Origin: Archaeoglobus neptunius
GTDB taxonomy: Archaea; Halobacteriota; Archaeoglobi; Archaeoglobales; Archaeoglobaceae
Direction of reading: 5' to 3'
DNA length: 64,000 nucleotides
Assembly (NCBI RefSeq): GCF_016757965.1
Contig: NZ_JAEKIW010000001.1
Coordinates: 124,001-188,000 of the forward strand
The position numbers and the translations under genes were made by a program. Shown one piece after another: positions 1 to 64,000 of this stretch (its first letter is position 1; each line of letters opens with the position of its first letter). Under the pieces are notes generated by a model. It saw nothing but the letters and a program-made list of their open reading frames with translations. It ran no database searches and was not told where the DNA came from.

Positions 1-37
1 AAGAAAATCAATTAAAAACAATCGTGGGCATTGCATC

Positions 38-688
38 ATGCGAGGCAAATGTTACATCTGCAACAAAACGTTCAGCAAGGCTGGAATGGTGAAACATATG
101 AAAACGCACCTGAAGAATAATGGAGATACAAGGCTTTTCCACGTCGTGGTTGATGGATTGTATCAGCCAGAGTACTGGCTTCACATCGAAATTCCCGCAG
201 ATGCCAAGTTTAAAGACCTTGATAAGTTCTTAAGAGAGATATGGCTTGAATGCTGCGGGCATTTGAGTGCTTTCGAAATTGACGGTGTCAACTATCATTC
301 CAAGTACTTTGATTTTGATCTGGACCCATCAGCGAGAGATACGGATATACCGCTGAGCAGAGTTCTAAGCGTGGGAATGGAGTTCTACCACATCTACGAC
401 TTTGGTTCTTCAACGGAGCTGAGGCTCAGGATTGTAGGAGAGAGAATGGGCAAAACTGAGGAGAAAGTCAGGATTCCTGCAAGGAACGAACCGCCCGACA
501 TAAGATGCAGTTGTGGTAAAAAGGCGAGATGGATCTGCATGCAGTGTTTTGTTGATAATCTGGGGGAGAACTGCTATTTCTGCGATGGATGTGCAAAAGA
601 GCACGAATGCGGCGAAGATATGCTTTTACCGGTGGTTAACTCACCAAGATGCGGTGTTTGTGGGTATGAAGGTGGTAAATACGATTGA
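38..688 (+). CDS. pRiA4b ORF-3-like protein with N-terminal C2H2 zinc finger
   Basis: The 216-residue product opens with a classical C2H2 zinc finger (C5, C8, H20, H24). Residues about 30-145 look like the plasmid pRiA4b ORF-3 fold (FHVVVDGLYQP, WLHIEIPADAKFKDLDKFLREIWLECCGHLSAF, YDFGSSTELRLRI). The C-terminal 60 residues hold many CxxC-type cysteines, probably one or two further zinc sites. The biochemical function of this family is not established; members are common on plasmids and beside recombinases, as here, where a broken tyrosine recombinase follows. Nothing upstream is visible because the gene starts 38 bases into the window. Family call is fairly confident, function unknown. Confidence 0.7.
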   Translation: MRGKCYICNKTFSKAGMVKHMKTHLKNNGDTRLFHVVVDGLYQPEYWLHIEIPADAKFKDLDKFLREIWLECCGHLSAFEIDGVNYHSKYFDFDLDPSARDTDIPLSRVLSVGMEFYHIYDFGSSTELRLRIVGERMGKTEEKVRIPARNEPPDIRCSCGKKARWICMQCFVDNLGENCYFCDGCAKEHECGEDMLLPVVNSPRCGVCGYEGGKYD

Positions 689-696
689 AAGGGTAA

Positions 697-1542
697 AATG
701 ATAAAGTTTGGCTTTACGAGCTGAAGAAAGAACTTGTGACAAGGAAATATAGCAGGAGAACGGTAAAGTTCTACCTGCATTACAATGAAGAATTTTTGAA
801 GTTCTACAATAAAAGCCCATACCAGGTATCAAATGAAGATGTGAGGGATTACCTGTATTATCTGGCAGAGAAGAAGAACTGTTCGGCTTCAACTCTGAAC
901 ATAGCAATAAATGCACTGAAGTTTTACTACGGCGAGGTGCTGAAGCGGAGATTTGCTTACAGCATCAGAAGGCCAAAGAAGGACAAAAGATTGCCTGTTG
1001 TTTTAGGTCAGGAGGAGGTTTCGATGATTTTGTCATCGATTACCAACATCAAGCAGAGGCTGATTTTAATGTTCATGTATTCCGCTGGGTTGAGAGTTGG
1101 AGAGGTTGTAAGGCTCAGGATTGAAGATGTTGATGTGAAGAGAAAATTGATCAGGGTAAGGGGTGGAAAGGGAAGAAAAGATCGCTATACAATTCTTTCC
1201 GAAGTTGCGATGGAAACTTTCAAGAATATATTGAAAGATGCAGGCCGGAAAAATGGCTTTTTCCGGGGCAGAGAAGAGATAAAAACATATCAACCAGAAC
1301 GGTTCAGGCAATCTTTGAAAAAGCAAAGGATAGGGCTGGAATAAAGAAGGACGCTACCGTTCACTCTTTATGACATTCATTCGCCACCCATCTGCTCGAA
1401 AGTGGATTTGAGATGCATTCAGGAGTTGCTTGGACACAAAAGCTCAAAAACGACAGAGATTTATACTCATGTAGCAATGAAAGATTTGAGGAGGATAAGA
1501 AGTCCACTGGATATGCTGGGAGGTGATAGAGGGAATGGTTGA
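697..1542 (+). pseudogene. tyrosine recombinase (XerC/XerA-like integrase), multiply disrupted
   Basis: The open part (GTG at 736 to 1344) encodes an N-terminal SAM-like core-binding domain and the start of the catalytic domain, with the first catalytic Arg in AGLRVGEVVRL. In a T5 run at 1258-1262 the frame slips: the family sequence FPGQRRDKNISTRTVQAIF continues in the next frame. There the box HSLRHSFATHL reads HSL-stop-HSFATHL, because TGA at 1371-1373 replaces the Arg codon of the HxxR motif. A second shift at about 1413-1417 is needed to reach [19 protein letters not shown] with the catalytic Tyr, ending [13 protein letters not shown] at 1542. Codons from 697 already read as family-like N-terminus without a start, so the 5' end is probably damaged too. 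No IntI-type extra helix is seen. Enzymatically dead as it stands. Confidence 0.88.
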
Positions 1543-1543
1543 A

Positions 1544-1638
1544 AAGTTCGTATATCCTGCCGAAAAGGAGATAGTATGAAATTCACATATCTTCCCAAAT
1601 TAGACCAAAAAGCGAAGTTCGTATATACTAAGTTCAAC
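1544..1638. repeat. three direct repeats before the first cassette: candidate attI-like site
   Basis: AAGTTCGTATAT occurs exactly at 1544-1555 and 1615-1626, with a 9/12 copy (AAATTCACATAT) at 1579-1590. Spacing is 35 and 36 bases. Six bases after the last copy comes GTTCAAC (1632-1638), the proposed start of the first cassette. Known integron attI sites carry recombinase-binding direct repeats next to the GTT crossover point, so the layout fits; the functional reading is inference. Confidence 0.5.
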
Positions 1639-1697
1639 GAAATGCTCGCTCCGGCGCCTAGATAGAATGATTTAAAAACATGAAAATAACTCATTAA

Positions 1698-3524
1698 TTG
1701 AGGAAACTAACCATGATGAAAAAGGCTGTGGTTTGGGATCCGGTAATGAGATCTTCAGCAAGAAAATATGACCCTTGTATACAGATAGAAAAAGGTAGGT
1801 GTAAAATAAAGTGCGAAGATTGTAAAATAACCCTTATTGCAGATAGATTTCTAGGTGAAGAATTTCAGAGAGAAATTTTAGGAAAACTTGGTAAAAGCAA
1901 AGGAAGATACCCATATGTGATAATCGTTGATACTCTTGGCTGTAATTTAAGGTGCTGGTTCTGCTATGCGTACAAATTTTTTGATAAAAGATCTGCGGAA
2001 GAAAACGATTGTGAAATTTCTTATGTCTCGCCTACAAGACTTGCCGAACAATTTGCTTGTAAAATTAGAAAATTATCAAAATTTGAAGAACTACTTAAGA
2101 TTGCAGAGGAAAAAGAAAAGAAGGATGGTGGATGTAAAGGAGCTGTTAAGCACCTAAAAATGAAGCTTCCTTTGATGAGGGTTAGAATATCTGGGGGTGA
2201 ACCAATTTTTTCTAATAAAGAAACTCTTTTAGACCCAATCGATCAAAATAACTTGATAATTTCGACGATAAAATTCTGGTTACAATTTTTTGAAGAATTA
2301 GATAAACATATTGGAGAAATCAAGAAGGAAGGAAAATTAAACATTATAGAGAAAAATAAAATAAAAAATAAAGAATGGAAAGGTGATCTCCCATTTCCAA
2401 CATGTATTGCAGAAAGACCTGGAAGATTAAATGTAAGATTCGATACAAATGGTATTTTGTTTGGGAATTGGAAAGTTGCAGAAGCTTTTATAGGAGGTTT
2501 ATTCGATCTTTTCAAACAAAACAAGTTGAATAATTTGTTTATACAAATTGATTATTCTTTTAAAGGAGCTACTCCTGTTGAATACTGGTGGTCACAACGA
2601 AAAAAGCTACCGGTTGATTCTTCAAAAATAAATTTTGATTACAAACTTGATGAACATCCTCAATGGAATGGGTATAAAAATATTATCGAAGTAATCAATA
2701 AATATTGTAAACAAGATAAAAGTTTCTCGGATTGTGTTGGAATTACGGTTGAAAAGGGAATTGATCATCATATCCCATATAAAACATACCTGTATTGCAG
2801 AGAAGCACTTAACTGGAGTAAATTTTCCGAGAAAACAGGAATAAAATTTTCTGTTGTAAACAATCCAATTGAAATGTTTAACTGGAGGAATTGGAGGCCG
2901 AAAACATGTTTTATAGAGAATGGTGCAAACATAAAGATAATTGATAAGAATGGTGACGAATTTGATCTAAGTAAGAATCCAGACATTGACGAATTTGATA
3001 GTTTTAGAAGAAAACATTATCCCGACTGTTATTTCTTAATTTACCCAATAGATGAGAAAATAACATTGAAGAAGAAACAAAAAGGAATTCGAAAAAGACT
3101 GCCACCCTCACAAACGAAACTAGTGGAAATAATACCTACAGGATGGGTATTCTCGGGGTCGCCAGTAAATTGGAAAGTTGCGTTGAAGGAAATGAAGTGG
3201 GGACTAAAGAAAAAACATGAAAAGATTTGGAAAAGAATAAGATCGGGTGACTACGTATTGTTTTATGTTACAAGACCCTACAGTAGAATTATAGGGTTTG
3301 CACGTGTGAAAAAAATAGTAGAAGAAGACCTCCCTCTCTGGCCAGACGAAATAAAAGAACACGAGGTAAAGTATCCCCTCAGAATTATCTTTGAAAAAGT
3401 TAAAATTATAGAAGATTGGAACAAAGGATTAAAACCTAGTAAACTAAATGTACGACATGGAATAAACCCAATATACGAAAGACAAGAATTAGAAACAATC
3501 ATTCAAAATTTAAGCAAACTATAA
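1698..3524 (+). CDS. radical SAM protein with C-terminal EVE/PUA-like domain
   Basis: 608 residues. A radical SAM core is shown by C82-x3-C86-x2-C89 (TLGCNLRCWFCYA) and the SAM-binding RISGGEPIF around residue 163. Before it lies a cysteine-rich stretch (C27, C35, C39, C42) that could hold another metal. After about residue 475 the sequence changes to an EVE-like module (GWVFSGSPVNWKVAL, RIRSGDYVLFYVT, IIGFARVKKIV, about 482-590). EVE domains belong to the PUA/YTH group and are thought to read modified bases in DNA or RNA. The substrate is unknown; it is not an obvious viperin or MoaA. The gene is much richer in A and T than its neighbours, and it sits alone between two attC-like boundaries, so it was probably acquired. 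ATG at 1713 or 1716 are alternative starts to TTG 1698. Confidence 0.8.
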   Translation: MRKLTMMKKAVVWDPVMRSSARKYDPCIQIEKGRCKIKCEDCKITLIADRFLGEEFQREILGKLGKSKGRYPYVIIVDTLGCNLRCWFCYAYKFFDKRSAEENDCEISYVSPTRLAEQFACKIRKLSKFEELLKIAEEKEKKDGGCKGAVKHLKMKLPLMRVRISGGEPIFSNKETLLDPIDQNNLIISTIKFWLQFFEELDKHIGEIKKEGKLNIIEKNKIKNKEWKGDLPFPTCIAERPGRLNVRFDTNGILFGNWKVAEAFIGGLFDLFKQNKLNNLFIQIDYSFKGATPVEYWWSQRKKLPVDSSKINFDYKLDEHPQWNGYKNIIEVINKYCKQDKSFSDCVGITVEKGIDHHIPYKTYLYCREALNWSKFSEKTGIKFSVVNNPIEMFNWRNWRPKTCFIENGANIKIIDKNGDEFDLSKNPDIDEFDSFRRKHYPDCYFLIYPIDEKITLKKKQKGIRKRLPPSQTKLVEIIPTGWVFSGSPVNWKVALKEMKWGLKKKHEKIWKRIRSGDYVLFYVTRPYSRIIGFARVKKIVEEDLPLWPDEIKEHEVKYPLRIIFEKVKIIEDWNKGLKPSKLNVRHGINPIYERQELETIIQNLSKL

Positions 3525-3546
3525 TCTTGGCGCCTCCGCTCGCACT

Positions 3547-3565
3547 CAAATCCCTTCGGGATTTG
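3547..3565. terminator. perfect stem-loop after the radical SAM gene
   Basis: CAAATCCC-TTC-GGGATTTG is a perfect 8-bp stem with a 3-base loop, 23 bases after the stop codon. There is no T-run directly after it, so termination is only one possibility; an mRNA 3' stabiliser or part of the recombination site are others. Confidence 0.4.
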
Positions 3566-3577
3566 CCCTATCGGGTC

Positions 3578-3655
3578 GTTGAACAGCGGATAAACGACTC
3601 GCTTACGCTCGTCCAAATGCCTTGTAGCACTTCGTTTATCCCCAAAACGTTAGGC
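3578..3655. repeat. attC-like recombination site A
   Basis: In order: left box GTTGAAC (3578-3584), stem arm GGATAAACGA (3588-3597), a 34-base centre, the exactly complementary arm TCGTTTATCC (3632-3641), and right box GTTAGGC (3649-3655), which fits the integron consensus GTTRRRY. Its 78 bases are in the normal attC range. The left box pairs with the start of cassette 1 and the right box with the left box of site B, as expected in a cassette array. Confidence 0.6.
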
Positions 3656-4199
3656 GAAATTTCTTATAATTGTAGTCAGTAGAAGGAGGCGTTGACAATG
3701 GAAATGAAAGTGAAGGATGTAACAGTCGGAGAGTTGAAGTCCTTGATATCAGATGCAGTCAAAGAAAGTCTTGAAGATTTAATCGAGGATATGGTGGCAC
3801 TTTCAAGCGATGAATACCTACGCTCAATTGAAGAGGCGAGAACTGATTATAAAGAGGGCAGAATAAAATATCTTGAGGAAATCTCTGATGTATAAAGTAG
3901 TATTTACCCAAAGGGCGTTGAAAGATTGGAAAAACCTTGATAAAGAGGCTCAAGATAGAATCGCTACGAAACTAAAGGAATATGCTAAGGAACCTTTTAA
4001 GTATGCCAGAAAATTGATACATCCCAAGATAGGAACATACAGATTCAGAATAGGTGATTATAGAGTCATATTTGATATTGATTTGGACACAGAAAGAGCA
4101 TTTACAAATGACGAAACTTCGCCTAACAGGAGCATATCCGACTTCACTTTGCTTAACCAAATTCCTCGCTTCACTCGGAACTTCGGATACTTCCAAACG
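3650..4199 (+). mobile_element. candidate integron-type cassette 2 (RelBE-type toxin-antitoxin)
   Basis: The start GTTAGGCGAAATTTC (3649-3663) and GAAACTTCGCCTAAC (4113-4127) are inverted copies with 14 of 15 bases paired, the outer 9 perfectly. The cassette carries a toxin-antitoxin pair, the most typical cargo of large integron arrays. The same repeats could be read as the ends of a small transposon, but they lie inside the stem-forming sites rather than outside them. Confidence 0.55.
3698..3895 (+). CDS. putative antitoxin of a RelBE/ParDE-type module
   Basis: A small acidic protein (65 residues) placed directly before a RelE-like toxin. A strong ribosome binding site (AAGGAGG) 8 bases upstream supports ATG 3698 over TTG 3692. 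The middle is helical and acidic (LISDAVKESLEDLIEDMVALSS), the tail charged (SIEEARTDYKEGRIKYLEEI), as in archaeal antitoxins that wrap around their toxin. It is expected to neutralise the toxin and repress the operon. The stop overlaps the toxin start region, giving translational coupling. Identification rests mainly on size and position. Confidence 0.65.
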   Translation: MEMKVKDVTVGELKSLISDAVKESLEDLIEDMVALSSDEYLRSIEEARTDYKEGRIKYLEEISDV

Positions 4200-4259
4200 T
4201 TAGCAAAAATTCCGCACGCTGCCTTGAAAATATTTAAAACTGAGAGTAAAATAAAGTAA
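3888..4259 (+). CDS. RelE/ParE-family toxin, C-terminus replaced by site-B sequence
   Basis: ATG 3888 gives MYKVVFTQRALKDWKNLDKEAQDRI, then YARKLIHPKIGTYRFRIGDYRVIFDID, which is clearly the RelE fold of ribosome-dependent mRNA interferases. Family members end about 15 residues later with a strand like IIVLRVGHRREVY. Here the match stops near codon 72 (about 4105), and the frame then runs through the attC-like site B for another 50 residues of non-family sequence. The last beta strand with conserved basic and aromatic residues is therefore missing. The toxin is probably weak or inactive. GAGG lies 12 bases before the start. Confidence 0.7.
   Translation: MYKVVFTQRALKDWKNLDKEAQDRIATKLKEYAKEPFKYARKLIHPKIGTYRFRIGDYRVIFDIDLDTERAFTNDETSPNRSISDFTLLNQIPRFTRNFGYFQTLAKIPHAALKIFKTESKIK
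4121..4205. repeat. attC-like recombination site B
   Basis: Left box GCCTAAC (4121-4127, consensus RYYYAAC), stem GGAGCATATCCGA (4129-4141) against TCGGATACTTCC (4183-4194) pairing with one unpaired extra base, then right box GTTAGCA (4199-4205). One-sided extra bases in the stem are a known hallmark of attC sites that sets strand choice. The 85-base length is typical. The right box departs from GTTRRRY in its last two positions. Confidence 0.55.
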
Positions 4260-4261
4260 TT

Positions 4262-4620
4262 AGGCGGCAAAAATGATCTCTTGACGAAATAAAGAAAACA
4301 CGAAAAAGAAATGGGCACCTACGGCTCTTATTTAAGAGGGGAGGCAAAAAAGGGAGTGATGTTGATATGTCTATGAAAAGGAAGATCGGTGATTACATAG
4401 AAGCTATGGTAATGCAATGGAATTTTTGGTATCCTTAACAAAGTCATCCGGATTCCATGTCTTTTGTAAAATTGTAGTTGGAAAAGAATATCCGACATTC
4501 CTTGGCGAAGTATAGCTGGAATGAGAGATAAGGTTATACATGCCTATAAGAGTTTGGGAGGTTGTAAAAAGAGATATGCCAAAGCTTAAGCCTACATTTG
4601 AACAGGAGTTAAAAGAATGA
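4262..4620 (+). pseudogene. remains of an MntA-HepT (nucleotidyltransferase-HEPN) toxin-antitoxin pair
   Basis: No intact gene lies here. In one frame MGTYGSYLRGEAKKG, followed after a shift by SDVDM, matches the GSxxRGEAxxxSDVD active-site region of minimal nucleotidyltransferases (MntA antitoxin). It runs within a few codons into KRKIGDYIEAM, then IAGMRDKVIHAYKSL and WEVVKRDMPKLKPTFEQELKE (to the stop at about 4618), matching the end of HepT HEPN ribonucleases including the R-x4-6-H element. The middle of both proteins is missing or in the wrong frame. This is a deleted, fused remnant, the content of the proposed third cassette. Confidence 0.65.
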
Positions 4621-4633
4621 ATTCAGCACCGAC

Positions 4634-4708
4634 AGCGAACATTCTGCGGGTTTTGCACCTGCTCTTTGGGTTACCCAACAATCCTTGTTTAAATGCAAAA
4701 ACGTTAAC
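4634..4708. repeat. possible degenerate attC-like site C
   Basis: TTTTGCA (4651-4657) and TGCAAAA (4694-4700) are inverted copies, followed by AACGTTAAC, recalling the AAACGTTAG end of sites A and B. The left box would be AGCGAAC (4634-4640), which matches the start of cassette 3 poorly. It lies where the accessory region ends, but alone it would not be convincing. Confidence 0.3.
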
Positions 4709-4754
4709 TGGTTAACTTAACATTTTATAACTGAAAATTCTAACAATTTTCTCC

Positions 4755-6008
4755 ATGAGAGGAGTTGTGAAAACGATCAGAAGTGCTGCTGTGATTGTCT
4801 TATTAGTGGCGCTGCTTTTGGCCGGCTGTGCCCAGCAAGCTGTTCAGCAACCGTCCGAATCCGAAAAGACCCCTACAACAGAAACGAAAGAACCCATTAA
4901 AATTGGTGCAGCAATTCCACTAACAGGCCCGGGTTCTCTCACGGGTTTAGAGTTGCAAAGAGGTATGAAACTTGCTGAAAAGGAGATAAATTCTGCAGGA
5001 GGAGTTCTGGGAAGACCTATTAAAATAATATTCGAAGACACTAAGACGAACCCTGACGCTGCAAAATCGGCAGTGAAAAGACTCGCCGAAATAGAGAATG
5101 TCGATGTTTTGACAGGAATAATGTCCAGCTCGGTGTTTGCAGGAGTTATACCGGATCTAAAAAGGTATCAAAAGGTGACGCTCATCGTTGGTGCCGCATA
5201 CTCTCCTTTCGAGGAAAAATTCAAAGATGATGACTGGTTCTTCCACGTACATCCGTACGATTACCACAACGTAAAGTTCTACGCAAAGTTCCTGAAGGAT
5301 ATTGGAGTAAAAAGCATAGTTCTGTTCTACGAAAGTGGAGCATTTGGAACCGGTTCCAAGAAACAGATAGAGGAGACTTTCCCCGATTACGGAATACAGG
5401 TTCTCGACTCGCTTGAATTTACAAGCGGTTCGGGAGATTTCAGGTCTCTGATAACCAGAGCAAAGCAGCTCAACCCTGATGCTTTGCTATGGGTCGGTTA
5501 CGAGGTTGACGCTTTGCCAATTGTTCTGCAATGTAAAGAACTCGACTTCAATCCGAAAATTATAGCCGGCAGCCCACCGAGCTGGTCAAAGGAGTTCATG
5601 CAATCTAAGGAGTCCGAGTACGTCATCGGCATATCCTACTGGAACGAATACCTACCAACGGAAGAAAGCAAGAAATTCGTAGAGAAGTACAAGGAAGAGT
5701 ACGGTGTTGCCCCACTCAACTATTTCGCAGTTATCGGCTATTCCACGATAATGGCTGTGGCTAAGGGAATAGAGAAGGCGGGAAGTGTGGAGAAAGATAA
5801 GTTGATAAAGGGTCTCGAACAGGTTGAGCTTAACACACCGATGGGCACACTGAGGTTCGCCCCAAGTAAGTACATAAAGCACCAAGGATTCACGGATGGG
5901 AACGGTGTCGGATTCCAGTGGAGGGAGAGTAAGCAAATCCCCGTATATCCGCCTGAAATAGCTGTGGAAAATGTAGTGTATCCGGTTCCAAAATGGTCAG
6001 AAAGGTAA
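4755..6008 (+). CDS. LivK-like substrate-binding lipoprotein of a branched-chain amino acid-type ABC transporter
   Basis: The protein (417 residues) starts with a signal peptide and lipobox LLAGC (C25), so it should be lipid-anchored outside the membrane. A Ser/Thr/Glu/Pro-rich linker leads to a periplasmic-binding-protein type 1 fold (IKIGAAIPLTGPGSLTGLELQRGMKLAEKEINSAGGVLGRPIKIIFEDTKTNP). This family binds Leu/Ile/Val, but members also bind amides, urea or aromatic acids, so the ligand is open. It is followed at once by the LivG and LivF ATPases, but no LivH/LivM permease genes are nearby. It is the first intact native-looking gene after the accessory region. Confidence 0.85.
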   Translation: MRGVVKTIRSAAVIVLLVALLLAGCAQQAVQQPSESEKTPTTETKEPIKIGAAIPLTGPGSLTGLELQRGMKLAEKEINSAGGVLGRPIKIIFEDTKTNPDAAKSAVKRLAEIENVDVLTGIMSSSVFAGVIPDLKRYQKVTLIVGAAYSPFEEKFKDDDWFFHVHPYDYHNVKFYAKFLKDIGVKSIVLFYESGAFGTGSKKQIEETFPDYGIQVLDSLEFTSGSGDFRSLITRAKQLNPDALLWVGYEVDALPIVLQCKELDFNPKIIAGSPPSWSKEFMQSKESEYVIGISYWNEYLPTEESKKFVEKYKEEYGVAPLNYFAVIGYSTIMAVAKGIEKAGSVEKDKLIKGLEQVELNTPMGTLRFAPSKYIKHQGFTDGNGVGFQWRESKQIPVYPPEIAVENVVYPVPKWSER

Positions 6009-6047
6009 TTAATTTTAAATTTTTTAGATTTTTATCAAGGTGATCAC

Positions 6048-6785
6048 GTGGCAATAATCGAAGGTATAAACCTGACTAAGAGATTTGGAGGACTGGTGGC
6101 AGTAAATGAGCTGAGCTTCGAGCTGAATGATCGAGAGATTCTGTCAATCATCGGACCGAATGGAGCTGGAAAAACGACTTTACTGAACCTGATATCGGGA
6201 GTTTACTATCCCGATAGTGGAAAATTGATGTATAAAGGCAGAGACATAACCAAATTGGGGCCGGATGCAAGATGTAAAATGGGCATAGGTAGAACCTTTC
6301 AAATTCTCTCCCCTTTACCAGACCTGAGTGTTCTAGAAAATGTCATGGTCGGTTGTCTTTTCGGTAGAGGGGGCAAAATATCAATTTCCGAGGCCAGAAA
6401 AGAGGCAACAAAGGTTCTTGAGTTCGTCGAGCTATCGGAAAAAGCAGATTACGGAATTGAATCACTGACCACTCTGGAGCTGAAAAAACTTGAATTGGCA
6501 CGAGCTCTGGCAACAGAACCCGAAATTTTGCTTTTAGACGAGATAATGACCGGCCTCGCCGCACATGAACTCGACGAGTTTCTACCTCTGGTCGGAAGGA
6601 TAAGGGAGGAAGGGATATCTATCATTCTGATAGAGCACGTTATGAAGGTTGTAAAGAAGGTATCCGACAGGGTTATCGTCATGGATCAGGGCAGAAAGAT
6701 CGCAGAAGGGGTGTACGAAGATGTTGCAAAAAATCCGGAAGTTGTAAAGGCCTATCTGGGTGAGGCGTATGAAAGTCTTGCTTGA
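6048..6785 (+). CDS. LivG-like ABC transporter ATPase
   Basis: 245 residues with Walker A GPNGAGKTT (36-44) and Walker B EILLLDEI. The HAAT-type ABC family is shown by GIGRTFQILSPLPDLSVLENVMVG and the closing IEHVMKVVKKVSDRVIVMDQGRKIAEG. The signature loop is unusual: LTTLELKKLELARAL stands where LSGGQ or LPYGQQRRLEIARAL is expected, as in some LivG proteins. GTG is chosen as start because AAGGTGAT precedes it. It should energise uptake together with LivF and the lipoprotein upstream, on the inner face of the membrane. Confidence 0.85.
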   Translation: MAIIEGINLTKRFGGLVAVNELSFELNDREILSIIGPNGAGKTTLLNLISGVYYPDSGKLMYKGRDITKLGPDARCKMGIGRTFQILSPLPDLSVLENVMVGCLFGRGGKISISEARKEATKVLEFVELSEKADYGIESLTTLELKKLELARALATEPEILLLDEIMTGLAAHELDEFLPLVGRIREEGISIILIEHVMKVVKKVSDRVIVMDQGRKIAEGVYEDVAKNPEVVKAYLGEAYESLA

Positions 6786-7485
6786 AGTAGAGGGTTTGAA
6801 TGTTTATTACGGTAAGCTGCAGGTACTGAGAGATGTGTCACTTAGCGTTGGTGAAAAGGAGACCGTTGCTCTGGTTGGATCTAACGGTGCCGGAAAGACA
6901 ACTTTGCTCAATGCGATTGCGGGCTTTATAAAAGCTGAAAGTGGCAGAATAGTCTTTGATGGAACGGAGATGACGAACTTGCCGCCCCATCTGATAAGCA
7001 GAATGGGAATCTCTTTAGTCCCTCAGGAAAGAGAATTGTTTCCAGAGATGACGGTTCTGGAAAATATCGAACTGGGTGCAGCACACATACCCTCAGCGAG
7101 GGATAAGATGGAGGAAAATCTCGAGTTTGTGTTCGAGCTATTTCCCAAACTCAAAGAGAGGATAAACCAGAAGGCAAGAAGTTTGAGCGGTGGGGAGCAG
7201 AGAATGTTAGCGATTGCAAGAGCGTTAATGTCAAATCCAAAGCTCCTAATGCTTGACGAGCCATCTCTGGGATTGCAGCCCTCCCTGGTGCTTGAACTAT
7301 TCTCGGTTCTGGAAACCCTCAACGATAGGGGCTTGGCTGTGCTGATAGTTGAGCAGTACGTGCACAACTGCTTCAGAATTGCCAAAAGAGGATACGTGCT
7401 CGAAAACGGGGAGATAGCCATTCAGGGATACTGCACTGATCTTATCGAAAAACCCGAAATCAGAAAAGCTTATTTGGGTGTTTGA
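6769..7485 (+). CDS. LivF-like ABC transporter ATPase
   Basis: ATG 6769 overlaps the end of livG by 17 bases; an in-frame GTG lies at 6760. Canonical ABC motifs are present: GSNGAGKTT, SLSGGEQRMLAIARAL, LLMLDEPSLGL, and the LivF-type ending VEQYVHNCFRIAKRGYVLENGEIAIQG. It would pair with LivG as the second nucleotide-binding subunit. No membrane subunits are encoded beside it; the next gene is a hydrolase. Confident family call; substrate unknown. Confidence 0.85.
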   Translation: MKVLLEVEGLNVYYGKLQVLRDVSLSVGEKETVALVGSNGAGKTTLLNAIAGFIKAESGRIVFDGTEMTNLPPHLISRMGISLVPQERELFPEMTVLENIELGAAHIPSARDKMEENLEFVFELFPKLKERINQKARSLSGGEQRMLAIARALMSNPKLLMLDEPSLGLQPSLVLELFSVLETLNDRGLAVLIVEQYVHNCFRIAKRGYVLENGEIAIQGYCTDLIEKPEIRKAYLGV

Positions 7486-7494
7486 ATTCTACAC

Positions 7495-8310
7495 ATGATA
7501 ATGGAGCTTAAAGAAAATTATTTTTATTCCGATGGCTGGAGAATTAGATACGTCGATGTTGGAAACGGTGAGCCCGTAGTACTGATTCACGGACTTGGCG
7601 AGTGTATCGAAAGCTGGAAATTTCAAATCCCTGAATTATCGAAGTATTTCAGAGTTGTAGCTCTCGATCTGAGAGGTTTTGGAAAGTCGGAAATTCCAGA
7701 TGGGATAGGCGGTATTGATGATTTCGTAATGGATGTGAAAAATCTGATAGACCATTTAGATCTCAAAAAAGCCAATCTAATAGGATTCTCAATGGGCGGA
7801 GTTATATGCTTAGCCCTTTACGAAAAATATCCTGAATACGTAAAATCAATGGTTCTTGCAGATACAATCTCCCATCTCCCACCAACTCTGCTTAAAAAAA
7901 CACTGGAAACAAGGCTGAAAATTTTAAACGAGTCCGGGATGGAAAAAATATCGGAGTACATTGCGGATATTTCGTTCCACTCTAACAACCCGGAGCTTGT
8001 AGAGTTTTTCAAAGATATGATAAGGAAGAACGACAGAGAGTACTACACGAAGGTCACGGTGGCATTCTTGAATTCCGATTACAGACATGTTCTGCCGAAA
8101 ATAGATGTCCCGACACTGGTTTTGGTTGGAGAATACGACGTTACCACTCCTCCCAGACTGACCGAATACCTCGTAAACAAAATACCGAAGTCAACGCTGC
8201 GAATAATCGACAATTCAGCACATCTAACAAAAATGGAGAACCCGGAGGAATTCAACAGATACGTAATTGATTTCTTGCAGAACTTAAAGGTGGTGACCTC
8301 AGTCAAATAA
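7495..8310 (+). CDS. alpha/beta hydrolase
   Basis: Typical alpha/beta hydrolase of 271 residues: HGLGE oxyanion loop near residue 32, nucleophile Ser99 in GFSMGG, acid in LVGEYDVTTP, catalytic His in DNSAHLTKMENPEEF. It resembles the esterase, dienelactone hydrolase and BphD-like subgroup, so a ring-cleavage or ester substrate is plausible. It starts 9 bases after livF on the same strand, so it is probably co-transcribed with the transporter and may process the imported compound. It converges with the regulator gene, overlapping it by 12 bases at the 3' ends. Confidence 0.8.
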   Translation: MIMELKENYFYSDGWRIRYVDVGNGEPVVLIHGLGECIESWKFQIPELSKYFRVVALDLRGFGKSEIPDGIGGIDDFVMDVKNLIDHLDLKKANLIGFSMGGVICLALYEKYPEYVKSMVLADTISHLPPTLLKKTLETRLKILNESGMEKISEYIADISFHSNNPELVEFFKDMIRKNDREYYTKVTVAFLNSDYRHVLPKIDVPTLVLVGEYDVTTPPRLTEYLVNKIPKSTLRIIDNSAHLTKMENPEEFNRYVIDFLQNLKVVTSVK

Positions 8311-9015
8311 GTCTTCTTTCAACTTTGTCGAGATCAATTTCTCTATCACAGGCATTATTCTTCTCTCCGCTCTCCTTATGTTCTTCGACACTCCAGCTCT
8401 CGAAATTCTGTAGATCTCAGAAAGGTCTTTAATACTCGCTTTCCTTGGATCGTCGTAGAATCCGAGCTTTATTGCTCCTCTCAGCGTTAATTTTTCTGTG
8501 AGTGTCATATTCTCTACTGAATTCAGCAACTCAACCAGAACCGGGAGGTTTTCTATGACCTTTGAAAACTCCTCCAGAGTCAGCCTGTGATGTTTTCTGA
8601 TCTTAAAGTCATTTGTCTTTTCGAGTTCGTAAAGGGCATTGTCCCTTTCGGACTTCTTATCAAAACCAACTCTCCATACCTCTCTTCCGTTTTTGACTGT
8701 GAATGGCCCCACGATGTAGCCGTGGTTTCTTTTAATTATATCCATAGCGTTGGTGTGTTCTACTGTCGTTGTAAGAAGGGCCAGACTGCCTTCGCGGGAA
8801 AGGAGTTCGATATTCAGTATTTTAGGTTTAGTTCCGAGGGACTCAAGACAATTCTGAAGCTCTTCCGGGTCTGGGGCAGACATGTAAAACCTCGTTGATA
8901 AGGCTCTCTCGTTTTGGAAGTCAAAGTACGTTAGCAGATAGCTGACATCGAAGTCTTCTGAGGTATCTATGAACGGGCAGTCGGACTGTCTCATGTCGAG
9001 TGCCAAAATATACAT
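8299..9015 (-). CDS. bat-type helix-turn-helix transcriptional regulator
   Basis: 238 residues. The C-terminal 60 form the HTH common in haloarchaeal and Archaeoglobales Bat-type regulators (LTLRGAIKLGFYDDPRKASIKDLSEIYRISRAGVSKNIRRAERRIM). The N-terminal part (FYMSAPDPEELQNCLESL, VEHTNAMDIIKRNHGYIVGPFTVKNGREVWRVGF) resembles the sensory domain that precedes it in this group. It lies between the transport/hydrolase genes and the beta-oxidation operon, so it may control either. It is divergent from the small membrane protein gene at 9153, sharing an AT-rich region. Confidence 0.75.
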   Translation of the reverse strand: MYILALDMRQSDCPFIDTSEDFDVSYLLTYFDFQNERALSTRFYMSAPDPEELQNCLESLGTKPKILNIELLSREGSLALLTTTVEHTNAMDIIKRNHGYIVGPFTVKNGREVWRVGFDKKSERDNALYELEKTNDFKIRKHHRLTLEEFSKVIENLPVLVELLNSVENMTLTEKLTLRGAIKLGFYDDPRKASIKDLSEIYRISRAGVSKNIRRAERRIMPVIEKLISTKLKEDLFD

Positions 9016-9109
9016 GATTAAATTTTGATTATGTTTTTAAAAAAATTATGGTTAAGTGCCATGATAATGATGGTAATTATAAGATTTTACCTTATCTATA
9101 GGAAAAAAA

Positions 9110-9117
9110 TTTAAATA
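9110..9117 (+). promoter_or_regulatory. TATA box of the 31-residue membrane protein gene
   Basis: TTTAAATA preceded by a purine-rich BRE-like AAAAAAA lies about 40 bases before ATG 9153. That leaves room for a short leader carrying the very strong GGGGAGGGGG ribosome binding site. Confidence 0.55.
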
Positions 9118-9152
9118 CATTGCGTGCGTAGTAATAGTAAGGGGAGGGGGTT

Positions 9153-9248
9153 ATGATGGAGGCAAAACCGGTAATTGATCTGAGAGACATTCTGTTTCTG
9201 TCTGCCGGAGCTCTGGTTCTACTAATATTACAGTTGCATTTCGGATAA
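9153..9248 (+). CDS. 31-residue single-pass membrane protein
   Basis: This reading frame is short but well supported: a TATA box at 9110, a purine-rich Shine-Dalgarno region (9141-9150) just before two in-frame ATGs (9153, 9156), and one predicted membrane helix (residues about 12-28: DILFLSAGALVLLILQLHF) after a short charged head. It stands alone between the regulator and etfA, with both neighbours on the other strand. I do not recognise it. It could be a small accessory subunit of a membrane complex or a regulatory micropeptide. Confidence 0.6.
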   Translation: MMEAKPVIDLRDILFLSAGALVLLILQLHFG

Positions 9249-9260
9249 AAAAGTAAAAAA

Positions 9261-10214
9261 TTAACCTTTAAGCTCTTTTAACTTATCAATAAGCTCAGGA
9301 ACAACATCGAAAAGGTCAGCCACAACACCGTAGTGTGCCACACCGAATATAGGCGCCTCTGGGTCTTTGTTTATCGCAATTATGAGCTCGCTGTCCTTCA
9401 TTCCCATAACATGCTGGAAAGCTCCGCTGATGCCGAGAGCGAGGTAGAGCTTTGGCTTAACGACCTTACCCGATATACCAACCTGTCTGTCCTTTGGCAA
9501 CCATCCGTTGTCTATTACCGGCCTGCTTCCTGCAACAACACCACCAAGCAACTCTGCTAGCTCCTCAGCCAGCTCGATGTTTGATGCGTCTTCAATCCCC
9601 CTTCCGACCGAAACGATGATGTCTGCCTGGGTGATGTCAACCTCTCCGACTTCAGGCTCAATGTAGCTGATGAATTTCCTCTTTGATTCCCTGGACGGCT
9701 TAATTCCTGCATCTACGATCTCTCCTCCAACTTCCGATCCTTCCTTGAAAATGCCCTGTCTGATTGTCAGAACACATGGTGTCGATTTCAGTTTCAGGTC
9801 TACCATCAGCTTCCCCTGCATGAGATATCTGGAGACTTTCACGCCATCGCTGGTATCAACTGCAACAACATCGGTAGCAAGGGGAGCGTTCAGCTTTGCA
9901 GCAAGGTAGGGGGCAAACTCACTTCCCTGAGATGTGTTACCCACCAGAATCAGATCGGGGTTTTCCTTCTCAACAAGCTGCAGCAGCACATCGACGTAAA
10001 GGTCAGGGGTGTAGTTCTCGAGAGCATCATCCTCGACCTTCCACACTCTGTCGGCATATTTGACAAGCTCCTCTGCATACTTTCCAACGTCCTTCCCGAT
10101 AACCACTGCCTCTGCTGTTCCGTCCCCCTTTATCTGGTTCGCCAGATTTAGGATTTCTATGCTCAGCGGGTTGAGCTCGTCAAACCTGTATTCAGCAATG
10201 CAGAACACCTTCAT
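9261..10214 (-). CDS. etfA: electron transfer flavoprotein, alpha subunit
   Basis: 317 residues with the C-terminal FAD-binding domain signature (VVAGSRPVIDNGWLPKDRQVGISGKVVKPKLYLALGISGAFQHVMGM, AINKDPEAPIFGVAHYGVVADLFDVVPEL). It forms a heterodimer with EtfB and carries electrons from acyl-CoA dehydrogenases towards the quinone pool. The start overlaps the etfB stop (TAATG), so the two are translationally coupled. It is the last gene of the leftward beta-oxidation operon. Confidence 0.93.
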   Translation of the reverse strand: MKVFCIAEYRFDELNPLSIEILNLANQIKGDGTAEAVVIGKDVGKYAEELVKYADRVWKVEDDALENYTPDLYVDVLLQLVEKENPDLILVGNTSQGSEFAPYLAAKLNAPLATDVVAVDTSDGVKVSRYLMQGKLMVDLKLKSTPCVLTIRQGIFKEGSEVGGEIVDAGIKPSRESKRKFISYIEPEVGEVDITQADIIVSVGRGIEDASNIELAEELAELLGGVVAGSRPVIDNGWLPKDRQVGISGKVVKPKLYLALGISGAFQHVMGMKDSELIIAINKDPEAPIFGVAHYGVVADLFDVVPELIDKLKELKG

Positions 10215-10957
10215 TATATCAACCCCCTCTCTTTGAATATTGCTATAAGCTTCTCAGCTATCTCTGAAGCATCCCCCTCAATCATTTCGGCCTTCTTGAC
10301 AGGCGGGAGATACATTTTCTCGATCTCAAGCGTTGAGATCGTTGGAGAAACGTTGACTTCCTTCATCTCTTTGGATTTTGCTCTTTTTATACCCATGATT
10401 GACACGTATCTCGGCTCGTTGATACCACTCTGTATCGTCAGAACACATGGGGTTGGCAGCTCTACCTCCTCGAGATATCCTCCCTCAAGCTCCCTCTTTG
10501 CGATAACCTTTCCGTCCTCCACCTTCATCTCAGCAACTGCTGTGGCAACAGGCAGATCGAGCATTGCTGCCAGCAAAACGCCAACCTGAGCATTGTTCAG
10601 GTCCTGGCTCATCAGACCTGCCATTATAATATCAAACTCCTCATCCTTGAGCGCCTCTTTTATAACCTCCGCAGTCTGATATGCGTCAAAGCTCGTATCT
10701 ACCGGTATTTTTATTGCCCTGTCCGCACCCATTGCGAGGCATTTTCTGAGGGTATCATCGCAGCTTGTACCCACACCCACGACAACAACTTCACCATCTC
10801 TTTCCTCTTTGATTCTGATGGCCTCTTCAACGGCATACCTGTCCCAGTCGTTTATATCGTAGACTAGACCACTCTGGCTAACGCTTTTTCCGTCACTCGC
10901 CACACTTATCTCTGACTCCGGATCGGGAGCATGTTTCGCAAGCACGATTATTTTCAT
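10214..10957 (-). CDS. etfB: electron transfer flavoprotein, beta subunit
   Basis: 247 residues with the EtfB pattern: MKIIVLAKHAPDPE, VYDINDWDRYAVEEAIRIKEE, VGTSCDDTLRKCLAMGADRAIKI, VGVLLAAMLDLPVATAV, TPCVLTIQSGINEPRYVSIMGIKRAKSKEM. It partners EtfA. A strong AGGAGGTGG precedes the ATG. It lies 75 bases downstream of the fused dehydrogenase/hydratase gene and is probably in the same transcript. Confidence 0.93.
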   Translation of the reverse strand: MKIIVLAKHAPDPESEISVASDGKSVSQSGLVYDINDWDRYAVEEAIRIKEERDGEVVVVGVGTSCDDTLRKCLAMGADRAIKIPVDTSFDAYQTAEVIKEALKDEEFDIIMAGLMSQDLNNAQVGVLLAAMLDLPVATAVAEMKVEDGKVIAKRELEGGYLEEVELPTPCVLTIQSGINEPRYVSIMGIKRAKSKEMKEVNVSPTISTLEIEKMYLPPVKKAEMIEGDASEIAEKLIAIFKERGLI

Positions 10958-11032
10958 TTAACCACCTCCTCTCACCATGATCTTGACCTGAATAAAAAAT
11001 TTCCCATTTTTAAAAATTTGAAGAAGAAATTT

Positions 11033-13009
11033 TTACTTTCCTTTGAATTCCGGCTTTCTCCTCTGGAAGAAGGCTGAAACTCCTTCCATCACATCCTGAG
11101 TTGAGGTTGCAACGGCAAAGAATCCCGCCTCGATTGCCTGTCCAAGTTCTGCTGGAAGTTCGTAGCCGAAGTTAATCGCGTATTTCGCCGCCCTCAGACT
11201 TACTGGCGGTCCAGCAGCGAGCTCCTTGGCCAGAGCCATCACTTCTTCCTCGAACTTATCCGGATCCACGGCTTTGTTGACCAGACCGATTCTTTCCGCT
11301 TCATCGGCATCAACCCTTCTGCCGAGCATTATCATTTCCTTGGCTTTAGTAAGGCCAACGAGCTTCGGCAATCTCTGAGTTCCACCCCAGCCCGGTATAA
11401 GTGCAAGAGTAATCTCTGTCAGACCAATCTTGCCGCCCCTCTTCATTATTCTGAAGTCGCATGCCAGAGCGAGTTCACAACCTCCTCCAAAGGCATATCC
11501 ATTTATGGCAGCAATAACAGGCTTGGGGAACCTCTCAATCTGTGTGAACACCCACTGCCCCTTCGCAGCGATCATCATTGCGTTGGCTGGAGCCAGTGCA
11601 GACGGATCCTGCATTGCAGTCTGAAGGTCGAATCCGGCCGAGAATGCCTTGTCTCCCGCTCCCGTGATAACAACAACTCTCACCTCATCGTCCTTCTCAA
11701 GCAGTCTCAATGCTTCGAAGATTTCATCCAGCGTTTCGAGAGACAGGGCATTGAGCCTCTGCGGGCGGTTTATTATGAGTTTTGCAATTTTGTTCTCGAC
11801 ATCCTTCTCGATTTCGATGTTCTTGAAGGTTACCTCTCCTCCCTTGTAGTTATAAAAGCCCTCGCCACTCTTTACTCCGAGCTTACCATCGCTGACCATT
11901 TTCTTCAGGTACTCGGATGGCTTCAGAATTTCGAATCCCTTCTCCTTGTAGAGTTCCTCTTCCTTCGCCAGTATCACGTCAAGGCCGATCTCATCTCCAA
12001 GCTCACACGGCCCCTTTGGCATGTTTGTTCCAAGTTTCATTGCTGTGTCAATGTCCTTTGGCTCTGCAACGCCCATCGCAATTAAATCTGCTGCAATGTT
12101 TACCATGGGTGCTATCAGTCTGACAGCATCGTACTTTCCGGCAAGTTCCTGCGGGATCTTTGGCCTGCCCGCGCTCCAGTCGTAGAATCCTTTTCCAGAC
12201 TTCATTCCAAGCTCCTTTGCCTCAAATTTCTCAGCGAGAAGCTTTGATGGCGGGACTATATCCCACTGCTGCCCTGCATGGTATAGGATGTCCAAACCAA
12301 CGAAGTCTGAAAGCTCAATCGGTCCCATCGGGAAGCTGTACTTGTACATCATTGTTGCATCAATCTCCTCCTTGGTTGCCACTCCCTTCTCGACGTCGTC
12401 AATTGCCAGGACGAGGTATGGCACGAGTATTCTGTTAACAATGAACCCTGCAACGTCCTTCTTAACAACAACCGGTACCTTTCCAATGCTTTTTACGAAC
12501 TCGACACCGAACTTTATCGTCTCGTCACTGGTATTCTCACCCTTGATAACCTCGACAAGGGCCATCACGGGTGGCGGGTTGAAGAAGTGAAGACCGAGGA
12601 ACTTCTCGGGTCTGTCGGTGGAGTTTCCAAGTTCTGTGATGCTCAAACCAGACGTGTTGCTGGCAAACACGCATTCAGGCTTGGCATACTTTTGAACTTC
12701 TGCAAAGACCTGCTTTTTAAGATCCATTATTTCTGGGACAGCTTCGATAACAAGATCGACATCCTTAACCGCTTCTTCCATGTCAAGGGTAAAATGTATT
12801 CTTTCAAGGATTTCCTTTGCTTTTTCTTCCTTTATTTTCCCCTTTGAAACAGCCCTCTGGAGATTCTTCTCAATCACCGCTTTTCCTCTGTCCAAAAACT
12901 CCTGCTTTATATCTCTAACCCAAACTTCGTAGCCAGCGGTAGCACATACCTGTGCTATACCGCTTCCCATAGCTCCTGCACCAAGAATACAGATTTTCTT
13001 TACCTCCAT
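11033..13009 (-). CDS. fused 3-hydroxyacyl-CoA dehydrogenase / enoyl-CoA hydratase
   Basis: Residues 1 to about 390 are an L-3-hydroxyacyl-CoA dehydrogenase: NAD Rossmann loop ILGAGAMGSGIAQ, SNTSGLSITEL, LHFFNPPPVMALVEVI with the catalytic His, and two C-terminal six-helix domains (KSGKGFYDW, KSGEGFYNY). Residues about 395-658 are a crotonase-fold hydratase (NGYAFGGGCELALACDF, GLTEITLALIPGWGGTQRLP with two Glu). It covers two consecutive steps of beta-oxidation. The order (dehydrogenase first) is the archaeal arrangement, opposite to bacterial FadB. Strong AGGTGGTGG before the ATG. Confidence 0.93.
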   Translation of the reverse strand: MEVKKICILGAGAMGSGIAQVCATAGYEVWVRDIKQEFLDRGKAVIEKNLQRAVSKGKIKEEKAKEILERIHFTLDMEEAVKDVDLVIEAVPEIMDLKKQVFAEVQKYAKPECVFASNTSGLSITELGNSTDRPEKFLGLHFFNPPPVMALVEVIKGENTSDETIKFGVEFVKSIGKVPVVVKKDVAGFIVNRILVPYLVLAIDDVEKGVATKEEIDATMMYKYSFPMGPIELSDFVGLDILYHAGQQWDIVPPSKLLAEKFEAKELGMKSGKGFYDWSAGRPKIPQELAGKYDAVRLIAPMVNIAADLIAMGVAEPKDIDTAMKLGTNMPKGPCELGDEIGLDVILAKEEELYKEKGFEILKPSEYLKKMVSDGKLGVKSGEGFYNYKGGEVTFKNIEIEKDVENKIAKLIINRPQRLNALSLETLDEIFEALRLLEKDDEVRVVVITGAGDKAFSAGFDLQTAMQDPSALAPANAMMIAAKGQWVFTQIERFPKPVIAAINGYAFGGGCELALACDFRIMKRGGKIGLTEITLALIPGWGGTQRLPKLVGLTKAKEMIMLGRRVDADEAERIGLVNKAVDPDKFEEEVMALAKELAAGPPVSLRAAKYAINFGYELPAELGQAIEAGFFAVATSTQDVMEGVSAFFQRRKPEFKGK

Positions 13010-13018
13010 ACCACCACC

Positions 13019-13516
13019 TCACAGAGGAACGAGCTCATACATCAGATAACCTTCCTTCCTTCTGCTAACCTGAACCTTAACCCTCTGTCCCGGCTTAACC
13101 TGCTGTGGATCGCCATTATACCAGGCAAGAATTCTGGGCCCATCATCAAGCTTTGCAATTGCTACCGGATAGGGGTCGTACATGCCAAATGATGGCGGTT
13201 TTACAAACACCACGGTCATTGTTTCCAGAGTGCCCTCATTCTTTAGCTCAATCCACTCGATATCTGAATCCATGCAGCTTGGGCAATCCTTCTGGGGTGG
13301 GAAGAAGAGCCTCCCGCATTTTTTACACTTGGTACCCATGAGCTTCCCCTCTTTAAGGCCCTCGTAGAACGGCTTGATGTTTTCAATAGATATGAAGTAT
13401 CTGAGCCTGAGTTCTCTCATGTCGACCCATTGTAACGCTCCGCTTTTCTCGTCGACAATTACTGGAAAGCCTAATTCTTCCATATTCTTCATAACCTGCT
13501 CTTTCATTTTGTCCAT
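13019..13516 (-). CDS. DUF35 zinc-ribbon/OB-fold acyl-CoA-associated protein
   Basis: A rubredoxin-like zinc ribbon (CKKCGRLFFPPQKDCPSC) is followed by an OB fold (GTLETMTVVFVKPP, VAIAKLDDGPRILAWYNG, VKPGQRVKVQV). Such proteins form complexes with archaeal thiolases and pass intermediates, as in the acetoacetyl-CoA thiolase/HMG-CoA synthase complex. It follows a thiolase gene directly, so it should be that enzyme's partner. ATG 13516 is preferred because AGGTGAT sits 6 bases before it; a GTG at 13525 overlapping the thiolase stop is the alternative. Confidence 0.88.
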   Translation of the reverse strand: MDKMKEQVMKNMEELGFPVIVDEKSGALQWVDMRELRLRYFISIENIKPFYEGLKEGKLMGTKCKKCGRLFFPPQKDCPSCMDSDIEWIELKNEGTLETMTVVFVKPPSFGMYDPYPVAIAKLDDGPRILAWYNGDPQQVKPGQRVKVQVSRRKEGYLMYELVPL

Positions 13517-13521
13517 TCCAA

Positions 13522-14709
13522 TCACCTCTTTTCAAGCCCGTAAACCGTTACATAGCTGTAGTGACCTGTACCGCCAACATTGTGGGCAAGCCATCTTCCT
13601 TTGGTGATGTCTGCCTGCCTCCCGGGTTCTGCCTTCTGCAGGAGCTGTTTGTAAGCCTCCACAGCCTGACTTACGCCAGTGGCTCCGATCGGGTGTCCCT
13701 TTGACTTTAGCCCTCCATCAACATTCACGGGAATCTTTCCGCCAATGTATGTCTGCTCATCTCTGATAAGTTTGTATCCCTCTCCCCTCTTGCAAAATCT
13801 GAGGTCTTCGTAAGCAATGATCTCGGGGGCTGTAAAGCAATCGTGGACGTTTGCCCCGTCGAGATACTTAACCGGGTCGTCCAGATCTATTCCGGCCATT
13901 CTGTATGCCTGTTCAGCAGCGTATCTTGCTGATGCTAGAGAAGTAAACTCTTCTCTCCTGCTCAGATTTGCTGTACCCGTACCAACCCCCTGTCCGAGAA
14001 TCCAGACCTTCTCATCAATTCCAAGCTCCTTCACTTTCTCCTCACTTGCAAGGATAACGCATGCAGAACCGTCTGTGATTGGTGAACAATCGAAGAGCTT
14101 AAAAGGCCATGCGACATACGGGCTCTTCAGGACTGTCTCCACATCTATTTCTCTCTGGAACTGGGCATAGGGGTTCTTAGCTCCGTAGTAGTGGTTCTTT
14201 ACAGCAACCTTTGCATAGTCTTCTTCAGTTGCTCCGTACTTCATCATGTACGCAGTTCCGTGCAGGGCATAGTATGCTGGAAATGTAAGGCCGAAATTCT
14301 CGAACTCCCAGAAGTAGCTTCCGAATCTGCCAATCAACTCGATTACGTTTGGATTCGGCGATTCTTGCATTTTCTCAACGCCCAGAACGAGCGCAATATC
14401 TGCCATTCCTGACTTTATAGCAGTGTACCCAATCCTCACTGCGGCGCTACCGCTTGCACATGCTGCCTCAACCCTCATTGAGCCTTTGGGAGCAAGATCA
14501 GCGTACTCAGCAATTAAAGCCGGAACAGCAGCTTCACTGCTCCACATTCCAGCATTACTCACGACGAAGAAGTCTATGTCTTTTGGTTCTAGATTTGCAG
14601 TCTCAAATGCTGGTTTCATAGACTCCCAGCAGAGTTCAGCTATGTTCACGTCCTTTCTGGTCCCAAACTTTGAATGTCCTATACCTATAACAGCTACGTT
14701 TTCCGACAT
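13522..14709 (-). CDS. SCP-x/archaeal-type thiolase (acyl-CoA acetyltransferase)
   Basis: Thiolase of the SCP-x class: nucleophile Cys in VEAACASGSAAVR, NVHDCFTAPEI with the catalytic His, GGLKSKGHPIGATG near the C-terminus. It cleaves 3-ketoacyl-CoA to acetyl-CoA in beta-oxidation, or works in reverse. ATG 14709 is used instead of the TTG one codon earlier. It is the first gene of a leftward operon whose other products finish the cycle and accept the electrons. No acyl-CoA dehydrogenase or ligase is seen in the window. Confidence 0.9.
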   Translation of the reverse strand: MSENVAVIGIGHSKFGTRKDVNIAELCWESMKPAFETANLEPKDIDFFVVSNAGMWSSEAAVPALIAEYADLAPKGSMRVEAACASGSAAVRIGYTAIKSGMADIALVLGVEKMQESPNPNVIELIGRFGSYFWEFENFGLTFPAYYALHGTAYMMKYGATEEDYAKVAVKNHYYGAKNPYAQFQREIDVETVLKSPYVAWPFKLFDCSPITDGSACVILASEEKVKELGIDEKVWILGQGVGTGTANLSRREEFTSLASARYAAEQAYRMAGIDLDDPVKYLDGANVHDCFTAPEIIAYEDLRFCKRGEGYKLIRDEQTYIGGKIPVNVDGGLKSKGHPIGATGVSQAVEAYKQLLQKAEPGRQADITKGRWLAHNVGGTGHYSYVTVYGLEKR

Positions 14710-14828
14710 CAAATTGCCCTTATTAACCCAACATATAAGCCTTTCTTCCTTTTATTCGCTTCTGGGCCTATATATCAAAAATTTTAAATTCTTGAGGGAA
14801 TCAAAAACGATAAAAAATTCAGAAACAG

Positions 14829-14837
14829 TTTATATAA
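14829..14837 (+). promoter_or_regulatory. TATA box before the UPF0212 gene
   Basis: TTTATATAA is centred 26 bases before ATG 14859, so the transcript probably starts at or next to the start codon (leaderless). The intergenic region 14710-14858 also serves the divergent thiolase operon. Confidence 0.6.
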
Positions 14838-14858
14838 CACCTCCCCAACTTTATTCGG

Positions 14859-15200
14859 ATGCCAGACTACCTTGTGATTCTCCAGGCAGCGTGGATAGTG
14901 AAGAAGGCTAGAAGCTTGGAAGATGCAATGAACATAGCTGTGGCTGAAGCCGGGAAGAGACTCAATCCGGATCTCGATTTCGTTAAAATTGATGTCGGAG
15001 ATACTGCCTGTCCGAAATGCGATAGTCCGCTTAAATCTGTGTTCATGGTCGCAGGAATGGCTCTTGTCGGATTAATCCTTGAAATGAAGGTTTTCAATGC
15101 AAAAAGCGCTGAGCATGCCGCAAAAATATCTAAATACGAGATAGGAAAACGTATGCCCCGTATACCGCTGGAGGTACTTGAGGTTGTTGAGCTCGATTGA
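14859..15200 (+). CDS. UPF0212 / DUF555 family protein
   Basis: 113 residues matching the archaeal UPF0212 family from the first codon (MPDYLVILQAAWIVKKARSLEDAMNIAVAEAGKRLNP). A CxxC pair (ACPKCDSPL, near residue 50) could bind metal, and a hydrophobic segment follows (SVFMVAGMALVGLILEMKVF). The family is conserved in Euryarchaeota but has no known function. Separate promoter, no obvious partner. Confidence 0.85.
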   Translation: MPDYLVILQAAWIVKKARSLEDAMNIAVAEAGKRLNPDLDFVKIDVGDTACPKCDSPLKSVFMVAGMALVGLILEMKVFNAKSAEHAAKISKYEIGKRMPRIPLEVLEVVELD

Positions 15201-15266
15201 CTGTGTGTGTAGGGAGTTAATCTCTTGTTAACATAATTTTTATATACGTTAGTGACTACCATAATC

Positions 15267-15566
15267 ATGGTGTTCAGAAAGTTGAAGAGTGAGGCGGAAA
15301 TAGTGTACAGGCATCTGCTGGTGCTCAAGACTGTGATGGAGAAACAGCCGGTCGGGATATTTAAGCTGTCAGATATTTTGAATATGCCCAAACACAGGGT
15401 TAGGTATTCCCTGCGTGTTCTTGAGCAATCTGGCATTATTGTCCCGACCCAGTACGGAGCAATGATCAGGGACGAAGGCTACGACAAAATCGAAGAGATG
15501 AAAAACGATATTCAGGAAATAAAAAATTTGTTGGTCGATATAGAGGACCTTTTGAACAAACTTTAA
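15267..15566 (+). CDS. small winged-helix DNA-binding protein
   Basis: ATG 15267 lies 26 bases after a TATA box (TTTATATAC, 15238-15247), so the message is probably leaderless. This argues against the upstream GTG 15252. The 99-residue product has a winged helix (HLLVLKTVMEKQPVGIFKLSDILNMPKHRVRYSLRVLEQSGIIVPT) and a C-terminal coiled coil (YDKIEEMKNDIQEIKNLLVDIEDLLNKL), suiting a dimeric transcriptional regulator. Target unknown. Confidence 0.7.
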   Translation: MVFRKLKSEAEIVYRHLLVLKTVMEKQPVGIFKLSDILNMPKHRVRYSLRVLEQSGIIVPTQYGAMIRDEGYDKIEEMKNDIQEIKNLLVDIEDLLNKL

Positions 15567-15581
15567 ATTTTTTTAATATTT

Positions 15582-15806
15582 TTATTCAATAAGTTCTGCA
15601 AACCCGTATTTTCGAAGCACCTTTGTAATCCTGATCGTTACAACATCGTCAACCTTGACTCCGGGTACGAATACCACAAAACCGTCGACTTTTGCTATAC
15701 CGTCTCCTTCTGAACCCACAGCTTCGATTCTAACTTCTCTTATATCTCCAACCTCCACAGGCGGCGCACGGCCAAATTCGCGTCCAAATTCACTCAATTT
15801 CAACAC
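15582..15806 (-). CDS. TRAM-domain RNA-binding protein
   Basis: The small protein (74 residues) is essentially one TRAM domain (VEVGDIREVRIEAVGSEGDGIAKVDGFVVFVPGVKVDDVVTIRITKVLRKYGFAEL). Free-standing TRAM proteins are abundant in euryarchaea and bind RNA, and a chaperone role has been shown for some methanogen members. It converges with the winged-helix gene and is transcribed away from the sensor gene's 3' end. Confidence 0.88.
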   Translation of the reverse strand: MLKLSEFGREFGRAPPVEVGDIREVRIEAVGSEGDGIAKVDGFVVFVPGVKVDDVVTIRITKVLRKYGFAELIE

Positions 15807-15843
15807 CTCATTTCCGATTTCGTTTATTTTTACTCCAAGCTAC

Positions 15844-17748
15844 TTAAACTTTTCCCCCACGCAGAATAAAATACGTCAGAGTCTCCTGCAACCGCAGTTC
15901 GTCGAGAATCTCTTTTATCCTCCCGGCATGATTCTCAATTTCCTTCACCACCCTTTCACACCCTATATCATCTTTGATTTCTATGAAACCTGAAATGATG
16001 GCGACTGGATTCCTCAGTTTATCCGCCAGAGATTCAAACTGTTCGAGATTCTCAAGTAACAGATTGAACGCAATTTTTCTGTCCCTCTCTGCCCTATAAG
16101 AAGTGATTGCAAATCCAAGGTTTTCGCCAAGCTTTTCGAGGATCTTCAATTCATCATCACTCAAATTACCAACAGAACATAGTACAACGACACCGTAAAC
16201 ATTTCCGTTGTGCTTTATCGGTACCGCCAGGCTTTTTGCCCTGCTCATCGGGCAGGAACACTTTTCGTAAATTATCTCTCCTTGCTTACTTCTGTCTGCC
16301 AGCCCACATTCCGGAGATAGTGGTGTGGCTTTAAGTACCCTGTGTTTTTCCACGATCCAGGCCCATGAGTCGGTATTCCTCAATTTGGAGAAAAATCTGC
16401 AGACCTTCGAAAGCAGGGCATATTCATCTTTTTCCTTCAAAATCAGTTCATTTATCTCACTCACAGTTTTGAGCAGCTCATTTTTGGTTTTCAACTCTGT
16501 TTCTGTTACGATTCTGTCGGTAATATCTCTCAGAACACCCTCAGCACCGGTAACCCTCCCATCCTTAAAAACGGGCCACTCAACAACCTCACAAATCCTC
16601 ACGTCACCGTTTTTTCGCCTTATCCTGAACGTGAACTTTACACTTTCCCCATTCAGCACTCTTTTGAAATTCTCCCTGAGGAGGTCTATGTCCTCCTCAA
16701 CAGCAATAAGTCTTGACGTTTTACCCAGCAACTCGGAGTAATCGTAACCCAGGATCTCCCTGTATCTTGGATTCACGTCAACGAACCTTCCTTCCCTGTC
16801 GATAATGAAGAACATGTCCTTTGACTGTCTGAAAAACCTCTCATACCTCTTTAGCTTTTCTTCCCTCTCAACGTCTTCAGTTCTGTCTATCAGTATGCCC
16901 ATAACAGCAGGTTTTCCCCTGTAGAAAACCCTGGCAGCGATAGCGTCGACATACAGTACCTCCCCATCTTTTTTAATGAGTCTGAATCGATACGGGACTT
17001 CTACCTGCTCTCCTGCGATTCTCCTGATGTAGTTTGCAATCACCTGTTTCCTGTCTTCCGGATGAACGAGTTGAAATGGATCCATTTCATACAGCTCGTC
17101 GATCGTGTATCCCGATATTGTGGCCATTTCGTTTAGAAACACAAACTTTCCGTCCTGAATTATGTACACTGCCACAAATGTCTGGTTTGTGAGGGTGAGG
17201 AAGAGCTCTTCAAGTTCCTTTCTCCTGTTTATATCTATAAATGCACATATTATCGCCGGTCTTCCCATGTAGTACCCCTTAGAAGCAAGCACCTCAACAA
17301 AAAGGTCCACACCGCTTTTAAGATTGACCTTCAGCTCTTCCCGTAAGAACTTGCCTTCTTTAATACATCTTTCATATATTGCCCTTATCTTTTGCATGCT
17401 CACTTCCCTGGACTTGCACAGATCCATGGACTCTATCTCATCCCTGGTGTATCCCATAACCTTCTCTGCAACATTATTTGCGTAGACTATTTTTCCATCC
17501 TGAAGCACAACTATGCCGATCGGGATATCATCCAGTGTGACTTCGGCCTGTTCGGGGAGGAGAACTACCAGTGAACCGTCGTCAGAGTCAAATCTGGAAA
17601 CTGCAAAGGATCTACCGTTCAGTCGGGCACAATTGCCAGAAATCTCGAACACATCTTCGAACCTCTTTCCTTTTATTCCCTTTGGTAGGCCATAAACGCT
17701 CAGTATCTTGCCATTTCTGTTTAGTTTAAGTAGCATTAATTGTGACAT
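15844..17748 (-). CDS. multi-PAS/GAF sensor protein without kinase domain
   Basis: 634 residues: three clear PAS domains (about 90-195, 195-310, 310-425; repeated xxYANNVAEKVMGY, LNEMATISGYT, VDVNPRYREILGY), then a GAF domain (about 440-570; NTDSWAWIV, SLAVPIKHNGNVYGVVVLCS), then a short helical dimerisation segment. This segment (FESLADKLRNPVAIISGF) aligns with the histidine box HxLRNPL of histidine kinases, but Lys replaces the phospho-accepting His. The protein ends about 50 residues later with no ATPase domain. It probably signals by protein contact rather than phosphotransfer. Cytoplasmic; no membrane helices. Confidence 0.8.
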   Translation of the reverse strand: MSQLMLLKLNRNGKILSVYGLPKGIKGKRFEDVFEISGNCARLNGRSFAVSRFDSDDGSLVVLLPEQAEVTLDDIPIGIVVLQDGKIVYANNVAEKVMGYTRDEIESMDLCKSREVSMQKIRAIYERCIKEGKFLREELKVNLKSGVDLFVEVLASKGYYMGRPAIICAFIDINRRKELEELFLTLTNQTFVAVYIIQDGKFVFLNEMATISGYTIDELYEMDPFQLVHPEDRKQVIANYIRRIAGEQVEVPYRFRLIKKDGEVLYVDAIAARVFYRGKPAVMGILIDRTEDVEREEKLKRYERFFRQSKDMFFIIDREGRFVDVNPRYREILGYDYSELLGKTSRLIAVEEDIDLLRENFKRVLNGESVKFTFRIRRKNGDVRICEVVEWPVFKDGRVTGAEGVLRDITDRIVTETELKTKNELLKTVSEINELILKEKDEYALLSKVCRFFSKLRNTDSWAWIVEKHRVLKATPLSPECGLADRSKQGEIIYEKCSCPMSRAKSLAVPIKHNGNVYGVVVLCSVGNLSDDELKILEKLGENLGFAITSYRAERDRKIAFNLLLENLEQFESLADKLRNPVAIISGFIEIKDDIGCERVVKEIENHAGRIKEILDELRLQETLTYFILRGGKV

Positions 17749-17811
17749 TATTGAAGATTTGAAGCATTCGTATTTAAATTTTTTGGTTTAATATCTCTCA
17801 AAAAATGAAAT

Positions 17812-18825
17812 TTAGAGTATTATGGTTTCGTAGTCTTTTTCAATCTCACGGAGAAATGTTTCGGGAGTGATGCCTCGTATGTAGGATGCAAGTGTCAAAC
17901 CCCCGGCACCAACACCCTCCTTTACAAAACCCTTGCTGAAAGCCCTCAACCCCTCATACCTTGACTTTGCGAGCATGGGGTCAGCAGATACAACAGGATA
18001 TGGAGAGAGCGATAGATCGGCGTTTGGATCTGCGGCAACATACCGGGTCGTGGCGATAACGGCCTCAACTTCATCCATCTGCGAAATCAGATTTGCCATC
18101 GCTACCATCTGCGTTCCTCCAGCAAGAATCAGAGGCTTATCAGATCCTAATGCGATTCCTATAACCCCAAGCATAACAGGATCACCAACTGCGGCAAGTA
18201 TTTCAAGAGGATCTGCACTTTTCACCCTTTTTACAGCTTCCTCGATTACTTTCCTCTTCAAATCAACAGGATTATCGGGCATACTGGAGGACACTGCGGG
18301 ATTCAGTCCAAGAGCCTTCAGAATTGCGGCAGCAGTCGTCGTACCGGCGGGAATACTTTCACCAACAATAAGTACATCACTCAGCTTTGAGATCTGCTTT
18401 CCAAGAATTTTACCCCTCTCAAGCACTTTTTCAACTGCATCCCTATCCATTGCTCTACTATCGGCAATGTTTTCACCAACCGGGGCATTCAGATCAATGT
18501 ACGGTATTTTCGGTTCTACCATCAGCCCCGAATTCACCACAAAGAATGGTATGCCTGTCAGCCTCAGGGCGGTGTATGAAATCAAAGCCGGGGTTGGCTT
18601 TCCGTCTGGAGTTGCTGGAACCGAGTCTATCGACAGACATCTGCCGTGATAGAGCAGTTCTGCGTCTGCCGGAGGTGTGTACTTGATCAGTTCTGGATTG
18701 GCCCCAGCTACGGTAATCCCCGGAACTTCGGCGGTCCTGGTGTTGCCGATAACAAGAAGAAAGGTTGCTTTTTCCCTGCAGAGCTGGATCACGTCACTCT
18801 GACCTTTAACAAACTGATAGGCCAT
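17812..18825 (-). CDS. CobT-like nicotinate-nucleotide--dimethylbenzimidazole phosphoribosyltransferase homologue (UPF0284)
   Basis: 337 residues matching the archaeal CobT family: GITVAGANPELIKYTPPADAELLYHGR, ESIPAGTTTAAAILKALG, SSSMPDNPVDLKRKVI, LAGGTQMVAMANL, YVAADPNADL, GGLTLASYI. The expected role is activating the lower-ligand base of cobamides, needed by the corrinoid protein CdhE/CdhD encoded further on. Which base is used in this organism cannot be read from sequence. A perfect 20-base palindrome lies 38 bases before the start. Confidence 0.85.
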   Translation of the reverse strand: MAYQFVKGQSDVIQLCREKATFLLVIGNTRTAEVPGITVAGANPELIKYTPPADAELLYHGRCLSIDSVPATPDGKPTPALISYTALRLTGIPFFVVNSGLMVEPKIPYIDLNAPVGENIADSRAMDRDAVEKVLERGKILGKQISKLSDVLIVGESIPAGTTTAAAILKALGLNPAVSSSMPDNPVDLKRKVIEEAVKRVKSADPLEILAAVGDPVMLGVIGIALGSDKPLILAGGTQMVAMANLISQMDEVEAVIATTRYVAADPNADLSLSPYPVVSADPMLAKSRYEGLRAFSKGFVKEGVGAGGLTLASYIRGITPETFLREIEKDYETIIL

Positions 18826-18863
18826 GATGTTTCAGCAATCAGTTGGAAGATAAGACTTTGTTT

Positions 18864-18883
18864 TGTAATACAATTGTATTACA
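18864..18883. promoter_or_regulatory. perfect 20-bp palindrome upstream of the CobT-like gene
   Basis: TGTAATACAA-TTGTATTACA is a perfect palindrome without spacer, between the end of the flavoenzyme operon (18891) and the start of the CobT-like gene (18825). It is placed where a dimeric repressor would block transcription of that gene. As an RNA hairpin it would have no loop, so a terminator is less likely. Confidence 0.5.
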
Positions 18884-18890
18884 CAAAAAA

Positions 18891-19961
18891 TTAGGGATTA
18901 AACGGTTGAACAATTCTGCTTTTTCCTTTTAACACGAGTTCCGCCACACCCTCCCCTGCTGCCAGTGCAAGGGACATGCCGTTTCTGCCGAATCCGTTGA
19001 GCTGTATGAATCCCTTTACCTTTGTTGTTCCTATCACGGGCATGCCGTTTCTGCCGACATCGTATGCTCCGGCCCACTGCCTGAGAATGGACATGCCTCT
19101 GAGCTTTGGAACGAGCTCTGTAACCCTTCTGGCGTAAGCTGTCAGGAAATCCAGACTCGATTTCACACTCACTTCTTCCGCCTCCTTTCCGAGAATTCCT
19201 CCAACTATCTCCCCTCTCATGGACTGGCTTATGTACACCCCTGTGGAGACGTCAAGAATGTACGGATCGAGGTAGGGCTTTAAGCTCTCTGTAACGCATA
19301 TCTCCTCTCTGAACACCCTGTTACCAAGCTCAATCCCGGCCTGCCTGCTTATCTCGTTACTCCACGCACCTGCAGCGTTGATCACGTAGTCGGCCTTGTG
19401 CAATTCACTGTCAGCCCTGACACCCAGAACTTCGTTCCCTTTAACCTCAACTCTGACGGGAGTGTAGTCGTAGATCTTCACCCCCAGCTCTCTGCATCCC
19501 TTTGCCAGACCCCATATAACTGGCCAGGGGAAAACAACTCCACCGTCAGCAAAATATGCAGCAGCTGTAAAGGTCTGTGTGTTGATGTCCGGGAACAGAT
19601 TTCTGACAAAATCCGGATCAACAATCCTAACATTCACTCCGGCTTTCTTCTGGAAATCCACTTCATTCTTTAGAGCATCCTCATTCTTCTCGTCCGCAAT
19701 TTTGATGTAACCATCCTTCCTGAGAAGAAAATTAAATCCGGTTTCGGTTTGAATCCGGTCGTAAAGTTCAAGGCTTCTCAGGGCCAGTTTTATTAATGGC
19801 TCATTCACAAATTGAGCAGTTAATCCACCAGAATTTCTTCCACTTGCACCATAAAGCAGATATTTTTGTTCGAAAACACTCACATCCGCTCCCTTCCTGG
19901 CAAGGAAGTATGCTGCTGAAAGCCCTGCTATCCCTCCACCGACAATCGCAACCCTGATCAT
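18891..19961 (-). CDS. FAD-dependent amine/proline dehydrogenase beta subunit (DadA/PDH-beta family)
   Basis: Glycine oxidase/sarcosine oxidase-beta fold, 356 residues: N-terminal FAD motif VAIVGGGIAGLSAAYFLARKGADVSVFE, YGASGRNSGG, YVINAAGAWS, and the C-terminal WAGAYDVGRNGMPVIG and FIQLNGFGRNGMSLALAAGEGVAELV. It should hold the catalytic FAD that oxidises L-proline, a D-amino acid or a related imino acid. It is the last of four overlapping genes (alpha, ferredoxin, small Fe-S, beta), the pdhAFXB order of Thermococcus dye-linked L-proline dehydrogenase. ATGA overlap with the gene before. Confidence 0.82.
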   Translation of the reverse strand: MIRVAIVGGGIAGLSAAYFLARKGADVSVFEQKYLLYGASGRNSGGLTAQFVNEPLIKLALRSLELYDRIQTETGFNFLLRKDGYIKIADEKNEDALKNEVDFQKKAGVNVRIVDPDFVRNLFPDINTQTFTAAAYFADGGVVFPWPVIWGLAKGCRELGVKIYDYTPVRVEVKGNEVLGVRADSELHKADYVINAAGAWSNEISRQAGIELGNRVFREEICVTESLKPYLDPYILDVSTGVYISQSMRGEIVGGILGKEAEEVSVKSSLDFLTAYARRVTELVPKLRGMSILRQWAGAYDVGRNGMPVIGTTKVKGFIQLNGFGRNGMSLALAAGEGVAELVLKGKSRIVQPFNP

Positions 19962-20245
19962 TTCTCATCACCCTTCTTTGCTGCTAAAATGTATAGTGGT
20001 ACCGGGTTTACAGGCTGTCTTTGAGTTGTAACTCCGATTTCATCGACACTCTTTCCTGTCTTCTGGCTCAGGATCCTTATTATATGCATTAGGCACCCCT
20101 TACCCTGACAGGGGCCTGTTGTTGCTCCGGTGAATCTCTTGAGACTCTCAAGATCGTCGTAACCGAGCTCAATTGCATGTATGATCTCCTCTTCAGTCAG
20201 ATCCTCACACCTGCAAACAACCTTCCTGTCCTTCATCTTTCCCAC
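19958..20245 (-). CDS. BFD-like [2Fe-2S] subunit of the flavoenzyme complex
   Basis: 95 residues with the BFD-type cluster ligands C-x-C ... C-x4-C (VVCRCEDLTEEEI, TGPCQGKGCLMHII). Corresponds to PdhX of archaeal dye-linked proline dehydrogenases, where a small Fe-S protein links the flavin subunits. It overlaps both neighbours by a few bases, so the four proteins are made in fixed ratio. Confidence 0.8.
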   Translation of the reverse strand: MGKMKDRKVVCRCEDLTEEEIIHAIELGYDDLESLKRFTGATTGPCQGKGCLMHIIRILSQKTGKSVDEIGVTTQRQPVNPVPLYILAAKKGDEK

Positions 20246-20724
20246 CCCGCGGGCCTAACCGCTCTGACCTCAAAAATCAGGTCTGCATCAACTTCAACTC
20301 TGACAAGCGACGTGTTGTCGTTTCTTTCCGGTGGTAAAACCCAGTTAACGACTCCTTCTCCAATTTCCTCACCTTTGCGGTTGTACAGCTTTACAATGTC
20401 ACCCTTTTTGAGCCAGGGCAGAAATTCGTACTGCAGTGTCACCTCTCCCTTTCCATCGTCCCTGAGCCTGAGCATGAAAATTGCAAGACCCGGGCATACC
20501 CTGATACACTTCATGCATCCTGTGCACTTCTCATAGTCGACTTTCGGAGGATCGTTAATGTTGTTCATCTGAATTGCGTTCGCCGGACATGATTCATAGC
20601 ACGGACTGCATGGGATGGGTTGAGGGCACTCTATGTAGGCCACGGCCTTTTTCTTCAACCTTTCTTCACTGGGGAACGGTGGAAGCTCATCTCTCTCCAG
20701 ATAACCCCTCTCGAGGTATTTCAT
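20233..20724 (-). CDS. ferredoxin-like subunit of the flavoenzyme complex
   Basis: 163 residues. The ligands AYIECPQPIPCSPCYESCPANAI and CTGCMKCIRVCPGLAIFML suit two [4Fe-4S] clusters. The last 60 residues form a beta-rich domain (PWLKKGDIVKLYNRKGEEIGEGVVNWVLPP). Matches the PdhF position in the pdhAFXB-like operon. It would carry electrons between the flavin subunits and an external acceptor. Confidence 0.8.
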   Translation of the reverse strand: MKYLERGYLERDELPPFPSEERLKKKAVAYIECPQPIPCSPCYESCPANAIQMNNINDPPKVDYEKCTGCMKCIRVCPGLAIFMLRLRDDGKGEVTLQYEFLPWLKKGDIVKLYNRKGEEIGEGVVNWVLPPERNDNTSLVRVEVDADLIFEVRAVRPAGWER

Positions 20725-22325
20725 AGCATCACCTCGCTCTCAAGAGTGCACTTTTCGAGCCCGCATACGATTCTCTCTCCAAACGGACCGGCTCTGAACT
20801 CTTCGATTTCCCTGACGGCTTCATCAAGCTCCTTCTTTGCCTCATCTCCCCCATAGCCGAGAGTGACTGCTGCGTGGATCCCTGCAATTCTTCCCTCCAT
20901 AATGGCTGCTGTCGCTTCCTCAATTCCTGCCACATCACCTGCCACGTAGAGACCCGTTACACTGGTTTCGTTGAATCTTGACCTCAATGGAACGATTCCA
21001 CCAAGTTCAGGAACGAACTTCATCTTGCATCCGGCCTGATACAGCAGTTCGTGGGTGGGTGAGAGGCCAACTGCAACGCAGATAAAATCGCAGTCTATTT
21101 TCTTCTCCGTTCCGGGGATCGGTTGCCATTTATCGTCCAGCCGTGCTATGACTGCTCCCTCAACACTCTTCTTACCTGTAGCCTTCAGAATTGTATGTCT
21201 GACGTAAATTGGTACACCGAGACGGCGAACTTTTGCCGCATGGACGAAGTAGCCACCGATCCGCGGCATGGCCTCAACTATGGCTGCAACGTTAACTCCT
21301 GCCTGCATGAGCTGATACGTGAGAATCAGACCAACGTTGCCGGATCCAACTATAAGCCCCATATTTCCCGGTTTTATGCCGTAGACATTCATAAGCGTCT
21401 GCACACCGCCAGCACCATAAACTCCCGGGAGGTCATTGTTCTCAAAGACAAGAGTTCTTTCATAAGCTCCTGTGGCCACCACAATCTTCTTTGCTTTTAT
21501 TCTAAGTAGTTTACCGTAATTTTCGTCAATTCTCTGGTATGCTCCTGCCTCTCCGTTGTAGATTCCGAAAACCCTTGTCTCTTTCCTTACCTCAACGTTT
21601 TCAATGCTCATCAGCTCGTCCTCCAGAATCTGGGAGATTCTTATACCTCTCGTACCTGCCCTCTCCTTTGCCGAACCGAAGAACCTGTGGGTCTGTTTAA
21701 CAAGCTGACCACCCAGGAATGGGTTTTCATCGACGAGAAGTACCTTGGCCCCGTATTTTCCGGCGTTTATTGCGGCAGACATTCCGCCCGGACCACCACC
21801 CACAACAAGAATATCGGTTTCAATTTCTTCGTAGTCCGCATTACCGCTGAACACGGCCTTTGGTGGATTTCCAAAGCCTGTGAATTTCCTCATTCTCTTT
21901 ACCATGAATTCCCTTGCCTTCTTTGACGTGGTGAATTTTGAATAGTGGCTGCCGTGAGGGAATACCTTGTCAATAACATCATCGAGTATTGAGAACATGT
22001 CCTTTTCCGCATCTGGCATTCCGCTCTGTGTTCTGACCTGCATACCGTCTCTAACGTAAACCTTGCACGTTCTTACGTTGGGTATTCCGTCCACCTCCAT
22101 CATGCACGCTGAACACTTCCCTATGGCACAGAAAAAGCCTCTTGGCCTGTGCCATCTGAAAGATCTGCTGAAAACTCTGACTCCTGCAGCATAAAGTGCG
22201 GCTGCAACGGTTTCCCCTTCAAAAGCTTTTATCGGTTTACCGTTAAAGTAGATCGTAACTTCCTTTCCCCTCCTGAAATCAACAATTGGATGCTCCTGCA
22301 ACCTCCCAATCTCGGTTCTTACCAT
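20721..22325 (-). CDS. alpha subunit of a PDH/sarcosine-oxidase-like flavoenzyme ([2Fe-2S] + FAD/NAD domains)
   Basis: 534 residues. The N-terminal 100 are a Fer2_4 [2Fe-2S] domain (GETVAAALYAAGVRVFSRSF, CAIGKCSACMMEVDG, CKVYV). The rest is a pyridine-nucleotide-disulfide-oxidoreductase fold with two Rossmann motifs (ILVVGGGPGGMSAAINAGKYG and GLIVGSGNVGLILTYQLMQAG) and GLYVAGDVAGIEEATAAIMEGRIAG. Homologues are sarcosine oxidase alpha, HcnAB and PdhA. In Thermococcales PdhA can carry NADH dehydrogenase activity. First gene of the operon. Confidence 0.85.
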   Translation of the reverse strand: MVRTEIGRLQEHPIVDFRRGKEVTIYFNGKPIKAFEGETVAAALYAAGVRVFSRSFRWHRPRGFFCAIGKCSACMMEVDGIPNVRTCKVYVRDGMQVRTQSGMPDAEKDMFSILDDVIDKVFPHGSHYSKFTTSKKAREFMVKRMRKFTGFGNPPKAVFSGNADYEEIETDILVVGGGPGGMSAAINAGKYGAKVLLVDENPFLGGQLVKQTHRFFGSAKERAGTRGIRISQILEDELMSIENVEVRKETRVFGIYNGEAGAYQRIDENYGKLLRIKAKKIVVATGAYERTLVFENNDLPGVYGAGGVQTLMNVYGIKPGNMGLIVGSGNVGLILTYQLMQAGVNVAAIVEAMPRIGGYFVHAAKVRRLGVPIYVRHTILKATGKKSVEGAVIARLDDKWQPIPGTEKKIDCDFICVAVGLSPTHELLYQAGCKMKFVPELGGIVPLRSRFNETSVTGLYVAGDVAGIEEATAAIMEGRIAGIHAAVTLGYGGDEAKKELDEAVREIEEFRAGPFGERIVCGLEKCTLESEVML

Positions 22326-22461
22326 CGTTTCACCCCAGAGAACAATATTTTAAATTCGTGGAGGACGTGGCTTATTTAAACTTTCCTAAGTTTTTTATCG
22401 AAATTATTTGTTATTAATCTCAAAAGCAAAAATTTAATTTAAGGGAGATTTAAATCAGGAC

Positions 22462-22890
22462 ATGATTGCAGATTTCGAGACGAAAGCCGCTGATGTTTTA
22501 ACCAGAATGATGGAAAAGCTTGCTGAAAACGGTGATGCAATTCTGGCCGCAATGGACAAGCTCATTTACCTGGAAAGAAATGGAATACTTGACGAGCTAG
22601 TGAACTTCTCCGAGATGGTGCCTGGAATCAGAAAACTTCCGGAGGAGTTTTTGGATGAAGACGTGCAGGATGTAGCGACTAAAAATCTGGAGCTGATTCT
22701 TTCTCTGGCTCTTTCGGTGGACGACGAGATGATTCAGCAGGTGGAGAAGCTAATTGATGCTTTCAAAAAGACTAGGGAGTTTGAACCTGCAGGTCTTACC
22801 GGAGCTTTGAAAGCTCTCAGAGATCCGGATGTGCAGAGAGCTCTTGGATTTATGCTTGCATTTGCCAAAAATCTTGGCAAATCAATTTAA
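22462..22890 (+). CDS. DUF1641 protein
   Basis: Helical protein of 142 residues with the DUF1641 pattern (LERNGILDELVNFSEMVPGIRKLP and, at the end, GLTGALKALRDPDVQRALGFMLAFAKNLG). DUF1641 proteins are found next to Hdr-like and formate dehydrogenase genes; here the gene stands beside the DsrE/TusA/Hdr set. Function unknown, probably a scaffold or accessory factor. Its ATG follows an AT-rich promoter region. Confidence 0.8.
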   Translation: MIADFETKAADVLTRMMEKLAENGDAILAAMDKLIYLERNGILDELVNFSEMVPGIRKLPEEFLDEDVQDVATKNLELILSLALSVDDEMIQQVEKLIDAFKKTREFEPAGLTGALKALRDPDVQRALGFMLAFAKNLGKSI

Positions 22891-22943
22891 ATTTTTTAAA
22901 ATGAGATTTTTTACATTATTCGCCTGAAACTTAATTTAAAAAA

Positions 22944-23306
22944 TTAGAACGAAACGTCTATATCTGCTTCAGCAGCAAGCTCCAGTGATTCCACAGCACC
23001 GGTTATGGTGGCCCCATCTATCAGCTCTTCTTCATTTATTTCCCTTTCTGCAAGACAAGGAGAGCAAACAAGAAGTTTTCCACCCTGTTCTAGGAACTTA
23101 TCCATCAGCTCCTTTAGCTTCCACTTGCAGCACATCACATGCTCAGCAATACCTTTTTTTGCTAGCCAGACGGCCGGTCCTATGAGGCAGATTATGACTT
23201 CCGCATCGTGTACAAAGGCTGCATTTCCAATTATGAACGGCAAAATGGCTTTTTCAGCGTTTTCAGGCCCATTCATACTCCACAAAAATACCCTCTTCAT
23301 TTTCAC
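22944..23306 (-). CDS. DsrE-family sulfur-relay protein
   Basis: 120 residues. RVFLWSMNGPENAEKAILPFIIGNAAFVHDAEVIICLIGPAVWLAKKG and KLLVCSPCLAEREI match DsrE/DsrF-like proteins; the VCSPC cysteines are placed like the persulfide-carrying Cys of the family. It would hand sulfane sulfur to or from TusA. It is transcribed leftward after a second DsrE gene, 10 bases apart, away from the TusA-Hdr genes. Confidence 0.78.
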   Translation of the reverse strand: MKMKRVFLWSMNGPENAEKAILPFIIGNAAFVHDAEVIICLIGPAVWLAKKGIAEHVMCCKWKLKELMDKFLEQGGKLLVCSPCLAEREINEEELIDGATITGAVESLELAAEADIDVSF

Positions 23307-23316
23307 TCACCTCGGA

Positions 23317-23703
23317 TCAGATAACCAGTGGTGCAGCCCCTTCCGCAATTTCAAAGAAGCCTGTAACGGTGGTCACCTCATCAAAGACGTCAGCAAAGTC
23401 GTCGGTCGTAGCCTGAAGCAGGTTCATAGAGTCCTGGCAGATATACAGCTTCACATCACCCACCTCTCTGGCGTCTTTGAGATAGTCAATGAAGGTTTTA
23501 TCGGTCTTAAGCAAAGCTTTGCCCGCATCTCCGGCGACTTTCCATCCTCTGCTCTCTGCAACACTTTTGCGGAACGATGCAAGTGCATCCATAGCAACAA
23601 AGATCCTTACCTGCATCCCCATTACCGCTGCTCCTGAGGCAAGAGCGGCAACTGCCTGAAGTTTCTCCAACTCTCCGCTTAAAGCCACAATCACGAACTT
23701 CAT
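23317..23703 (-). CDS. DsrE/DsrF-like protein (second copy)
   Basis: 128 residues from ATG 23703 (KFVIVALSGELEKLQAVAALASGAAVMGMQVRIFVAMDAL). This is the DsrE2-like subgroup, with a single candidate active Cys in VKLYICQDSMNLL. Upstream in-frame TTG/GTT codons make 23718 possible, but the conserved sequence begins at 23703. With the downstream DsrE copy it forms a leftward pair, divergent from tusA. Such pairs form hetero-oligomers in other organisms; that is inference here. Confidence 0.78.
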   Translation of the reverse strand: MKFVIVALSGELEKLQAVAALASGAAVMGMQVRIFVAMDALASFRKSVAESRGWKVAGDAGKALLKTDKTFIDYLKDAREVGDVKLYICQDSMNLLQATTDDFADVFDEVTTVTGFFEIAEGAAPLVI

Positions 23704-23867
23704 CAGATAACCAACCAACCTTATCGTTTAATATTCCAACGAGGTTTTTACATATTTATAAAAAATAACTTTCCTCCGCAGTGTTTATAAACAAGGAAAT
23801 TCCCCTTTACCTTTTTAAGTTTTCCGGAAAGATGAGATACCGGGAAAAAGTTCTGAGAGGTGATAGA

Positions 23868-24116
23868 ATGGGGGAAGAACTTGCCAACCTCAAAGCAGAT
23901 GTCGTTGTTGATGCTCGTGGCCAGAGCTGTCCGGGACCAATGCTTGAGGCAAAAAAAGCTCTGACTAAAGTAAAGTCGGGTCAGATTCTTGAAATTCTGT
24001 CTTCTGATAAAGGCACGAGAAGAGACCTGCCCACCCTATGCAAGAAGACCGGGGACGAATATCTCGGATTCATAGAAGAGGGCGGGTACGACAGGCACCT
24101 TATCAGAAAAAAGTAG
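23868..24116 (+). CDS. TusA/SirA-family sulfur carrier protein
   Basis: ATG 23868 is chosen because GAGAGGTGAT lies directly before it; the longer frame upstream is not family-like. The 82-residue protein has the diagnostic RGQSCPGPMLEAKKAL with the persulfide Cys, then the two-strand/helix pattern (GQILEILSSDKGTRRDLPTLCKKTGDEYL). TusA accepts sulfur on this Cys and passes it to partners such as DsrE and Hdr-like complexes. First gene of the rightward cluster that continues to 29161. Confidence 0.92.
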   Translation: MGEELANLKADVVVDARGQSCPGPMLEAKKALTKVKSGQILEILSSDKGTRRDLPTLCKKTGDEYLGFIEEGGYDRHLIRKK

Positions 24117-24132
24117 AGGTCTGAGGAGGATC

Positions 24133-24531
24133 ATGCCAGAACCAAAAATTCTTATTTTTGCGGCTGAAATGGCCTACAGGGCAGCCGATCAGGCCGGATT
24201 GATGAAGGCATGGTACCCCGTTGCCACCTACATCGTGAGAATTCCATGCACCAGCATGCTCAGACCGGAACTGATAATTTACGCTTTTGAAAAGGGATTT
24301 GATGGTGTATTCGTTGCATCAAGCGGTCCTGACTGCCCGTTTCTTGGAGAATCGTGCGTTGGCAAAACTTCACAGAGGATAGAAAAAGCCTACGAGCTTA
24401 TGAAGGGAAGAGGGATAGAACCTGAAAGACTGCTGATGTCTGGAGTTTGCTCAACCTGCGTTGAGACTCTTGTCGGCAAAACGAAAGAATTTAAAGAGAC
24501 ACTTTCTCGGCTTGGGCCGGTAAAGAGGTGA
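24133..24531 (+). CDS. MvhD/HdrF-like iron-sulfur subunit, missing the first cysteines
   Basis: 132 residues following the MvhD/FlpD family along its length (AYRAADQAGLMKAWYP, YIVRIPCTSMLRPELIIYAFEKGFDGVFVASSGPDCPFLGESCVGKTSQRIEKAYELMKGRGIEPERL). Canonical members begin with a cysteine-rich motif like CCNWCSYAGAD that helps bind a [2Fe-2S] cluster; here it reads AAEMAYRAAD. Only the later Cys remain (PCTSM, DCPFLGESC, VCSTCVE). The cluster may be different or absent. It would attach an electron donor to the following HdrA subunits. Confidence 0.75.
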   Translation: MPEPKILIFAAEMAYRAADQAGLMKAWYPVATYIVRIPCTSMLRPELIIYAFEKGFDGVFVASSGPDCPFLGESCVGKTSQRIEKAYELMKGRGIEPERLLMSGVCSTCVETLVGKTKEFKETLSRLGPVKR

Positions 24532-25817
24532 CTCCTGTGGAGTATGACGTGCTCGTAATCGGTGGGGGAATAGCGGGAATGGAATCATCCCTCACTCTTG
24601 CCGATGCGGGTTTTAAAGTTCTCCTTGTGGAATCTTCACCGAGTCTCGGTGGCAGGATGATACAGCTCAGCAAGGTTTTTCCAACAACCGATTGTGCAGG
24701 GTGCATAACCACGCCAAAAATGGCGGCAACATCAAAACATGAGAACATAACAGTGCTAACTTATGCTGAGGTCGAAAAAATTGAGAACCGGGATGGGGAG
24801 GGTTTTGCTGTCAGAATTCTGAAAAAGCCAAGATACATTGATGAAAAGAAATGCATAGGGTGTGGTAGATGCGAACAGGAATGTCCGATATTTCTGCCTG
24901 ACGAGTTTAACTTTGGTCTAGCGGGTAGAAAAGCAGCCTACATACCGTTTTCGATGGCTTCTCCTCGTGTAGCCCTGATCGATATCGAGAACTGTACCAT
25001 GTGTGGCAGGTGTGAAAGAGTTTGCCCTACGGATGCTGTTGACTTCCTTCAGCAGCCTGAAGAGATTGAGGTGAGGGTTAAAGCTGTGATTGTTGCCACA
25101 GGATTTAAACCATTCAACCCCTCCCTGAAAAGAGAGTACGGCTACGATAGATTTGCAAATGTACTGCATGCACTCGAAATGGAAAGAATTCTTTCCCCCT
25201 CCAGACCATACAACGCCATAGTCCGCCCTTCAGATGGAAAGATCCCGGATAAGGTTGCATTCGTGCTTTGTGTCGGGTCGAGAGATAAGTCTCTTGGAAA
25301 CCCAATCTGTTCCCGTGTCTGCTGCATGTATTCGATAAAGCAGGCCATTCTGCTTTCAGCGGCTCTGCCGCTTGCCGACTTTACGATATACTACATGGAT
25401 ATCAGGGCTTACGGTAAGGGTTTCGAGGAGTTTTACAACATGGCCCGTGACATGGGAATAAGGTTCGTCAAGGGCAGGGTGGCCAAACTTGAGGAGAAGG
25501 AGAATGGTGACATTGCTGTCAGAGTCGAAAACTTTGAGACAGGGGAGATTGAGGAAGAGGTGTATGACATGGTCGTTCTTTCCATTGGTCTTCTGGCGAA
25601 TCCGGATGTTGCAGAAATTGTTGAGGGTCTGGAACTTGACCCATTTGGCTTTGTAATGCAGCAGAAGTCGACAAATCCTGTTGAAACAAACGTCAGCGGT
25701 GTATTCGTTGCAGGATGTGCTGCCGGGCCTAAAGACATTCCAGACACAATAGCAGAGGCAAATGCTGCAGCCTCGCAGTGCATGGCGTATCTGAAGGCTT
25801 TGGAGGTGAGAAAATGA
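24528..25817 (+). CDS. HdrA/QmoA-like FAD and iron-sulfur subunit
   Basis: 429 residues: FAD motif VLVIGGGIAGMESSLTLADAGFKVLLVE, the flavin-adjacent cysteine box TTDCAGCITTP, two [4Fe-4S] motifs (CIGCGRCEQECP, CTMCGRCERVCPTDAV), and the late GVFVAGCAAGPKDIPDTIAEANAAASQ. The short length without an N-terminal extension is like QmoA, the HdrA homologue serving APS reductase in sulfate reducers. GTG start overlaps the previous stop. It is one of two consecutive HdrA proteins. Confidence 0.85.
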   Translation: MTPVEYDVLVIGGGIAGMESSLTLADAGFKVLLVESSPSLGGRMIQLSKVFPTTDCAGCITTPKMAATSKHENITVLTYAEVEKIENRDGEGFAVRILKKPRYIDEKKCIGCGRCEQECPIFLPDEFNFGLAGRKAAYIPFSMASPRVALIDIENCTMCGRCERVCPTDAVDFLQQPEEIEVRVKAVIVATGFKPFNPSLKREYGYDRFANVLHALEMERILSPSRPYNAIVRPSDGKIPDKVAFVLCVGSRDKSLGNPICSRVCCMYSIKQAILLSAALPLADFTIYYMDIRAYGKGFEEFYNMARDMGIRFVKGRVAKLEEKENGDIAVRVENFETGEIEEEVYDMVVLSIGLLANPDVAEIVEGLELDPFGFVMQQKSTNPVETNVSGVFVAGCAAGPKDIPDTIAEANAAASQCMAYLKALEVRK

Positions 25818-27715
25818 GGGACAGAATAGGCGTTTACATATGTCATTGCGGGGGAAACATATCGGACGTCGTGGATGTCGAGAGGGTTGCCGAGGCTGTT
25901 GGAAAAATCCCTGAAGTTGTGGTAGCTAGAACCTATGTCTTCATGTGCTCTGATCCGGGACAGAAGTTGATAGAGGAAGATATCAGGAAGTACGATCTTA
26001 ATGGTATTGTTGTTGCATCCTGCTCTCCTCACCTCCATGAGAAAACATTCCGATCTGCTGTTTCTAGGGGAGGAATGAACCCCTATGTCTATGAACAGGT
26101 CAACATCAGGGAACACGTAAGCTGGGTACATAAACACAGCCCGGAAGAGGCCACCGAAAAGGCAATCAGACTTGTTAAAGCAGGAGTTGCCAAGGTGAGC
26201 CTTGCAAGAGAGCTATCTGAAATAAGGCTCGATGTAAAACCCACTGCTCTTGTTATAGGTGCCGGGCTCGCAGGAATGAGGGCCGCTGTTGATCTTGCAA
26301 AAATGGGTGTTGATGTGCATCTTGTGGAGAAGGAGCACTTTGTTGGCGGGTGGATTGCGAAGGGTTACAAGGCTTATCCGGAAGGAAAGCCGGGGAGCGA
26401 GGTTATCAGGGAGCTGATCGAAGAGATGAAAAGTGGTAAGATCAGGCTGCTCACCGGTGCAGAGGTTTTATCTGTAACAGGGAGTGTGGGCAACTTTCAG
26501 GTCAGAATAAAAGTCAGACCGAGGTTTGTTGTGGGGGAGTGCGATAGATTTGAGGAGGCGATGGAGAAATGTCCCGTTGAGGTTGACGACGAGTTCAATG
26601 AAGGTTTGAGGAAAAGAAAGGCGATATATCAGATCCCTACCTATCCAGAACTACCTGCCATTGATATCGCAAGCTGCAACAGGTGCGGTGAATGCGTAAA
26701 GGTTTGCGGGGAGGCGATTGACCTTAACCAGCAATCAGAGGTTGTTGACATAGAAGCGAGCATGATTATAATGGCCACGGGATTCAAACCCTATACTCCG
26801 AAAGAGGGAGAGTTCGGCTTTGGAAGGAAAGGCATTATCACACTACCACAATTCGAGCGTTTGCTGGCTTTAAGTAACGGGAAATTAACGTATGATGGAA
26901 GGGAAGTCAGGGATGTGGCGTTCATTTACTGTGTGGGTAGCAGAAATGATGAGCATGAGTACTGCTCAAGGTACTGCTGCACCGCCACGATAAACGCTGC
27001 ACTGGCAGCAAAGGAGCTTGGAATCAGGAGTTACCATATCTACAGAGACATCAGAACTTACGGAAAATACGAGACATATTATGAAGATGCAGGGAAGAAC
27101 AGAATGCTCTTTTTCCGATTCACTCCTGACTCGCCACCTGAAGTCAGGACGGAGGGAGAGAAACTTCTCGTTAAAGTCAGAGATCAGCTTACCTTCGGTG
27201 AAGAGGTGGAAATTCCGGTTGATCTCGTTGTCCTGGTGACTGGAATGGAGCTAGCCGAGAGCGAGATTTACGGGATGCTCAAAATTCCTTTCAGCAGGGA
27301 TGGATTTCTCCAGGAGGTTCATCCCAAACTCCGTCCGGTAGAGACCGCTATTGGAGGGGTTTTGATCGCCGGTACCTGTCAGTCTCCGAAAGATGTGATG
27401 GAAACCTCAGCTTCGGCTTCAGCAGCGGCAGCAAAGGCTGCAACCTATCTGCTTAAGGGATACACCGAGCTTGAGCCATTCATTGCAGAGATTGATGCTG
27501 AAAAATGCAACGCCTGCGAAGACTGCGTTGCTGAATGCCCCTCCGGAGCAATATCCATGTCTGAAATAGGGGGATCGAAAGTGGCAGTTGTAAACGGGGC
27601 ACTGTGCAGAGGTTGCGGAGCCTGTGCAGGCATTTGCCCGGTTGAAGCAATCAATCTCAGGGGATACTACTACGATCAGCTCAGAAAGATGATAGACGCA
27701 CTTCTGGAGGTGTGA
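25814..27715 (+). CDS. HdrA-like FAD and iron-sulfur subunit, long form
   Basis: 633 residues from the ATG that overlaps the previous stop (ATGA). N-terminal domain with YICHCGGNISDVVDV and ASCSPHLHEKTF as in methanogen HdrA, then the FAD domain (ALVIGAGLAGMRAAVDLAKMGVDVHLVEK), an internal cluster motif (CNRCGECVKVCGEAIDL), and two C-terminal ferredoxin motifs (CNACEDCVAECPSGAI, CRGCGACAGICPVEAI). The catalytic core of HdrABC, and in MvhADG-HdrABC the site of flavin-based electron bifurcation. Its partner here would be the HdrD-like protein downstream. Confidence 0.88.
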   Translation: MRDRIGVYICHCGGNISDVVDVERVAEAVGKIPEVVVARTYVFMCSDPGQKLIEEDIRKYDLNGIVVASCSPHLHEKTFRSAVSRGGMNPYVYEQVNIREHVSWVHKHSPEEATEKAIRLVKAGVAKVSLARELSEIRLDVKPTALVIGAGLAGMRAAVDLAKMGVDVHLVEKEHFVGGWIAKGYKAYPEGKPGSEVIRELIEEMKSGKIRLLTGAEVLSVTGSVGNFQVRIKVRPRFVVGECDRFEEAMEKCPVEVDDEFNEGLRKRKAIYQIPTYPELPAIDIASCNRCGECVKVCGEAIDLNQQSEVVDIEASMIIMATGFKPYTPKEGEFGFGRKGIITLPQFERLLALSNGKLTYDGREVRDVAFIYCVGSRNDEHEYCSRYCCTATINAALAAKELGIRSYHIYRDIRTYGKYETYYEDAGKNRMLFFRFTPDSPPEVRTEGEKLLVKVRDQLTFGEEVEIPVDLVVLVTGMELAESEIYGMLKIPFSRDGFLQEVHPKLRPVETAIGGVLIAGTCQSPKDVMETSASASAAAAKAATYLLKGYTELEPFIAEIDAEKCNACEDCVAECPSGAISMSEIGGSKVAVVNGALCRGCGACAGICPVEAINLRGYYYDQLRKMIDALLEV

Positions 27716-27717
27716 AA

Positions 27718-28008
27718 ATGGAGAATAAAACGTCCACACTCAGACGTCTCAGAGAAAAAGGTGTTGGGCCGAATAGGGATGCACTTGCAAAGCTGAAGGA
27801 GCAGAGGCAGATAAGAAAGAAGATTGCGGAATCACTGAAAAGCGGGGCAAAAACAATTCCCGAAATTGCCGATGAGACTCAACTGCCATCTCCTGTTGTC
27901 ACATGGTACATAATGACCATGAGGAAGTACGGACAGATAGAGGAGGAGGGAGAAGAAGGGGGGTATTACAGGTACAGGCTTGTGGAAGGTGAGGAAAATG
28001 AGGATTGA
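27718..28008 (+). CDS. small winged-helix protein inside the Hdr operon
   Basis: 96 residues with a helix-turn-helix/winged-helix core (RKKIAESLKSGAKTIPEIADETQLPSPVVTWYIMTMRKYGQIEEEG). ATG 27718 is preferred over GTG 27712, because GGAGGTG covers the latter. Its position between hdrA and hdrD-like genes, with short overlaps on both sides, suggests either a local regulator or a structural subunit. I cannot assign a target. Confidence 0.7.
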   Translation: MENKTSTLRRLREKGVGPNRDALAKLKEQRQIRKKIAESLKSGAKTIPEIADETQLPSPVVTWYIMTMRKYGQIEEEGEEGGYYRYRLVEGEENED

Positions 28009-29161
28009 AGCTGAAAACATTGAGAGGTTTGCTGAAATTCTCGAAGATTTTGGGATGGAGAGGATTTTTGAGTGCTTCAACTGCGGCAACTGTACTGCGA
28101 TCTGCCCCGTCAACGATAACGAACATTTATTTCCAAGAAGGCTTATGAGATATGCACAGCTTGGAGCGAATGAAGTTTTGCTCGATAACGATGACGTCTG
28201 GCTCTGTCTGGTTTGCAGGCACTGCACTGTGACATGCCCGAGAGAAGCTCGTCCCAGTGAGCTTATGGTCGCTGCGAGGAAGGCGATTGTAGAGGCCGGG
28301 GGAGCACCAAAGCACATAGCAGACTTTCTAACGAACATACAGAAACAGAAAAATCCATGGGGAGTGGGCAAATTCAAGAGATCCGACTGGACCAAGAAAA
28401 GCGAGGTTGAGGTTCCAACGGTAAAGGACAAACCCGAATTCGAGTGGCTCTGGTTTGTGGGCTGTGCTCACAGTTTCGATAACAGAAACACCAGCGTGAC
28501 CCTCAAGCTTGCCAGGATATTCAACGAGATTGGACTAAACTTCGCCATTTTGGGCAGGGAGGAGGGATGCTGTGGTAACGATGTGAGAAGAGCAGGTGAG
28601 GAGGGGCTTTTCGAACTTCTTGCTGAGGAGAACATAAAGACGTTTGAAAAGTACGGTGTGAAAAAGATAGTTACTGCCTCGCCTCACTGCTATAACACAC
28701 TGAAGAACGAATATGACGGATATGAGGTTAAATTCGCCCTCGAGATTATTTACGAGGCGATCAAATCTGGAAAGCTTCAGCTCAAGCATCCGATTGACAG
28801 GAAGGTTACTTACCACGACCCGTGCTACCTCGGGAGGTACAATGGCGTTTACGAACTTCCGAGAGAGGTGTTAAAACTTATTCCGGGAGTGAAACTTGTT
28901 GAAATGCCGAGAAACAGGAGCATGAGCTTCTGCTGTGGAGGTGGAAATGGGAATATTGTGGGAGAGTATCCGGGAAAATTCAGACCGAACAATATCAGAG
29001 CAAAAGAAGCTGCAGAAACTGGGGCAGATATCCTTGCAGTTGCATGCCCCTTCTGCATGATAATGCTTGAGGATGGACTGAAGACGCAGAAATTCGACAA
29101 ATCAATGGATGTAAGAGACATAATCGAGCTTGTCTACCTGTCCGCTTTCGGAGAAGAGTGA
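27998..29161 (+). CDS. HdrD-like heterodisulfide reductase catalytic subunit
   Basis: 387 residues: two N-terminal [4Fe-4S] motifs (CFNCGNCTAICP, CLVCRHCTVTCP) followed by two CCG domains (EEGCCGNDVRRAGEE with SPHC; YHDPCYLGRYNGVY, SFCCGGGNGN, CPFC). CCG cysteines bind the noncubane clusters that cleave heterodisulfides in HdrB/HdrD. The HdrC and HdrB parts are fused, as in HdrD and DsrK. It overlaps the winged-helix gene by 11 bases. In an organism with DsrE and TusA nearby the natural substrate may be a protein persulfide or trisulfide rather than CoM-S-S-CoB. Confidence 0.85.
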   Translation: MRIEAENIERFAEILEDFGMERIFECFNCGNCTAICPVNDNEHLFPRRLMRYAQLGANEVLLDNDDVWLCLVCRHCTVTCPREARPSELMVAARKAIVEAGGAPKHIADFLTNIQKQKNPWGVGKFKRSDWTKKSEVEVPTVKDKPEFEWLWFVGCAHSFDNRNTSVTLKLARIFNEIGLNFAILGREEGCCGNDVRRAGEEGLFELLAEENIKTFEKYGVKKIVTASPHCYNTLKNEYDGYEVKFALEIIYEAIKSGKLQLKHPIDRKVTYHDPCYLGRYNGVYELPREVLKLIPGVKLVEMPRNRSMSFCCGGGNGNIVGEYPGKFRPNNIRAKEAAETGADILAVACPFCMIMLEDGLKTQKFDKSMDVRDIIELVYLSAFGEE

Positions 29162-29270
29162 TTTTTCAATATTTTTTGTGAGTAGGTATCTTTTTGTGGT
29201 CTCCGTCAATACACACTGCAACATCCATCAAAACTCATTTTTCAAGTATTGTTTGCACAGACTCCAGGCA

Positions 29271-31577
29271 TCATCCTTCACCTCGCTCCCTTCTTAAATA
29301 ATCTCTTATCATCTCTGATTCCAACCAGCCCCTCTCCAGTTGCTCCATAAGTTTAACCACTCTATTTATCTGCTCAACAATTTTCCCCTTCAACTCTTTA
29401 TCATCAATGTAGATCTCAACATAACTGTGAATCGCTGCCAGAGGATTGCGTATATGATCGACGAGAATTGCAAACTGCTCTATATTCTGCTCAATTTGCT
29501 TGTATGCTCTCCTCTTCATTTCGAAAAGTATGGCTTCATGTACAGCTATTGCCAGTTGTCCTGCAACCATTTTGATGAATTTCAGCTTTTCCCAGACAGT
29601 TTTCCGTCTGGATGCTGCAAGAAGGACTCCAATTTCCTCATCCCTCGTTATCAGCGGGTACATCACATAGCAGTTCATCCCGGCTTTTAACAGTTCAACC
29701 TCCACCGCAGTCAGATCTTCGAGTTCAGAAATTTTTTTCACAATTATTTCCCTTTTCTGTCCATTATTTCTTTTCATCATTAGCTCTTCGATTTTTTCCT
29801 CCGTGAGTGCGATCACCCTTTTCGGTTCTGAAACTTCAAAACCTTCGTCTGCAAAAACCACGATTTGCAGCAGGTCGCACCCGAGCTTTTCCTTCATCCT
29901 TTTTAGAACATCTTTAAGCCAGCCTTCGATTGGCTTTCCTCTAATTATCCCGAGATCGATGCTTCTGAGGATTTCCAGTCTGTCTACCAGGTCCTTTATA
30001 CTCTCTTCACGAGTTTTCTTCTCTGTGATGTCTTCAATTAAGATGAGATACGGCGTATTGTCATTTTTCAGCAAAACAGGAAAGACGTTTATCCACCTTG
30101 CAGCTCCGTCAACCATTATTTTAAGTTCTACAGGTTCGGATTTGTATTCTGTTCCCCTGTAGAAAATTTCCATCACTTTTGGTATGTCTTTTTTGTCAAA
30201 TATTCCAAAATCGATCCATCTCCTTCCTATCACCTCTTCCCTCCTCTTACCAACGATCTTCAGGGCAGCATCATTGCAGTCTATTATCTTCATATCAACT
30301 CCAGATAGGATAATCCCAACAGGTGAAAACTCAAATATCAGGCGATATTTTTCCTCACTTTCTTTCCTGTCTCTTTCAGCCTTTTTGAGTTCCGTGACAT
30401 CGATGAGTGATGCAATAATCTGTTTTGTATGAGGAATCAAAGTTGCCACCACAATACCATTTTTTACATTTCCGTACCTGTCAACAAATTTCAGCTCGTA
30501 GCTTTTTGGAGCTGAATTTGGATCAACCATTTTCAATCTGTAATATCTGAGTATCCTTTCCCTATCCTCCTCAGCTATGAGAATCGTGAATGGCTTCCCA
30601 ATCAGTTCTTTGGCACTGTAGCCTGTTTGTTTTTCAACCTCCGTATTGACAAAAACGATTTTGCCATCTTCAACGACTACGATGCTGGTTCCTGTGTTTT
30701 CAATTACAGTTCTGAACAGATTCTCTATCCTGTCCCTTTCCTTTTTCATTCTAAGGTTTGATATAACATATGTAAGATTTTCTGCCAGTTTTTGGAGCAA
30801 TTCGACCTCCTTTTCGTTGAATGCATTTTCTTCTGAAGCATATATGTTGAGATACCCAATGACTGTGCCATTTAGACGTAAGGGAAGAGATATTGATGAA
30901 AAATACTCGCCTTTCATGGCCTTTCGTGGAACAGATGGCGTAACAGATTCAACATCCCTCTCGACATCTTCTTTCCATATATCACTATCAGCTTTGCCCC
31001 GGATTATCTCTGGTTTATCCTTTCCCGCTTTAGCAACGACCCTGACAGTACCGTCTCTCTCAGCGTATCCAACCCATGCATGAGTGTATTTACCCACATC
31101 AACCAGTATTCTGCAAACCTCTCTGAGAAGTTCGCTTTCATTCTCAATCCGAATTGCTGCCTGGTTAACCTCATTGAGAACCTTGAGCACTCTTTCAGCC
31201 CTCTCCCGTGCAGCGATTTCCTCTGTCAGGATTTTGTCATAAACAGCAAGAAATTTCTGAAAGAGTTTTGGCTCAAATTCTACGAAAATTTTTGAGGCTT
31301 CAGCAAAAATCGCTTTATCGAGTTTTGAAATAGATTTAACCAGCAGGTCCATCCTTCTGGCAAGGTCAACAGGCTTTGTGCCACTTTTGATAATCTTCTC
31401 GATAAAACTGTCGTCAATCTCCTCCACAATCTCATCCGGATTCTTCCTGCCTGACAAAAGATTGTCGAGTAAGCTGCCAACATTCTCCCTGAACTCTTCT
31501 GCGATTTTGGGAGGAAAGTCTTTCAGTATTTGGTCAAACCAGTCATTTATTACTTTATTTACTGTACCAGCATTCAT
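29271..31577 (-). CDS. PAS/GAF sensor with histidine box but no ATPase domain
   Basis: 768 residues from ATG 31577 (GGGGAT before it; a GTG at 31628 would give a 17-residue extension). Order: helical N-terminal region about 1-120, GAF (about 140-280, THAWVGYAERDGTVRVVAKAG), PAS (about 290-410), PAS (about 415-530), second GAF (about 550-680), then LVDHIRNPLAAIHSYVEIYID, a HisKA-like dimerisation helix with the His kept. The chain stops about 55 residues later, so no catalytic ATP-binding domain exists. Either another kinase phosphorylates the His, or signalling is non-enzymatic. Compare the sensor at 15844. Confidence 0.8.
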   Translation of the reverse strand: MNAGTVNKVINDWFDQILKDFPPKIAEEFRENVGSLLDNLLSGRKNPDEIVEEIDDSFIEKIIKSGTKPVDLARRMDLLVKSISKLDKAIFAEASKIFVEFEPKLFQKFLAVYDKILTEEIAARERAERVLKVLNEVNQAAIRIENESELLREVCRILVDVGKYTHAWVGYAERDGTVRVVAKAGKDKPEIIRGKADSDIWKEDVERDVESVTPSVPRKAMKGEYFSSISLPLRLNGTVIGYLNIYASEENAFNEKEVELLQKLAENLTYVISNLRMKKERDRIENLFRTVIENTGTSIVVVEDGKIVFVNTEVEKQTGYSAKELIGKPFTILIAEEDRERILRYYRLKMVDPNSAPKSYELKFVDRYGNVKNGIVVATLIPHTKQIIASLIDVTELKKAERDRKESEEKYRLIFEFSPVGIILSGVDMKIIDCNDAALKIVGKRREEVIGRRWIDFGIFDKKDIPKVMEIFYRGTEYKSEPVELKIMVDGAARWINVFPVLLKNDNTPYLILIEDITEKKTREESIKDLVDRLEILRSIDLGIIRGKPIEGWLKDVLKRMKEKLGCDLLQIVVFADEGFEVSEPKRVIALTEEKIEELMMKRNNGQKREIIVKKISELEDLTAVEVELLKAGMNCYVMYPLITRDEEIGVLLAASRRKTVWEKLKFIKMVAGQLAIAVHEAILFEMKRRAYKQIEQNIEQFAILVDHIRNPLAAIHSYVEIYIDDKELKGKIVEQINRVVKLMEQLERGWLESEMIRDYLRRERGEG

Positions 31578-31626
31578 TTTATATCCCCAAAAACGCCAGA
31601 TTTCATTATGGTCGGCATAGAAACTC

Positions 31627-31668
31627 ACCCTAACCTTAATATATTAGGGTTCTCCTAAATATATAACT
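31627..31668 (-). promoter_or_regulatory. sensor-gene promoter with inverted repeat
   Basis: On the minus strand TTATATATTTAGG (31655-31667) is a TATA element. About 20 bases downstream, ACCCTAA (31627-31633) and TTAGGGT (31644-31650) form a 7-bp inverted repeat with a 10-base spacer, over the expected transcription start. This suits a repressor site for the gene ending at 29271. Confidence 0.45.
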
Positions 31669-31775
31669 ATTTCTCTTCGAGTATTATAACGAATTTTATT
31701 TCACAATCCATCATCCAGCAGAATAGCGAGTTTTTTCTGATGTTAAAAACCAGAAAATTTCAACCCATCTCAGAG

Positions 31776-31850
31776 TGGGCCCGCGGGGGTTCGAACCCCG
31801 GACCTCTCGCTTATCAGGCGAGCGCTCTAACCAGGCTGAGCCACGGGCCC
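31776..31850 (-). tRNA. tRNA-Ile (anticodon GAU)
   Basis: On the minus strand the sequence folds as a full tRNA: acceptor GGGCCCG pairing with CGGGCCC plus discriminator A, D arm, anticodon stem CTCGC/GCGAG with loop CTGATAA (anticodon GAT, template 31813-31815), T arm CGGGG-TTCGAAC-CCCG. No intron and no encoded CCA. GAU reads isoleucine AUC/AUU codons. Downstream on that strand is a T-rich stretch that may end transcription. Confidence 0.97.
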
Positions 31851-31902
31851 TTACACAAACCTGTGGGTATTCTGGAAAAAGGGTTTATTAAAGTTATGGT
31901 GA

Positions 31903-32835
31903 ATGGACTGTATGCGAATACTGAAAAACAGTTCAGATTTCACAATTTACAGGATTTTAAAAAAAGAATGCGTTTCAGGTGAGATGATTGGAAAAAAGCT
32001 CGGTATTTCAAGATCCGCAGTTTGGAAGTCGATAAACAAGTTGAGAAATTCGGGGATAGAAGTGGTGTCGGGAAAGAAAGGTTACAGGGTTTCCGGGGAA
32101 AGGGAGCTGAACCCGTATCAGATTGCGGATATAACATTCGGACAGATAAACGAAATCGATGAAGTGTTCTATTTTGAAGAGGTGGATTCCACTAACGAGC
32201 AGGCGAAAAAGTACGGTAAGCCGGGGGTTCTGTTTTTTGCCGAAACCCAGACGTTGGGGAGGGGCAGACTCGGCAGAAAATGGGAGAGTGAAAAGGGTGG
32301 AATCTACTTTACCCTGACATTGAAACCAAAGCTCGACTACTCTGAACTGCCAAAGCTGACACTCATCGCCGGACTTTCTGTGGCAGAAACGGTTTTCGGA
32401 AAGATTAAATGGCCCAATGACGTTTTAATTCGGGGAAAAAAGGTCTGTGGAATTCTGTCTGAAATCTACGGAGAAATGGAGAGCCCACTTGTTATACTGG
32501 GTATAGGAATCAACGTGCTGAACAGAATTCCTGATGGGCTCAGAGATTACGCCGCATCACTGAACGAGTTCTATGATGCAAGTAGAAAGACCGTTTTTGA
32601 GGACGTCATTAAAAACTTTGCAGGGTATTACAGAATGCTGCTGGATGGGAAATGGCCGGAGCTCAGAAAACGATTTGTCAGAAGGTGTGATACCATCGGA
32701 AAGCTTGTTAGAGTTGAAACTGTAAGTGAAGAGATCATCGGAGTTGCTGAGGATATTGGAGAGGACGGATCCCTGATAGTTGACGGCCGAAAAGTATACG
32801 CCGGAGACTGCATCCATCTAAGAAAAGGCGAGTAA
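31903..32835 (+). CDS. birA: biotin--protein ligase / biotin operon repressor-like
   Basis: 310 residues: N-terminal winged helix (MIGKKLGISRSAVWKSINKLRNSGIEVVSGKKGYRV), the catalytic domain with GRGRLGRKWESEKGGIYFTLTLKP and KWPNDVLI, GIGINV, and a C-terminal SH3-like domain. It makes biotinyl-AMP and attaches biotin to carboxylase or decarboxylase carrier proteins; the winged helix suggests repressor activity as in E. coli BirA. ATG 31912 is an alternative start. It is followed at 33 bases by the DHH gene, which has its own TATA-like ACTTATATGAAG. Confidence 0.93.
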   Translation: MDCMRILKNSSDFTIYRILKKECVSGEMIGKKLGISRSAVWKSINKLRNSGIEVVSGKKGYRVSGERELNPYQIADITFGQINEIDEVFYFEEVDSTNEQAKKYGKPGVLFFAETQTLGRGRLGRKWESEKGGIYFTLTLKPKLDYSELPKLTLIAGLSVAETVFGKIKWPNDVLIRGKKVCGILSEIYGEMESPLVILGIGINVLNRIPDGLRDYAASLNEFYDASRKTVFEDVIKNFAGYYRMLLDGKWPELRKRFVRRCDTIGKLVRVETVSEEIIGVAEDIGEDGSLIVDGRKVYAGDCIHLRKGE

Positions 32836-32868
32836 AAACTTATATGAAGTGTATCCCCATATAACAAC

Positions 32869-34095
32869 ATGGAGGAGTTTCTACAAAGAGAATTCTTCAA
32901 ATGGGTTGAAAAGGCTGCAAAGCTGATAAGAAGTTACGAGGGTGACGAAATCACTGTGGTGCATCACAACGATGCTGACGGTCTTTGTTCGGCGGCAATT
33001 CTTTCAAAGGTTTGCGAATATCTGGGTTACAAGTCTGAGTTTATCTGCATTGAAAAGGTTTACCCTGCCATTGTGGAAAGAATACACAGAGAAAGGGACG
33101 GAATGATAATCTACACAGACCTGGCCGGTCTTGCTGCAGAAATGATAGACAAAATAAATGCTGGAAGAAGCCGTGTTTTAATTATCGACCACCATCCTGC
33201 AAAGGATGTGGAAAGCGACACCGTACACGTCTTAGATCCAGAGCTGGCCGGCATTTCAGGTGATGTTTTTGTGTCCGCATCAAGTCTTAACTATATCTTC
33301 TTCAGGGTTCTTGCAGGAAAAGAAGCCGTAGATTATGCATACATTGCGGTGATTGGAAGCGTTGGGGACTACCATGACAGAAGTGGAGGTGTTCTTGGAT
33401 TTGACAGATTTGCCCTTGATGAAGCTACAGACAACGGTCAGGTAAAGGTCGGACTGGAAGGGGTCAGAGAGAGATACTACGTTGAGAAGTTTGAAGAATA
33501 CGCTGATGTTATAGCAAAGCGTCTTACAACTCTGGGTGCCGTGGGTTATGAAGAGAGAGGATACAGACTTGGGATAAGGGCGTGTTTTGAGGGTTTTGAT
33601 GAAAAGATTCTGAGGAAAGTTTCCGAGCTTGAAGAGATCAAGGAGAGCAAATTCAGAGATATGATTGAAAGACTGAAAGAGGGAGAATTAAAGCAGGAGA
33701 AATACACGCAGTGGTTCCATGTAAGGGATTTCTTCTACCCGATGGGTGTCAAGACCGTGGGTGAGTTCTGTCAGCTTATCAAGGATATGAGCTTTGTGGA
33801 CGACAGGAAGTACCTCATAGGATTTCAGGACAAGCCAAAATTCATTCCCGACATAGGTGAGATCGACTGGGAGTGTGTAAAGGTCAGCGGAAGAACTCCC
33901 ACCCCCCTGGAAAGAAAGATTTTAAGGGGAGAGATGCCGGGTCTGGACTATCTCATTCCGAAAGCAAGCGAAAAGGTTGGGGGCTTTGCAGACGCTACCC
34001 ACAAAATAGCAGCAGCCACGATTATAGACAAGGGCAAGGAGGAGGAGTTGATCAAAGCCCTAGAAGATCTGGTGGAGAAATATGAAACGTCTTGA
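32869..34095 (+). CDS. DHH-family phosphoesterase (archaeal RecJ-like)
   Basis: 408 residues with the DHH motifs (VVHHNDADGLCSAAIL, IYTDLAG, LIIDHHPAKD, IGSVGDYHD) and a C-terminal DHHA1-type region (GGFADATHKIAAATIIDKGKEEELIKAL). Archaeal members are RecJ-like exonucleases or nanoRNases. The stop overlaps the start of the ferredoxin gene by 14 bases, so translation is coupled to a redox pair of quite different function. Confidence 0.85.
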   Translation: MEEFLQREFFKWVEKAAKLIRSYEGDEITVVHHNDADGLCSAAILSKVCEYLGYKSEFICIEKVYPAIVERIHRERDGMIIYTDLAGLAAEMIDKINAGRSRVLIIDHHPAKDVESDTVHVLDPELAGISGDVFVSASSLNYIFFRVLAGKEAVDYAYIAVIGSVGDYHDRSGGVLGFDRFALDEATDNGQVKVGLEGVRERYYVEKFEEYADVIAKRLTTLGAVGYEERGYRLGIRACFEGFDEKILRKVSELEEIKESKFRDMIERLKEGELKQEKYTQWFHVRDFFYPMGVKTVGEFCQLIKDMSFVDDRKYLIGFQDKPKFIPDIGEIDWECVKVSGRTPTPLERKILRGEMPGLDYLIPKASEKVGGFADATHKIAAATIIDKGKEEELIKALEDLVEKYETS

Positions 34096-34492
34096 GATTA
34101 AAGATATTGAAAAATGTGTAGGATGCGGGCTCTGCATGTTTGCATGTTCACGAAAATTTGCCAGTCATCCGGAAATCGGAAACAGCAGTTCGGCCATTCT
34201 TCCTGTAAGCTTAAGCGGATTCGAGAGAGGTGCAACGGTAATTTTCTGTAAAGCCTGTTCCGAGCCCCCATGTGCTCAGGTCTGTCCAACGGGTGCCCTC
34301 AAGCCAAAGAAAGGAGGAGGCGTGGTTTACATTGAGAGACTTTGCATTGGATGCAAGTACTGTGTCGAAGCATGCACATTAAACGCAATTTTTGAGAGAG
34401 AAGATGGGAAAATAGCTGTCTGTATTCACTGCGGCTATTGCGTCAATTACTGCCCACATGGTGTTCTTGAATACAGAGAGGTGAAAACATGA
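34082..34492 (+). CDS. ferredoxin with four cluster motifs, partner of the aldehyde oxidoreductase
   Basis: 136 residues with four cysteine sets: CVGCGLCMFACSR, CKACSEPPCAQVCPTGAL, CIGCKYCVEACTLNAI and CIHCGYCVNYCPHGVL. This suits up to four [4Fe-4S] clusters, like the HycB/DMSO-reductase-type electron-transfer subunits and AOR-associated ferredoxins. It overlaps both neighbours (ATGA with the next gene), so it most probably takes electrons from the aldehyde oxidoreductase. Confidence 0.85.
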   Translation: MKRLEIKDIEKCVGCGLCMFACSRKFASHPEIGNSSSAILPVSLSGFERGATVIFCKACSEPPCAQVCPTGALKPKKGGGVVYIERLCIGCKYCVEACTLNAIFEREDGKIAVCIHCGYCVNYCPHGVLEYREVKT

Positions 34493-36225
34493 GGGACTCC
34501 GTTCTGATTATTGACCTTAACGACTACACCTACGAAATACAGTCAAGACCCGATCTTTTCGAGAAATGGATCGGAGGAACGGGTGTTGCGGTTCAGCTTC
34601 TCAGAGAACACATGGATCCAAAAGCAGATCCTCTCGGTGAAGAAAACGTGATAGTCTTTGCTACAGGACCGTTTACCCCTGCTTACCCACTTGCCTCCAA
34701 AACGGTGGCCATGTTCAAAAGCCCCCTAACAGGAAACCTTGGGGAGAGCCATGCAGGAGGCAGAACCGCCACATCGATTGCCAATGCCGGTTACGGTGCC
34801 ATAGTTATAAAGGGGGCCAGTGAAAAGCCAGTTTACCTGGTGATTGAGAATGAAAAGGTTCATTTCAGAGATGGCAGGGTACTCTGGGGAATCGAGGATT
34901 CTCTGATAGTCGGTAGAATCATTGCTGAAAATGAGTCAGGAAGGGGAATAAGGACGATGATGCGAATAGGGGGTGCTGGTGAGAAGCTTGTCAGATACGC
35001 ATGTGTCACGACGGAGACATACAGGCATTTCGGCAGACTGGGTCTTGGGGCTGTTTTCGGAAGCAAAAGGATTAAGGCTCTGATAGTCAGAGGGCGGGGA
35101 AAATTCCTGCCCAGCGATCCAAAAAGATTCAGGGAGATCTATGACGAGATCTACAGAACTGCAATCGCATCTGATGCCATGAAAAAATACCACCTTCTTG
35201 GCACGGCTGAAAACGTCATTCCCCTCAACGAACTGAATTCTCTCCCAACCAGAAATCTTACTTCTGCAAAATTCGAAAAGGCGGAGGAAATCAGTGGAGA
35301 AGCTCTGGCAGAGCACAATCTCGGGAGAAGGATAGCGTGCAGCCACTGTCCAATCGCATGCATACACCTCGCTGCTTTGAGAATTCCGTACGAGAATGAG
35401 CCTTACTTTTACAAGACCATTATGGTGTCCTACGACTACGAACTCATTTATGCTCTTGGTTCTATGCTTGGTGTGGGGAGCAGAGAGGGGCTTCTGAGGT
35501 TGATTCACAGGGTTGAGTGCTACGGACTTGATGCAATGAGCACAGGGGTTTGCCTTGCCTGGGCAACTGAGGCTTTGAAGAGAGGCATCCTGACCAGAGA
35601 CCACACAATTGTCGAGTTGAGCTTTGGTGACGTTGACGGATATCTGAAGGCAATAGACTACATCTACGAGCAGCCCAATGAGTTTTACAGGAATCTTGCG
35701 ATGGGCGTGGATCACGCTTCAGACGTTTACGGAGGAAAGGATTTTGCACTCTCATTTGGAGGAAACGAGATGCCGGGATACCATACCGGCCATGCAGCTC
35801 ACATCGGGTTCGCCACAGGTCTGAGGCACAGTCATCTCGACTCCGCCGGCTACAGCCTTGACCAGAAGGTTACGGAACTGACCCCGCAGGAAGCTGTTGA
35901 CAGGCTTGTAGCGGAGGAATGCTGGAGACAGGTGCTCTCAAGCCTGGTGGTTTGTTTCTTCGCAAGAGGTGTTTACAAGGTGGATCTGATTTCAAGAGCT
36001 TTTGAGCCGCTTGGCGTTGAGGTTACAGAGGATGACCTTGTGAGAACGGGTGAAGAGATATACAGAGAGAAGCTAAAGCTTAAACTGGAGATGGGATTTA
36101 AGCCCGAAGATATGAGAATTCCGGGGAGGATTTTCGAAATTCAGTCTTTGCGTGGAAAGCTCGATGAGGACTTCATCAGGGAGGCCATGAATTACTACGT
36201 CAGAAAGGTAAGGGAGATGATCTAA
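34489..36225 (+). CDS. aldehyde ferredoxin oxidoreductase family protein (tungstopterin)
   Basis: 578 residues matching the AOR family: N-terminal IIDLNDYTYEI and WIGGTGVAVQLLREH, pterin-binding GGRTATSIANAGYGAIVIKGAS, GRLGLGAVFGSKRIKALIV, [4Fe-4S] ligands CSHCPIAC with a later Cys in LVVCFFARG. These enzymes oxidise aldehydes (or reduce acids) with ferredoxin using a W-bis-pterin cofactor in the cytoplasm. The exact aldehyde cannot be told. Its 3' end overlaps the convergent transglutaminase-like gene by 4 bases. Confidence 0.9.
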   Translation: MRDSVLIIDLNDYTYEIQSRPDLFEKWIGGTGVAVQLLREHMDPKADPLGEENVIVFATGPFTPAYPLASKTVAMFKSPLTGNLGESHAGGRTATSIANAGYGAIVIKGASEKPVYLVIENEKVHFRDGRVLWGIEDSLIVGRIIAENESGRGIRTMMRIGGAGEKLVRYACVTTETYRHFGRLGLGAVFGSKRIKALIVRGRGKFLPSDPKRFREIYDEIYRTAIASDAMKKYHLLGTAENVIPLNELNSLPTRNLTSAKFEKAEEISGEALAEHNLGRRIACSHCPIACIHLAALRIPYENEPYFYKTIMVSYDYELIYALGSMLGVGSREGLLRLIHRVECYGLDAMSTGVCLAWATEALKRGILTRDHTIVELSFGDVDGYLKAIDYIYEQPNEFYRNLAMGVDHASDVYGGKDFALSFGGNEMPGYHTGHAAHIGFATGLRHSHLDSAGYSLDQKVTELTPQEAVDRLVAEECWRQVLSSLVVCFFARGVYKVDLISRAFEPLGVEVTEDDLVRTGEEIYREKLKLKLEMGFKPEDMRIPGRIFEIQSLRGKLDEDFIREAMNYYVRKVREMI

Positions 36226-36962
36226 ATTTTTATACACTTTTCTGCAATATCCCCAAAATTTCCAACCTCCATCTTGCAGACTCTGTTAACACAGTATCTG
36301 TAATCCACATCACCCCTGTCTATCCTTACCCACGCATGCTTGCTCCCTCCGTTATCCCCCTCTCTGTGGCCGACGCAAAACTGAACGTCGTAACCTTTCA
36401 GTTTCAGAATTACGGCCATGGCTGTTGCAACATCATCACAATCGCCAACTCTGTGAAGCAGAAACCACTCAGGATTTACAACTGCATCTCTTTTATTGAA
36501 AACCCTCTCGTCCTCCAGATAGTCAAATGAAAATTTCTGCCCGTTGAGGTAGATTGCATCTCCAACCGTAAACATCTCCGCATAGGCGGCAACAATGTCT
36601 GAAGTTAAACTGTCGTCAATTACTTCCTTTATTCTCTCAAGTCTGCTATCAACGTCACCTGCAAGTTCAACTTCCCATCTCTCAGGATTTGTTGAGATCA
36701 CGTATTTCAACAGCTTTACCTCACTCATCAATCTCCTGTTATCTCTCCTCAACTCATCCACTGTTTTTGTGTAATTTTCGAGCTTTTCCTGTGTCAACTG
36801 TGATTTCTCTCTCAGAGAGTTTATCTCTTCTGCAAGTGTTGTGTATTCTTTCTTTAAAAGCTCATACCTCATTTCCGCTTTTGTGAGCTCATCGTAGAGA
36901 TATATGGAAAGTGTGGCGAAAATTAGCGTGGCTGTAATGAGTGCTATTTCCAGTTTTGCCAT
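36222..36962 (-). CDS. membrane-anchored coiled-coil transglutaminase-like protein
   Basis: 246 residues. An N-terminal membrane helix (about 5-22, ALITATLIFATLSIYLY) and a coiled coil (about 25-90, Leu/Glu/Lys rich) precede a transglutaminase-like fold with LHRVGDCDDVATAMAVILKLKGYDVQF and SKHAWVRI. The catalytic Cys (GDCDD), His (KHAW) and Asp positions appear present. Substrate unknown; such proteins may act as proteases or cross-linkers outside the membrane. A second transglutaminase-like protein is at 52179. Confidence 0.72.
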   Translation of the reverse strand: MAKLEIALITATLIFATLSIYLYDELTKAEMRYELLKKEYTTLAEEINSLREKSQLTQEKLENYTKTVDELRRDNRRLMSEVKLLKYVISTNPERWEVELAGDVDSRLERIKEVIDDSLTSDIVAAYAEMFTVGDAIYLNGQKFSFDYLEDERVFNKRDAVVNPEWFLLHRVGDCDDVATAMAVILKLKGYDVQFCVGHREGDNGGSKHAWVRIDRGDVDYRYCVNRVCKMEVGNFGDIAEKCIKI

Positions 36963-37032
36963 GGCGGCAGTTGTCGAACCATCTGATAAATGTTACCACA
37001 AAATTTTTTAAGATTGTAGCTTATTAATTATT

Positions 37033-38322
37033 ATGAAAGTAAGAACAGTATCCTGGGAAGGAAAAGACTGGATGGAAGTTAAAACAGGGTTCACAGACGT
37101 TCATTCGGCTAACTTTAAATCTGCTAGAAAGGCCTACTGGAAACTTCTTGTTGCTAATCAGGAGATAGAGGTGAAAAAGGGAAAACCGGTCATTATCGGG
37201 ACAAAAGAAATTATACTTCCTCCAAAAACAGCAGTCTCTCCCCTGTCTATAATGAGACATGCCCTCGGAGCCGTTTTCGATGTGTTTGGAGATAGACTGT
37301 ACAAAATTGAGGAGGAAAAGAGAATCGTTTCTGCAGCATATCTTCCTGTGGAGGACGGTGTGATTGAAATCGGTGACGTGATAGGTGTTATTAAGGTATT
37401 CCCGATGAATGTAACCCCATCCGATTTTGTTGGGAGTATTGAAGAACCGGATGTGAATATATCAATAAAGGAAGTAGAAGGGAATCTCGTTTACACGAGG
37501 AACGGAAAAATTGTGAGGGAAAGGAGGAAACTCAGAGAGTACTGGTACAGACGGTGGAATGTGGCTGAGTGGTATCCGCTAATTGCCAGAGAAGATGTTG
37601 ATGTTGTCAGGGGCAAGAGCGTATTGATAAGAGTTGAAAACGTTGAGCTTCCTGAAAACACAATCCCTGTCCCGCTATCAGTAATGAGACATGCTTTAGG
37701 AACCGTGGTTGACGTTGCTCATGCCGGAAAACCGAGAAAGGTGGAAGAAAGAAAGCTGATCACTCATGCCTTGTTTGTTCCAGCATTTAACGGCAGGATA
37801 GAGAAAGGCGATCTGGTTGGAGTTCTGAATGCCTACTACATATCAACGGGGGAGAGGGCGTCGAGAATGCTCCAGCATCTGATAAGGAGGGTTGAGGCCA
37901 AGCACGTCTTCTGGAAAAACGGGAGGATTGTCAGGGAAAAAATTGTCTTCTCCCCCTTCAGCTTCAAGAGAAGCAGCATAGGAAAATTTGAGCCCTTAAT
38001 TGCCGCCGAAAGCAAGGAGCTTGAAGAAGGGGATGTGGAACTTATCAGGATACTCGATCTTGAGCTACCTTCAGGAACAATCGTTCAGCCTTTAACAGCA
38101 TTCAATCACGCTTTCGGCAGTGTCATTGACCTCGTTTCGTCCTCACCACCAAGGCTGGTTGAGGAGGATAGAAGTGTGTCTCACGCACTTGTGATGTCCG
38201 TGAAGGGTGGCAGGATAGAGAAGGGCGATCTCCTGGGTGCTGTGTCCGTTTACAACGTCTCTGTATTGAGAGAACCGGAGTTTTTCATCTCCCGGTATCG
38301 GGAAATGTTTGCAAGGCAATGA
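37033..38322 (+). CDS. protein of three DUF22 repeats
   Basis: 429 residues made of three copies of about 140. Each holds a core of the form PLSxMRHALGxVxDV (KTAVSPLSIMRHALGAVFDV, NTIPVPLSVMRHALGTVVDV, GTIVQPLTAFNHAFGSVIDL), and each ends IEIGDVIGVIKV, IEKGDLVGVLNAY, IEKGDLLGAVSVY. The repeats resemble DUF22, an archaeal family of unknown function. The repeating GD-containing ends recall beta-barrel tail motifs. Single gene with its own promoter. Confidence 0.72.
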   Translation: MKVRTVSWEGKDWMEVKTGFTDVHSANFKSARKAYWKLLVANQEIEVKKGKPVIIGTKEIILPPKTAVSPLSIMRHALGAVFDVFGDRLYKIEEEKRIVSAAYLPVEDGVIEIGDVIGVIKVFPMNVTPSDFVGSIEEPDVNISIKEVEGNLVYTRNGKIVRERRKLREYWYRRWNVAEWYPLIAREDVDVVRGKSVLIRVENVELPENTIPVPLSVMRHALGTVVDVAHAGKPRKVEERKLITHALFVPAFNGRIEKGDLVGVLNAYYISTGERASRMLQHLIRRVEAKHVFWKNGRIVREKIVFSPFSFKRSSIGKFEPLIAAESKELEEGDVELIRILDLELPSGTIVQPLTAFNHAFGSVIDLVSSSPPRLVEEDRSVSHALVMSVKGGRIEKGDLLGAVSVYNVSVLREPEFFISRYREMFARQ

Positions 38323-38349
38323 ATTTAACTACCCAGCAAAATTTGTACC

Positions 38350-39483
38350 ATGGACTGGATGGAAAGAGAAAAGAGATGCATACTGCAAACCTACACAAGA
38401 CTGCCGGTGGTGTTTGAAAGAGGAGACGGGTGCTATGTTTACGATGTGAACGGCAGAAAATATCTCGATCTTGTTGCAGGGATAGCAGTGGTGGCGTTAG
38501 GCCATTCAAATAAGCATCTCACAGACAGGGTGAAGGAGCAGCTTGAAAAACTTGTACACATCTCAAATCTCTACTATACAGTCCCGCAGATAGAGCTTGC
38601 AGAAAAGCTGAAAGAGATTACCGGCATGGACAGATTCTTTTTCTGCAACAGTGGAACAGAGGCTGTTGAAGCCGCCCTTAAATTTGCAAGAAAGGCGACC
38701 GGCCGCAAGAAATTCATCTCATTTACAAACGATTTTCACGGCAGAACGATGGGGGCGCTGTCGGTCACATACAAAGAGAGGTTCAGAAAACCATTCATGC
38801 CTCTTGTAGAGCCGGTAGAGTTCGTGGAGTTCAACAATGCAGACGATCTCGAAAAAAAGGTGGACGAAAACACCGCAGCAGTGGTACTTGAGCTTGTTCA
38901 GGGTGAGGCCGGAGTTCATCCAGCGGACAGGGAGTTCATTAAAGCACTATCCGAACTCAGAGAGGAGTACGGCTTTCTGATAGTTGTGGATGAGGTTCAA
39001 ACTGGTTTTGGAAGAACGGGAAGGTGGTTTGCCAGAGACCACTACGCACTGTCGCCGGATATTATGACCATGGCAAAAGCAATGGGTAACGGCTTTCCAA
39101 TTGGCTGCTGTGCCGTCACAGATGAGGTTGCCAGTAAAATCGAAGCTGGCGATCATGGATCAACCTTCGGTGGAAACCCTCTGTCATGTGTTGCAGCTCT
39201 GGCAACGATTGAGTACATTGAGATGGAACGTCTTATCGAGAACTCAGACAAAATGGGCAGATACTTTGCTGACAGACTGGCCGAGAGTTTTGAGAATGTC
39301 AGGGGATTGGGACTGATGATAGGCTTTGATGTGGATGATGCACCATCGTTCGTTAAAAACTGTCTTGAGAACGGTGTTATTGTGAACAACACGTCGGAAA
39401 AGACCATCCGACTCGTTCCACCTCTGATAATCTCCAAGGAGGATATCGATGCAGCCGTTGAGGTTATGCAGAGAATATCATAA
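38350..39483 (+). CDS. argD: acetylornithine aminotransferase (class III PLP transaminase)
   Basis: 377 residues: FFCNSGTEAVEAALKFARKATGRKKFISFTNDFHGRTMGALSVTY, VDEVQTGFGRTGRWFA, catalytic Lys in TMAKAMGNGFPIGCCAVT, GDHGSTFGGNPLSCVAALATIE. The length and motifs fit ArgD/LysJ, acting in arginine (and possibly lysine) synthesis with PLP. It converges on the 5S rRNA gene. Other class III transaminases of similar size cannot be fully excluded. Confidence 0.85.
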   Translation: MDWMEREKRCILQTYTRLPVVFERGDGCYVYDVNGRKYLDLVAGIAVVALGHSNKHLTDRVKEQLEKLVHISNLYYTVPQIELAEKLKEITGMDRFFFCNSGTEAVEAALKFARKATGRKKFISFTNDFHGRTMGALSVTYKERFRKPFMPLVEPVEFVEFNNADDLEKKVDENTAAVVLELVQGEAGVHPADREFIKALSELREEYGFLIVVDEVQTGFGRTGRWFARDHYALSPDIMTMAKAMGNGFPIGCCAVTDEVASKIEAGDHGSTFGGNPLSCVAALATIEYIEMERLIENSDKMGRYFADRLAESFENVRGLGLMIGFDVDDAPSFVKNCLENGVIVNNTSEKTIRLVPPLIISKEDIDAAVEVMQRIS

Positions 39484-39485
39484 AA

Positions 39486-39605
39486 GCCGACGGTTCCCGC
39501 AATTCCCGTGCCCTCTCGGAACACAGTACTATGCGGGACGGAACGGGGCTTAACTTCCGGGTTCGGAATGAGTCCGGGTGTTTCCCCCGCCCTATGACCG
39601 TCGGC
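39486..39605 (-). rRNA. rrf: 5S ribosomal RNA
   Basis: On the minus strand the 120 bases begin GCCGACGGTCATAGGGCGGG and end with the complementary ACCGTCGGC (helix I). The centre carries the universal 5S segment CGGACTCATTCCGAACCCGG and AAGTTAAGCCCCG. No 16S or 23S gene is nearby; a separate 5S gene is usual in Archaeoglobales. Downstream on that strand it runs into the 3' end of argD. Confidence 0.95.
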
Positions 39606-39630
39606 AAAAACCCTTTACCCTCTGTGCTAT

Positions 39631-40113
39631 TTAAGGGTTTTGGTTGCCGAGAATCCTTTCTTCTATGCTAATTTTTCTTGTGAATTTTTCTCTTACGTCA
39701 GGACGCATCAGGTACCAGATAACCACAAGATTCAGGGCGATGTCAACAATTGCCATCGGCTGGATGAATGCAAGAAATATGCTGTATATCACATTGAAAC
39801 CTGATATGAGTACAGTTAAAACTCTGCCCCACTCTCTCAGCGTAAAAAGGCCGAATCCTGCCGTGATGTAAATGGCCCCCATGACAATTGCAATATAGGA
39901 GGCGGTTTCGTACAGTTTCAGCATCATGTCTTCCGACATTCCTGTCTGTAAACCGGTAACATTTGCTGACTCGTTTAGAAATTTACTGTACTCCTGAACA
40001 AAAGTCGGAAACGCGGTGTCCATCGAAGCGACGAGGGAGACTCCTGCAATAAACAGAACAGATCCACCGACTAATAAAAGAAGAGAGAGTACAGTCACAC
40101 CCAGAGGACGCAT
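39631..40113 (-). CDS. four-helix membrane protein, unknown function
   Basis: 160 residues with four hydrophobic segments (about 6-30, 72-92, 95-113, 118-137) and a charged C-terminal tail (RPDVREKFTRKISIEERILG). The loop between helices 1 and 2 (about 31-70) carries two N-x-S/T sites and may face outside. It stands divergently from tbp and just upstream of the 5S rRNA gene, on the same strand as the latter. I do not recognise the family. Confidence 0.7.
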   Translation of the reverse strand: MRPLGVTVLSLLLLVGGSVLFIAGVSLVASMDTAFPTFVQEYSKFLNESANVTGLQTGMSEDMMLKLYETASYIAIVMGAIYITAGFGLFTLREWGRVLTVLISGFNVIYSIFLAFIQPMAIVDIALNLVVIWYLMRPDVREKFTRKISIEERILGNQNP

Positions 40114-40160
40114 GATGACACTATCCCCCTTAATTTAAGAATTTTTTGAAGTTGGCAAAG

Positions 40161-40180
40161 GTATTTATAGGGTATATAAG
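40161..40180 (+). promoter_or_regulatory. promoter of the TATA-binding protein gene
   Basis: TTTATAG (40164-40170) and TATATAA (40173-40179) lie 22 to 37 bases before the ATG. The message is therefore leaderless or has a leader of only a few bases; GGTGGTG just before ATG 40201 would be its Shine-Dalgarno site if transcribed. Confidence 0.5.
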
Positions 40181-40200
40181 TCTTTAAAAATGGTGGTGTT

Positions 40201-40752
40201 ATGCAGGATTACAAGATAAAAATTGAAAATGTTGTTGCATCAACCCAGATCGGCGAAAATATCGATCTAAATAAGATTTCAAGGGAAATAAAGGACTCAG
40301 AATATAAACCAAAGCAGTTTCCCGGACTGGTGCTGAGAACAAAGGAACCAAAGGCTGCAGCTCTTGTTTTCAGAAGCGGCAAGGTTGTCTGCACCGGTTC
40401 GAAAAGTGTTGAGGATGCAAGAAGAGCCGTAAAGCAGATTGTGAAAATGTTGAGAGAGATAGACATACCTGTAATTGACGAACCCGATGTCAAAGTGCAG
40501 AATATAGTTGCTTCCGCAGATCTCGGAGTGGATCTCAATTTGAATGCAATAGCCATCGGTCTGGGGCTTGAGAACATTGAGTACGAGCCAGAACAATTTC
40601 CTGGACTTGTATACAGACTGGACAATCCAAGAGTTGTGGTCCTGATCTTCGGTTCGGGAAAGATGGTTGTAACTGGTGGAAAAAGTCCCGACGATGCAAG
40701 GAGGGCGGTTGAAAGAATTTCCGAGGAGTTGAGAACTTTAGGGCTGATGTAA
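40201..40752 (+). CDS. tbp: TATA-box-binding protein
   Basis: 183 residues with the two direct repeats of [23 protein letters not shown] ... [38 protein letters not shown], and [21 protein letters not shown] ... [38 protein letters not shown]. The basal transcription factor that bends promoter DNA and recruits TFB. Directly followed, one base apart, by a HAD phosphatase gene. Confidence 0.97.
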
Positions 40753-40753
40753 T

Positions 40754-41548
40754 ATGCATCCCTTGCTGGAGAAGGAGGGTTTTATCGTCGATATAGATGG
40801 TGTTGTGGGTAAAAGCAAAACTCCGATAGTAGAGGGTGTCAAAGCAGTAAAGAGGCTAAAGGAAATGGGGAAGAAGATAATATTCGTCTCGAACAACTCA
40901 ACGAGGAGCAGAAGGATACTGCTTGACAGGCTCAAATCGTTTGGCCTTGATGTTACTGAGGATGAGATTCTCGTAGCCACTTACGCCACAGCAAGATTCA
41001 TCTCCAAAGAAAGACCCGGAGCAAAGGTTTTTACAACCGGCGAGAAAGGGTTGATGGAAGAACTTGAACTTGCCGGATTGAAGCTCGTGGACTACGATGT
41101 GGCCGAGTACCTCGTAGTCGGATCGAACAGGGGAATAAATTTCGACCTGATGACGAAGGCTCTGAGAGCCTGTCTCAGGGGTATAAGGTATGTCGCCACG
41201 AACCCGGACAGAGTTTTTCCATCCGAAGATGGGCCCATTCCCGGAACGGGGATGATTATCGGTGCTCTATACTGGATGACAGGCAGAGAGCCTGATGTGA
41301 TTGTTGGCAAACCGTCCAAGGTTATAATGGAGGAAGCTCTGAATACACTCGGCCTGAAATCCGAGGATGTTGCGGTCGTTGGAGATCAAATTGATGTAGA
41401 TGTCGCTGCGGGTAAAGCAATTGGGGCCGAAACACTGCTCGTTTTAACCGGTGTAACAACAAAAGAAAACCTGCAGAAAATGATCAACAGACATGGACTC
41501 AGACCTGACTACGTTCTTGATTCCCTCTACAGCATATTCGAAGGGTGA
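40754..41548 (+). CDS. HAD superfamily (IIA, NagD-like) phosphatase
   Basis: 264 residues: nucleophile motif GFIVDIDGVVGKSKTPI (DxDG), VSNNSTRSRR, a C2-type cap (YLVVGSNRGINFDLMTKALRACLRG, NPDRVFPSEDGPIPGTGM), and VVGDQIDVDVAAGKAIGAETLLVLTG. The family dephosphorylates 4-nitrophenyl phosphate, sugar phosphates or phosphoglycolate; the natural substrate is unknown. Probably co-transcribed with tbp and the EMAP-domain gene. Confidence 0.85.
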   Translation: MHPLLEKEGFIVDIDGVVGKSKTPIVEGVKAVKRLKEMGKKIIFVSNNSTRSRRILLDRLKSFGLDVTEDEILVATYATARFISKERPGAKVFTTGEKGLMEELELAGLKLVDYDVAEYLVVGSNRGINFDLMTKALRACLRGIRYVATNPDRVFPSEDGPIPGTGMIIGALYWMTGREPDVIVGKPSKVIMEEALNTLGLKSEDVAVVGDQIDVDVAAGKAIGAETLLVLTGVTTKENLQKMINRHGLRPDYVLDSLYSIFEG

Positions 41549-41552
41549 TTTT

Positions 41553-42197
41553 ATGGATACAGCGAATGATTATCGAATACTGCTTGCAGAGAAGGGAGTG
41601 GAAGAGCTGTTAAGAGTGTCCCAGTCTCTACAGGTACAGGGGAGAAAGAAGTTTATTGAGGCCGTAAAATCCATGGCTTCGGAAGTACAGAATGTCAAGT
41701 ATTGCTACCTCTCCCCTCCAGAGATCGCAGAACTTGAAAATTTTCAAAATCTCGTGAATACGGCTGAATCGCTGAGGGGAATGCTCCCGGATGACAGGGA
41801 GTACAGCACGATTACAGCAGATTACTGGCTCGAATACATCAAAAACCTTCCGGAACTCATGCAGAGGGGTGAAATAAGCAGAGCGTATGAGGCCATAAGG
41901 TACTTTGCAGGTGAAATTACTTCAAGAACCGACCTAGATAGTTTATGGCTCTGCATTTTCGACTGTGGAGTCAGATTGGAGGTTGTGACTAACAGTGACG
42001 AATACAGGCAGGGTAGGAAGGCAGTGGTTGCCTACCTCCCGCCAAGAAAATTCGGAAAAGTCGTTAGCAGAGGGATGTTTGTTCTGCAGCATGACAGAAT
42101 TGCAAAAAAAGGGGAACTCACAATAGACGATATAAGGAGCATTGCCAAGATGCTCGGTGAGGTCGAGGCTCTTTTGATCAATCTTCTGGAGAAGTAA
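41553..42197 (+). CDS. RNA-binding protein with C-terminal EMAP-like domain
   Basis: 214 residues from ATG 41553. The first 120 are helical. The C-terminal part (DLDSLWLCIFDCGVRLEVVTNSDEYRQGRKAVVAYLPPRKFGKVVSRGMFVL) has the pattern of the EMAP/Trbp111 tRNA-binding OB fold found at the end of some methionyl-tRNA synthetases. This matches the archaeal group of proteins with a helical N-terminus and EMAP domain. Role in tRNA handling is inferred. Ends 12 bases before the convergent cdhE. Confidence 0.7.
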   Translation: MDTANDYRILLAEKGVEELLRVSQSLQVQGRKKFIEAVKSMASEVQNVKYCYLSPPEIAELENFQNLVNTAESLRGMLPDDREYSTITADYWLEYIKNLPELMQRGEISRAYEAIRYFAGEITSRTDLDSLWLCIFDCGVRLEVVTNSDEYRQGRKAVVAYLPPRKFGKVVSRGMFVLQHDRIAKKGELTIDDIRSIAKMLGEVEALLINLLEK

Positions 42198-42209
42198 AAA
42201 ATAGAATCA

Positions 42210-43619
42210 CTACTTGGGTGGCCAGTTCTTCTCAAGCCACCCTTTAATTCTTCCCGAATCCATTGGTCCAACCAGCACGTTCCATCCGGTCTCATCCTCA
42301 ATAGCTCCCTGCAATCTTGCTGCAAGTCCCGGAATTATCAGGTATTTGTGATTGACTTTATCGGCAATTCCTGTCTCCTCCATGAGCTCTTTAACTTTAG
42401 AGGCGGTGAACTGCCCGCCTGCAACGCTGACTTCGACACCCAGACCTTCCGTGTTCAGAACGAGCAGCCATCCCTTAATTCCACCGCTGGTCAGGTCGCT
42501 TTCGACGGTGTAGTAGGTCAGAGCAAAGTTCGTTGTTATGAACACCGGATCATCAGGTGTCGGATCGTTGATCGGCTTGAGTCCGGGCTCAACCTGAACG
42601 GGTGTTCTCGGATCTGTGTAGATGTTGAACCTGAGTGTTATCGTTGGCATGACAACGTGCTGATCCAGGCTCCTGAAAATCATTATGTCTCCGTACTTTA
42701 CGATGAACATGCTTGCAATTACAGCCTCCCAGTATGCTTTACTTACGTCATCACCGTCAATCAACCAGGCAGCTATCGGAGTAACCATTATGGGATAGGC
42801 AACATCCTTGTCCTGACCGGCAATGGCAGTTTTTCGGAGCTGGATGACCCTTTCAAACGTCCCCTTCAATCCCTCTCCGAGAGGTTCTGTTACGGGATCG
42901 AGGACAATATCGGTAACACCTGCCTGTTTGAAGGTCACAGCCATACTCTTGAGCACATCAAGATCCTTGGACCTAAGAGTTACGGGAACCCTGTAGTCAA
43001 GGGCAAGCTTCAGAAATTCTTTCCAGTTCCCTTCTGTAGCTGCGTACATCAGGGGTCTTTGATCTGCAATCTCTTCCAGGGCCGCTTTCATGCACTCCGG
43101 ATCGAGTGCTACGAGGATCAGCGGCTTTCCATAGCTGGCAACCTTCTTAACAACTTCCCTGTATCTCTTGGGGTCGTTGGATGTGCATCTTACCGCAATA
43201 CCGTCCAGGGTTAGAAAGTTGCCCACATAGAATTTTTTGTAGCTGACAACTCTGTCGCATCTCTCCTCAATTGCCTTATCATCCATCGTATCCCATACAT
43301 CGTAGAAAAAGGCCGTCGGATTGAAGAACGTGAGCTCGTGTCTGTGGAGGACTTCTTCACCACCTATTTTAACAGCATTATCTCCCACTCCAATCGTTAC
43401 CTCCGCTACCTCAGTAGCTGTTAGCTCAAGGAGCTCTTCGAGTTTCTTTTTCACCTTTGGATCCTTCTCGGCCTCCTCAACCAGTGGTTTGCAGTCCATC
43501 ACAGACACTGACCTGTCGATTACGTGAGCCGCAAAGCTCATGCAGGTGTCAAATCCACACTCTCCACAGTTTGTTCTTGGAAGATAGTTGTACACTTCGA
43601 GCGGGCTTTTTATCTTCAT
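42210..43619 (-). CDS. cdhE: acetyl-CoA decarbonylase/synthase gamma subunit (corrinoid iron-sulfur protein, large)
   Basis: 469 residues: N-terminal four-Cys cluster motif (YLPRTNCGECGFDTCMSFAAHV, VMDCKPL), a TIM barrel (FKQAGVTDIVLDPVTEPLG), and a C-terminal B12-binding region (GIKGWLLVLNTEGLGVEVSVAGGQFTASKVKELMEETG, YLIIPGLAARLQGAIED). With CdhD it carries the methyl group on a corrinoid between tetrahydromethanopterin and CdhC. ATG 43619 is chosen for the GGAGGTG before it. Last gene of the cdh operon in this window. Confidence 0.95.
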   Translation of the reverse strand: MKIKSPLEVYNYLPRTNCGECGFDTCMSFAAHVIDRSVSVMDCKPLVEEAEKDPKVKKKLEELLELTATEVAEVTIGVGDNAVKIGGEEVLHRHELTFFNPTAFFYDVWDTMDDKAIEERCDRVVSYKKFYVGNFLTLDGIAVRCTSNDPKRYREVVKKVASYGKPLILVALDPECMKAALEEIADQRPLMYAATEGNWKEFLKLALDYRVPVTLRSKDLDVLKSMAVTFKQAGVTDIVLDPVTEPLGEGLKGTFERVIQLRKTAIAGQDKDVAYPIMVTPIAAWLIDGDDVSKAYWEAVIASMFIVKYGDIMIFRSLDQHVVMPTITLRFNIYTDPRTPVQVEPGLKPINDPTPDDPVFITTNFALTYYTVESDLTSGGIKGWLLVLNTEGLGVEVSVAGGQFTASKVKELMEETGIADKVNHKYLIIPGLAARLQGAIEDETGWNVLVGPMDSGRIKGWLEKNWPPK

Positions 43620-43622
43620 CAC

Positions 43623-44999
43623 TCACACCTCCATGAAAATCCATTCGCCCGGATCAGACACACCACCGCTAACCTTCCCGCCAAGGGTGTTGAAGACTTC
43701 TTTCAGCACGGCGACAGCAATCGGGTGCATCATCATGAATAGGTCCACACCGGCCAGTGAGAGTGTTAGACCTGTGATTATTTCCCAGATTGGGCCTCTC
43801 AGCTCTCTGGGTCCCCATGGTGTGTCATCCTCAATCGGGGAGTCTATCATCCATGCTTCTCTCGCTCCCCAGGCATTCGTCGTACCGCTTGATATCGGGA
43901 AGTTCAGGTCGGTGTCGCCCTTAAGACCGCTTATCCTTATTCTCTCCATGTTTGTAAAAGCATAGTCAAGTCCGTAACCAAGAGCTGCGGTTGTTGGGTC
44001 CATAACGATGCTGTCCCTCGGCACCTCAACCCTCTTCAGCAAATACCTGTTTAGCGTTTTCTGGTTGTTTATATCCATCTGAGTCCAGCTCAGAACCACA
44101 TGCCCGTACTTCTTCGCTGCATTTGCTATTCTCTCCCAGTCCATGTCAAGGGTGGCCGATGCCAGCAGTATTCTCTCTCCCTCTGCAACCTCTGCAGCCT
44201 TTTCGAGCACTTCTGGATCCTTTTCCTTGTTTCCGCTGCCACCCACAATTATCGGACATTTGACTGCCTGAAGAACGTCTTCAAGAACCTTAACGGCCTC
44301 GCTTGCCGGAGTATCGTCGAGAAGCGGGTCAGTACTGATCAGATGAAGTGTCACAAGATCGGCACCAAACTTCTTCACACACTTTTTGGCCCACTCTGCA
44401 GGATCATCAAGAACGTCATCGTAGTGCATCCTCACGGCTTTTGCCAGCATTGGTCTTCTGTCGAAAACGTCAATAGCTATGGCCGGGAGGTGTGGCTGCG
44501 GAGCATCGAAAGTGTAGAAAGCCAGACTCTTCTCTCCACCAAGGGTTATTGTGTACTCTCTGCTCCCACCGTCTGCCTTTGTTGCTCCAAGCACAACCTC
44601 CTCGATTGCACCGGGATATTCCTCTTTGTAAGGTTCGAATTTAGCTTTGATAAGTTCCTCAGGTATTTTAACCTCCTCAACAGCGGGAACTTCCGCTGTC
44701 GGAGCAGCTGGAGCTGCTGGCATTGCTGGCTGAGCTGCGAAAGGTGTCGGGATGCCGAGAGCAGCCGAAAGTCGCTGCAAGTATCCCAGCGCCATATTTG
44801 CGTGATACAGGAAATTCCCGAATTCAGAAAGCATTGAGTAAAGTGGAGCGATTGCAGATAGATCTATCCCAGCTCCACCTTCAAACTCAATTTCGAGGTC
44901 TCCCTCAATTTTTACACCCTCTATCTCTTCAACATTGTACTTTTTGAGCAGCTCCAAAAACTCCTCAAGCGTGAATTTTTTCGTTGCCAAACCAATCAC
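43623..44999 (-). CDS. cdhD: acetyl-CoA decarbonylase/synthase delta subunit (corrinoid iron-sulfur protein, small)
   Basis: 458 residues. The N-terminal 85 are helical and acidic, then an Ala/Pro-rich linker (about 88-108), then the TIM barrel (AIAIDVFDRRPMLAKAVRMHYDDVLDDPAEWAKKCV, DLVTLHLISTDPL, IVGGSGNKEKDPEVLEKAAEVAEGERILLASATLD, VMDPTTAALGYGLDYAFTNMERIR). Partner of CdhE in methyl transfer. GTG 44999 overlaps the cooC stop (GTGA); no ATG lies near. The N-terminal extension and flexible linker are longer than in bacterial AcsD. Confidence 0.94.
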   Translation of the reverse strand: MIGLATKKFTLEEFLELLKKYNVEEIEGVKIEGDLEIEFEGGAGIDLSAIAPLYSMLSEFGNFLYHANMALGYLQRLSAALGIPTPFAAQPAMPAAPAAPTAEVPAVEEVKIPEELIKAKFEPYKEEYPGAIEEVVLGATKADGGSREYTITLGGEKSLAFYTFDAPQPHLPAIAIDVFDRRPMLAKAVRMHYDDVLDDPAEWAKKCVKKFGADLVTLHLISTDPLLDDTPASEAVKVLEDVLQAVKCPIIVGGSGNKEKDPEVLEKAAEVAEGERILLASATLDMDWERIANAAKKYGHVVLSWTQMDINNQKTLNRYLLKRVEVPRDSIVMDPTTAALGYGLDYAFTNMERIRISGLKGDTDLNFPISSGTTNAWGAREAWMIDSPIEDDTPWGPRELRGPIWEIITGLTLSLAGVDLFMMMHPIAVAVLKEVFNTLGGKVSGGVSDPGEWIFMEV

Positions 45000-45772
45000 C
45001 TCGCATAGGCTGATAATTTCAAGATCAAATCAGAAACATCCCTCATCTTTTTATAAACTTCAGAACTGTGATCGATTTTCGTAACCGGATCTCCCCTGAG
45101 ATCTATCTCCGCAATACTGCTGTCATATGGCAGCACAGCAAGGAGTTCAAGTCCCTCCTCATCGGCAAATTTCTCAATCGTGGATTTCGCCTCGTCGCTG
45201 GTAATTCTGTTGGCTATCAGAAATATCTTTTTAAAGTTCAGCTTTAGCTCACCGGCCAGCTCCTTTATTCTTCTGGCAGTTGCCAGACCCTTTCTCGACA
45301 TGTCCGTGACTATTATAATGTAGTCTGCACTGTCAATCGTCCTCCTGCTGAAGTGTTCCAGTCCTGCTTCAGTATCGATAACTATGTAATCATAATGCCT
45401 CATCAGCCTCTTCAGCACTCCCCTCAGCAGTGAATTTGCAAAGCAGTAGCACCCCTCTCCTTCCGGTCTTCCCATAACGAGCAGATCGTATCTCGGGCAC
45501 TCGCATATAGCCTCGGCGTAAATCTTTCCTTCAAGCCACTGTTCCTTGTTCATTGAACCCATTTCATCTCTGCTAACCTGAAACAGCTCTCTGATTTCTC
45601 CAAGAGTTTTACCGAGCTGGTCTTCAACTCCGAGTGCTTCAGGAAGATTGCTGTCAGGATCTGCATCCACAGCCAGAACGCTGGTAGTTTTTTCAGAGAT
45701 AAAATTAATGAGGAGGGCGGAAACGAGGGTTTTTCCTGTCCCTCCTTTGCCTGCCACCGCTATTACTGTCAT
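44996..45772 (-). CDS. cooC: CooC/AcsF-like nickel-insertion ATPase for CODH/ACS
   Basis: 258 residues of the MinD/CooC type: deviant Walker A AGKGGTGKTLVSALLI, DADPDSNLPEALG, the CooC metal motif CECPRYDLLVMGRPEGEGCYCFAN, IDTEAGLEHFSRRTI. These ATPases load or activate the nickel centre (cluster A or C). Placed between cdhC and cdhD, it probably matures CdhC. Its ATG overlaps the stop of a 28-residue microgene. Confidence 0.9.
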   Translation of the reverse strand: MTVIAVAGKGGTGKTLVSALLINFISEKTTSVLAVDADPDSNLPEALGVEDQLGKTLGEIRELFQVSRDEMGSMNKEQWLEGKIYAEAICECPRYDLLVMGRPEGEGCYCFANSLLRGVLKRLMRHYDYIVIDTEAGLEHFSRRTIDSADYIIIVTDMSRKGLATARRIKELAGELKLNFKKIFLIANRITSDEAKSTIEKFADEEGLELLAVLPYDSSIAEIDLRGDPVTKIDHSSEVYKKMRDVSDLILKLSAYAR

Positions 45773-45855
45773 TCTTCTTCCTCAATTATCAGTTCTGGAA
45801 TGTGGATTTGGGCTCCTTTAAGTATGAGCTTCACCTTCTTTACTTCCTCCTCCAT
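45769..45855 (-). CDS. 28-residue microgene resembling the CdhC C-terminal tail
   Basis: Between cdhC and cooC a small frame encodes MEEEVKKVKLILKGAQIHIP plus ELIIEEEE. Its ATG overlaps the cdhC stop (TGATG, 45853-45857) and its stop overlaps the cooC start (ATGA, 45769-45772). This double coupling argues that it is translated. The core VKLILKGAQIHIPELII is similar to the end of CdhC (IKLVIKDAKITIDKVII). It may compete with or copy a docking peptide of the acetyl-CoA synthase subunit, or it could be left over from a tail duplication. Confidence 0.6.
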   Translation of the reverse strand: MEEEVKKVKLILKGAQIHIPELIIEEEE

Positions 45856-47423
45856 CACTTCCCACCCTTCTTCTCCTTCTCGGCCTTCCTGATGATAACC
45901 TTATCGATGGTGATCTTTGCGTCCTTGATCACAAGCTTAATCCCTGCAGGTGCGGTGGTGGATGCGGGAGCGGGCATCTGCAAAGCTGGCATCTGGAATG
46001 GCATGGGTTGCATCTGCATTGGCTGCATTGCTGCCGGCTGTGCTGCAGCGGGAGCAGCTTCTGCTGGTGCCTCAGCAGCTTCCGCCTCCTCTTCAACTTC
46101 CTCTTCTTCCTCAACCCATCCGTTTGTGATCTTCTGTCCATCAACAGGCCTAACAACACCGGTGACCACGGGATGATCAACCTTCTTCAGGAACTCTCTC
46201 AGTTCGTCAAGGGTTTTGGCATCTTCCTCAGTTGCGATCTTGTCTCTGATGTCGTCAGGTATGTACTTCGCCACTCTTTCCTTAAGCTCCTTTGGCATCC
46301 ATACAACCCTGTACCATCCACCATCAGCCTGAATGAACTTCTTGCTTCTGAAGTAGGCTATACCAATACCCAGGAAGCCGACAACCTGCTTTCCACCACC
46401 AGTCTGTCCGGCCATCGTTGAGAATGTAAGGCCATTCGGAGCCGGCTCAGCGTAACCTCTGTGAACCCATCCAATTCCGTCAACTTCAGGCATGTAGAAG
46501 CCTATAACCTCAAAACAACCACAGCTCGTGTGTGGATACTCAAAGAAGCTGTGCAGCTTTATTCTGTCATACTCTCCACCACTTTCCTGCTTTGCGAACT
46601 CGTTAACCCCGCTGTATTCACCACCGATTGGATCGAGCAGATCTCCTTTTGGTATGGCCCTGTTTGGCCCCTCAGGATCAACCTTTGCAGCAGCTCTGCC
46701 ATCAAACCAGGTTATCGCTCCACAGAGTGACGGCCTGTCTGGTGAGACAACACAAACGTTGGTTGGAGCAAATGACTGACATAGCGTGCATGAGTAGAAC
46801 TCATCAACATCCTCATCGCTGAGTGCCTCAACTCTTGCATCTCTCTCCTCAAATATTGGCATCGCCAGCTCATTCAGCAGTTTCTCAACCAGATCCTTGT
46901 CCGTTATGTACACAGCCTCTATTTTCTCAATGAATGGCAGTTCATTCTTGTATAGCATCATTGTGGCCTTTGCAATCTCAATAAGACTCTTGAGCCCCTT
47001 CTTGATTGCGTTTTTTCCAATTCTTATCCAGATGTCGTACCTCTGATTGAGATGCATGTAACCCTCGATGTAGTTCTGGAAGTCGTGATTTCTTCTCTCT
47101 ATGACGGGCTCGAGGTCAGTCTCAACCTGCGAACCGGCAATATAGTATATCATTGCATACGGCTGTGTGGACCCCTCTTCCATCTCATCGAGATCCGGAC
47201 CGATGAGAGTGACCTTCATGTCTTCTACCTGATCCAGAGGCAACGCCATAACAAGCTCGAAGCCCGGCTGTGACGGTCCACCAAGCTCCACGTACATATC
47301 GCCCTTTCTGATCCTTTCTCCCTCATACATTGGAGAAATGTCGAATGGAAACTCTGCCTCTTCCCCTTCACTCTCCTTGACCTTTACCCCTTCCGGGATC
47401 TCAATTCTTTTCCTTTCAACCAT
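45855..47423 (-). CDS. cdhC: acetyl-CoA decarbonylase/synthase beta subunit (acetyl-CoA synthase)
   Basis: 522 residues. The cluster A ligands appear in the order FYSCTLCQSFAPTNVCVVSPDRPSLCGAITW and later PHTSCGCFEVIGFY; GMPE-like FYMPEVDGIGWVHRGY and MAGQTGGGKQVVGFLGI are also typical. It joins the methyl group, CO and CoA at a Ni-Ni-[4Fe-4S] centre. After about residue 420 comes an acidic, then Ala/Pro/Met/Gln-rich linker and a final tail (IKLVIKDAKITIDKVIIRK). GGAGGTG precedes the ATG. First gene of the operon seen here; cdhA and cdhB are not in the window. Confidence 0.96.
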   Translation of the reverse strand: MVERKRIEIPEGVKVKESEGEEAEFPFDISPMYEGERIRKGDMYVELGGPSQPGFELVMALPLDQVEDMKVTLIGPDLDEMEEGSTQPYAMIYYIAGSQVETDLEPVIERRNHDFQNYIEGYMHLNQRYDIWIRIGKNAIKKGLKSLIEIAKATMMLYKNELPFIEKIEAVYITDKDLVEKLLNELAMPIFEERDARVEALSDEDVDEFYSCTLCQSFAPTNVCVVSPDRPSLCGAITWFDGRAAAKVDPEGPNRAIPKGDLLDPIGGEYSGVNEFAKQESGGEYDRIKLHSFFEYPHTSCGCFEVIGFYMPEVDGIGWVHRGYAEPAPNGLTFSTMAGQTGGGKQVVGFLGIGIAYFRSKKFIQADGGWYRVVWMPKELKERVAKYIPDDIRDKIATEEDAKTLDELREFLKKVDHPVVTGVVRPVDGQKITNGWVEEEEEVEEEAEAAEAPAEAAPAAAQPAAMQPMQMQPMPFQMPALQMPAPASTTAPAGIKLVIKDAKITIDKVIIRKAEKEKKGGK

Positions 47424-47674
47424 GCTTAACCCACCTCCTTGGTATTATAACCTCGACTTACATCCTTAACTACACTCAAAGCTCAATTTTTGTTTATTTG
47501 TATTTATCGCTTTTTACCTATTCTCGATTTAACACGATTTCTCATTTTAAGGAGCATTTTTCATGCTCCCCTCTCTTTTTGGGGAAAGTAGAATTTAAAT
47601 TAATCGAAAATATTCCGGAGTATCAATTTTTTAGATGCAAATAACAAAAAGTATTACTAAATTGTAAAAAAGTA
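47424..47674 (-). promoter_or_regulatory. cdhC upstream region
   Basis: This 251-base gap between aglB and cdhC holds the cdhC promoter. On the minus strand A/T-rich segments such as AAATACAAATAAAC (about 47490-47505) are TATA candidates, giving a leader of some 50 bases with GGAGGTG before the start. The hairpin at 47551 lies further upstream. No gene is seen in it. Confidence 0.45.
47551..47569 (-). terminator. stem-loop between aglB and cdhC
   Basis: GGAGCAT and ATGCTCC form a perfect 7-bp stem with a 5-base loop, about 105 bases after the aglB stop and 130 before cdhC. It may end aglB transcripts or protect their 3' ends; no strong T-run follows. Confidence 0.4.
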
Positions 47675-50287
47675 TTAAATCAAATCCAGTCTAACTGTCT
47701 CACCGTTGACAACTTCTTTCTCGGTGAGTGTAAGCTTCTTGATAACCCCACCTGCACGCAGGTAGTATGGAGTCACAGGCTTCACAGGATAGCTGGAATC
47801 GTGAGAGTACGGAAGGATGACCGTGTAATGGCCATTGACAACTTTTGCAGTGGTGTAGTACTCGAAGGTTCTGTTTTGATTCGTGAGTATGGTGGCGTTT
47901 ACCACAACCTCTGTTACATTACTTCCGACTTTTCCGGTCACAACCGCCCCCTTAACTCTCTCGAATATCTTCACATATCCAGACGGACTGAGTTTGACGG
48001 GGATTCCAATTTTGTTTTTGTAGAGCTGATTGTACGCATACTTATACAGCACTTCCTGAGTACCCATTGAGGGTTCAACGCCATATATCGCTCTCCGCAT
48101 CGCTTCCTGAAATGCAACGGTGGTAACGAGGCTCTGGTTGGTGAGATCCACAAACGAGCTGTATCTCTTCCATTCTGAGGGGAGATCACTTTCATATATC
48201 ATCCTGTAGTGGGCAAGGCCGCTTCCGTCAAAAAGATGCAGTCTTGCTTCCATAGTTCTGTAGTACAGCTCACTGGGTATTCTGAGGGGTATTATCACTG
48301 AATTTGGAGGGACATCCCACCTGGATGTGGCGTAACCAATCTGTCCTCCCTGTGTTACATACATGAATCCGGCGTAATACTTTTCTGCAAGGTGTAGGTC
48401 TCCCTCAGCCCATACAGCCATTGCATAGAATTTACCCGTTTCCATTTCAACATCGCTTACAACGTACTTAACATTAAGCTGCTTTGCCACCCACTCGGCA
48501 TAGCTCTCATTCTCTGCGGTAAAGAATGACGATGCTCCGGGAACGTTGTTGTACTTGTTCCCGATCCCCGCCTGGAATGGGTTGGCTATCGGCATTCGGT
48601 GTGCTATCGCTTCAATCCAGTGTCCGTAGTCCCACCAGCTTATGACGCCGTAGGTGGCAAATGGATAGCTGTAGGGCTTTTTGTTGCTTGCGGGTGTTGG
48701 ATATAACTGGTAGTAGAAATTATCGTACTTTTCTTTATCCGGAGTATGTTCTCTCATCCACATTAAGGCGTCGTACCACTGTTTCTGTGGTCCACCAGCG
48801 TAGTAGCTTTGAGCATCCGCAAAAGCGTAGGTCGGATAAACTGCAGCAATTGCCAGAAGAATTGCCACAGCAACTCTGAACGAGCTGAATTTGGTCTTAA
48901 CCCCCACCGTACTTTCAATGGCTTTGTAAAGGTGAAACCTCTCGAAAATTACATTTAGAATGAGTGCAGAGTAAATTGCGGTAACCGCTGCAAAGTAGTA
49001 GGCAAACCTGTTCTCACCCCACAGAGCGATAAACATTGCGATTGCCCATATCATAAGGCTAATTTCCACGAATCTTCTTTGCTTCACGATCCTGTACGCT
49101 CCGTAAAAAATCCCTGCCATACCGAAAAAGAACAGAGAGCCAAAGTGCAGTACGGCATTTGCCAGAGTGAATTCTCCATTGTGTGTGAAGAAGAATGGAT
49201 ACACCTCGGCAACTGTTAATGAACCTCCCTTTGGCTGAATAACCCGGAGGATGTACTGCAGATTTCTCGCAAAGTCGGGAGCGATAACAAAAACAATGCC
49301 CGTCAGGATTGCTGTGAGTGTCAGAATTGCTGCTGGTAGGCCGTATTTCCTGTTTATCCCAACTTTTTCAAAAAATCCATCATCTGCCAGTTTGCCCAAC
49401 TGGTAAAACACACCTGAAATTACTGCTGAGCCAGAGAGTACGAGAAGCTGGAAGGGGGAGTAAAGTGTCGTGCTGAAACCACTGTAGTGAAATGCAAATG
49501 GCAGATAAATTAAAGAAGCGATTATTAAAGAAATTGACGCTATTGCAGTCAGATTTTTTGTGTCCGAGTCAACAAATTCTTTGAGGAGCATTGCGAAGAA
49601 GACGAATGCAAGAATAAGGAAGGCAGAGATGAATCCCGGGGCCCACGCAAGCATGTAGAGACCTATTGAAAGTCCCGAAACTACCGGATATAAAACCTGC
49701 TTGGAATTCAGGTTTTCTCGCAGTGGCCTATCCTTCCAGCGGTTGTATGCAAGTAAAAACGTTCCGAGAACAGTCACCTGCCAGAAAGCCTCCCATATGT
49801 GGTGATCGTTGAACCCCAACATGCTTCTTTGCAAAAATTGTCCGGGGATGATTGCAGCCAAAAATGCAGCCATCACAGCAGTTTTTTTGCCAAAAACTTC
49901 TCTTGCAAGCATATATATTGGAAATATTATCAGTATTCCACCGATTGCCGGAATAAATGCAAGAACAGCCCTCAAGCTCTCTCCACTAGTTGCTCCAAAA
50001 ATAATTCCTGCTATGGCCCCAAGATAGACTAAAAACGGCCCAAAGTGCGTGTAGGAGCCGTAAGGATAGTGGGTGAAGGGGTCGAACCAGATTCTGGCAG
50101 GGAAGTTATGTATCGTGTTTTCGATAAGTCTGTAATAGTACCAGGGATCGTTACCCCCCAGTCTGACAGTCCATGTGAAAACACTGTCCCAGGGGTTGAG
50201 AACCCTAAGTTTGAAGGATATTGCCGCAGCTACTATCAGAATTGGCAGGTGCCAGTATTTTTTGAGCATCACTTTTGAATCTTGCAT
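47675..50287 (-). CDS. aglB: oligosaccharyltransferase AglB (STT3 family)
   Basis: 870 residues: about 11-13 membrane helices in the first 480, with the catalytic acidic motifs in GGNDPWYYYRL and FNDHHIWE, then the soluble domain with the hallmark WWDYGHW. It transfers lipid-linked glycans to Asn in N-x-S/T sites on the outer face of the membrane. The C-terminal 200 residues are beta-rich. An internal ATG at 50269 is a second start choice. In the same glycosylation pathway as AglJ at 54212. Confidence 0.95.
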   Translation of the reverse strand: MQDSKVMLKKYWHLPILIVAAAISFKLRVLNPWDSVFTWTVRLGGNDPWYYYRLIENTIHNFPARIWFDPFTHYPYGSYTHFGPFLVYLGAIAGIIFGATSGESLRAVLAFIPAIGGILIIFPIYMLAREVFGKKTAVMAAFLAAIIPGQFLQRSMLGFNDHHIWEAFWQVTVLGTFLLAYNRWKDRPLRENLNSKQVLYPVVSGLSIGLYMLAWAPGFISAFLILAFVFFAMLLKEFVDSDTKNLTAIASISLIIASLIYLPFAFHYSGFSTTLYSPFQLLVLSGSAVISGVFYQLGKLADDGFFEKVGINRKYGLPAAILTLTAILTGIVFVIAPDFARNLQYILRVIQPKGGSLTVAEVYPFFFTHNGEFTLANAVLHFGSLFFFGMAGIFYGAYRIVKQRRFVEISLMIWAIAMFIALWGENRFAYYFAAVTAIYSALILNVIFERFHLYKAIESTVGVKTKFSSFRVAVAILLAIAAVYPTYAFADAQSYYAGGPQKQWYDALMWMREHTPDKEKYDNFYYQLYPTPASNKKPYSYPFATYGVISWWDYGHWIEAIAHRMPIANPFQAGIGNKYNNVPGASSFFTAENESYAEWVAKQLNVKYVVSDVEMETGKFYAMAVWAEGDLHLAEKYYAGFMYVTQGGQIGYATSRWDVPPNSVIIPLRIPSELYYRTMEARLHLFDGSGLAHYRMIYESDLPSEWKRYSSFVDLTNQSLVTTVAFQEAMRRAIYGVEPSMGTQEVLYKYAYNQLYKNKIGIPVKLSPSGYVKIFERVKGAVVTGKVGSNVTEVVVNATILTNQNRTFEYYTTAKVVNGHYTVILPYSHDSSYPVKPVTPYYLRAGGVIKKLTLTEKEVVNGETVRLDLI

Positions 50288-50328
50288 GGGAGAAAAAGTA
50301 AAAAGCTTAATTTAAACTTTCTGATAGC

Positions 50329-51084
50329 ATGATTACCTTCGTTGGTCTGGGATTGTGGGACATTGAAGATATATCAATCAAGGGATACAATGCTGTAAAA
50401 GAAGCTGATGAAGTTTTCATAGAGTTCTATACCTCCAGGATATCCTCCAGCCTGGATGAAATTGAAAAATTTTTTGGTAGAAACGTCAGAGTCCTGGAAA
50501 GGTCAGATCTGGAGGAAAACAGCTTTAAAATCATTGAGGCAGGGAAGGAAAGAGATGTGGTCATTCTTACCCCGGGCGATCCCATGGTTGCCACAACACA
50601 CTCATCAATAAAACTTGAGGCGGAGAGAAGGGGTGTGAAAACGAGAATTATTCACGGTGCCAGTATAATCAGTGCTGTGTGTGGGCTTACGGGATTGCAC
50701 AACTACCGGTTTGGTAAATCTGCAACTGTTAGCTGGCATACCTCAAGAACGCCTGCAGACGTGATAAAGTCAAATTTGAAAATCGATGCACATACTCTTC
50801 TCTTTCTGGACCTTCATCCAAGTCCAATGAGGGTAAACGATGCCATAGAAAAGCTCATTGTAATTGACGATGGGCTGAGGAAAGTTTACGGCGTTGGCAT
50901 AGCGAGAGCTGGAAGCGAAAGTGCTGTAGTGAGATGTGACAGGCTGGAAAGGTTGAAAGACATTGATTTTGGAGAGCCGTTGCACATTCTGATCATTCTT
51001 GCAAAAACACTTCATTTCATGGAATACGAGTGTTTAAGAGAATTTGCCAGCGCCCCTGAAGAGCTGAAGAGGCTGGTGGTTTGA
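50329..51084 (+). CDS. dphB: diphthine synthase
   Basis: 251 residues of the tetrapyrrole-methylase fold: MITFVGLGLWDIEDISIKGYNAVKEADEVFIEFYTS, VVILTPGDPMVATTHSSIKLEAERRGVKTRIIHGASI, GLTGLHNYRFGKSATVSW, LLFLDLHPSPMRVNDAIEKL. It methylates the modified histidine of elongation factor 2 on the way to diphthamide, using SAM. Divergent from aglB; a small membrane-protein frame follows at once. Confidence 0.95.
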   Translation: MITFVGLGLWDIEDISIKGYNAVKEADEVFIEFYTSRISSSLDEIEKFFGRNVRVLERSDLEENSFKIIEAGKERDVVILTPGDPMVATTHSSIKLEAERRGVKTRIIHGASIISAVCGLTGLHNYRFGKSATVSWHTSRTPADVIKSNLKIDAHTLLFLDLHPSPMRVNDAIEKLIVIDDGLRKVYGVGIARAGSESAVVRCDRLERLKDIDFGEPLHILIILAKTLHFMEYECLREFASAPEELKRLVV

Positions 51085-51086
51085 AG

Positions 51087-51176
51087 GTGAGGTGGCTTTC
51101 AGTTCGAGAAAAGGCCGGCCTGCTCCTCCTGACGATCGGCTTTGCTGCCATACTTTACTTGTACTGGAGGTTCTGA
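51087..51176 (+). CDS. possible 29-residue membrane peptide
   Basis: GTG 51087 starts 3 bases after the dphB stop and gives 29 residues (MRWLSVREKAGLLLLTIGFA then AILYLYWRF), a short basic head and one membrane helix. The stop is 1 base before the next ATG (51178), so the gene fits exactly between dphB and the OB-fold gene. GGTG overlaps its own start, so the ribosome site is weak. A real but unknown small protein is plausible. Confidence 0.45.
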   Translation: MRWLSVREKAGLLLLTIGFAAILYLYWRF

Positions 51177-51177
51177 T

Positions 51178-51810
51178 ATGAAAATGCCAAAAAACCTTGA
51201 TGAGATTAAGAATCACTTCGGTGATCTGATCGACGAAGTTACAGCAAAACTGCTTGAGAACTATGCAAAAGGAGAGGAAAATGAAACTCATGCCGGGAAA
51301 TATGGAAGGGTGACGGTTAGGGGGAGGGTTGTAAAAGTATTTCCAATCAGACATTTCAGCAAAAACGGCAGAGATGGAAAGGTTTGCTCGGTCATAATTG
51401 AAGATGATTGCAGGATCAATTTTTGGAACGATGCTGCGGAACTTATAGAGGCCGGCGATGTGGTAGAGGGCGTTATTTTGAGGGTTAGGGGATGGTTCAG
51501 AAATGGAGAGGTGCAGGTCAACAGCATTTCCGAAGTTGAGATCGAAACGGATTTCGTTGAAATCTCTCAGCTTGAGAAATACAGGGGAAGGAGGGTAAAT
51601 CTCAGAGGATGGGTAAGCGGAATCGGTGACCCTGAAAAAGCAGAGGAAATATTTATTTCAGACAAGACCGGGAGGGTCAGGGTGGCTCTGGAAGACAAGG
51701 AGGTTTACTTCAAAGCCGATATCGGAAGCTATATTGAAGTTTTCAATGGGATCGTAACGAATGGTGGGGTTTATGTGGATAAAAACTCCAGGGTGAGATT
51801 CGGTGAATAG
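51178..51810 (+). CDS. two-OB-fold nucleic-acid-binding protein (RPA-like)
   Basis: 210 residues from ATG 51178 (a TTG frame from 51142 would overlap the small gene). An N-terminal helical part is followed by OB fold 1 (GRVTVRGRVVKVFPIRHF, GKVCSVIIEDDCRINFWNDAAELIEAGDVVEGVILRVRGWFRNGEVQVNSISEVE) and OB fold 2 (YRGRRVNLRGWVSGIGDPEKAEEIFISDKTGRVRVAL). The pattern is that of archaeal RPA/SSB-like proteins. Its last 40 bases overlap the convergent GIY-YIG-like gene. Confidence 0.72.
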   Translation: MKMPKNLDEIKNHFGDLIDEVTAKLLENYAKGEENETHAGKYGRVTVRGRVVKVFPIRHFSKNGRDGKVCSVIIEDDCRINFWNDAAELIEAGDVVEGVILRVRGWFRNGEVQVNSISEVEIETDFVEISQLEKYRGRRVNLRGWVSGIGDPEKAEEIFISDKTGRVRVALEDKEVYFKADIGSYIEVFNGIVTNGGVYVDKNSRVRFGE

Positions 51811-52127
51811 AAGAGGTGCGACCAGCACCTGCAGTCAGAACATCCAAAATTCCTGATTCCTTCAAGCACCTCACCCAGTTTCAGAGCTACATTGCACTCC
51901 GACTCCTTCAGAATTACAGCACCAATTGCGCACATTATGCTCGAAATGTAATCTATGTGCCACCTCGTTGCTTTTTTCTCGGCAAAATGTCTTCTTATCC
52001 TGTGGACTCCATTATTTGCGCTTCCGACGTAGTAGTAGTAACCGGCCCTGAAGGTCACTCTTCCCAGACTGCCAACTTTAAGTTTGATGTCAGTATCATT
52101 TTGAAGTATTACAATGTAGGAGACCAC
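51771..52127 (-). CDS. DUF123 GIY-YIG-like nuclease-fold protein
   Basis: 118 residues: FRAGYYYYVGSANNGVHRIRRHFAEKKATRWHIDYI and a late CSDCRCWSHLFY match DUF123, a circularly permuted GIY-YIG-like family. Some archaeal homologues are fused to endonuclease III, suggesting a repair role. GTG start. Its 3' end overlaps the OB-fold gene by 40 bases, an unusually long convergent overlap. Confidence 0.78.
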   Translation of the reverse strand: MVSYIVILQNDTDIKLKVGSLGRVTFRAGYYYYVGSANNGVHRIRRHFAEKKATRWHIDYISSIMCAIGAVILKESECNVALKLGEVLEGIRNFGCSDCRCWSHLFYSPNLTLEFLST

Positions 52128-52178
52128 AGAAATTCATGCTCGCTAAATTTTTAAAATATCTCCTTACCTTTTAATCGC

Positions 52179-53123
52179 ATGAAAAGGTACACAGTCCTAG
52201 TCATAGCCCTGCTCTTCGCTTGCTGTGCAGGGCAGATTGCGGAGTTCAGCTCTCTTTCTCATGAAGAATACTGCAGCAAAGTTTGGAGGTATGATGTCGA
52301 ATGTGCTGTTGAGCACATGCTTACCGATAAAGAGGTTAGCAAGGTCGCATCTCTGGCTGAAACCCTGAAAGGTGAAAACTGCAAAGACACTGCCTGGAAC
52401 ATTCTCGAGTGGGAGGACGAAAATCTTCAATATGATTACGAAAAAGCATCACTGCCACCACCTCAGATTGTGATAGGTGGAGGAAGTGTTGAGGTCCACG
52501 ACACCGGGAGAAGGATACAGACTCCCGCTGAGACGGTATCGCTCAGGAAAGGAATTTGCACGGACTACGCAATTTTGACTCTTGCGCTGCTTAAAGGAGC
52601 AGGTTGTGACGGTTATCTGGTAAATGTGACATTCGAAAAAGGAGAAGGGCATGTTGCGGCTGCAATACTGCTAAACGGGACCTTTTTCATACTCGACCAG
52701 CACCTGCCTCCACTCGATCCCGGCAGTTACTACAAAAAGTGGCTGGAAGAGGGGAGAAAGGTCAAGTTTGCTGAGGTTTACTACGGTAACACGACAGTTG
52801 GTCTTGATTTCTCGCATGGGTACAGCCTCAGTGAAAGTGATGCCGATAAACTTGAGATGCTTGTAGCAGATATGTTCAGACACACCGGCCTGAAAGAGGA
52901 TCCGAGGCTGAGTGGAAAAATGCTCCCTCCCGGCTACAGAGATGGGAAAGTCATAAAACTTACACTCGGGATGGCTGAATACTACCATCCGGAATTCAAA
53001 ATGCAATTTGCCAGATATATATTCAAGCTGCTTAATGAAAAAAATGATAATTTTCGAGCTTTTAACCTTAAGATAAGTGTACAGAAAGGTGGACTGGAGG
53101 TTGTACTTTACGTTGCCAGGTAG
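52179..53123 (+). CDS. secreted transglutaminase-like protein (possible lipoprotein)
   Basis: 314 residues. The N-terminal signal (MKRYTVLVIALLFACCAG) contains FACC, which may serve as a lipobox. The core has the transglutaminase/protease-like triad: Cys in KGICTDYAILTLALLKGAG, His in GEGHVAAAIL, Asp in FFILDQH. Role unknown; an outer-surface peptidase or linker is plausible. Not similar to the transglutaminase-like protein at 36222 beyond the fold motifs. Own TATA-like element in 52140-52170. Confidence 0.72.
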   Translation: MKRYTVLVIALLFACCAGQIAEFSSLSHEEYCSKVWRYDVECAVEHMLTDKEVSKVASLAETLKGENCKDTAWNILEWEDENLQYDYEKASLPPPQIVIGGGSVEVHDTGRRIQTPAETVSLRKGICTDYAILTLALLKGAGCDGYLVNVTFEKGEGHVAAAILLNGTFFILDQHLPPLDPGSYYKKWLEEGRKVKFAEVYYGNTTVGLDFSHGYSLSESDADKLEMLVADMFRHTGLKEDPRLSGKMLPPGYRDGKVIKLTLGMAEYYHPEFKMQFARYIFKLLNEKNDNFRAFNLKISVQKGGLEVVLYVAR

Positions 53124-53158
53124 TAAGAGTTATTTATTACACCGCCAAATATCAGGGT

Positions 53159-53650
53159 GTGAGAGTGTACGTCATCGACTCCAGTGCCATCTTTCAGAGA
53201 AAGGCCGTTTACGCTAACATGGTGACCGTGCCGGAGGTAGCGGCAGAGATACTTGATGAAGCTTCAGCACTCTACTTCAGCATAAAAAATCTCAGAGTTG
53301 AGGAGGCCACGGATGAGGGAGTTAACAAAGTCATAGAAGCTGCAAGAAAGACAGGAGATATCCACAAACTGTCTCAGACAGATATAAAGGTTCTCGCAAA
53401 GGCAATTGACGAAATGGAAAAAGGAAACGATGTTGTACTCGTGACTGACGATTACGCAATTCAGAATGTGGCCATGAGCCTCGGTATAAAGTTCGACTCA
53501 ATTCTGCATCGGCAGATATCAAAAGAGTTTAAATGGATAAAGGTATGTAGAGGATGTGGTAGAAAAATTGATTCCGACATCTGCCCCGTTTGCGGGAGTG
53601 AGGCAATAATTAGGAGGGTTAAAAATGACAAAAATAGAGACCTTGGTTGA
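53159..53650 (+). CDS. nob1: rRNA maturation endonuclease Nob1
   Basis: 163 residues: PIN domain with acidic residues (VYVIDSSAIF, VPEVAAEILDE, LSQTDIKVLAKAIDE, LVTDDYAIQNVA) and a C-terminal zinc ribbon (CRGCGRKIDSDICPVCG). Nob1 cuts the 3' end of 16S rRNA. GTG start. Its end overlaps the gfcR start by 26 bases, so the two are coupled. Confidence 0.9.
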   Translation: MRVYVIDSSAIFQRKAVYANMVTVPEVAAEILDEASALYFSIKNLRVEEATDEGVNKVIEAARKTGDIHKLSQTDIKVLAKAIDEMEKGNDVVLVTDDYAIQNVAMSLGIKFDSILHRQISKEFKWIKVCRGCGRKIDSDICPVCGSEAIIRRVKNDKNRDLG

Positions 53651-54212
53651 AAGAGCGAGAAAACTGAAGGAGAAAGGCCTGACAACCGAAGAAATTGCGG
53701 ATGAACTTAACGTTTCAAGAGAAACCGCAATGTGGCTGATTACAAGAGTCAGTGAAACTCCCCCCTCAGACATCTATGTCGAGTGGAGAAAACTCACGAA
53801 ACCGTCGAGGTTGAGACATCTTGCTTCGGCAATAGCCGATATGATACGGGAGGAGGTATCCGAAAGGGTTGATGCTGTTGTTGGAATTGCGACAAGCGGG
53901 ATTCCTCTGGCGTCAATGGTTGCAGAGGAGTTAGGTTGCGATCTTGCAATTTACTACCCCCGGAAGTTCAAAACTGAAGAAGAGAGGCCGAGAGGTGGAA
54001 TACTGAGTGAGAATTTTGCCAGGGTGATCGGCAAGAACTGCGTTATTATTGATGATATAATATCGACGGGCAGATCCATCAAGGAGGCTGCAGAAATTAT
54101 AGAGGCACATGAGGGTAGAGCTCTTTGCGCTGCAGTGATTGTGAACAAAAGAGGCGGGGATGAGATAGACTCCCTCCCAGTACTGAGTATGCTGAAAATA
54201 CTGAGGATATAA
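53625..54212 (+). CDS. gfcR: GfcR-like HTH and PRTase-fold regulator
   Basis: 195 residues: N-terminal helix-turn-helix (KEKGLTTEEIADELNVSRETAMWLIT) fused to an orotate-phosphoribosyltransferase-like domain (VVGIATSGIPLASMVAEEL, and the PRPP loop VIIDDIISTGRSIKEAAEII). This matches the archaeal GfcR/PyrE-like regulators that sense a phosphoribosyl ligand. In haloarchaea GfcR controls sugar catabolism; here the regulon is unknown. The aglJ start overlaps its stop (TAATG). Confidence 0.82.
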   Translation: MTKIETLVERARKLKEKGLTTEEIADELNVSRETAMWLITRVSETPPSDIYVEWRKLTKPSRLRHLASAIADMIREEVSERVDAVVGIATSGIPLASMVAEELGCDLAIYYPRKFKTEEERPRGGILSENFARVIGKNCVIIDDIISTGRSIKEAAEIIEAHEGRALCAAVIVNKRGGDEIDSLPVLSMLKILRI

Positions 54213-55129
54213 TGGATGTCACGGTTGTTATTCCAACCCTGAATGAGGAGGAGGCGATTGGTGAGGTAGTCGAAGGTTTCGTCCGTCAGGGATTTAAGGT
54301 TCTCGTCATTGACGGAAACAGCAAGGACAGAACGAGAGAAATAGCACGGCAAATGGGTGCTGAGGTTGTGGTTCAGACCGGGAAAGGAAAAGGTCAGGCA
54401 GTGGCAGAGGCTTTTGAAATCGTCAACAGCGAAGTTCTGGTTCTGGTAGATGGAGACGGGAGTTATCTGCCGGAAGAAGTTACAAAGCTGCTTGAACCAA
54501 TAAATAGAGGTCTGGCAGACCACGTGGTGGGTAACAGGTTTGCCAACTATGAAAAGGGAGCTTTCACAAGATTAAACCTCGTTGGCAACAAAATTCTGAA
54601 CTTTTTCTTCAGATTTGCCTATGGTATCGAGCTCAGGGACATTCTGTCCGGATACAGGGCATTGAAAAGGGAGGTTTATAAAAACGTGGAGTTGAAAAAA
54701 GCAGGATTCGAAATTGAAACTGAACTCACCGTTGAAACAATTGCCAAAGGGTTCAGAATTCTCGAAATTCCGATAACATACAGAAAAAGAGGTGGAAAAA
54801 CCAAACTAAACCCTCTGATGGACGGTTTCAGAATCGGGAAGACGATATATGAACTGATGAGCAGGTACAGTCCTGCCAGATACCTTTACATCATTGGACT
54901 GATTTTCATTTTTGCAGGCATACTTTCAGGTGGCTACGTGGTTTATCAGTGGTTTCACAGAATTACCCACTATCTAATGGCGATCCTGACATCTCTGTTC
55001 ATTATCACCGGAGTCCAGCTCATAATGTTCGGACTGATTGCAGACTTCATATTCAGAAGTAATGTGGAGTTTCGCAAGGAGTTAAGAAGAATCAGAGAGG
55101 CGATGGAATTTGAACGTAAGGGAGATTGA
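54212..55129 (+). CDS. aglJ: AglJ-like dolichyl-phosphate hexosyltransferase
   Basis: 305 residues: GT-A fold family 2 (VTVVIPTLNEEEAIGEVVEGF, VLVIDGNSKDRTREIARQMGAEVV, LVLVDGDGSYLPEEV, DILSGYRALKREVYKNV, FEIETELTVETIAKGFRILEIPITYRKR) and two C-terminal membrane helices (about 225-245, 260-282). AglJ adds the first sugar to dolichol phosphate for N-glycans, upstream of AglB. Other DPM1/DPG-synthase-like roles are possible. Its 3' end overlaps mqnE by 20 bases. Confidence 0.8.
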   Translation: MDVTVVIPTLNEEEAIGEVVEGFVRQGFKVLVIDGNSKDRTREIARQMGAEVVVQTGKGKGQAVAEAFEIVNSEVLVLVDGDGSYLPEEVTKLLEPINRGLADHVVGNRFANYEKGAFTRLNLVGNKILNFFFRFAYGIELRDILSGYRALKREVYKNVELKKAGFEIETELTVETIAKGFRILEIPITYRKRGGKTKLNPLMDGFRIGKTIYELMSRYSPARYLYIIGLIFIFAGILSGGYVVYQWFHRITHYLMAILTSLFIITGVQLIMFGLIADFIFRSNVEFRKELRRIREAMEFERKGD

Positions 55130-56117
55130 AAGGCTGTTTGAACAAAATCTGCACGATCTCGGGAAAATTGCGGATTCGATAAATGACTGCGTCATGTTCG
55201 TCATTAACAGACATATAAACTACACGGATATCTGCATCTCCCGCTGCCCGCTTTGTGCATTCAATAACAGGGAGAGGTATCTCCTGACAATCGACGAAGT
55301 TGTGAAAAAGGCCAGAGAAGCTTACAGTGAGGGGGCAACAGAGTTTCATATTGTTGGAGGTCACAATCCTGAACTCAGTGTGGAGTATTTCGAAGAGATG
55401 TTCAGAAGAATAAAGAAAGAGATGCCCGATGCCGTTATTAAAGCTTTAACGGCAACTGAAGTGTACTACTATGCCAAAAAGAATAAAATGAGTGTAAAGG
55501 AATTTTTAAACCGTCTGAAGGATGCCGGACTGGAAGCAATGCCGGGTGGCGGTGCGGAGATTCTTGTGGACGAGGTCAGAAGGAGAATCAGCCCGAACAA
55601 GTGCAGCAGTGAGGAGTGGCTGAGGGTTATGGAGACCGCTCACAAGCTTGGGATAAGGAGTAATGCAACAATGCTCTTCGGACATGTGGAGAGTATAAGG
55701 CACAGGGCAATTCACCTTTACAAGCTGAGAAAGCTTCAGGAAAGAACAGGAGGGTTCATATCGTTCATACCGCTCGTTTATCATCCTGAAAACACACCTT
55801 TGAATGATATTGTGAAAGAGAAAACAGACGCTGTGGACATTCTGAAAACGATCGCAGTTTCAAGGATAGTTCTGGACAATTTCAAGAGTATCAGAGCTTA
55901 CTGGGTTATGCTTGGGGAAAGATTGACCGAGGTGGCTGTGAGGTACGGGGCGAATGATATAGACGGAACAATCATGGGTGAAAAAATCACGCATGCTGCA
56001 GGAGCAAAAACGCCGGAAGGTTTGACGGTGGATAGGCTGATTGAGATTGGAAAGAGTGCAGGAAAGAGAGTTGGGCAGAGGGATACGTTCTGCAACATCA
56101 TAAGGTGGTATACCTGA
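55110..56117 (+). CDS. mqnE: aminofutalosine synthase MqnE
   Basis: 335 residues from TTG 55110, inside the end of aglJ; no in-frame ATG lies near the conserved N-terminus. The radical SAM motif CISRCPLCAF binds the [4Fe-4S] cluster; THEFHIVGGHNPEL-like EFHIVGGHNPELS is typical of the CofH/MqnE/MqnC group. It makes 6-amino-6-deoxyfutalosine in the futalosine pathway to menaquinone. MqnA and MqnC follow, which supports this over CofH. It shares an identical 107-base segment with mqnC (55540-55646). Confidence 0.85.
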   Translation: MNVREIERLFEQNLHDLGKIADSINDCVMFVINRHINYTDICISRCPLCAFNNRERYLLTIDEVVKKAREAYSEGATEFHIVGGHNPELSVEYFEEMFRRIKKEMPDAVIKALTATEVYYYAKKNKMSVKEFLNRLKDAGLEAMPGGGAEILVDEVRRRISPNKCSSEEWLRVMETAHKLGIRSNATMLFGHVESIRHRAIHLYKLRKLQERTGGFISFIPLVYHPENTPLNDIVKEKTDAVDILKTIAVSRIVLDNFKSIRAYWVMLGERLTEVAVRYGANDIDGTIMGEKITHAAGAKTPEGLTVDRLIEIGKSAGKRVGQRDTFCNIIRWYT

Positions 56118-56125
56118 GGGATGGG

Positions 56126-56863
56126 ATGAAGGTCGGAAAATTTGGATACCTCAACAACTTTCTGCCATACTACTTTCTCAACGGGGTCGAGGTTGTTGAA
56201 GCAACGCCAAAGGATATGGCATCCAAGCTTTTGAACGGACAGATAGACTACGCTCCCATTCCTGCCTTTTTCTATCTTTCCAGAAAAGATCTACTGAGAC
56301 ACTACAGATTTTGTGTTGCCTCTTTCGGGAAAGTACTCAGCGTTGTTGTCGTTTCAAGGGAAAAAGAACTTGACGATGGCCCAATTGCAATAACGAAGGA
56401 TAGCATGACATCCGTAAGCCTTCTGAAAATAATTCTGAGGGAGAGGGGGCTGAGAAACAGACTTGTACCGATGAAAACTGCCATAGCCCAGGAAATGCTG
56501 GAAAGATGCAGACACGCTCTTGTAATAGGAGATGAGGCTATAAAGGCAAGAATGATATACAGAGTTGTGATGGATCTGGGTGAAGAGTGGTACGACCTGA
56601 CATCACTTCCGATGGTTTTCGGAATTTCTGCTTCTCTGAAAAACGTGGATGCTTCAAATCTGGATTCAAGGATACTGGAATCTCTCAACAAAGCTTACGA
56701 GAACATTGAGAGCGTTCTTGAAGACGCCGAAAAAACATTTAAGATGCCGAGGGAGTTTCTGATTGAATACTTCAGAACCCTCAGGTTTGAACTTGGGGGT
56801 AAGGAGAGGAGGGGACTGAATGAGTTTGAGAAGTACTGCAGAGACTGTGGACTACTTCGGTAA
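56126..56863 (+). CDS. mqnA: chorismate dehydratase MqnA
   Basis: 245 residues from ATG 56126. The periplasmic-binding-protein-like fold is shown by VGKFGYLNNFLPYYFL, LLNGQIDYAPIPAFFYL, GPIAITKDSMTSVSLLKIILRE, ALVIGDEAIKA and YDLTSLPMVFGI. It dehydrates chorismate to 3-enolpyruvylbenzoate, the first futalosine-pathway step. It lies between mqnE and mqnC, overlapping the latter by 44 bases. Confidence 0.9.
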   Translation: MKVGKFGYLNNFLPYYFLNGVEVVEATPKDMASKLLNGQIDYAPIPAFFYLSRKDLLRHYRFCVASFGKVLSVVVVSREKELDDGPIAITKDSMTSVSLLKIILRERGLRNRLVPMKTAIAQEMLERCRHALVIGDEAIKARMIYRVVMDLGEEWYDLTSLPMVFGISASLKNVDASNLDSRILESLNKAYENIESVLEDAEKTFKMPREFLIEYFRTLRFELGGKERRGLNEFEKYCRDCGLLR

Positions 56864-57887
56864 AGACATTGGCAAAAAGGAGGCTTTGAAACTTTTTGAA
56901 ATGGACATACACGACGTGGGCCGTATTGCTGATGAAATAAGGAGACAGAAGTGCGGAGACCTTGTCACATTTGTCATTGATACAAACATCAACTACACCA
57001 ATGTGTGCGTTTCAAAGTGCAGGTTCTGCGCTTTCTATGCCAGAAATGGGGGCTACGTGCTACCCTACGAGGAGATACTGAAAAGGATTGGGGAGGCTGC
57101 AAATATCGGTGCAACGCAAATCATGCTGCAGGGTGGTTTGAATCCGGAACTTGGTATTGAGTGGTTTGAGGTTTTGTTCAGGAAAATCAAGGAGAGATAT
57201 CCGGGTGTGCATATCCACAGTCTTTCTCCTCCGGAAATAGTTTTTCTCGCAAAAACTGAGAAGATGAGCGAGAGAGAGGTTCTGGAGAGGTTGAAAAGTG
57301 CTGGCCTCGACTCCCTGCCGGGTGGCGGTGCGGAGATTCTTGTGGACGAGGTCAGAAGGAGAATCAGCCCGAACAAGTGCAGCAGTGAGGAGTGGCTGAG
57401 GGTTATGGAGACCGCTCACAAGATGGGAATTCCAACCACTGCCACAATGATGTTCGGGCATGTGGAGAGCAACAAGGACATACTGGATCATCTGCTCAAG
57501 CTTAGAGAGCTGCAAAAGAAGACGGGGGGTTTTACTGCCTTCATCCCCTGGACCTTCCAGCCGGGCAACACTGATCTCTACTGTGAGATAAAAAGACCGG
57601 TGTCCCCTCTGAGATATCTCCAGGTTCTGGCCATTTCCCGGATAGTTCTTCACAACTTCAGGAATATTCAGGCCTCATGGCTGACACAGGGGTTTGACAT
57701 CGCAACCCTGAGCCTGTTTTTCGGGGCCAACGATTTCGGCGGAACGATGCTTGAAGAGAATGTGGTGAAAGCTACAGGCAAGGCGTTCAGACCTGCAAGG
57801 GTGGATGAGATAGTAAAAGCCGTTAAGGCCGTGGGTAGACCCGTTGCCCTGAGAGACACGTACTACAAAATTCTGGAGTGGTTCTGA
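56820..57887 (+). CDS. mqnC: cyclic dehypoxanthine futalosine synthase MqnC
   Basis: 355 residues with the radical SAM motif CVSKCRFCAFY, IMLQGGLNPELGIEWFEVLF, FTAFIPWTFQPGNT and FFGANDFGGTMLEENV. It cyclises dehypoxanthine futalosine on the way to menaquinone. GGAGAGGAGGGG sits before its ATG within mqnA. It carries a 107-base segment (57316-57422) identical to mqnE. Confidence 0.9.
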   Translation: MSLRSTAETVDYFGKDIGKKEALKLFEMDIHDVGRIADEIRRQKCGDLVTFVIDTNINYTNVCVSKCRFCAFYARNGGYVLPYEEILKRIGEAANIGATQIMLQGGLNPELGIEWFEVLFRKIKERYPGVHIHSLSPPEIVFLAKTEKMSEREVLERLKSAGLDSLPGGGAEILVDEVRRRISPNKCSSEEWLRVMETAHKMGIPTTATMMFGHVESNKDILDHLLKLRELQKKTGGFTAFIPWTFQPGNTDLYCEIKRPVSPLRYLQVLAISRIVLHNFRNIQASWLTQGFDIATLSLFFGANDFGGTMLEENVVKATGKAFRPARVDEIVKAVKAVGRPVALRDTYYKILEWF

Positions 57888-58333
57888 TGCTTGAGAGTAT
57901 AAAAAAGCTTATCGAAAAATACGGATTGGTTGCAGAGGTTGAGGAAATAAATCCTGCTGATTTGAGGCTGGATTTAAGAGCCAGATGGAAGTGCATGTTC
58001 GGGTGCGATAGCTATGGAAAGCCGTCGTGCCCACCCAATGTTCCGGACTATGACGAGTGTGTGAGATTCGTTACTTCCTACAAAAGGGCATTTCTGTTCA
58101 GGTTCAAGATTGAGAAAATCGAGGATATCAGAAAAGCTCAGGAGTTTATGATTGAGGCGGAGATGAGTCTTAAAAAACCTTACGCTCTTTCAACTTTCCC
58201 GGGAGGGTGTATGATCTGTGAAGAGTGCAGTGGAAGGTGCAGCAAGGTGAGACCTTCTCTCTCCGCACTGTGCATAGATGCTTCAGGGTTCAACATCAAA
58301 GAAGAGATGGTTGCCATACTTTTTGTCGAATAA
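57887..58333 (+). CDS. DUF2284 metal-binding protein
   Basis: 148 residues, ATG overlapping the mqnC stop (TGATG). Cysteine-rich: RWKCMFGCDSYGKPSCPPNVPDYDEC and GGCMICEECSGRCSKV, typical of DUF2284, which may bind an iron-sulfur cluster. Function unknown. Co-transcription with mqn genes suggests a link to quinone metabolism, but DUF2284 genes occur in many contexts. Confidence 0.78.
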   Translation: MLESIKKLIEKYGLVAEVEEINPADLRLDLRARWKCMFGCDSYGKPSCPPNVPDYDECVRFVTSYKRAFLFRFKIEKIEDIRKAQEFMIEAEMSLKKPYALSTFPGGCMICEECSGRCSKVRPSLSALCIDASGFNIKEEMVAILFVE

Positions 58334-58337
58334 ATAT

Positions 58338-59765
58338 TTACCTGTTTTTTATCCGGAAAGCTGCGAGGAATAGTAACATCTCAATCACAGAAACAGGAAA
58401 GGCAAAATTCGCAAAACTCTGTTTCAGCAGCAGTGTTGCAAATCCGCCAGAAGCAATGGGCAGGAAGACCACCACCAGTGAAATGAAAAACGAAATCGCA
58501 GACTCCACATTGATGGGGTCGTTAGAAATCCTGCTTGAGAAGGTGACTGCTACAAGTATCACGGCCAATCCGGTGGGGACAATAGATAGAGCGTTCACAA
58601 CGTTACCGCCTCTGCAGTATACTGCAGCGATTATGATGGCCAGGGAGAGGAGATAAACAAACAGAGAAGAAACAACTTTCGATATTCTGACTTCTTGCTC
58701 CGTGAGTGGTAGTGAGTGCGTATAACTGCTCCTGTCCAGCACGGTAAATGTTGAAGCTGTTGCAACGGTCATTATCTGCATAACAGCAACACTCAGTATC
58801 TCAGAGCCTTTGAAGAAGAAGAGGAGGTATATCAGACCGTTAAAGAGTGGCAAGAAAGCTATGACTGCCATCTGAGGACTTCTGAACAGCAGTTTGAAAT
58901 CCTTGACGACCATCGCTGCAAGTCTACCAGTTTTCTTAACTTTCCAGATGGTCTTCTTCCCGTAAACTTTTGCAAAATTCTCCTGCGCAATTCTATCAAT
59001 GGAGAAAGTAAAAAGAACGGTGGACAGTACCACATACGGCAAACTCATCAGTGCATGGTTGAGATTCAGCGGATCGGAAATCCACATGCTGAACGGGACT
59101 GGGTATATGAAGACATACCTATCCAGCCCTTCTGTCCTGTAGATCAGCAGGATGAGCTGATAGAGGAAGTACACACCATAAAAGGAGAGCATCCACAGTA
59201 CCGTTACTGCTGTTTTAACAATCGAGCCAGTAAGGGAACCGCTCGCATGGATGTTGCTTAACTTTTTTCCGAGCAGAATGTTGATCGCAAGAGAAAACAT
59301 CACTGCGGTTGTATAGGCAATCGCTGCCGGGATTGCAGAAAGAGGATTTCTAATGGTGATGAATCCTACAAACAGCAGGAACCCTGCAATTACGGGCCAG
59401 TCATAGAGGCGAAAAAAGCCCAGCACTCTGACCTTCTCTATTTCTCTTTTGCCAAGTGGAAGGGTGTGAAGGTAGCTGAGATCGAGCTTGAAATAGGAGT
59501 TGGAGAAACTGATACCAAAAAACAGCATTATGATCGTGAGGGAGAGCAGTGAACCGGTGTAATGCTCACTTTCAAACACCATTCCGCAGCTTATAATCAC
59601 GGCCAGACCCAGAAAGATTTTGACGATCAGAGTGTTTGCCCTGAGATATTTGCTGATTCTTTCCGGGTCAGCCCTGCTGTGCTCTACCATATTTCTGATC
59701 ACTGCCTCAGCGTAAACGAGGTCCGCAAAATTATATAGAGGCAATAATCTTCCCAAGATTTTCAT
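58338..59765 (-). CDS. ABC-2-type transporter membrane protein
   Basis: 475 residues from ATG 59765 (a longer frame would run deep into the ATPase gene). About 12 hydrophobic segments in two groups, with a cytoplasmic loop (FAKVYGKKTIWKVKKTGRLAAMVVKDFKLLFRSPQMAVIAFLPLFNG) in the middle, as in ABC-2 exporters. It overlaps the end of the ATPase gene by 35 bases. Substrate unknown; antibiotic, lipid or metabolite export are options. Confidence 0.78.
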   Translation of the reverse strand: MKILGRLLPLYNFADLVYAEAVIRNMVEHSRADPERISKYLRANTLIVKIFLGLAVIISCGMVFESEHYTGSLLSLTIIMLFFGISFSNSYFKLDLSYLHTLPLGKREIEKVRVLGFFRLYDWPVIAGFLLFVGFITIRNPLSAIPAAIAYTTAVMFSLAINILLGKKLSNIHASGSLTGSIVKTAVTVLWMLSFYGVYFLYQLILLIYRTEGLDRYVFIYPVPFSMWISDPLNLNHALMSLPYVVLSTVLFTFSIDRIAQENFAKVYGKKTIWKVKKTGRLAAMVVKDFKLLFRSPQMAVIAFLPLFNGLIYLLFFFKGSEILSVAVMQIMTVATASTFTVLDRSSYTHSLPLTEQEVRISKVVSSLFVYLLSLAIIIAAVYCRGGNVVNALSIVPTGLAVILVAVTFSSRISNDPINVESAISFFISLVVVFLPIASGGFATLLLKQSFANFAFPVSVIEMLLFLAAFRIKNR

Positions 59766-60453
59766 ACTGACCAGTGATTTCCAGAAACACTTCTTCGAGA
59801 CTTTTACCAGCCAGGATCTCATCAATGTTTCCTTCTGCTATCTTCCTTCCACCGTTTATAACCACCACCCTTGTGGCGAGCTTTTCCGCAACATCAAGAA
59901 TGTGGGTCGATAGCAGCACGCCGCCATTCTCGGCCTTTTTTGATATTACCTCCTTGAGGACTCTGGCTGAAAAAACGTCTAATCCGTTAAGCGGCTCGTC
60001 AAGTAACAGGTAGGGTGGATCATGAAGCAAAGCTGCTATAACTGCAACCTTCTTTCTGTTTCCCATTGAGAGGGAAAGGATTGGCCTGGTCATGTAATCC
60101 TCAATTCTGAAAATCCTTACGAGATTTTCAACCCTTTTCTCTACATTTTCGAGCTCTCTAACCGAAATTATGAAGTTGAAGAGTTCTTCCGGAGTCAGAT
60201 GGTCTATCAGGTTCACCTCCTCAGGGACGTAACCAAAAAGATTCTTGGCCTCTTTCGTTCTGGCGTCTACCCCGTCAAACCTTATATCCCCATCATAATC
60301 AACAATTCCCACCAGAGACTTCATTATTGAGCTTTTTCCTGCACCGTTTGGCCCCAGAATTGCCACAACTTCTCCCCTGCCTATCGTGAAGTCAACCCTG
60401 TTCACTGCAATCACTTTTCCGTACTTTACTGTAAGATTGCTAACCTCGATCAC
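59731..60453 (-). CDS. ABC-2-type transporter ATPase
   Basis: 240 residues: ILGPNGAGKSSIMKSLVG, LIDHLTPEELFNFIISVREL, signature SLSMGNRKKVAVIAALLHDPPYLLLDEPLNGLD (LSMGN instead of LSGGQ), LLSTHILDVAEKLATRVVVINGGRKIAEG. CcmA/NatA-type subfamily. It pairs with the membrane protein encoded directly downstream and is followed by no other transport gene. Confidence 0.88.
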   Translation of the reverse strand: MIEVSNLTVKYGKVIAVNRVDFTIGRGEVVAILGPNGAGKSSIMKSLVGIVDYDGDIRFDGVDARTKEAKNLFGYVPEEVNLIDHLTPEELFNFIISVRELENVEKRVENLVRIFRIEDYMTRPILSLSMGNRKKVAVIAALLHDPPYLLLDEPLNGLDVFSARVLKEVISKKAENGGVLLSTHILDVAEKLATRVVVINGGRKIAEGNIDEILAGKSLEEVFLEITGQYENLGKIIASI

Positions 60454-60523
60454 ATTTCATGGCATGCTGTAGCATATTTATGATTTTCGCTATTGAAGTT
60501 CCTGGCAGATATCTCTTCCCGAC

Positions 60524-61861
60524 TCAACCATGATTGGGAAGAACGACCTTTCCCGGGTTCAGAATGCCCCTGGGGTCAAACAGACTCTTTATTTCCTTCA
60601 TAATTCTGTACTGATCGGGACAGATCTCGGCCAGTTCCTGAATCTTGACAGTACCTATACCATGTTCACCGCTGATTACGCCCCCGTAGCTTACTGCAAG
60701 TTCTAAAAGCTTCTTTCTGAATTCGAAATACGTATTCTCCCAGCCGTCGTAAATCAGTGGATGCTGATGGACATTCCCGTCACCCGCATGGCCGTAGGTT
60801 ACCAGCTCAATTCCGTATTTTTCTGCAAGCTCATTGCTTTTTCTCCAGTAATCTGCGATTTTAGCAGGAGGAACGCACGCATCCAGAATTTCAATGATTT
60901 CATTTCTCAAACCCTCATAAATCAATCCCCTCACCGCCATTAAATCGTCCTGTTCCCTTTTCCCCGTTGCGACAAAAACATCTATGGCACCCTTATTTTC
61001 AGCAATCTCCGCCGCCTCTTCAGCCTCATCAAACCGTTCAAAAATCATCAGAAGGTGTGCTTCCCCCTCCCTGCTTACCCAGCGCCTTCCGCTTACCCTT
61101 TCTCCAATTTCAACCGCCCTTCTTTCCATAAACTCAAGGGCCATGGGAAGCATTTTGGATGAAATCTCAACCACACAACTCATTGCGTCCTCCATTCTCT
61201 GGAATGGAGCTGCCAGAACAGTAATGTCCTTCATTGCAGGAAAAAGACGCAGTGTGGCCTGAGTAACGACTCCAAGTGTCCCCTCACTCCCTATCAAAAG
61301 GTGGAGCAATGAGTAACCCGAAGAGTTTTTCACAGTCCTTCCCCCCACCCTCAGTATCTTTCCACTTGCCAGAACGAACTCGAGACCAAGAACGTAGTTC
61401 CTCATTGTGCCGTATTTAAGTGCTCTAACACCACCTGCATTTGTGGCGATCATGCCCCCTACCGTTGCAGTCTCTGCTCCGGGATGGGGCGGGAAGCTGA
61501 GCCCGTTTTTAAACGCTGCCCGGTCAAGCTGTTTCAATGTAACTCCAGCACCACAAACCGCCACCCTGTTCTCAGTATCAACTTCAATCTCAACCATTTT
61601 CTCTGTTGAAAGCAGAATTCCATTTGCTGTGGGTACGGCGCCACCGCTAAGCCCCGTTCCCCCACCACGGGTGAAGACAGGAATACCTCTCTCGTTTGCA
61701 AATTTCAGTATTTCAGACACATCCACGCTGTTCTCCGGTTTAACCACGACAAAATTTTCTGCCGGTTCAGGAGCTATCAGGGGTGGAGTTTCATCAACTC
61801 GGTAGGCATCTGAAGGTGGGAAGACCTCACATATTTTGCCCAGCTCTTCAACCCAGTCCAT
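60524..61861 (-). CDS. dld: FAD-linked D-lactate dehydrogenase (GlcD/Dld family)
   Basis: 445 residues: FAD-binding PCMH domain (VFTRGGGTGLSGGAVPTANGILLST, AGVTLKQLDRAAFKNGLSFPPHPGAETATVGGMIATNAGG, NSSGYSLLHLLIGSEGTLGVVT) and C-terminal oxidase domain with the metal-site-like YGHAGDGNVHQHPLI and GEHGIGTVK. From memory A. fulgidus has a characterised zinc-flavin D-lactate dehydrogenase in this neighbourhood. It feeds lactate electrons to the quinone pool. 2-hydroxyglutarate or glycolate are alternative substrates. Confidence 0.85.
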   Translation of the reverse strand: MDWVEELGKICEVFPPSDAYRVDETPPLIAPEPAENFVVVKPENSVDVSEILKFANERGIPVFTRGGGTGLSGGAVPTANGILLSTEKMVEIEVDTENRVAVCGAGVTLKQLDRAAFKNGLSFPPHPGAETATVGGMIATNAGGVRALKYGTMRNYVLGLEFVLASGKILRVGGRTVKNSSGYSLLHLLIGSEGTLGVVTQATLRLFPAMKDITVLAAPFQRMEDAMSCVVEISSKMLPMALEFMERRAVEIGERVSGRRWVSREGEAHLLMIFERFDEAEEAAEIAENKGAIDVFVATGKREQDDLMAVRGLIYEGLRNEIIEILDACVPPAKIADYWRKSNELAEKYGIELVTYGHAGDGNVHQHPLIYDGWENTYFEFRKKLLELAVSYGGVISGEHGIGTVKIQELAEICPDQYRIMKEIKSLFDPRGILNPGKVVLPNHG

Positions 61862-61875
61862 GAAAAAATTGGGAA

Positions 61876-63186
61876 CTAGAATTTAAGAACTCTTGCAGAA
61901 ACCACTATTGGATCCCAGATTGGGGTGAATGGTGGGGCATAGCCAAGATCGGCAAAGAAAATATCTCTTGTCGTAAATCCAGCCTGAATCATTGATGCAA
62001 AAACGTTCACCCTCATCGCAACATCTGCCCCCAGAACCTGGGCTCCGAGCACCCTGTTCGTCTCCTTCTCAGCAACAACTTTCAGCGTGGTATCCCTCGC
62101 TCCCGGATAGTAATGCACTCTTGTTTTCGCCTTTATCGTTGCGGTTTTGACTTCAAAACCTTCATTTATCGCTGCCTTCTCCGTCAATCCAGTAGCACCG
62201 ATTTCAAAGTCAAAAAACTTTGTAAGCTGCGTCCCGAGCACCCCGGGAAACTCAATGTCCCCACCGGCAGCGTTTACACCCGCAACGTACCCCATTTTGT
62301 TTCCCGGCGGGGCGAGTGGTATCCAAACCCTCTTTCCTGTAATCATGTGTACGGTTTCCGCACAGTCTCCGGCGGCGTAAACGTTTTCAATGTTTGTCTG
62401 CATCCTGCTGTCCGTCCATATTGCCCCTGTTTCACCGATTCTGCATCCTATCTGCTCTGCAATTGCCGTGTTCGCCTTAACCCCTGTTGCAACTATAACA
62501 ACATCGGCAGGGTACTCACCCTTATCGGTTACAACCTTTCTAACCATTTCGTTTCCTTCAAAGGCCAGCACCCTTTCCTGGAGTCTGAGATCAACCCTTT
62601 TCTCAATCTCCTGCCTCACGGTTTCGGCAACATCCTTATCAAGATTTGGTAGCGGCTGGTCTAGATACTCAATTACGGTTACCTTCTTACCCTGTTCTGC
62701 AGCAGCCTCCGCCATCTCCACACCGACGTATCCCGCACCCACTATTACCACATTACGAGCCTTAATGACTGCATTCCTGAGTTCTTCTGCCTGTGACGGG
62801 TGTCTGACAGTAAAAACATTCTTCAAATCGAGTCCCTCAAAGGGTGGAGTCTTGGGTAACGCTCCGGTAGCTATTATAAGCTTATCCCACTCGTATTTTT
62901 TCTCCTGTCCGTTCTCCAAAACCCTAATGAATCCATCTCCTGCCTCCACAACTCTGGCATTCATGTGTAGATCAATTCCCCTCTTTTCCCTGAAAAACTC
63001 CGGTGGATAGTACATCAGATGAGAAGGGTCTGAAAGTCCCTCAACGACGTATGGAATGCCGCACGGGGCATGGCTTACAAAACTGGTCTCTTCAAAAACA
63101 ATCACGTCCCATCCTGACTTCAGAGCCTTTACCCTTGAAGCAGCACTCATTCCTGCTGCTCCACCGCCAACCACAACAACTTTCAT
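61876..63186 (-). CDS. NADH oxidase / CoA-disulfide reductase family flavoprotein
   Basis: 436 residues: VVVVGGGAAGMSAASRVKAL, the redox Cys in SFVSHAPCGIPYVVEGL, second dinucleotide fold NVVIVGAGYVGVEMAEAAAEQGKKVTVIE, NVYAAGDCAETVHMITGKRVWIPLAPPGNKMGYVAGVNAAGG, and the dimerisation domain. Members reduce O2, CoA disulfide or polysulfide with NAD(P)H. In a sulfur-using anaerobe CoA-disulfide or sulfur reductase activity is plausible. Next to dld, 14 bases upstream of it on the same strand. Confidence 0.88.
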   Translation of the reverse strand: MKVVVVGGGAAGMSAASRVKALKSGWDVIVFEETSFVSHAPCGIPYVVEGLSDPSHLMYYPPEFFREKRGIDLHMNARVVEAGDGFIRVLENGQEKKYEWDKLIIATGALPKTPPFEGLDLKNVFTVRHPSQAEELRNAVIKARNVVIVGAGYVGVEMAEAAAEQGKKVTVIEYLDQPLPNLDKDVAETVRQEIEKRVDLRLQERVLAFEGNEMVRKVVTDKGEYPADVVIVATGVKANTAIAEQIGCRIGETGAIWTDSRMQTNIENVYAAGDCAETVHMITGKRVWIPLAPPGNKMGYVAGVNAAGGDIEFPGVLGTQLTKFFDFEIGATGLTEKAAINEGFEVKTATIKAKTRVHYYPGARDTTLKVVAEKETNRVLGAQVLGADVAMRVNVFASMIQAGFTTRDIFFADLGYAPPFTPIWDPIVVSARVLKF

Positions 63187-63273
63187 GGTTTATTATTCTC
63201 CAAGTTCAATTTATGCTTTTCGCGGATTTGCTGAAAAATACAAATTTATAATCCGTTCATCAGACTTCGGCCC

Positions 63274-64000
63274 ATGATAATAACCGATGACCACATGCAT
63301 CTTTACAATAATCTCAAACTTAAGGCACTGGAACAGTTCAGGAATGCTAGCGGAACTCACGTATTTCTGGTTAACCTGCTTTGCCATCACTACGGTGTTA
63401 AACCAGAAAAGGGTATGGATTTTGCTGAGGTCTTTGATAGGCATGTGTCTCTGGTGAACAGGGCAAACAGAATAGTTAAAGCTTATGCAGTTCTTGGAGT
63501 TCATCCGGCAGAAATAACCGTTCTTGGAGACAGACTTGGATATGAGAGAGCCGCAGAAATAATGAAAGATGCACTCGAGCTGGCAGGAAGATACGTCGAG
63601 GAGGGAAAGGCGGTGGCTCTGAAGTCGGGACGACCCCACTATCCGGTAAGCAGACAGGTATGGAAGCTGAGCAATGAAGTTCTGATGCATGCATTTGAGG
63701 TCGCAAAAGATGTCGGATGCGCCGTACAGCTCCACACGGAAAGCTACACAAAAGAGGGTATGATGGAGATAGCGAAAATGGCTGACAGGGCAGGTTTGAA
63801 AAGAGAGAAGGTCGTGAAACACTTCTCACCAGCAAGAGTGAAGGAATTTGAGGAAATCGGTATTTTCCCCTCTATACTTGCCGGAAATGACAACGTTCTG
63901 AAGGCTGCAACTCAGGGAGATAGATTTACGGTGGAGACGGACTACATAGATGACCGCAGGAGGCCCGGGGCAGTACTCGGTCCAAAAACGGTTCCCAGAA
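63274..64000 (+). CDS. TatD-like metal-dependent hydrolase (cut by the window end)
   Basis: The frame is open from ATG 63274 to the end of the window, at least 242 residues. ITDDHMHLY is the first metal motif of amidohydrolases; YAVLGVHPAEI, VALKSGRPHY, CAVQLHTESYT, KHFSPARV and VETDYIDD follow in TatD order. TatD proteins are 3'-5' nucleases or related phosphoesterases. The sequence belongs to the archaeal branch with AHSP-like details. Divergent from the NADH oxidase gene, TATA-like TTTATAAT at 63244-63251. Confidence 0.8.
   Translation, partial: MIITDDHMHLYNNLKLKALEQFRNASGTHVFLVNLLCHHYGVKPEKGMDFAEVFDRHVSLVNRANRIVKAYAVLGVHPAEITVLGDRLGYERAAEIMKDALELAGRYVEEGKAVALKSGRPHYPVSRQVWKLSNEVLMHAFEVAKDVGCAVQLHTESYTKEGMMEIAKMADRAGLKREKVVKHFSPARVKEFEEIGIFPSILAGNDNVLKAATQGDRFTVETDYIDDRRRPGAVLGPKTVPR

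Follow-up and report, generated by a model that had tools for sequence, protein, structure and literature searches.

EVE domains are known or predicted to serve as readers ahead of nucleases, GTPases and toxins, and both EVE and YTH domains are able to bind RNA too. The closest described systems are the EVE-nuclease and EVE-McrB proteins of Archaea and Bacteria, which are predicted to be type IV restriction enzymes; they join an EVE reader to an effector and are encoded by accessory genes (PMC7641849). In another arrangement, described for Archaea by Bell et al. and comprising a DNA methylase (COG1743), DUF499 and EVE, the EVE domain is encoded by a separate gene and no radical SAM enzyme is present (PMC7641849). 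The main text of Bell et al. 2020 mentions radical SAM once, for a cobalamin-dependent enzyme encoded near EVE, with no fusion (PMC7641849). Prokaryotic viperins (pVips) are antiviral radical SAM enzymes, and their model contains no EVE domain. Finally, Integrons of Archaea (Ghaly et al. 2022, PMC9668308) describes archaeal gene cassettes that have attC sites as their boundaries; its main text names no Archaeoglobi, Halobacteriota, Diapherotrites or Thermoplasmatota.

We analyzed a stretch of Archaeoglobus neptunius DNA of 64,000 nucleotides (the window), which encodes a protein consisting of a radical SAM half and an EVE domain. Like the EVE-nuclease and EVE-McrB proteins, it joins an EVE reader to an effector and is the product of an accessory gene, but it has a radical SAM enzyme as effector and the EVE domain at its C-terminus; the EVE domains of those relatives are 28–39% identical to that of the window. 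Profile searches revealed neither a nuclease nor a McrB-type GTPase domain in the window protein, which was therefore not counted among type IV restriction enzymes. Viperin membership was rejected on score, the profile match being weak (NF038283, 12.5 bits versus a cut-off of 180), and the EVE domain sets the window protein further apart from the pVip model. The gene resides in an integron-type cassette bounded by attC, as do those of the described archaeal integrons, whereas the recombinase next to it, a broken XerA/IntI-like enzyme below the integron-integrase cut-off, differs from an integron integrase. In the open-access papers searched, we found no report of a radical SAM–EVE fusion.

Domain architecture of the radical SAM–EVE protein

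The gene and its parts are as follows.

1716..3524, + strand: radical SAM–EVE gene, 602 aa from ATG 1716, stop at 3524
1764..1856, + strand: N-terminal cysteine motif, aa 17–47, a candidate metal/Fe-S site together with C115
1941..1964, + strand: radical SAM cluster motif CNLRCWFC, aa 76–83, with C76, C80 and C83
2193..2204, + strand: GGEP motif, aa 160–163, S-adenosylmethionine-binding in radical SAM enzymes
2442..2567, + strand: DTNG (aa 243–246) and DYSFKG (aa 279–284), conserved parts of the radical SAM core
3135..3521, + strand: EVE domain, aa 474–602

The reading frame is uninterrupted from 1698 to 3524 in the list of open reading frames. The first-pass annotation placed the whole gene at 1698–3524; the intact frame up to 3524 stands, but translation most likely starts at ATG 1716 (602 aa) rather than at the in-frame upstream TTG 1698 (608 aa), because homologues begin at the codon matching the former. 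Between the window protein and its closest full-length homologue, 62% of residues are kept, as opposed to 36% identity at four-fold synonymous sites. Residues are thus conserved far above the four-fold sites, and the protein is therefore under selection.

A radical SAM core had been proposed from the CxxxCxxC and GGE motifs, and the alignment of five homologues bears this out: C76-x3-C80-x2-C83, GGE at 160–162 and DTNG at 243–246 are invariant, and all five members have GGEP, R-x-DTNG and DYS-x-KG in common. Outside the cluster motif, C21, C33, C36 and C115 (codon 2058–2060) are also invariant in the five proteins, and C29 is found in three. It is a reasonable inference from this conservation that C21/C33/C36/C115 form a second metal or Fe-S site. 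The PF04055 match is below the gathering cut-off both in the window protein (E = 0.0074, 16.9 bits versus 29.5) and in another member, L065 (E = 2e-4, 21.9 bits). Among the curated radical SAM families of NCBIfam and Pfam, none had its cut-off reached, and weak matches are scattered over viperin, NrdG2, MoaA and RiPP maturases; the predicted membership in the radical SAM superfamily rests on the conserved motifs and on these weak matches to many models. Enzymes of this superfamily have a partial or full TIM-barrel fold; in a low-confidence structural model of the radical SAM half, built from two sequences, most blocks have pLDDT of 30–70, and no solved structures related to this half by sequence were found.

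The C-terminal domain is, by structural model, an EVE domain of the PUA/ASCH superfamily, as the first reading of its sequence pattern had suggested. PF01878 matches the C-terminal 145 residues above the gathering cut-off of 23 (E = 7.7e-6, 26.4 bits) and the whole protein just under it (22.8 bits), and the EVE subfamily NF002008 also matches the C-terminal part (E = 4.3e-11). The AlphaFold2 model of the domain has a mean pLDDT of 93.4. In a Foldseek comparison with the PDB, its best matches are the archaeal EVE structures 2p5d, 2hd9 and 1wmm (E = 5e-8 to 3e-7), with the EVE proteins MJECL36 and PH1033 among them, followed by ASCH and YTH structures, including THYN1 with 5mC DNA (5j3e) and YTHDC2 with m6A DNA (9szp). 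The comparison with EVE, YTH and ASCH folds thus confirms an EVE fold for this region.

Members of the family

Searches of some 1,960 genomes, most of them archaeal, together with pattern-based scanning of 84,980 species genomes, yielded five members, of which three are fused, one has EVE as the next gene and one lacks EVE. A full-length fused homologue, 62% identical to the window protein, is encoded at positions 10001–11800 of L031 from Candidatus Diapherotrites archaeon SKW289, which belongs to another archaeal phylum. This homologue surfaced in the second pattern scan; the first, demanding R where L031 has H, gave nothing. Since so similar a full-length protein occurs in another phylum, the pairing of radical SAM and EVE is not due to chance. 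Profile searches identified another fused homologue (L065) in a genome from the phylum of a Thermoplasmatales match and a radical SAM protein without EVE (L066) in a genome from the phylum of a Desulfurococcaceae match. In L083, from the same class as L066, radical SAM and EVE are consecutive, overlapping ORFs. The search for other proteins with this domain pair, which the first-pass annotation had proposed as a check, therefore added two fusions (L031 and L065) and one adjacent pair (L083). The radical SAM halves of the other members are 34–65% identical to that of the window, and the five proteins would make up a defined, testable family with an undescribed cysteine motif.

The distribution of the family is very patchy. 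Among 393 genomes of the window's phylum there is one carrier, the other relatives found in that search being EVE-only, and no carrier was found in the seven same-genus genomes searched. Samples of Chloroflexota (201 genomes) and Omnitrophota (384 genomes) contain no member. When viral contigs (six), phage records and plasmid records were scanned, a relative of the entire protein did not turn up, and thus we see no link to counter-defence.

The integron-type cassettes

An integron cassette starts after the G of a G/TT junction and closes with an attC site; the R'' arm of this site complements the opening bases of the same cassette. The following features were identified around the radical SAM–EVE gene.

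736..1527, + strand: broken tyrosine recombinase, XerA/IntI-like, upstream of the attI-like site and in the same orientation as the cassettes
1612..1640, + strand: attI-like site of putative role, with GTTCAACGA at 1632–1640 and a poor inverted left arm TCGTATATA
1633..3649, + strand: integron-type cassette 1 (2017 bases), containing the radical SAM–EVE gene and attC only
3574..3657, + strand: attC of cassette 1, with R'' TCGTTGAAC at 3576–3584, stem GGATAAACGA/TCGTTTATCC and R' GTTAGGC at 3649
3650..4199, + strand: integron-type cassette 2 (550 bases), attC with R'' TCGCCTAAC at 4119–4127 and R' GTTAGCA at 4199
3692..3895, + strand: small ORF of 67 aa, assigned by position only to the antitoxin position of cassette 2
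3888..4259, + strand: ParE/RelE-like toxin ORF of cassette 2 (PF05016, E = 3.2e-8)

Both cassettes have the R'' arm complementary to their own 5' end, an inner stem and G/TT junctions. In cassette 1, GTTCAACGA at 1632 is exactly complementary to TCGTTGAAC at 3576, which is followed by a 10-bp inner stem and by GTTAGGC at 3649; in cassette 2, GTTAGGCGA at 3649 is complementary to TCGCCTAAC at 4119, after which come a stem and GTTAGCA at 4199. The end of cassette 1 is the start of cassette 2. Chained pairs of this kind occurred 0 times in 100 Markov controls, compared to 55 for isolated pairs. The joined circular attC forms fold with –19.4 kcal/mol (cassette 1) and –17.6 kcal/mol (cassette 2), and for neither site was any of 200 shuffles, which preserve base composition only, as low; the linear attC sites alone are less striking (z of –1.4 and –1.6). 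A 15-base direct repeat, at 1544 and 1615, lies by the attI-like site. In cassette 2, the small ORF had no family match in the profile search, and the 3' end of the toxin ORF crosses attC and extends beyond it, so that the C-terminus of the toxin looks to have been replaced.

The recombinase is interrupted after codon 202, both by a stop in frame and by frameshifts. Its intact part scores 136.7 bits against the TIGR02249 cut-off of 265 and the gene is broken, ruling out a functional integron integrase. Just upstream, at 38–688 of the window, a PRiA4_ORF3-like protein is encoded, the N-terminus of which bears a C2H2-type zinc-finger-like motif.

The gene also stands out in composition, its GC3 being 0.26 compared to 0.45–0.51 in the four downstream genes. 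The L031 copy starts at an identical edge, AGTTCAACGAAAT, with different DNA upstream of it; a 3' attC of this copy was not found. An XerA/IntI-like tyrosine recombinase is encoded 150 bases downstream of the L031 copy, with housekeeping genes around. In both the window and L031, the cassette-type genes are found beside recombinases that miss the integron-integrase cut-off. When same-genus DNA was compared with the downstream genes, short matches were found within the first ABC-transporter ATPase gene only, and an empty insertion site was not seen. Judging from the attC-bounded cassettes, the edge common to the window and L031 and the deviating GC3, the radical SAM–EVE gene is most likely a mobile cassette. 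Movement between genomes had been suggested earlier from base composition and cassette setting, and two consecutive attC-bounded cassettes together with the differing GC3 agree with it. From the edge common to the window and L031 only, we infer that the gene may have been transferred among archaeal phyla by the cassette route. An integron-type cassette and, behind it, a toxin-antitoxin-like cassette are present in a long contig from an archaeal group that is not named in the main text of PMC9668308.

EVE relatives and gene neighbourhoods

In eleven loci from several bacterial and archaeal phyla (L032–L042), EVE is N-terminal in proteins of 269–307 aa. Their conserved C-terminal block of ~150 aa, with the pattern E-EY-D-LDV-WRR-VPTYVFE-Q (e.g. 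L032 6807–7727), looks PD-(D/E)XK-like by eye, Pfam being silent in the two tested. L044 combines EVE with AAA_5 (McrB-like) and has a PD-(D/E)XK-like gene downstream. In L067, a standalone EVE follows DNA methylase, DUF499 and DndB-family genes, an arrangement like that described for Archaea (PMC7641849). A tree of 33 EVE domains has a branch that places all radical-SAM-linked ones on the same side; support for this branch is weak (77/47), and 0 of 500 label shuffles were as low. Their nearest neighbours are the standalone EVEs of L067 and its relative L052. This topology is compatible with one fusion, followed by one split, in the history of the family.

Close to the L065 member are a ParB-ASCH protein, PDC-M19B, a Cas4-like/PDDEXK_1 nuclease and an M42 peptidase; PDC-M19B is a PADLOC candidate defence family (E = 1.5e-47). 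Together with the nuclease-like, AAA/McrB-like and DNA methylase/DUF499/DndB-like associations of the EVE relatives, this is in line with the initial remark that EVE domains occur in restriction and defence settings. The proposed check of whether members sit in defence islands or integrons gave a mixed outcome: the window gene is in an integron-type cassette and L065 adjoins PDC-M19B, but the window and L031 copies lie in no recognisable defence island, mobile-element genes aside. Conversely, homologues confined to housekeeping peptide-modification operons, named at the outset as evidence against a modification or defence protein, were not encountered, no peptide-modification gene set being seen by eye in four neighbourhoods. 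In L065, the ParB-ASCH fusion, PDC-M19B and a 169-aa gene stand in a row at 6941–9226 by the radical SAM–EVE gene and possibly form a multi-gene system, and a transposase-like ORF (read by eye) is present at the contig end.

Possible functions

The combination of radical SAM and EVE and the mobility of the gene are well supported. For its function, we tentatively favour a radical SAM enzyme that is guided by EVE to modified nucleic acid, probably DNA, and that probably serves in defence; we assign this reading a probability of roughly 0.4. The C-terminal EVE domain would bind nucleic acid with a modified base, most likely DNA. The radical SAM domain, in which C76/C80/C83 are predicted to hold a 4Fe-4S cluster and C21/C33/C36/C115 probably form a second metal site, would then react on or near the bound base, changing or damaging it. 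Such a protein would act as a type IV restriction enzyme does, with a radical SAM enzyme in place of the nuclease behind the EVE reader, and its gene, an accessory one spread as an integron-type cassette, would most likely be directed against foreign DNA that carries modifications. The conjectural parts of this proposal are the substrate (DNA), the reaction, the second cluster and the role in defence.

The EVE-guided reading is favoured because the EVE fold is confirmed, with matches that include modified-DNA complexes, and because the nearest EVE relatives are predicted restriction-enzyme readers or neighbours of DNA-modification genes. Furthermore, all five proteins retain the radical SAM motifs and four additional cysteines without change, L083 pairs both parts as separate ORFs, making the link independent of fusion, and L065 adjoins PDC-M19B, ParB-ASCH and a Cas4-like nuclease. 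The patchy occurrence of the gene, its attC-bounded cassette and the toxin-antitoxin-like cassette next to it argue for an accessory role. Against the EVE-guided reading we count the poor model of the radical SAM half and its lack of sequence similarity to solved structures, the absence of EVE in L066, the position of the window and L031 copies outside defence islands, RNA binding by EVE and YTH domains and the lack of relatives in the phage and viral records scanned. If true, a radical SAM enzyme in the place of the effector would add new chemistry to the handling of modified nucleic acid, on which the protein may act in a manner not reported before. The more far-reaching claim of a new defence class, in which EVE brings a radical SAM enzyme rather than a nuclease to modified invader DNA and the gene travels as an integron cassette between archaeal phyla, is doubtful.

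RNA could be the target instead, with EVE acting as an RNA-binding PUA-like domain and radical SAM modifying a tRNA or rRNA base, perhaps as an accessory tRNA modification or as a defence altering tRNA. RNA-modifying enzymes often contain PUA-like domains, the structural matches of the EVE model include YTH RNA readers and, as L066 shows, the enzyme can manage without the reader. Yet the nearest EVE relatives go with nuclease-like domains and DNA methylases, and a very patchy distribution and cassette location disfavour a housekeeping tRNA step, which we judged unlikely for its patchiness; action on RNA in general appears rather unlikely. Location on a mobile element beside recombinases would also suit epigenetic self-marking or its reversal, whereby a host or invader mark is read and then removed or further modified to shield the carrier element or cassette, an anti-restriction function instead of defence. 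Reversal of a modification should be possible for radical SAM chemistry, but relatives are missing from the phages, plasmids and viral contigs scanned, and we regard this explanation as distinctly unlikely.

Alternatively, EVE might sense modified foreign nucleic acid and activate the radical SAM domain to produce a toxic or chain-terminating small molecule, as viperins do. All five members do give weak matches to the prokaryotic viperin model (best E = 0.001), and the two tested match PADLOC pVip with E of 4e-4 to 5e-4; however, these matches are about as weak as those to NrdG2, YhhB and MoaA and do not extend past the start of the radical SAM core, and the sequence after the cysteine motif is unlike viperin, which makes such a sensor improbable. 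Of all NCBIfam matches of the members, the best one is to the RiPP maturase YhhB (E = 2.6e-6), as would be expected if the radical SAM domain modified a partner peptide or protein and EVE merely docked the product or regulated the enzyme. But no curated threshold is reached, no SPASM-like C-terminal cysteine cluster is conserved among the members and the neighbourhoods, as noted, hold no peptide-modification gene set, so that a RiPP-type maturase is the least probable of these explanations.

Possible remnants in other archaeal genomes

L003, from a genome of the same order as the window, contains at 744–1061 a decayed EVE fragment that shares 52–56% identity with the C-terminal end of the window protein and possibly is a remnant of a radical SAM–EVE gene. 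In L096, an archaeal island at 3104–6776 comprises AbiEii, a standalone EVE, a truncated radical SAM start (CNLRCVFC) and a NucS_C-matching nuclease gene; the radical SAM remnant beside the EVE gene is too short to count and was rejected as a member of the family.
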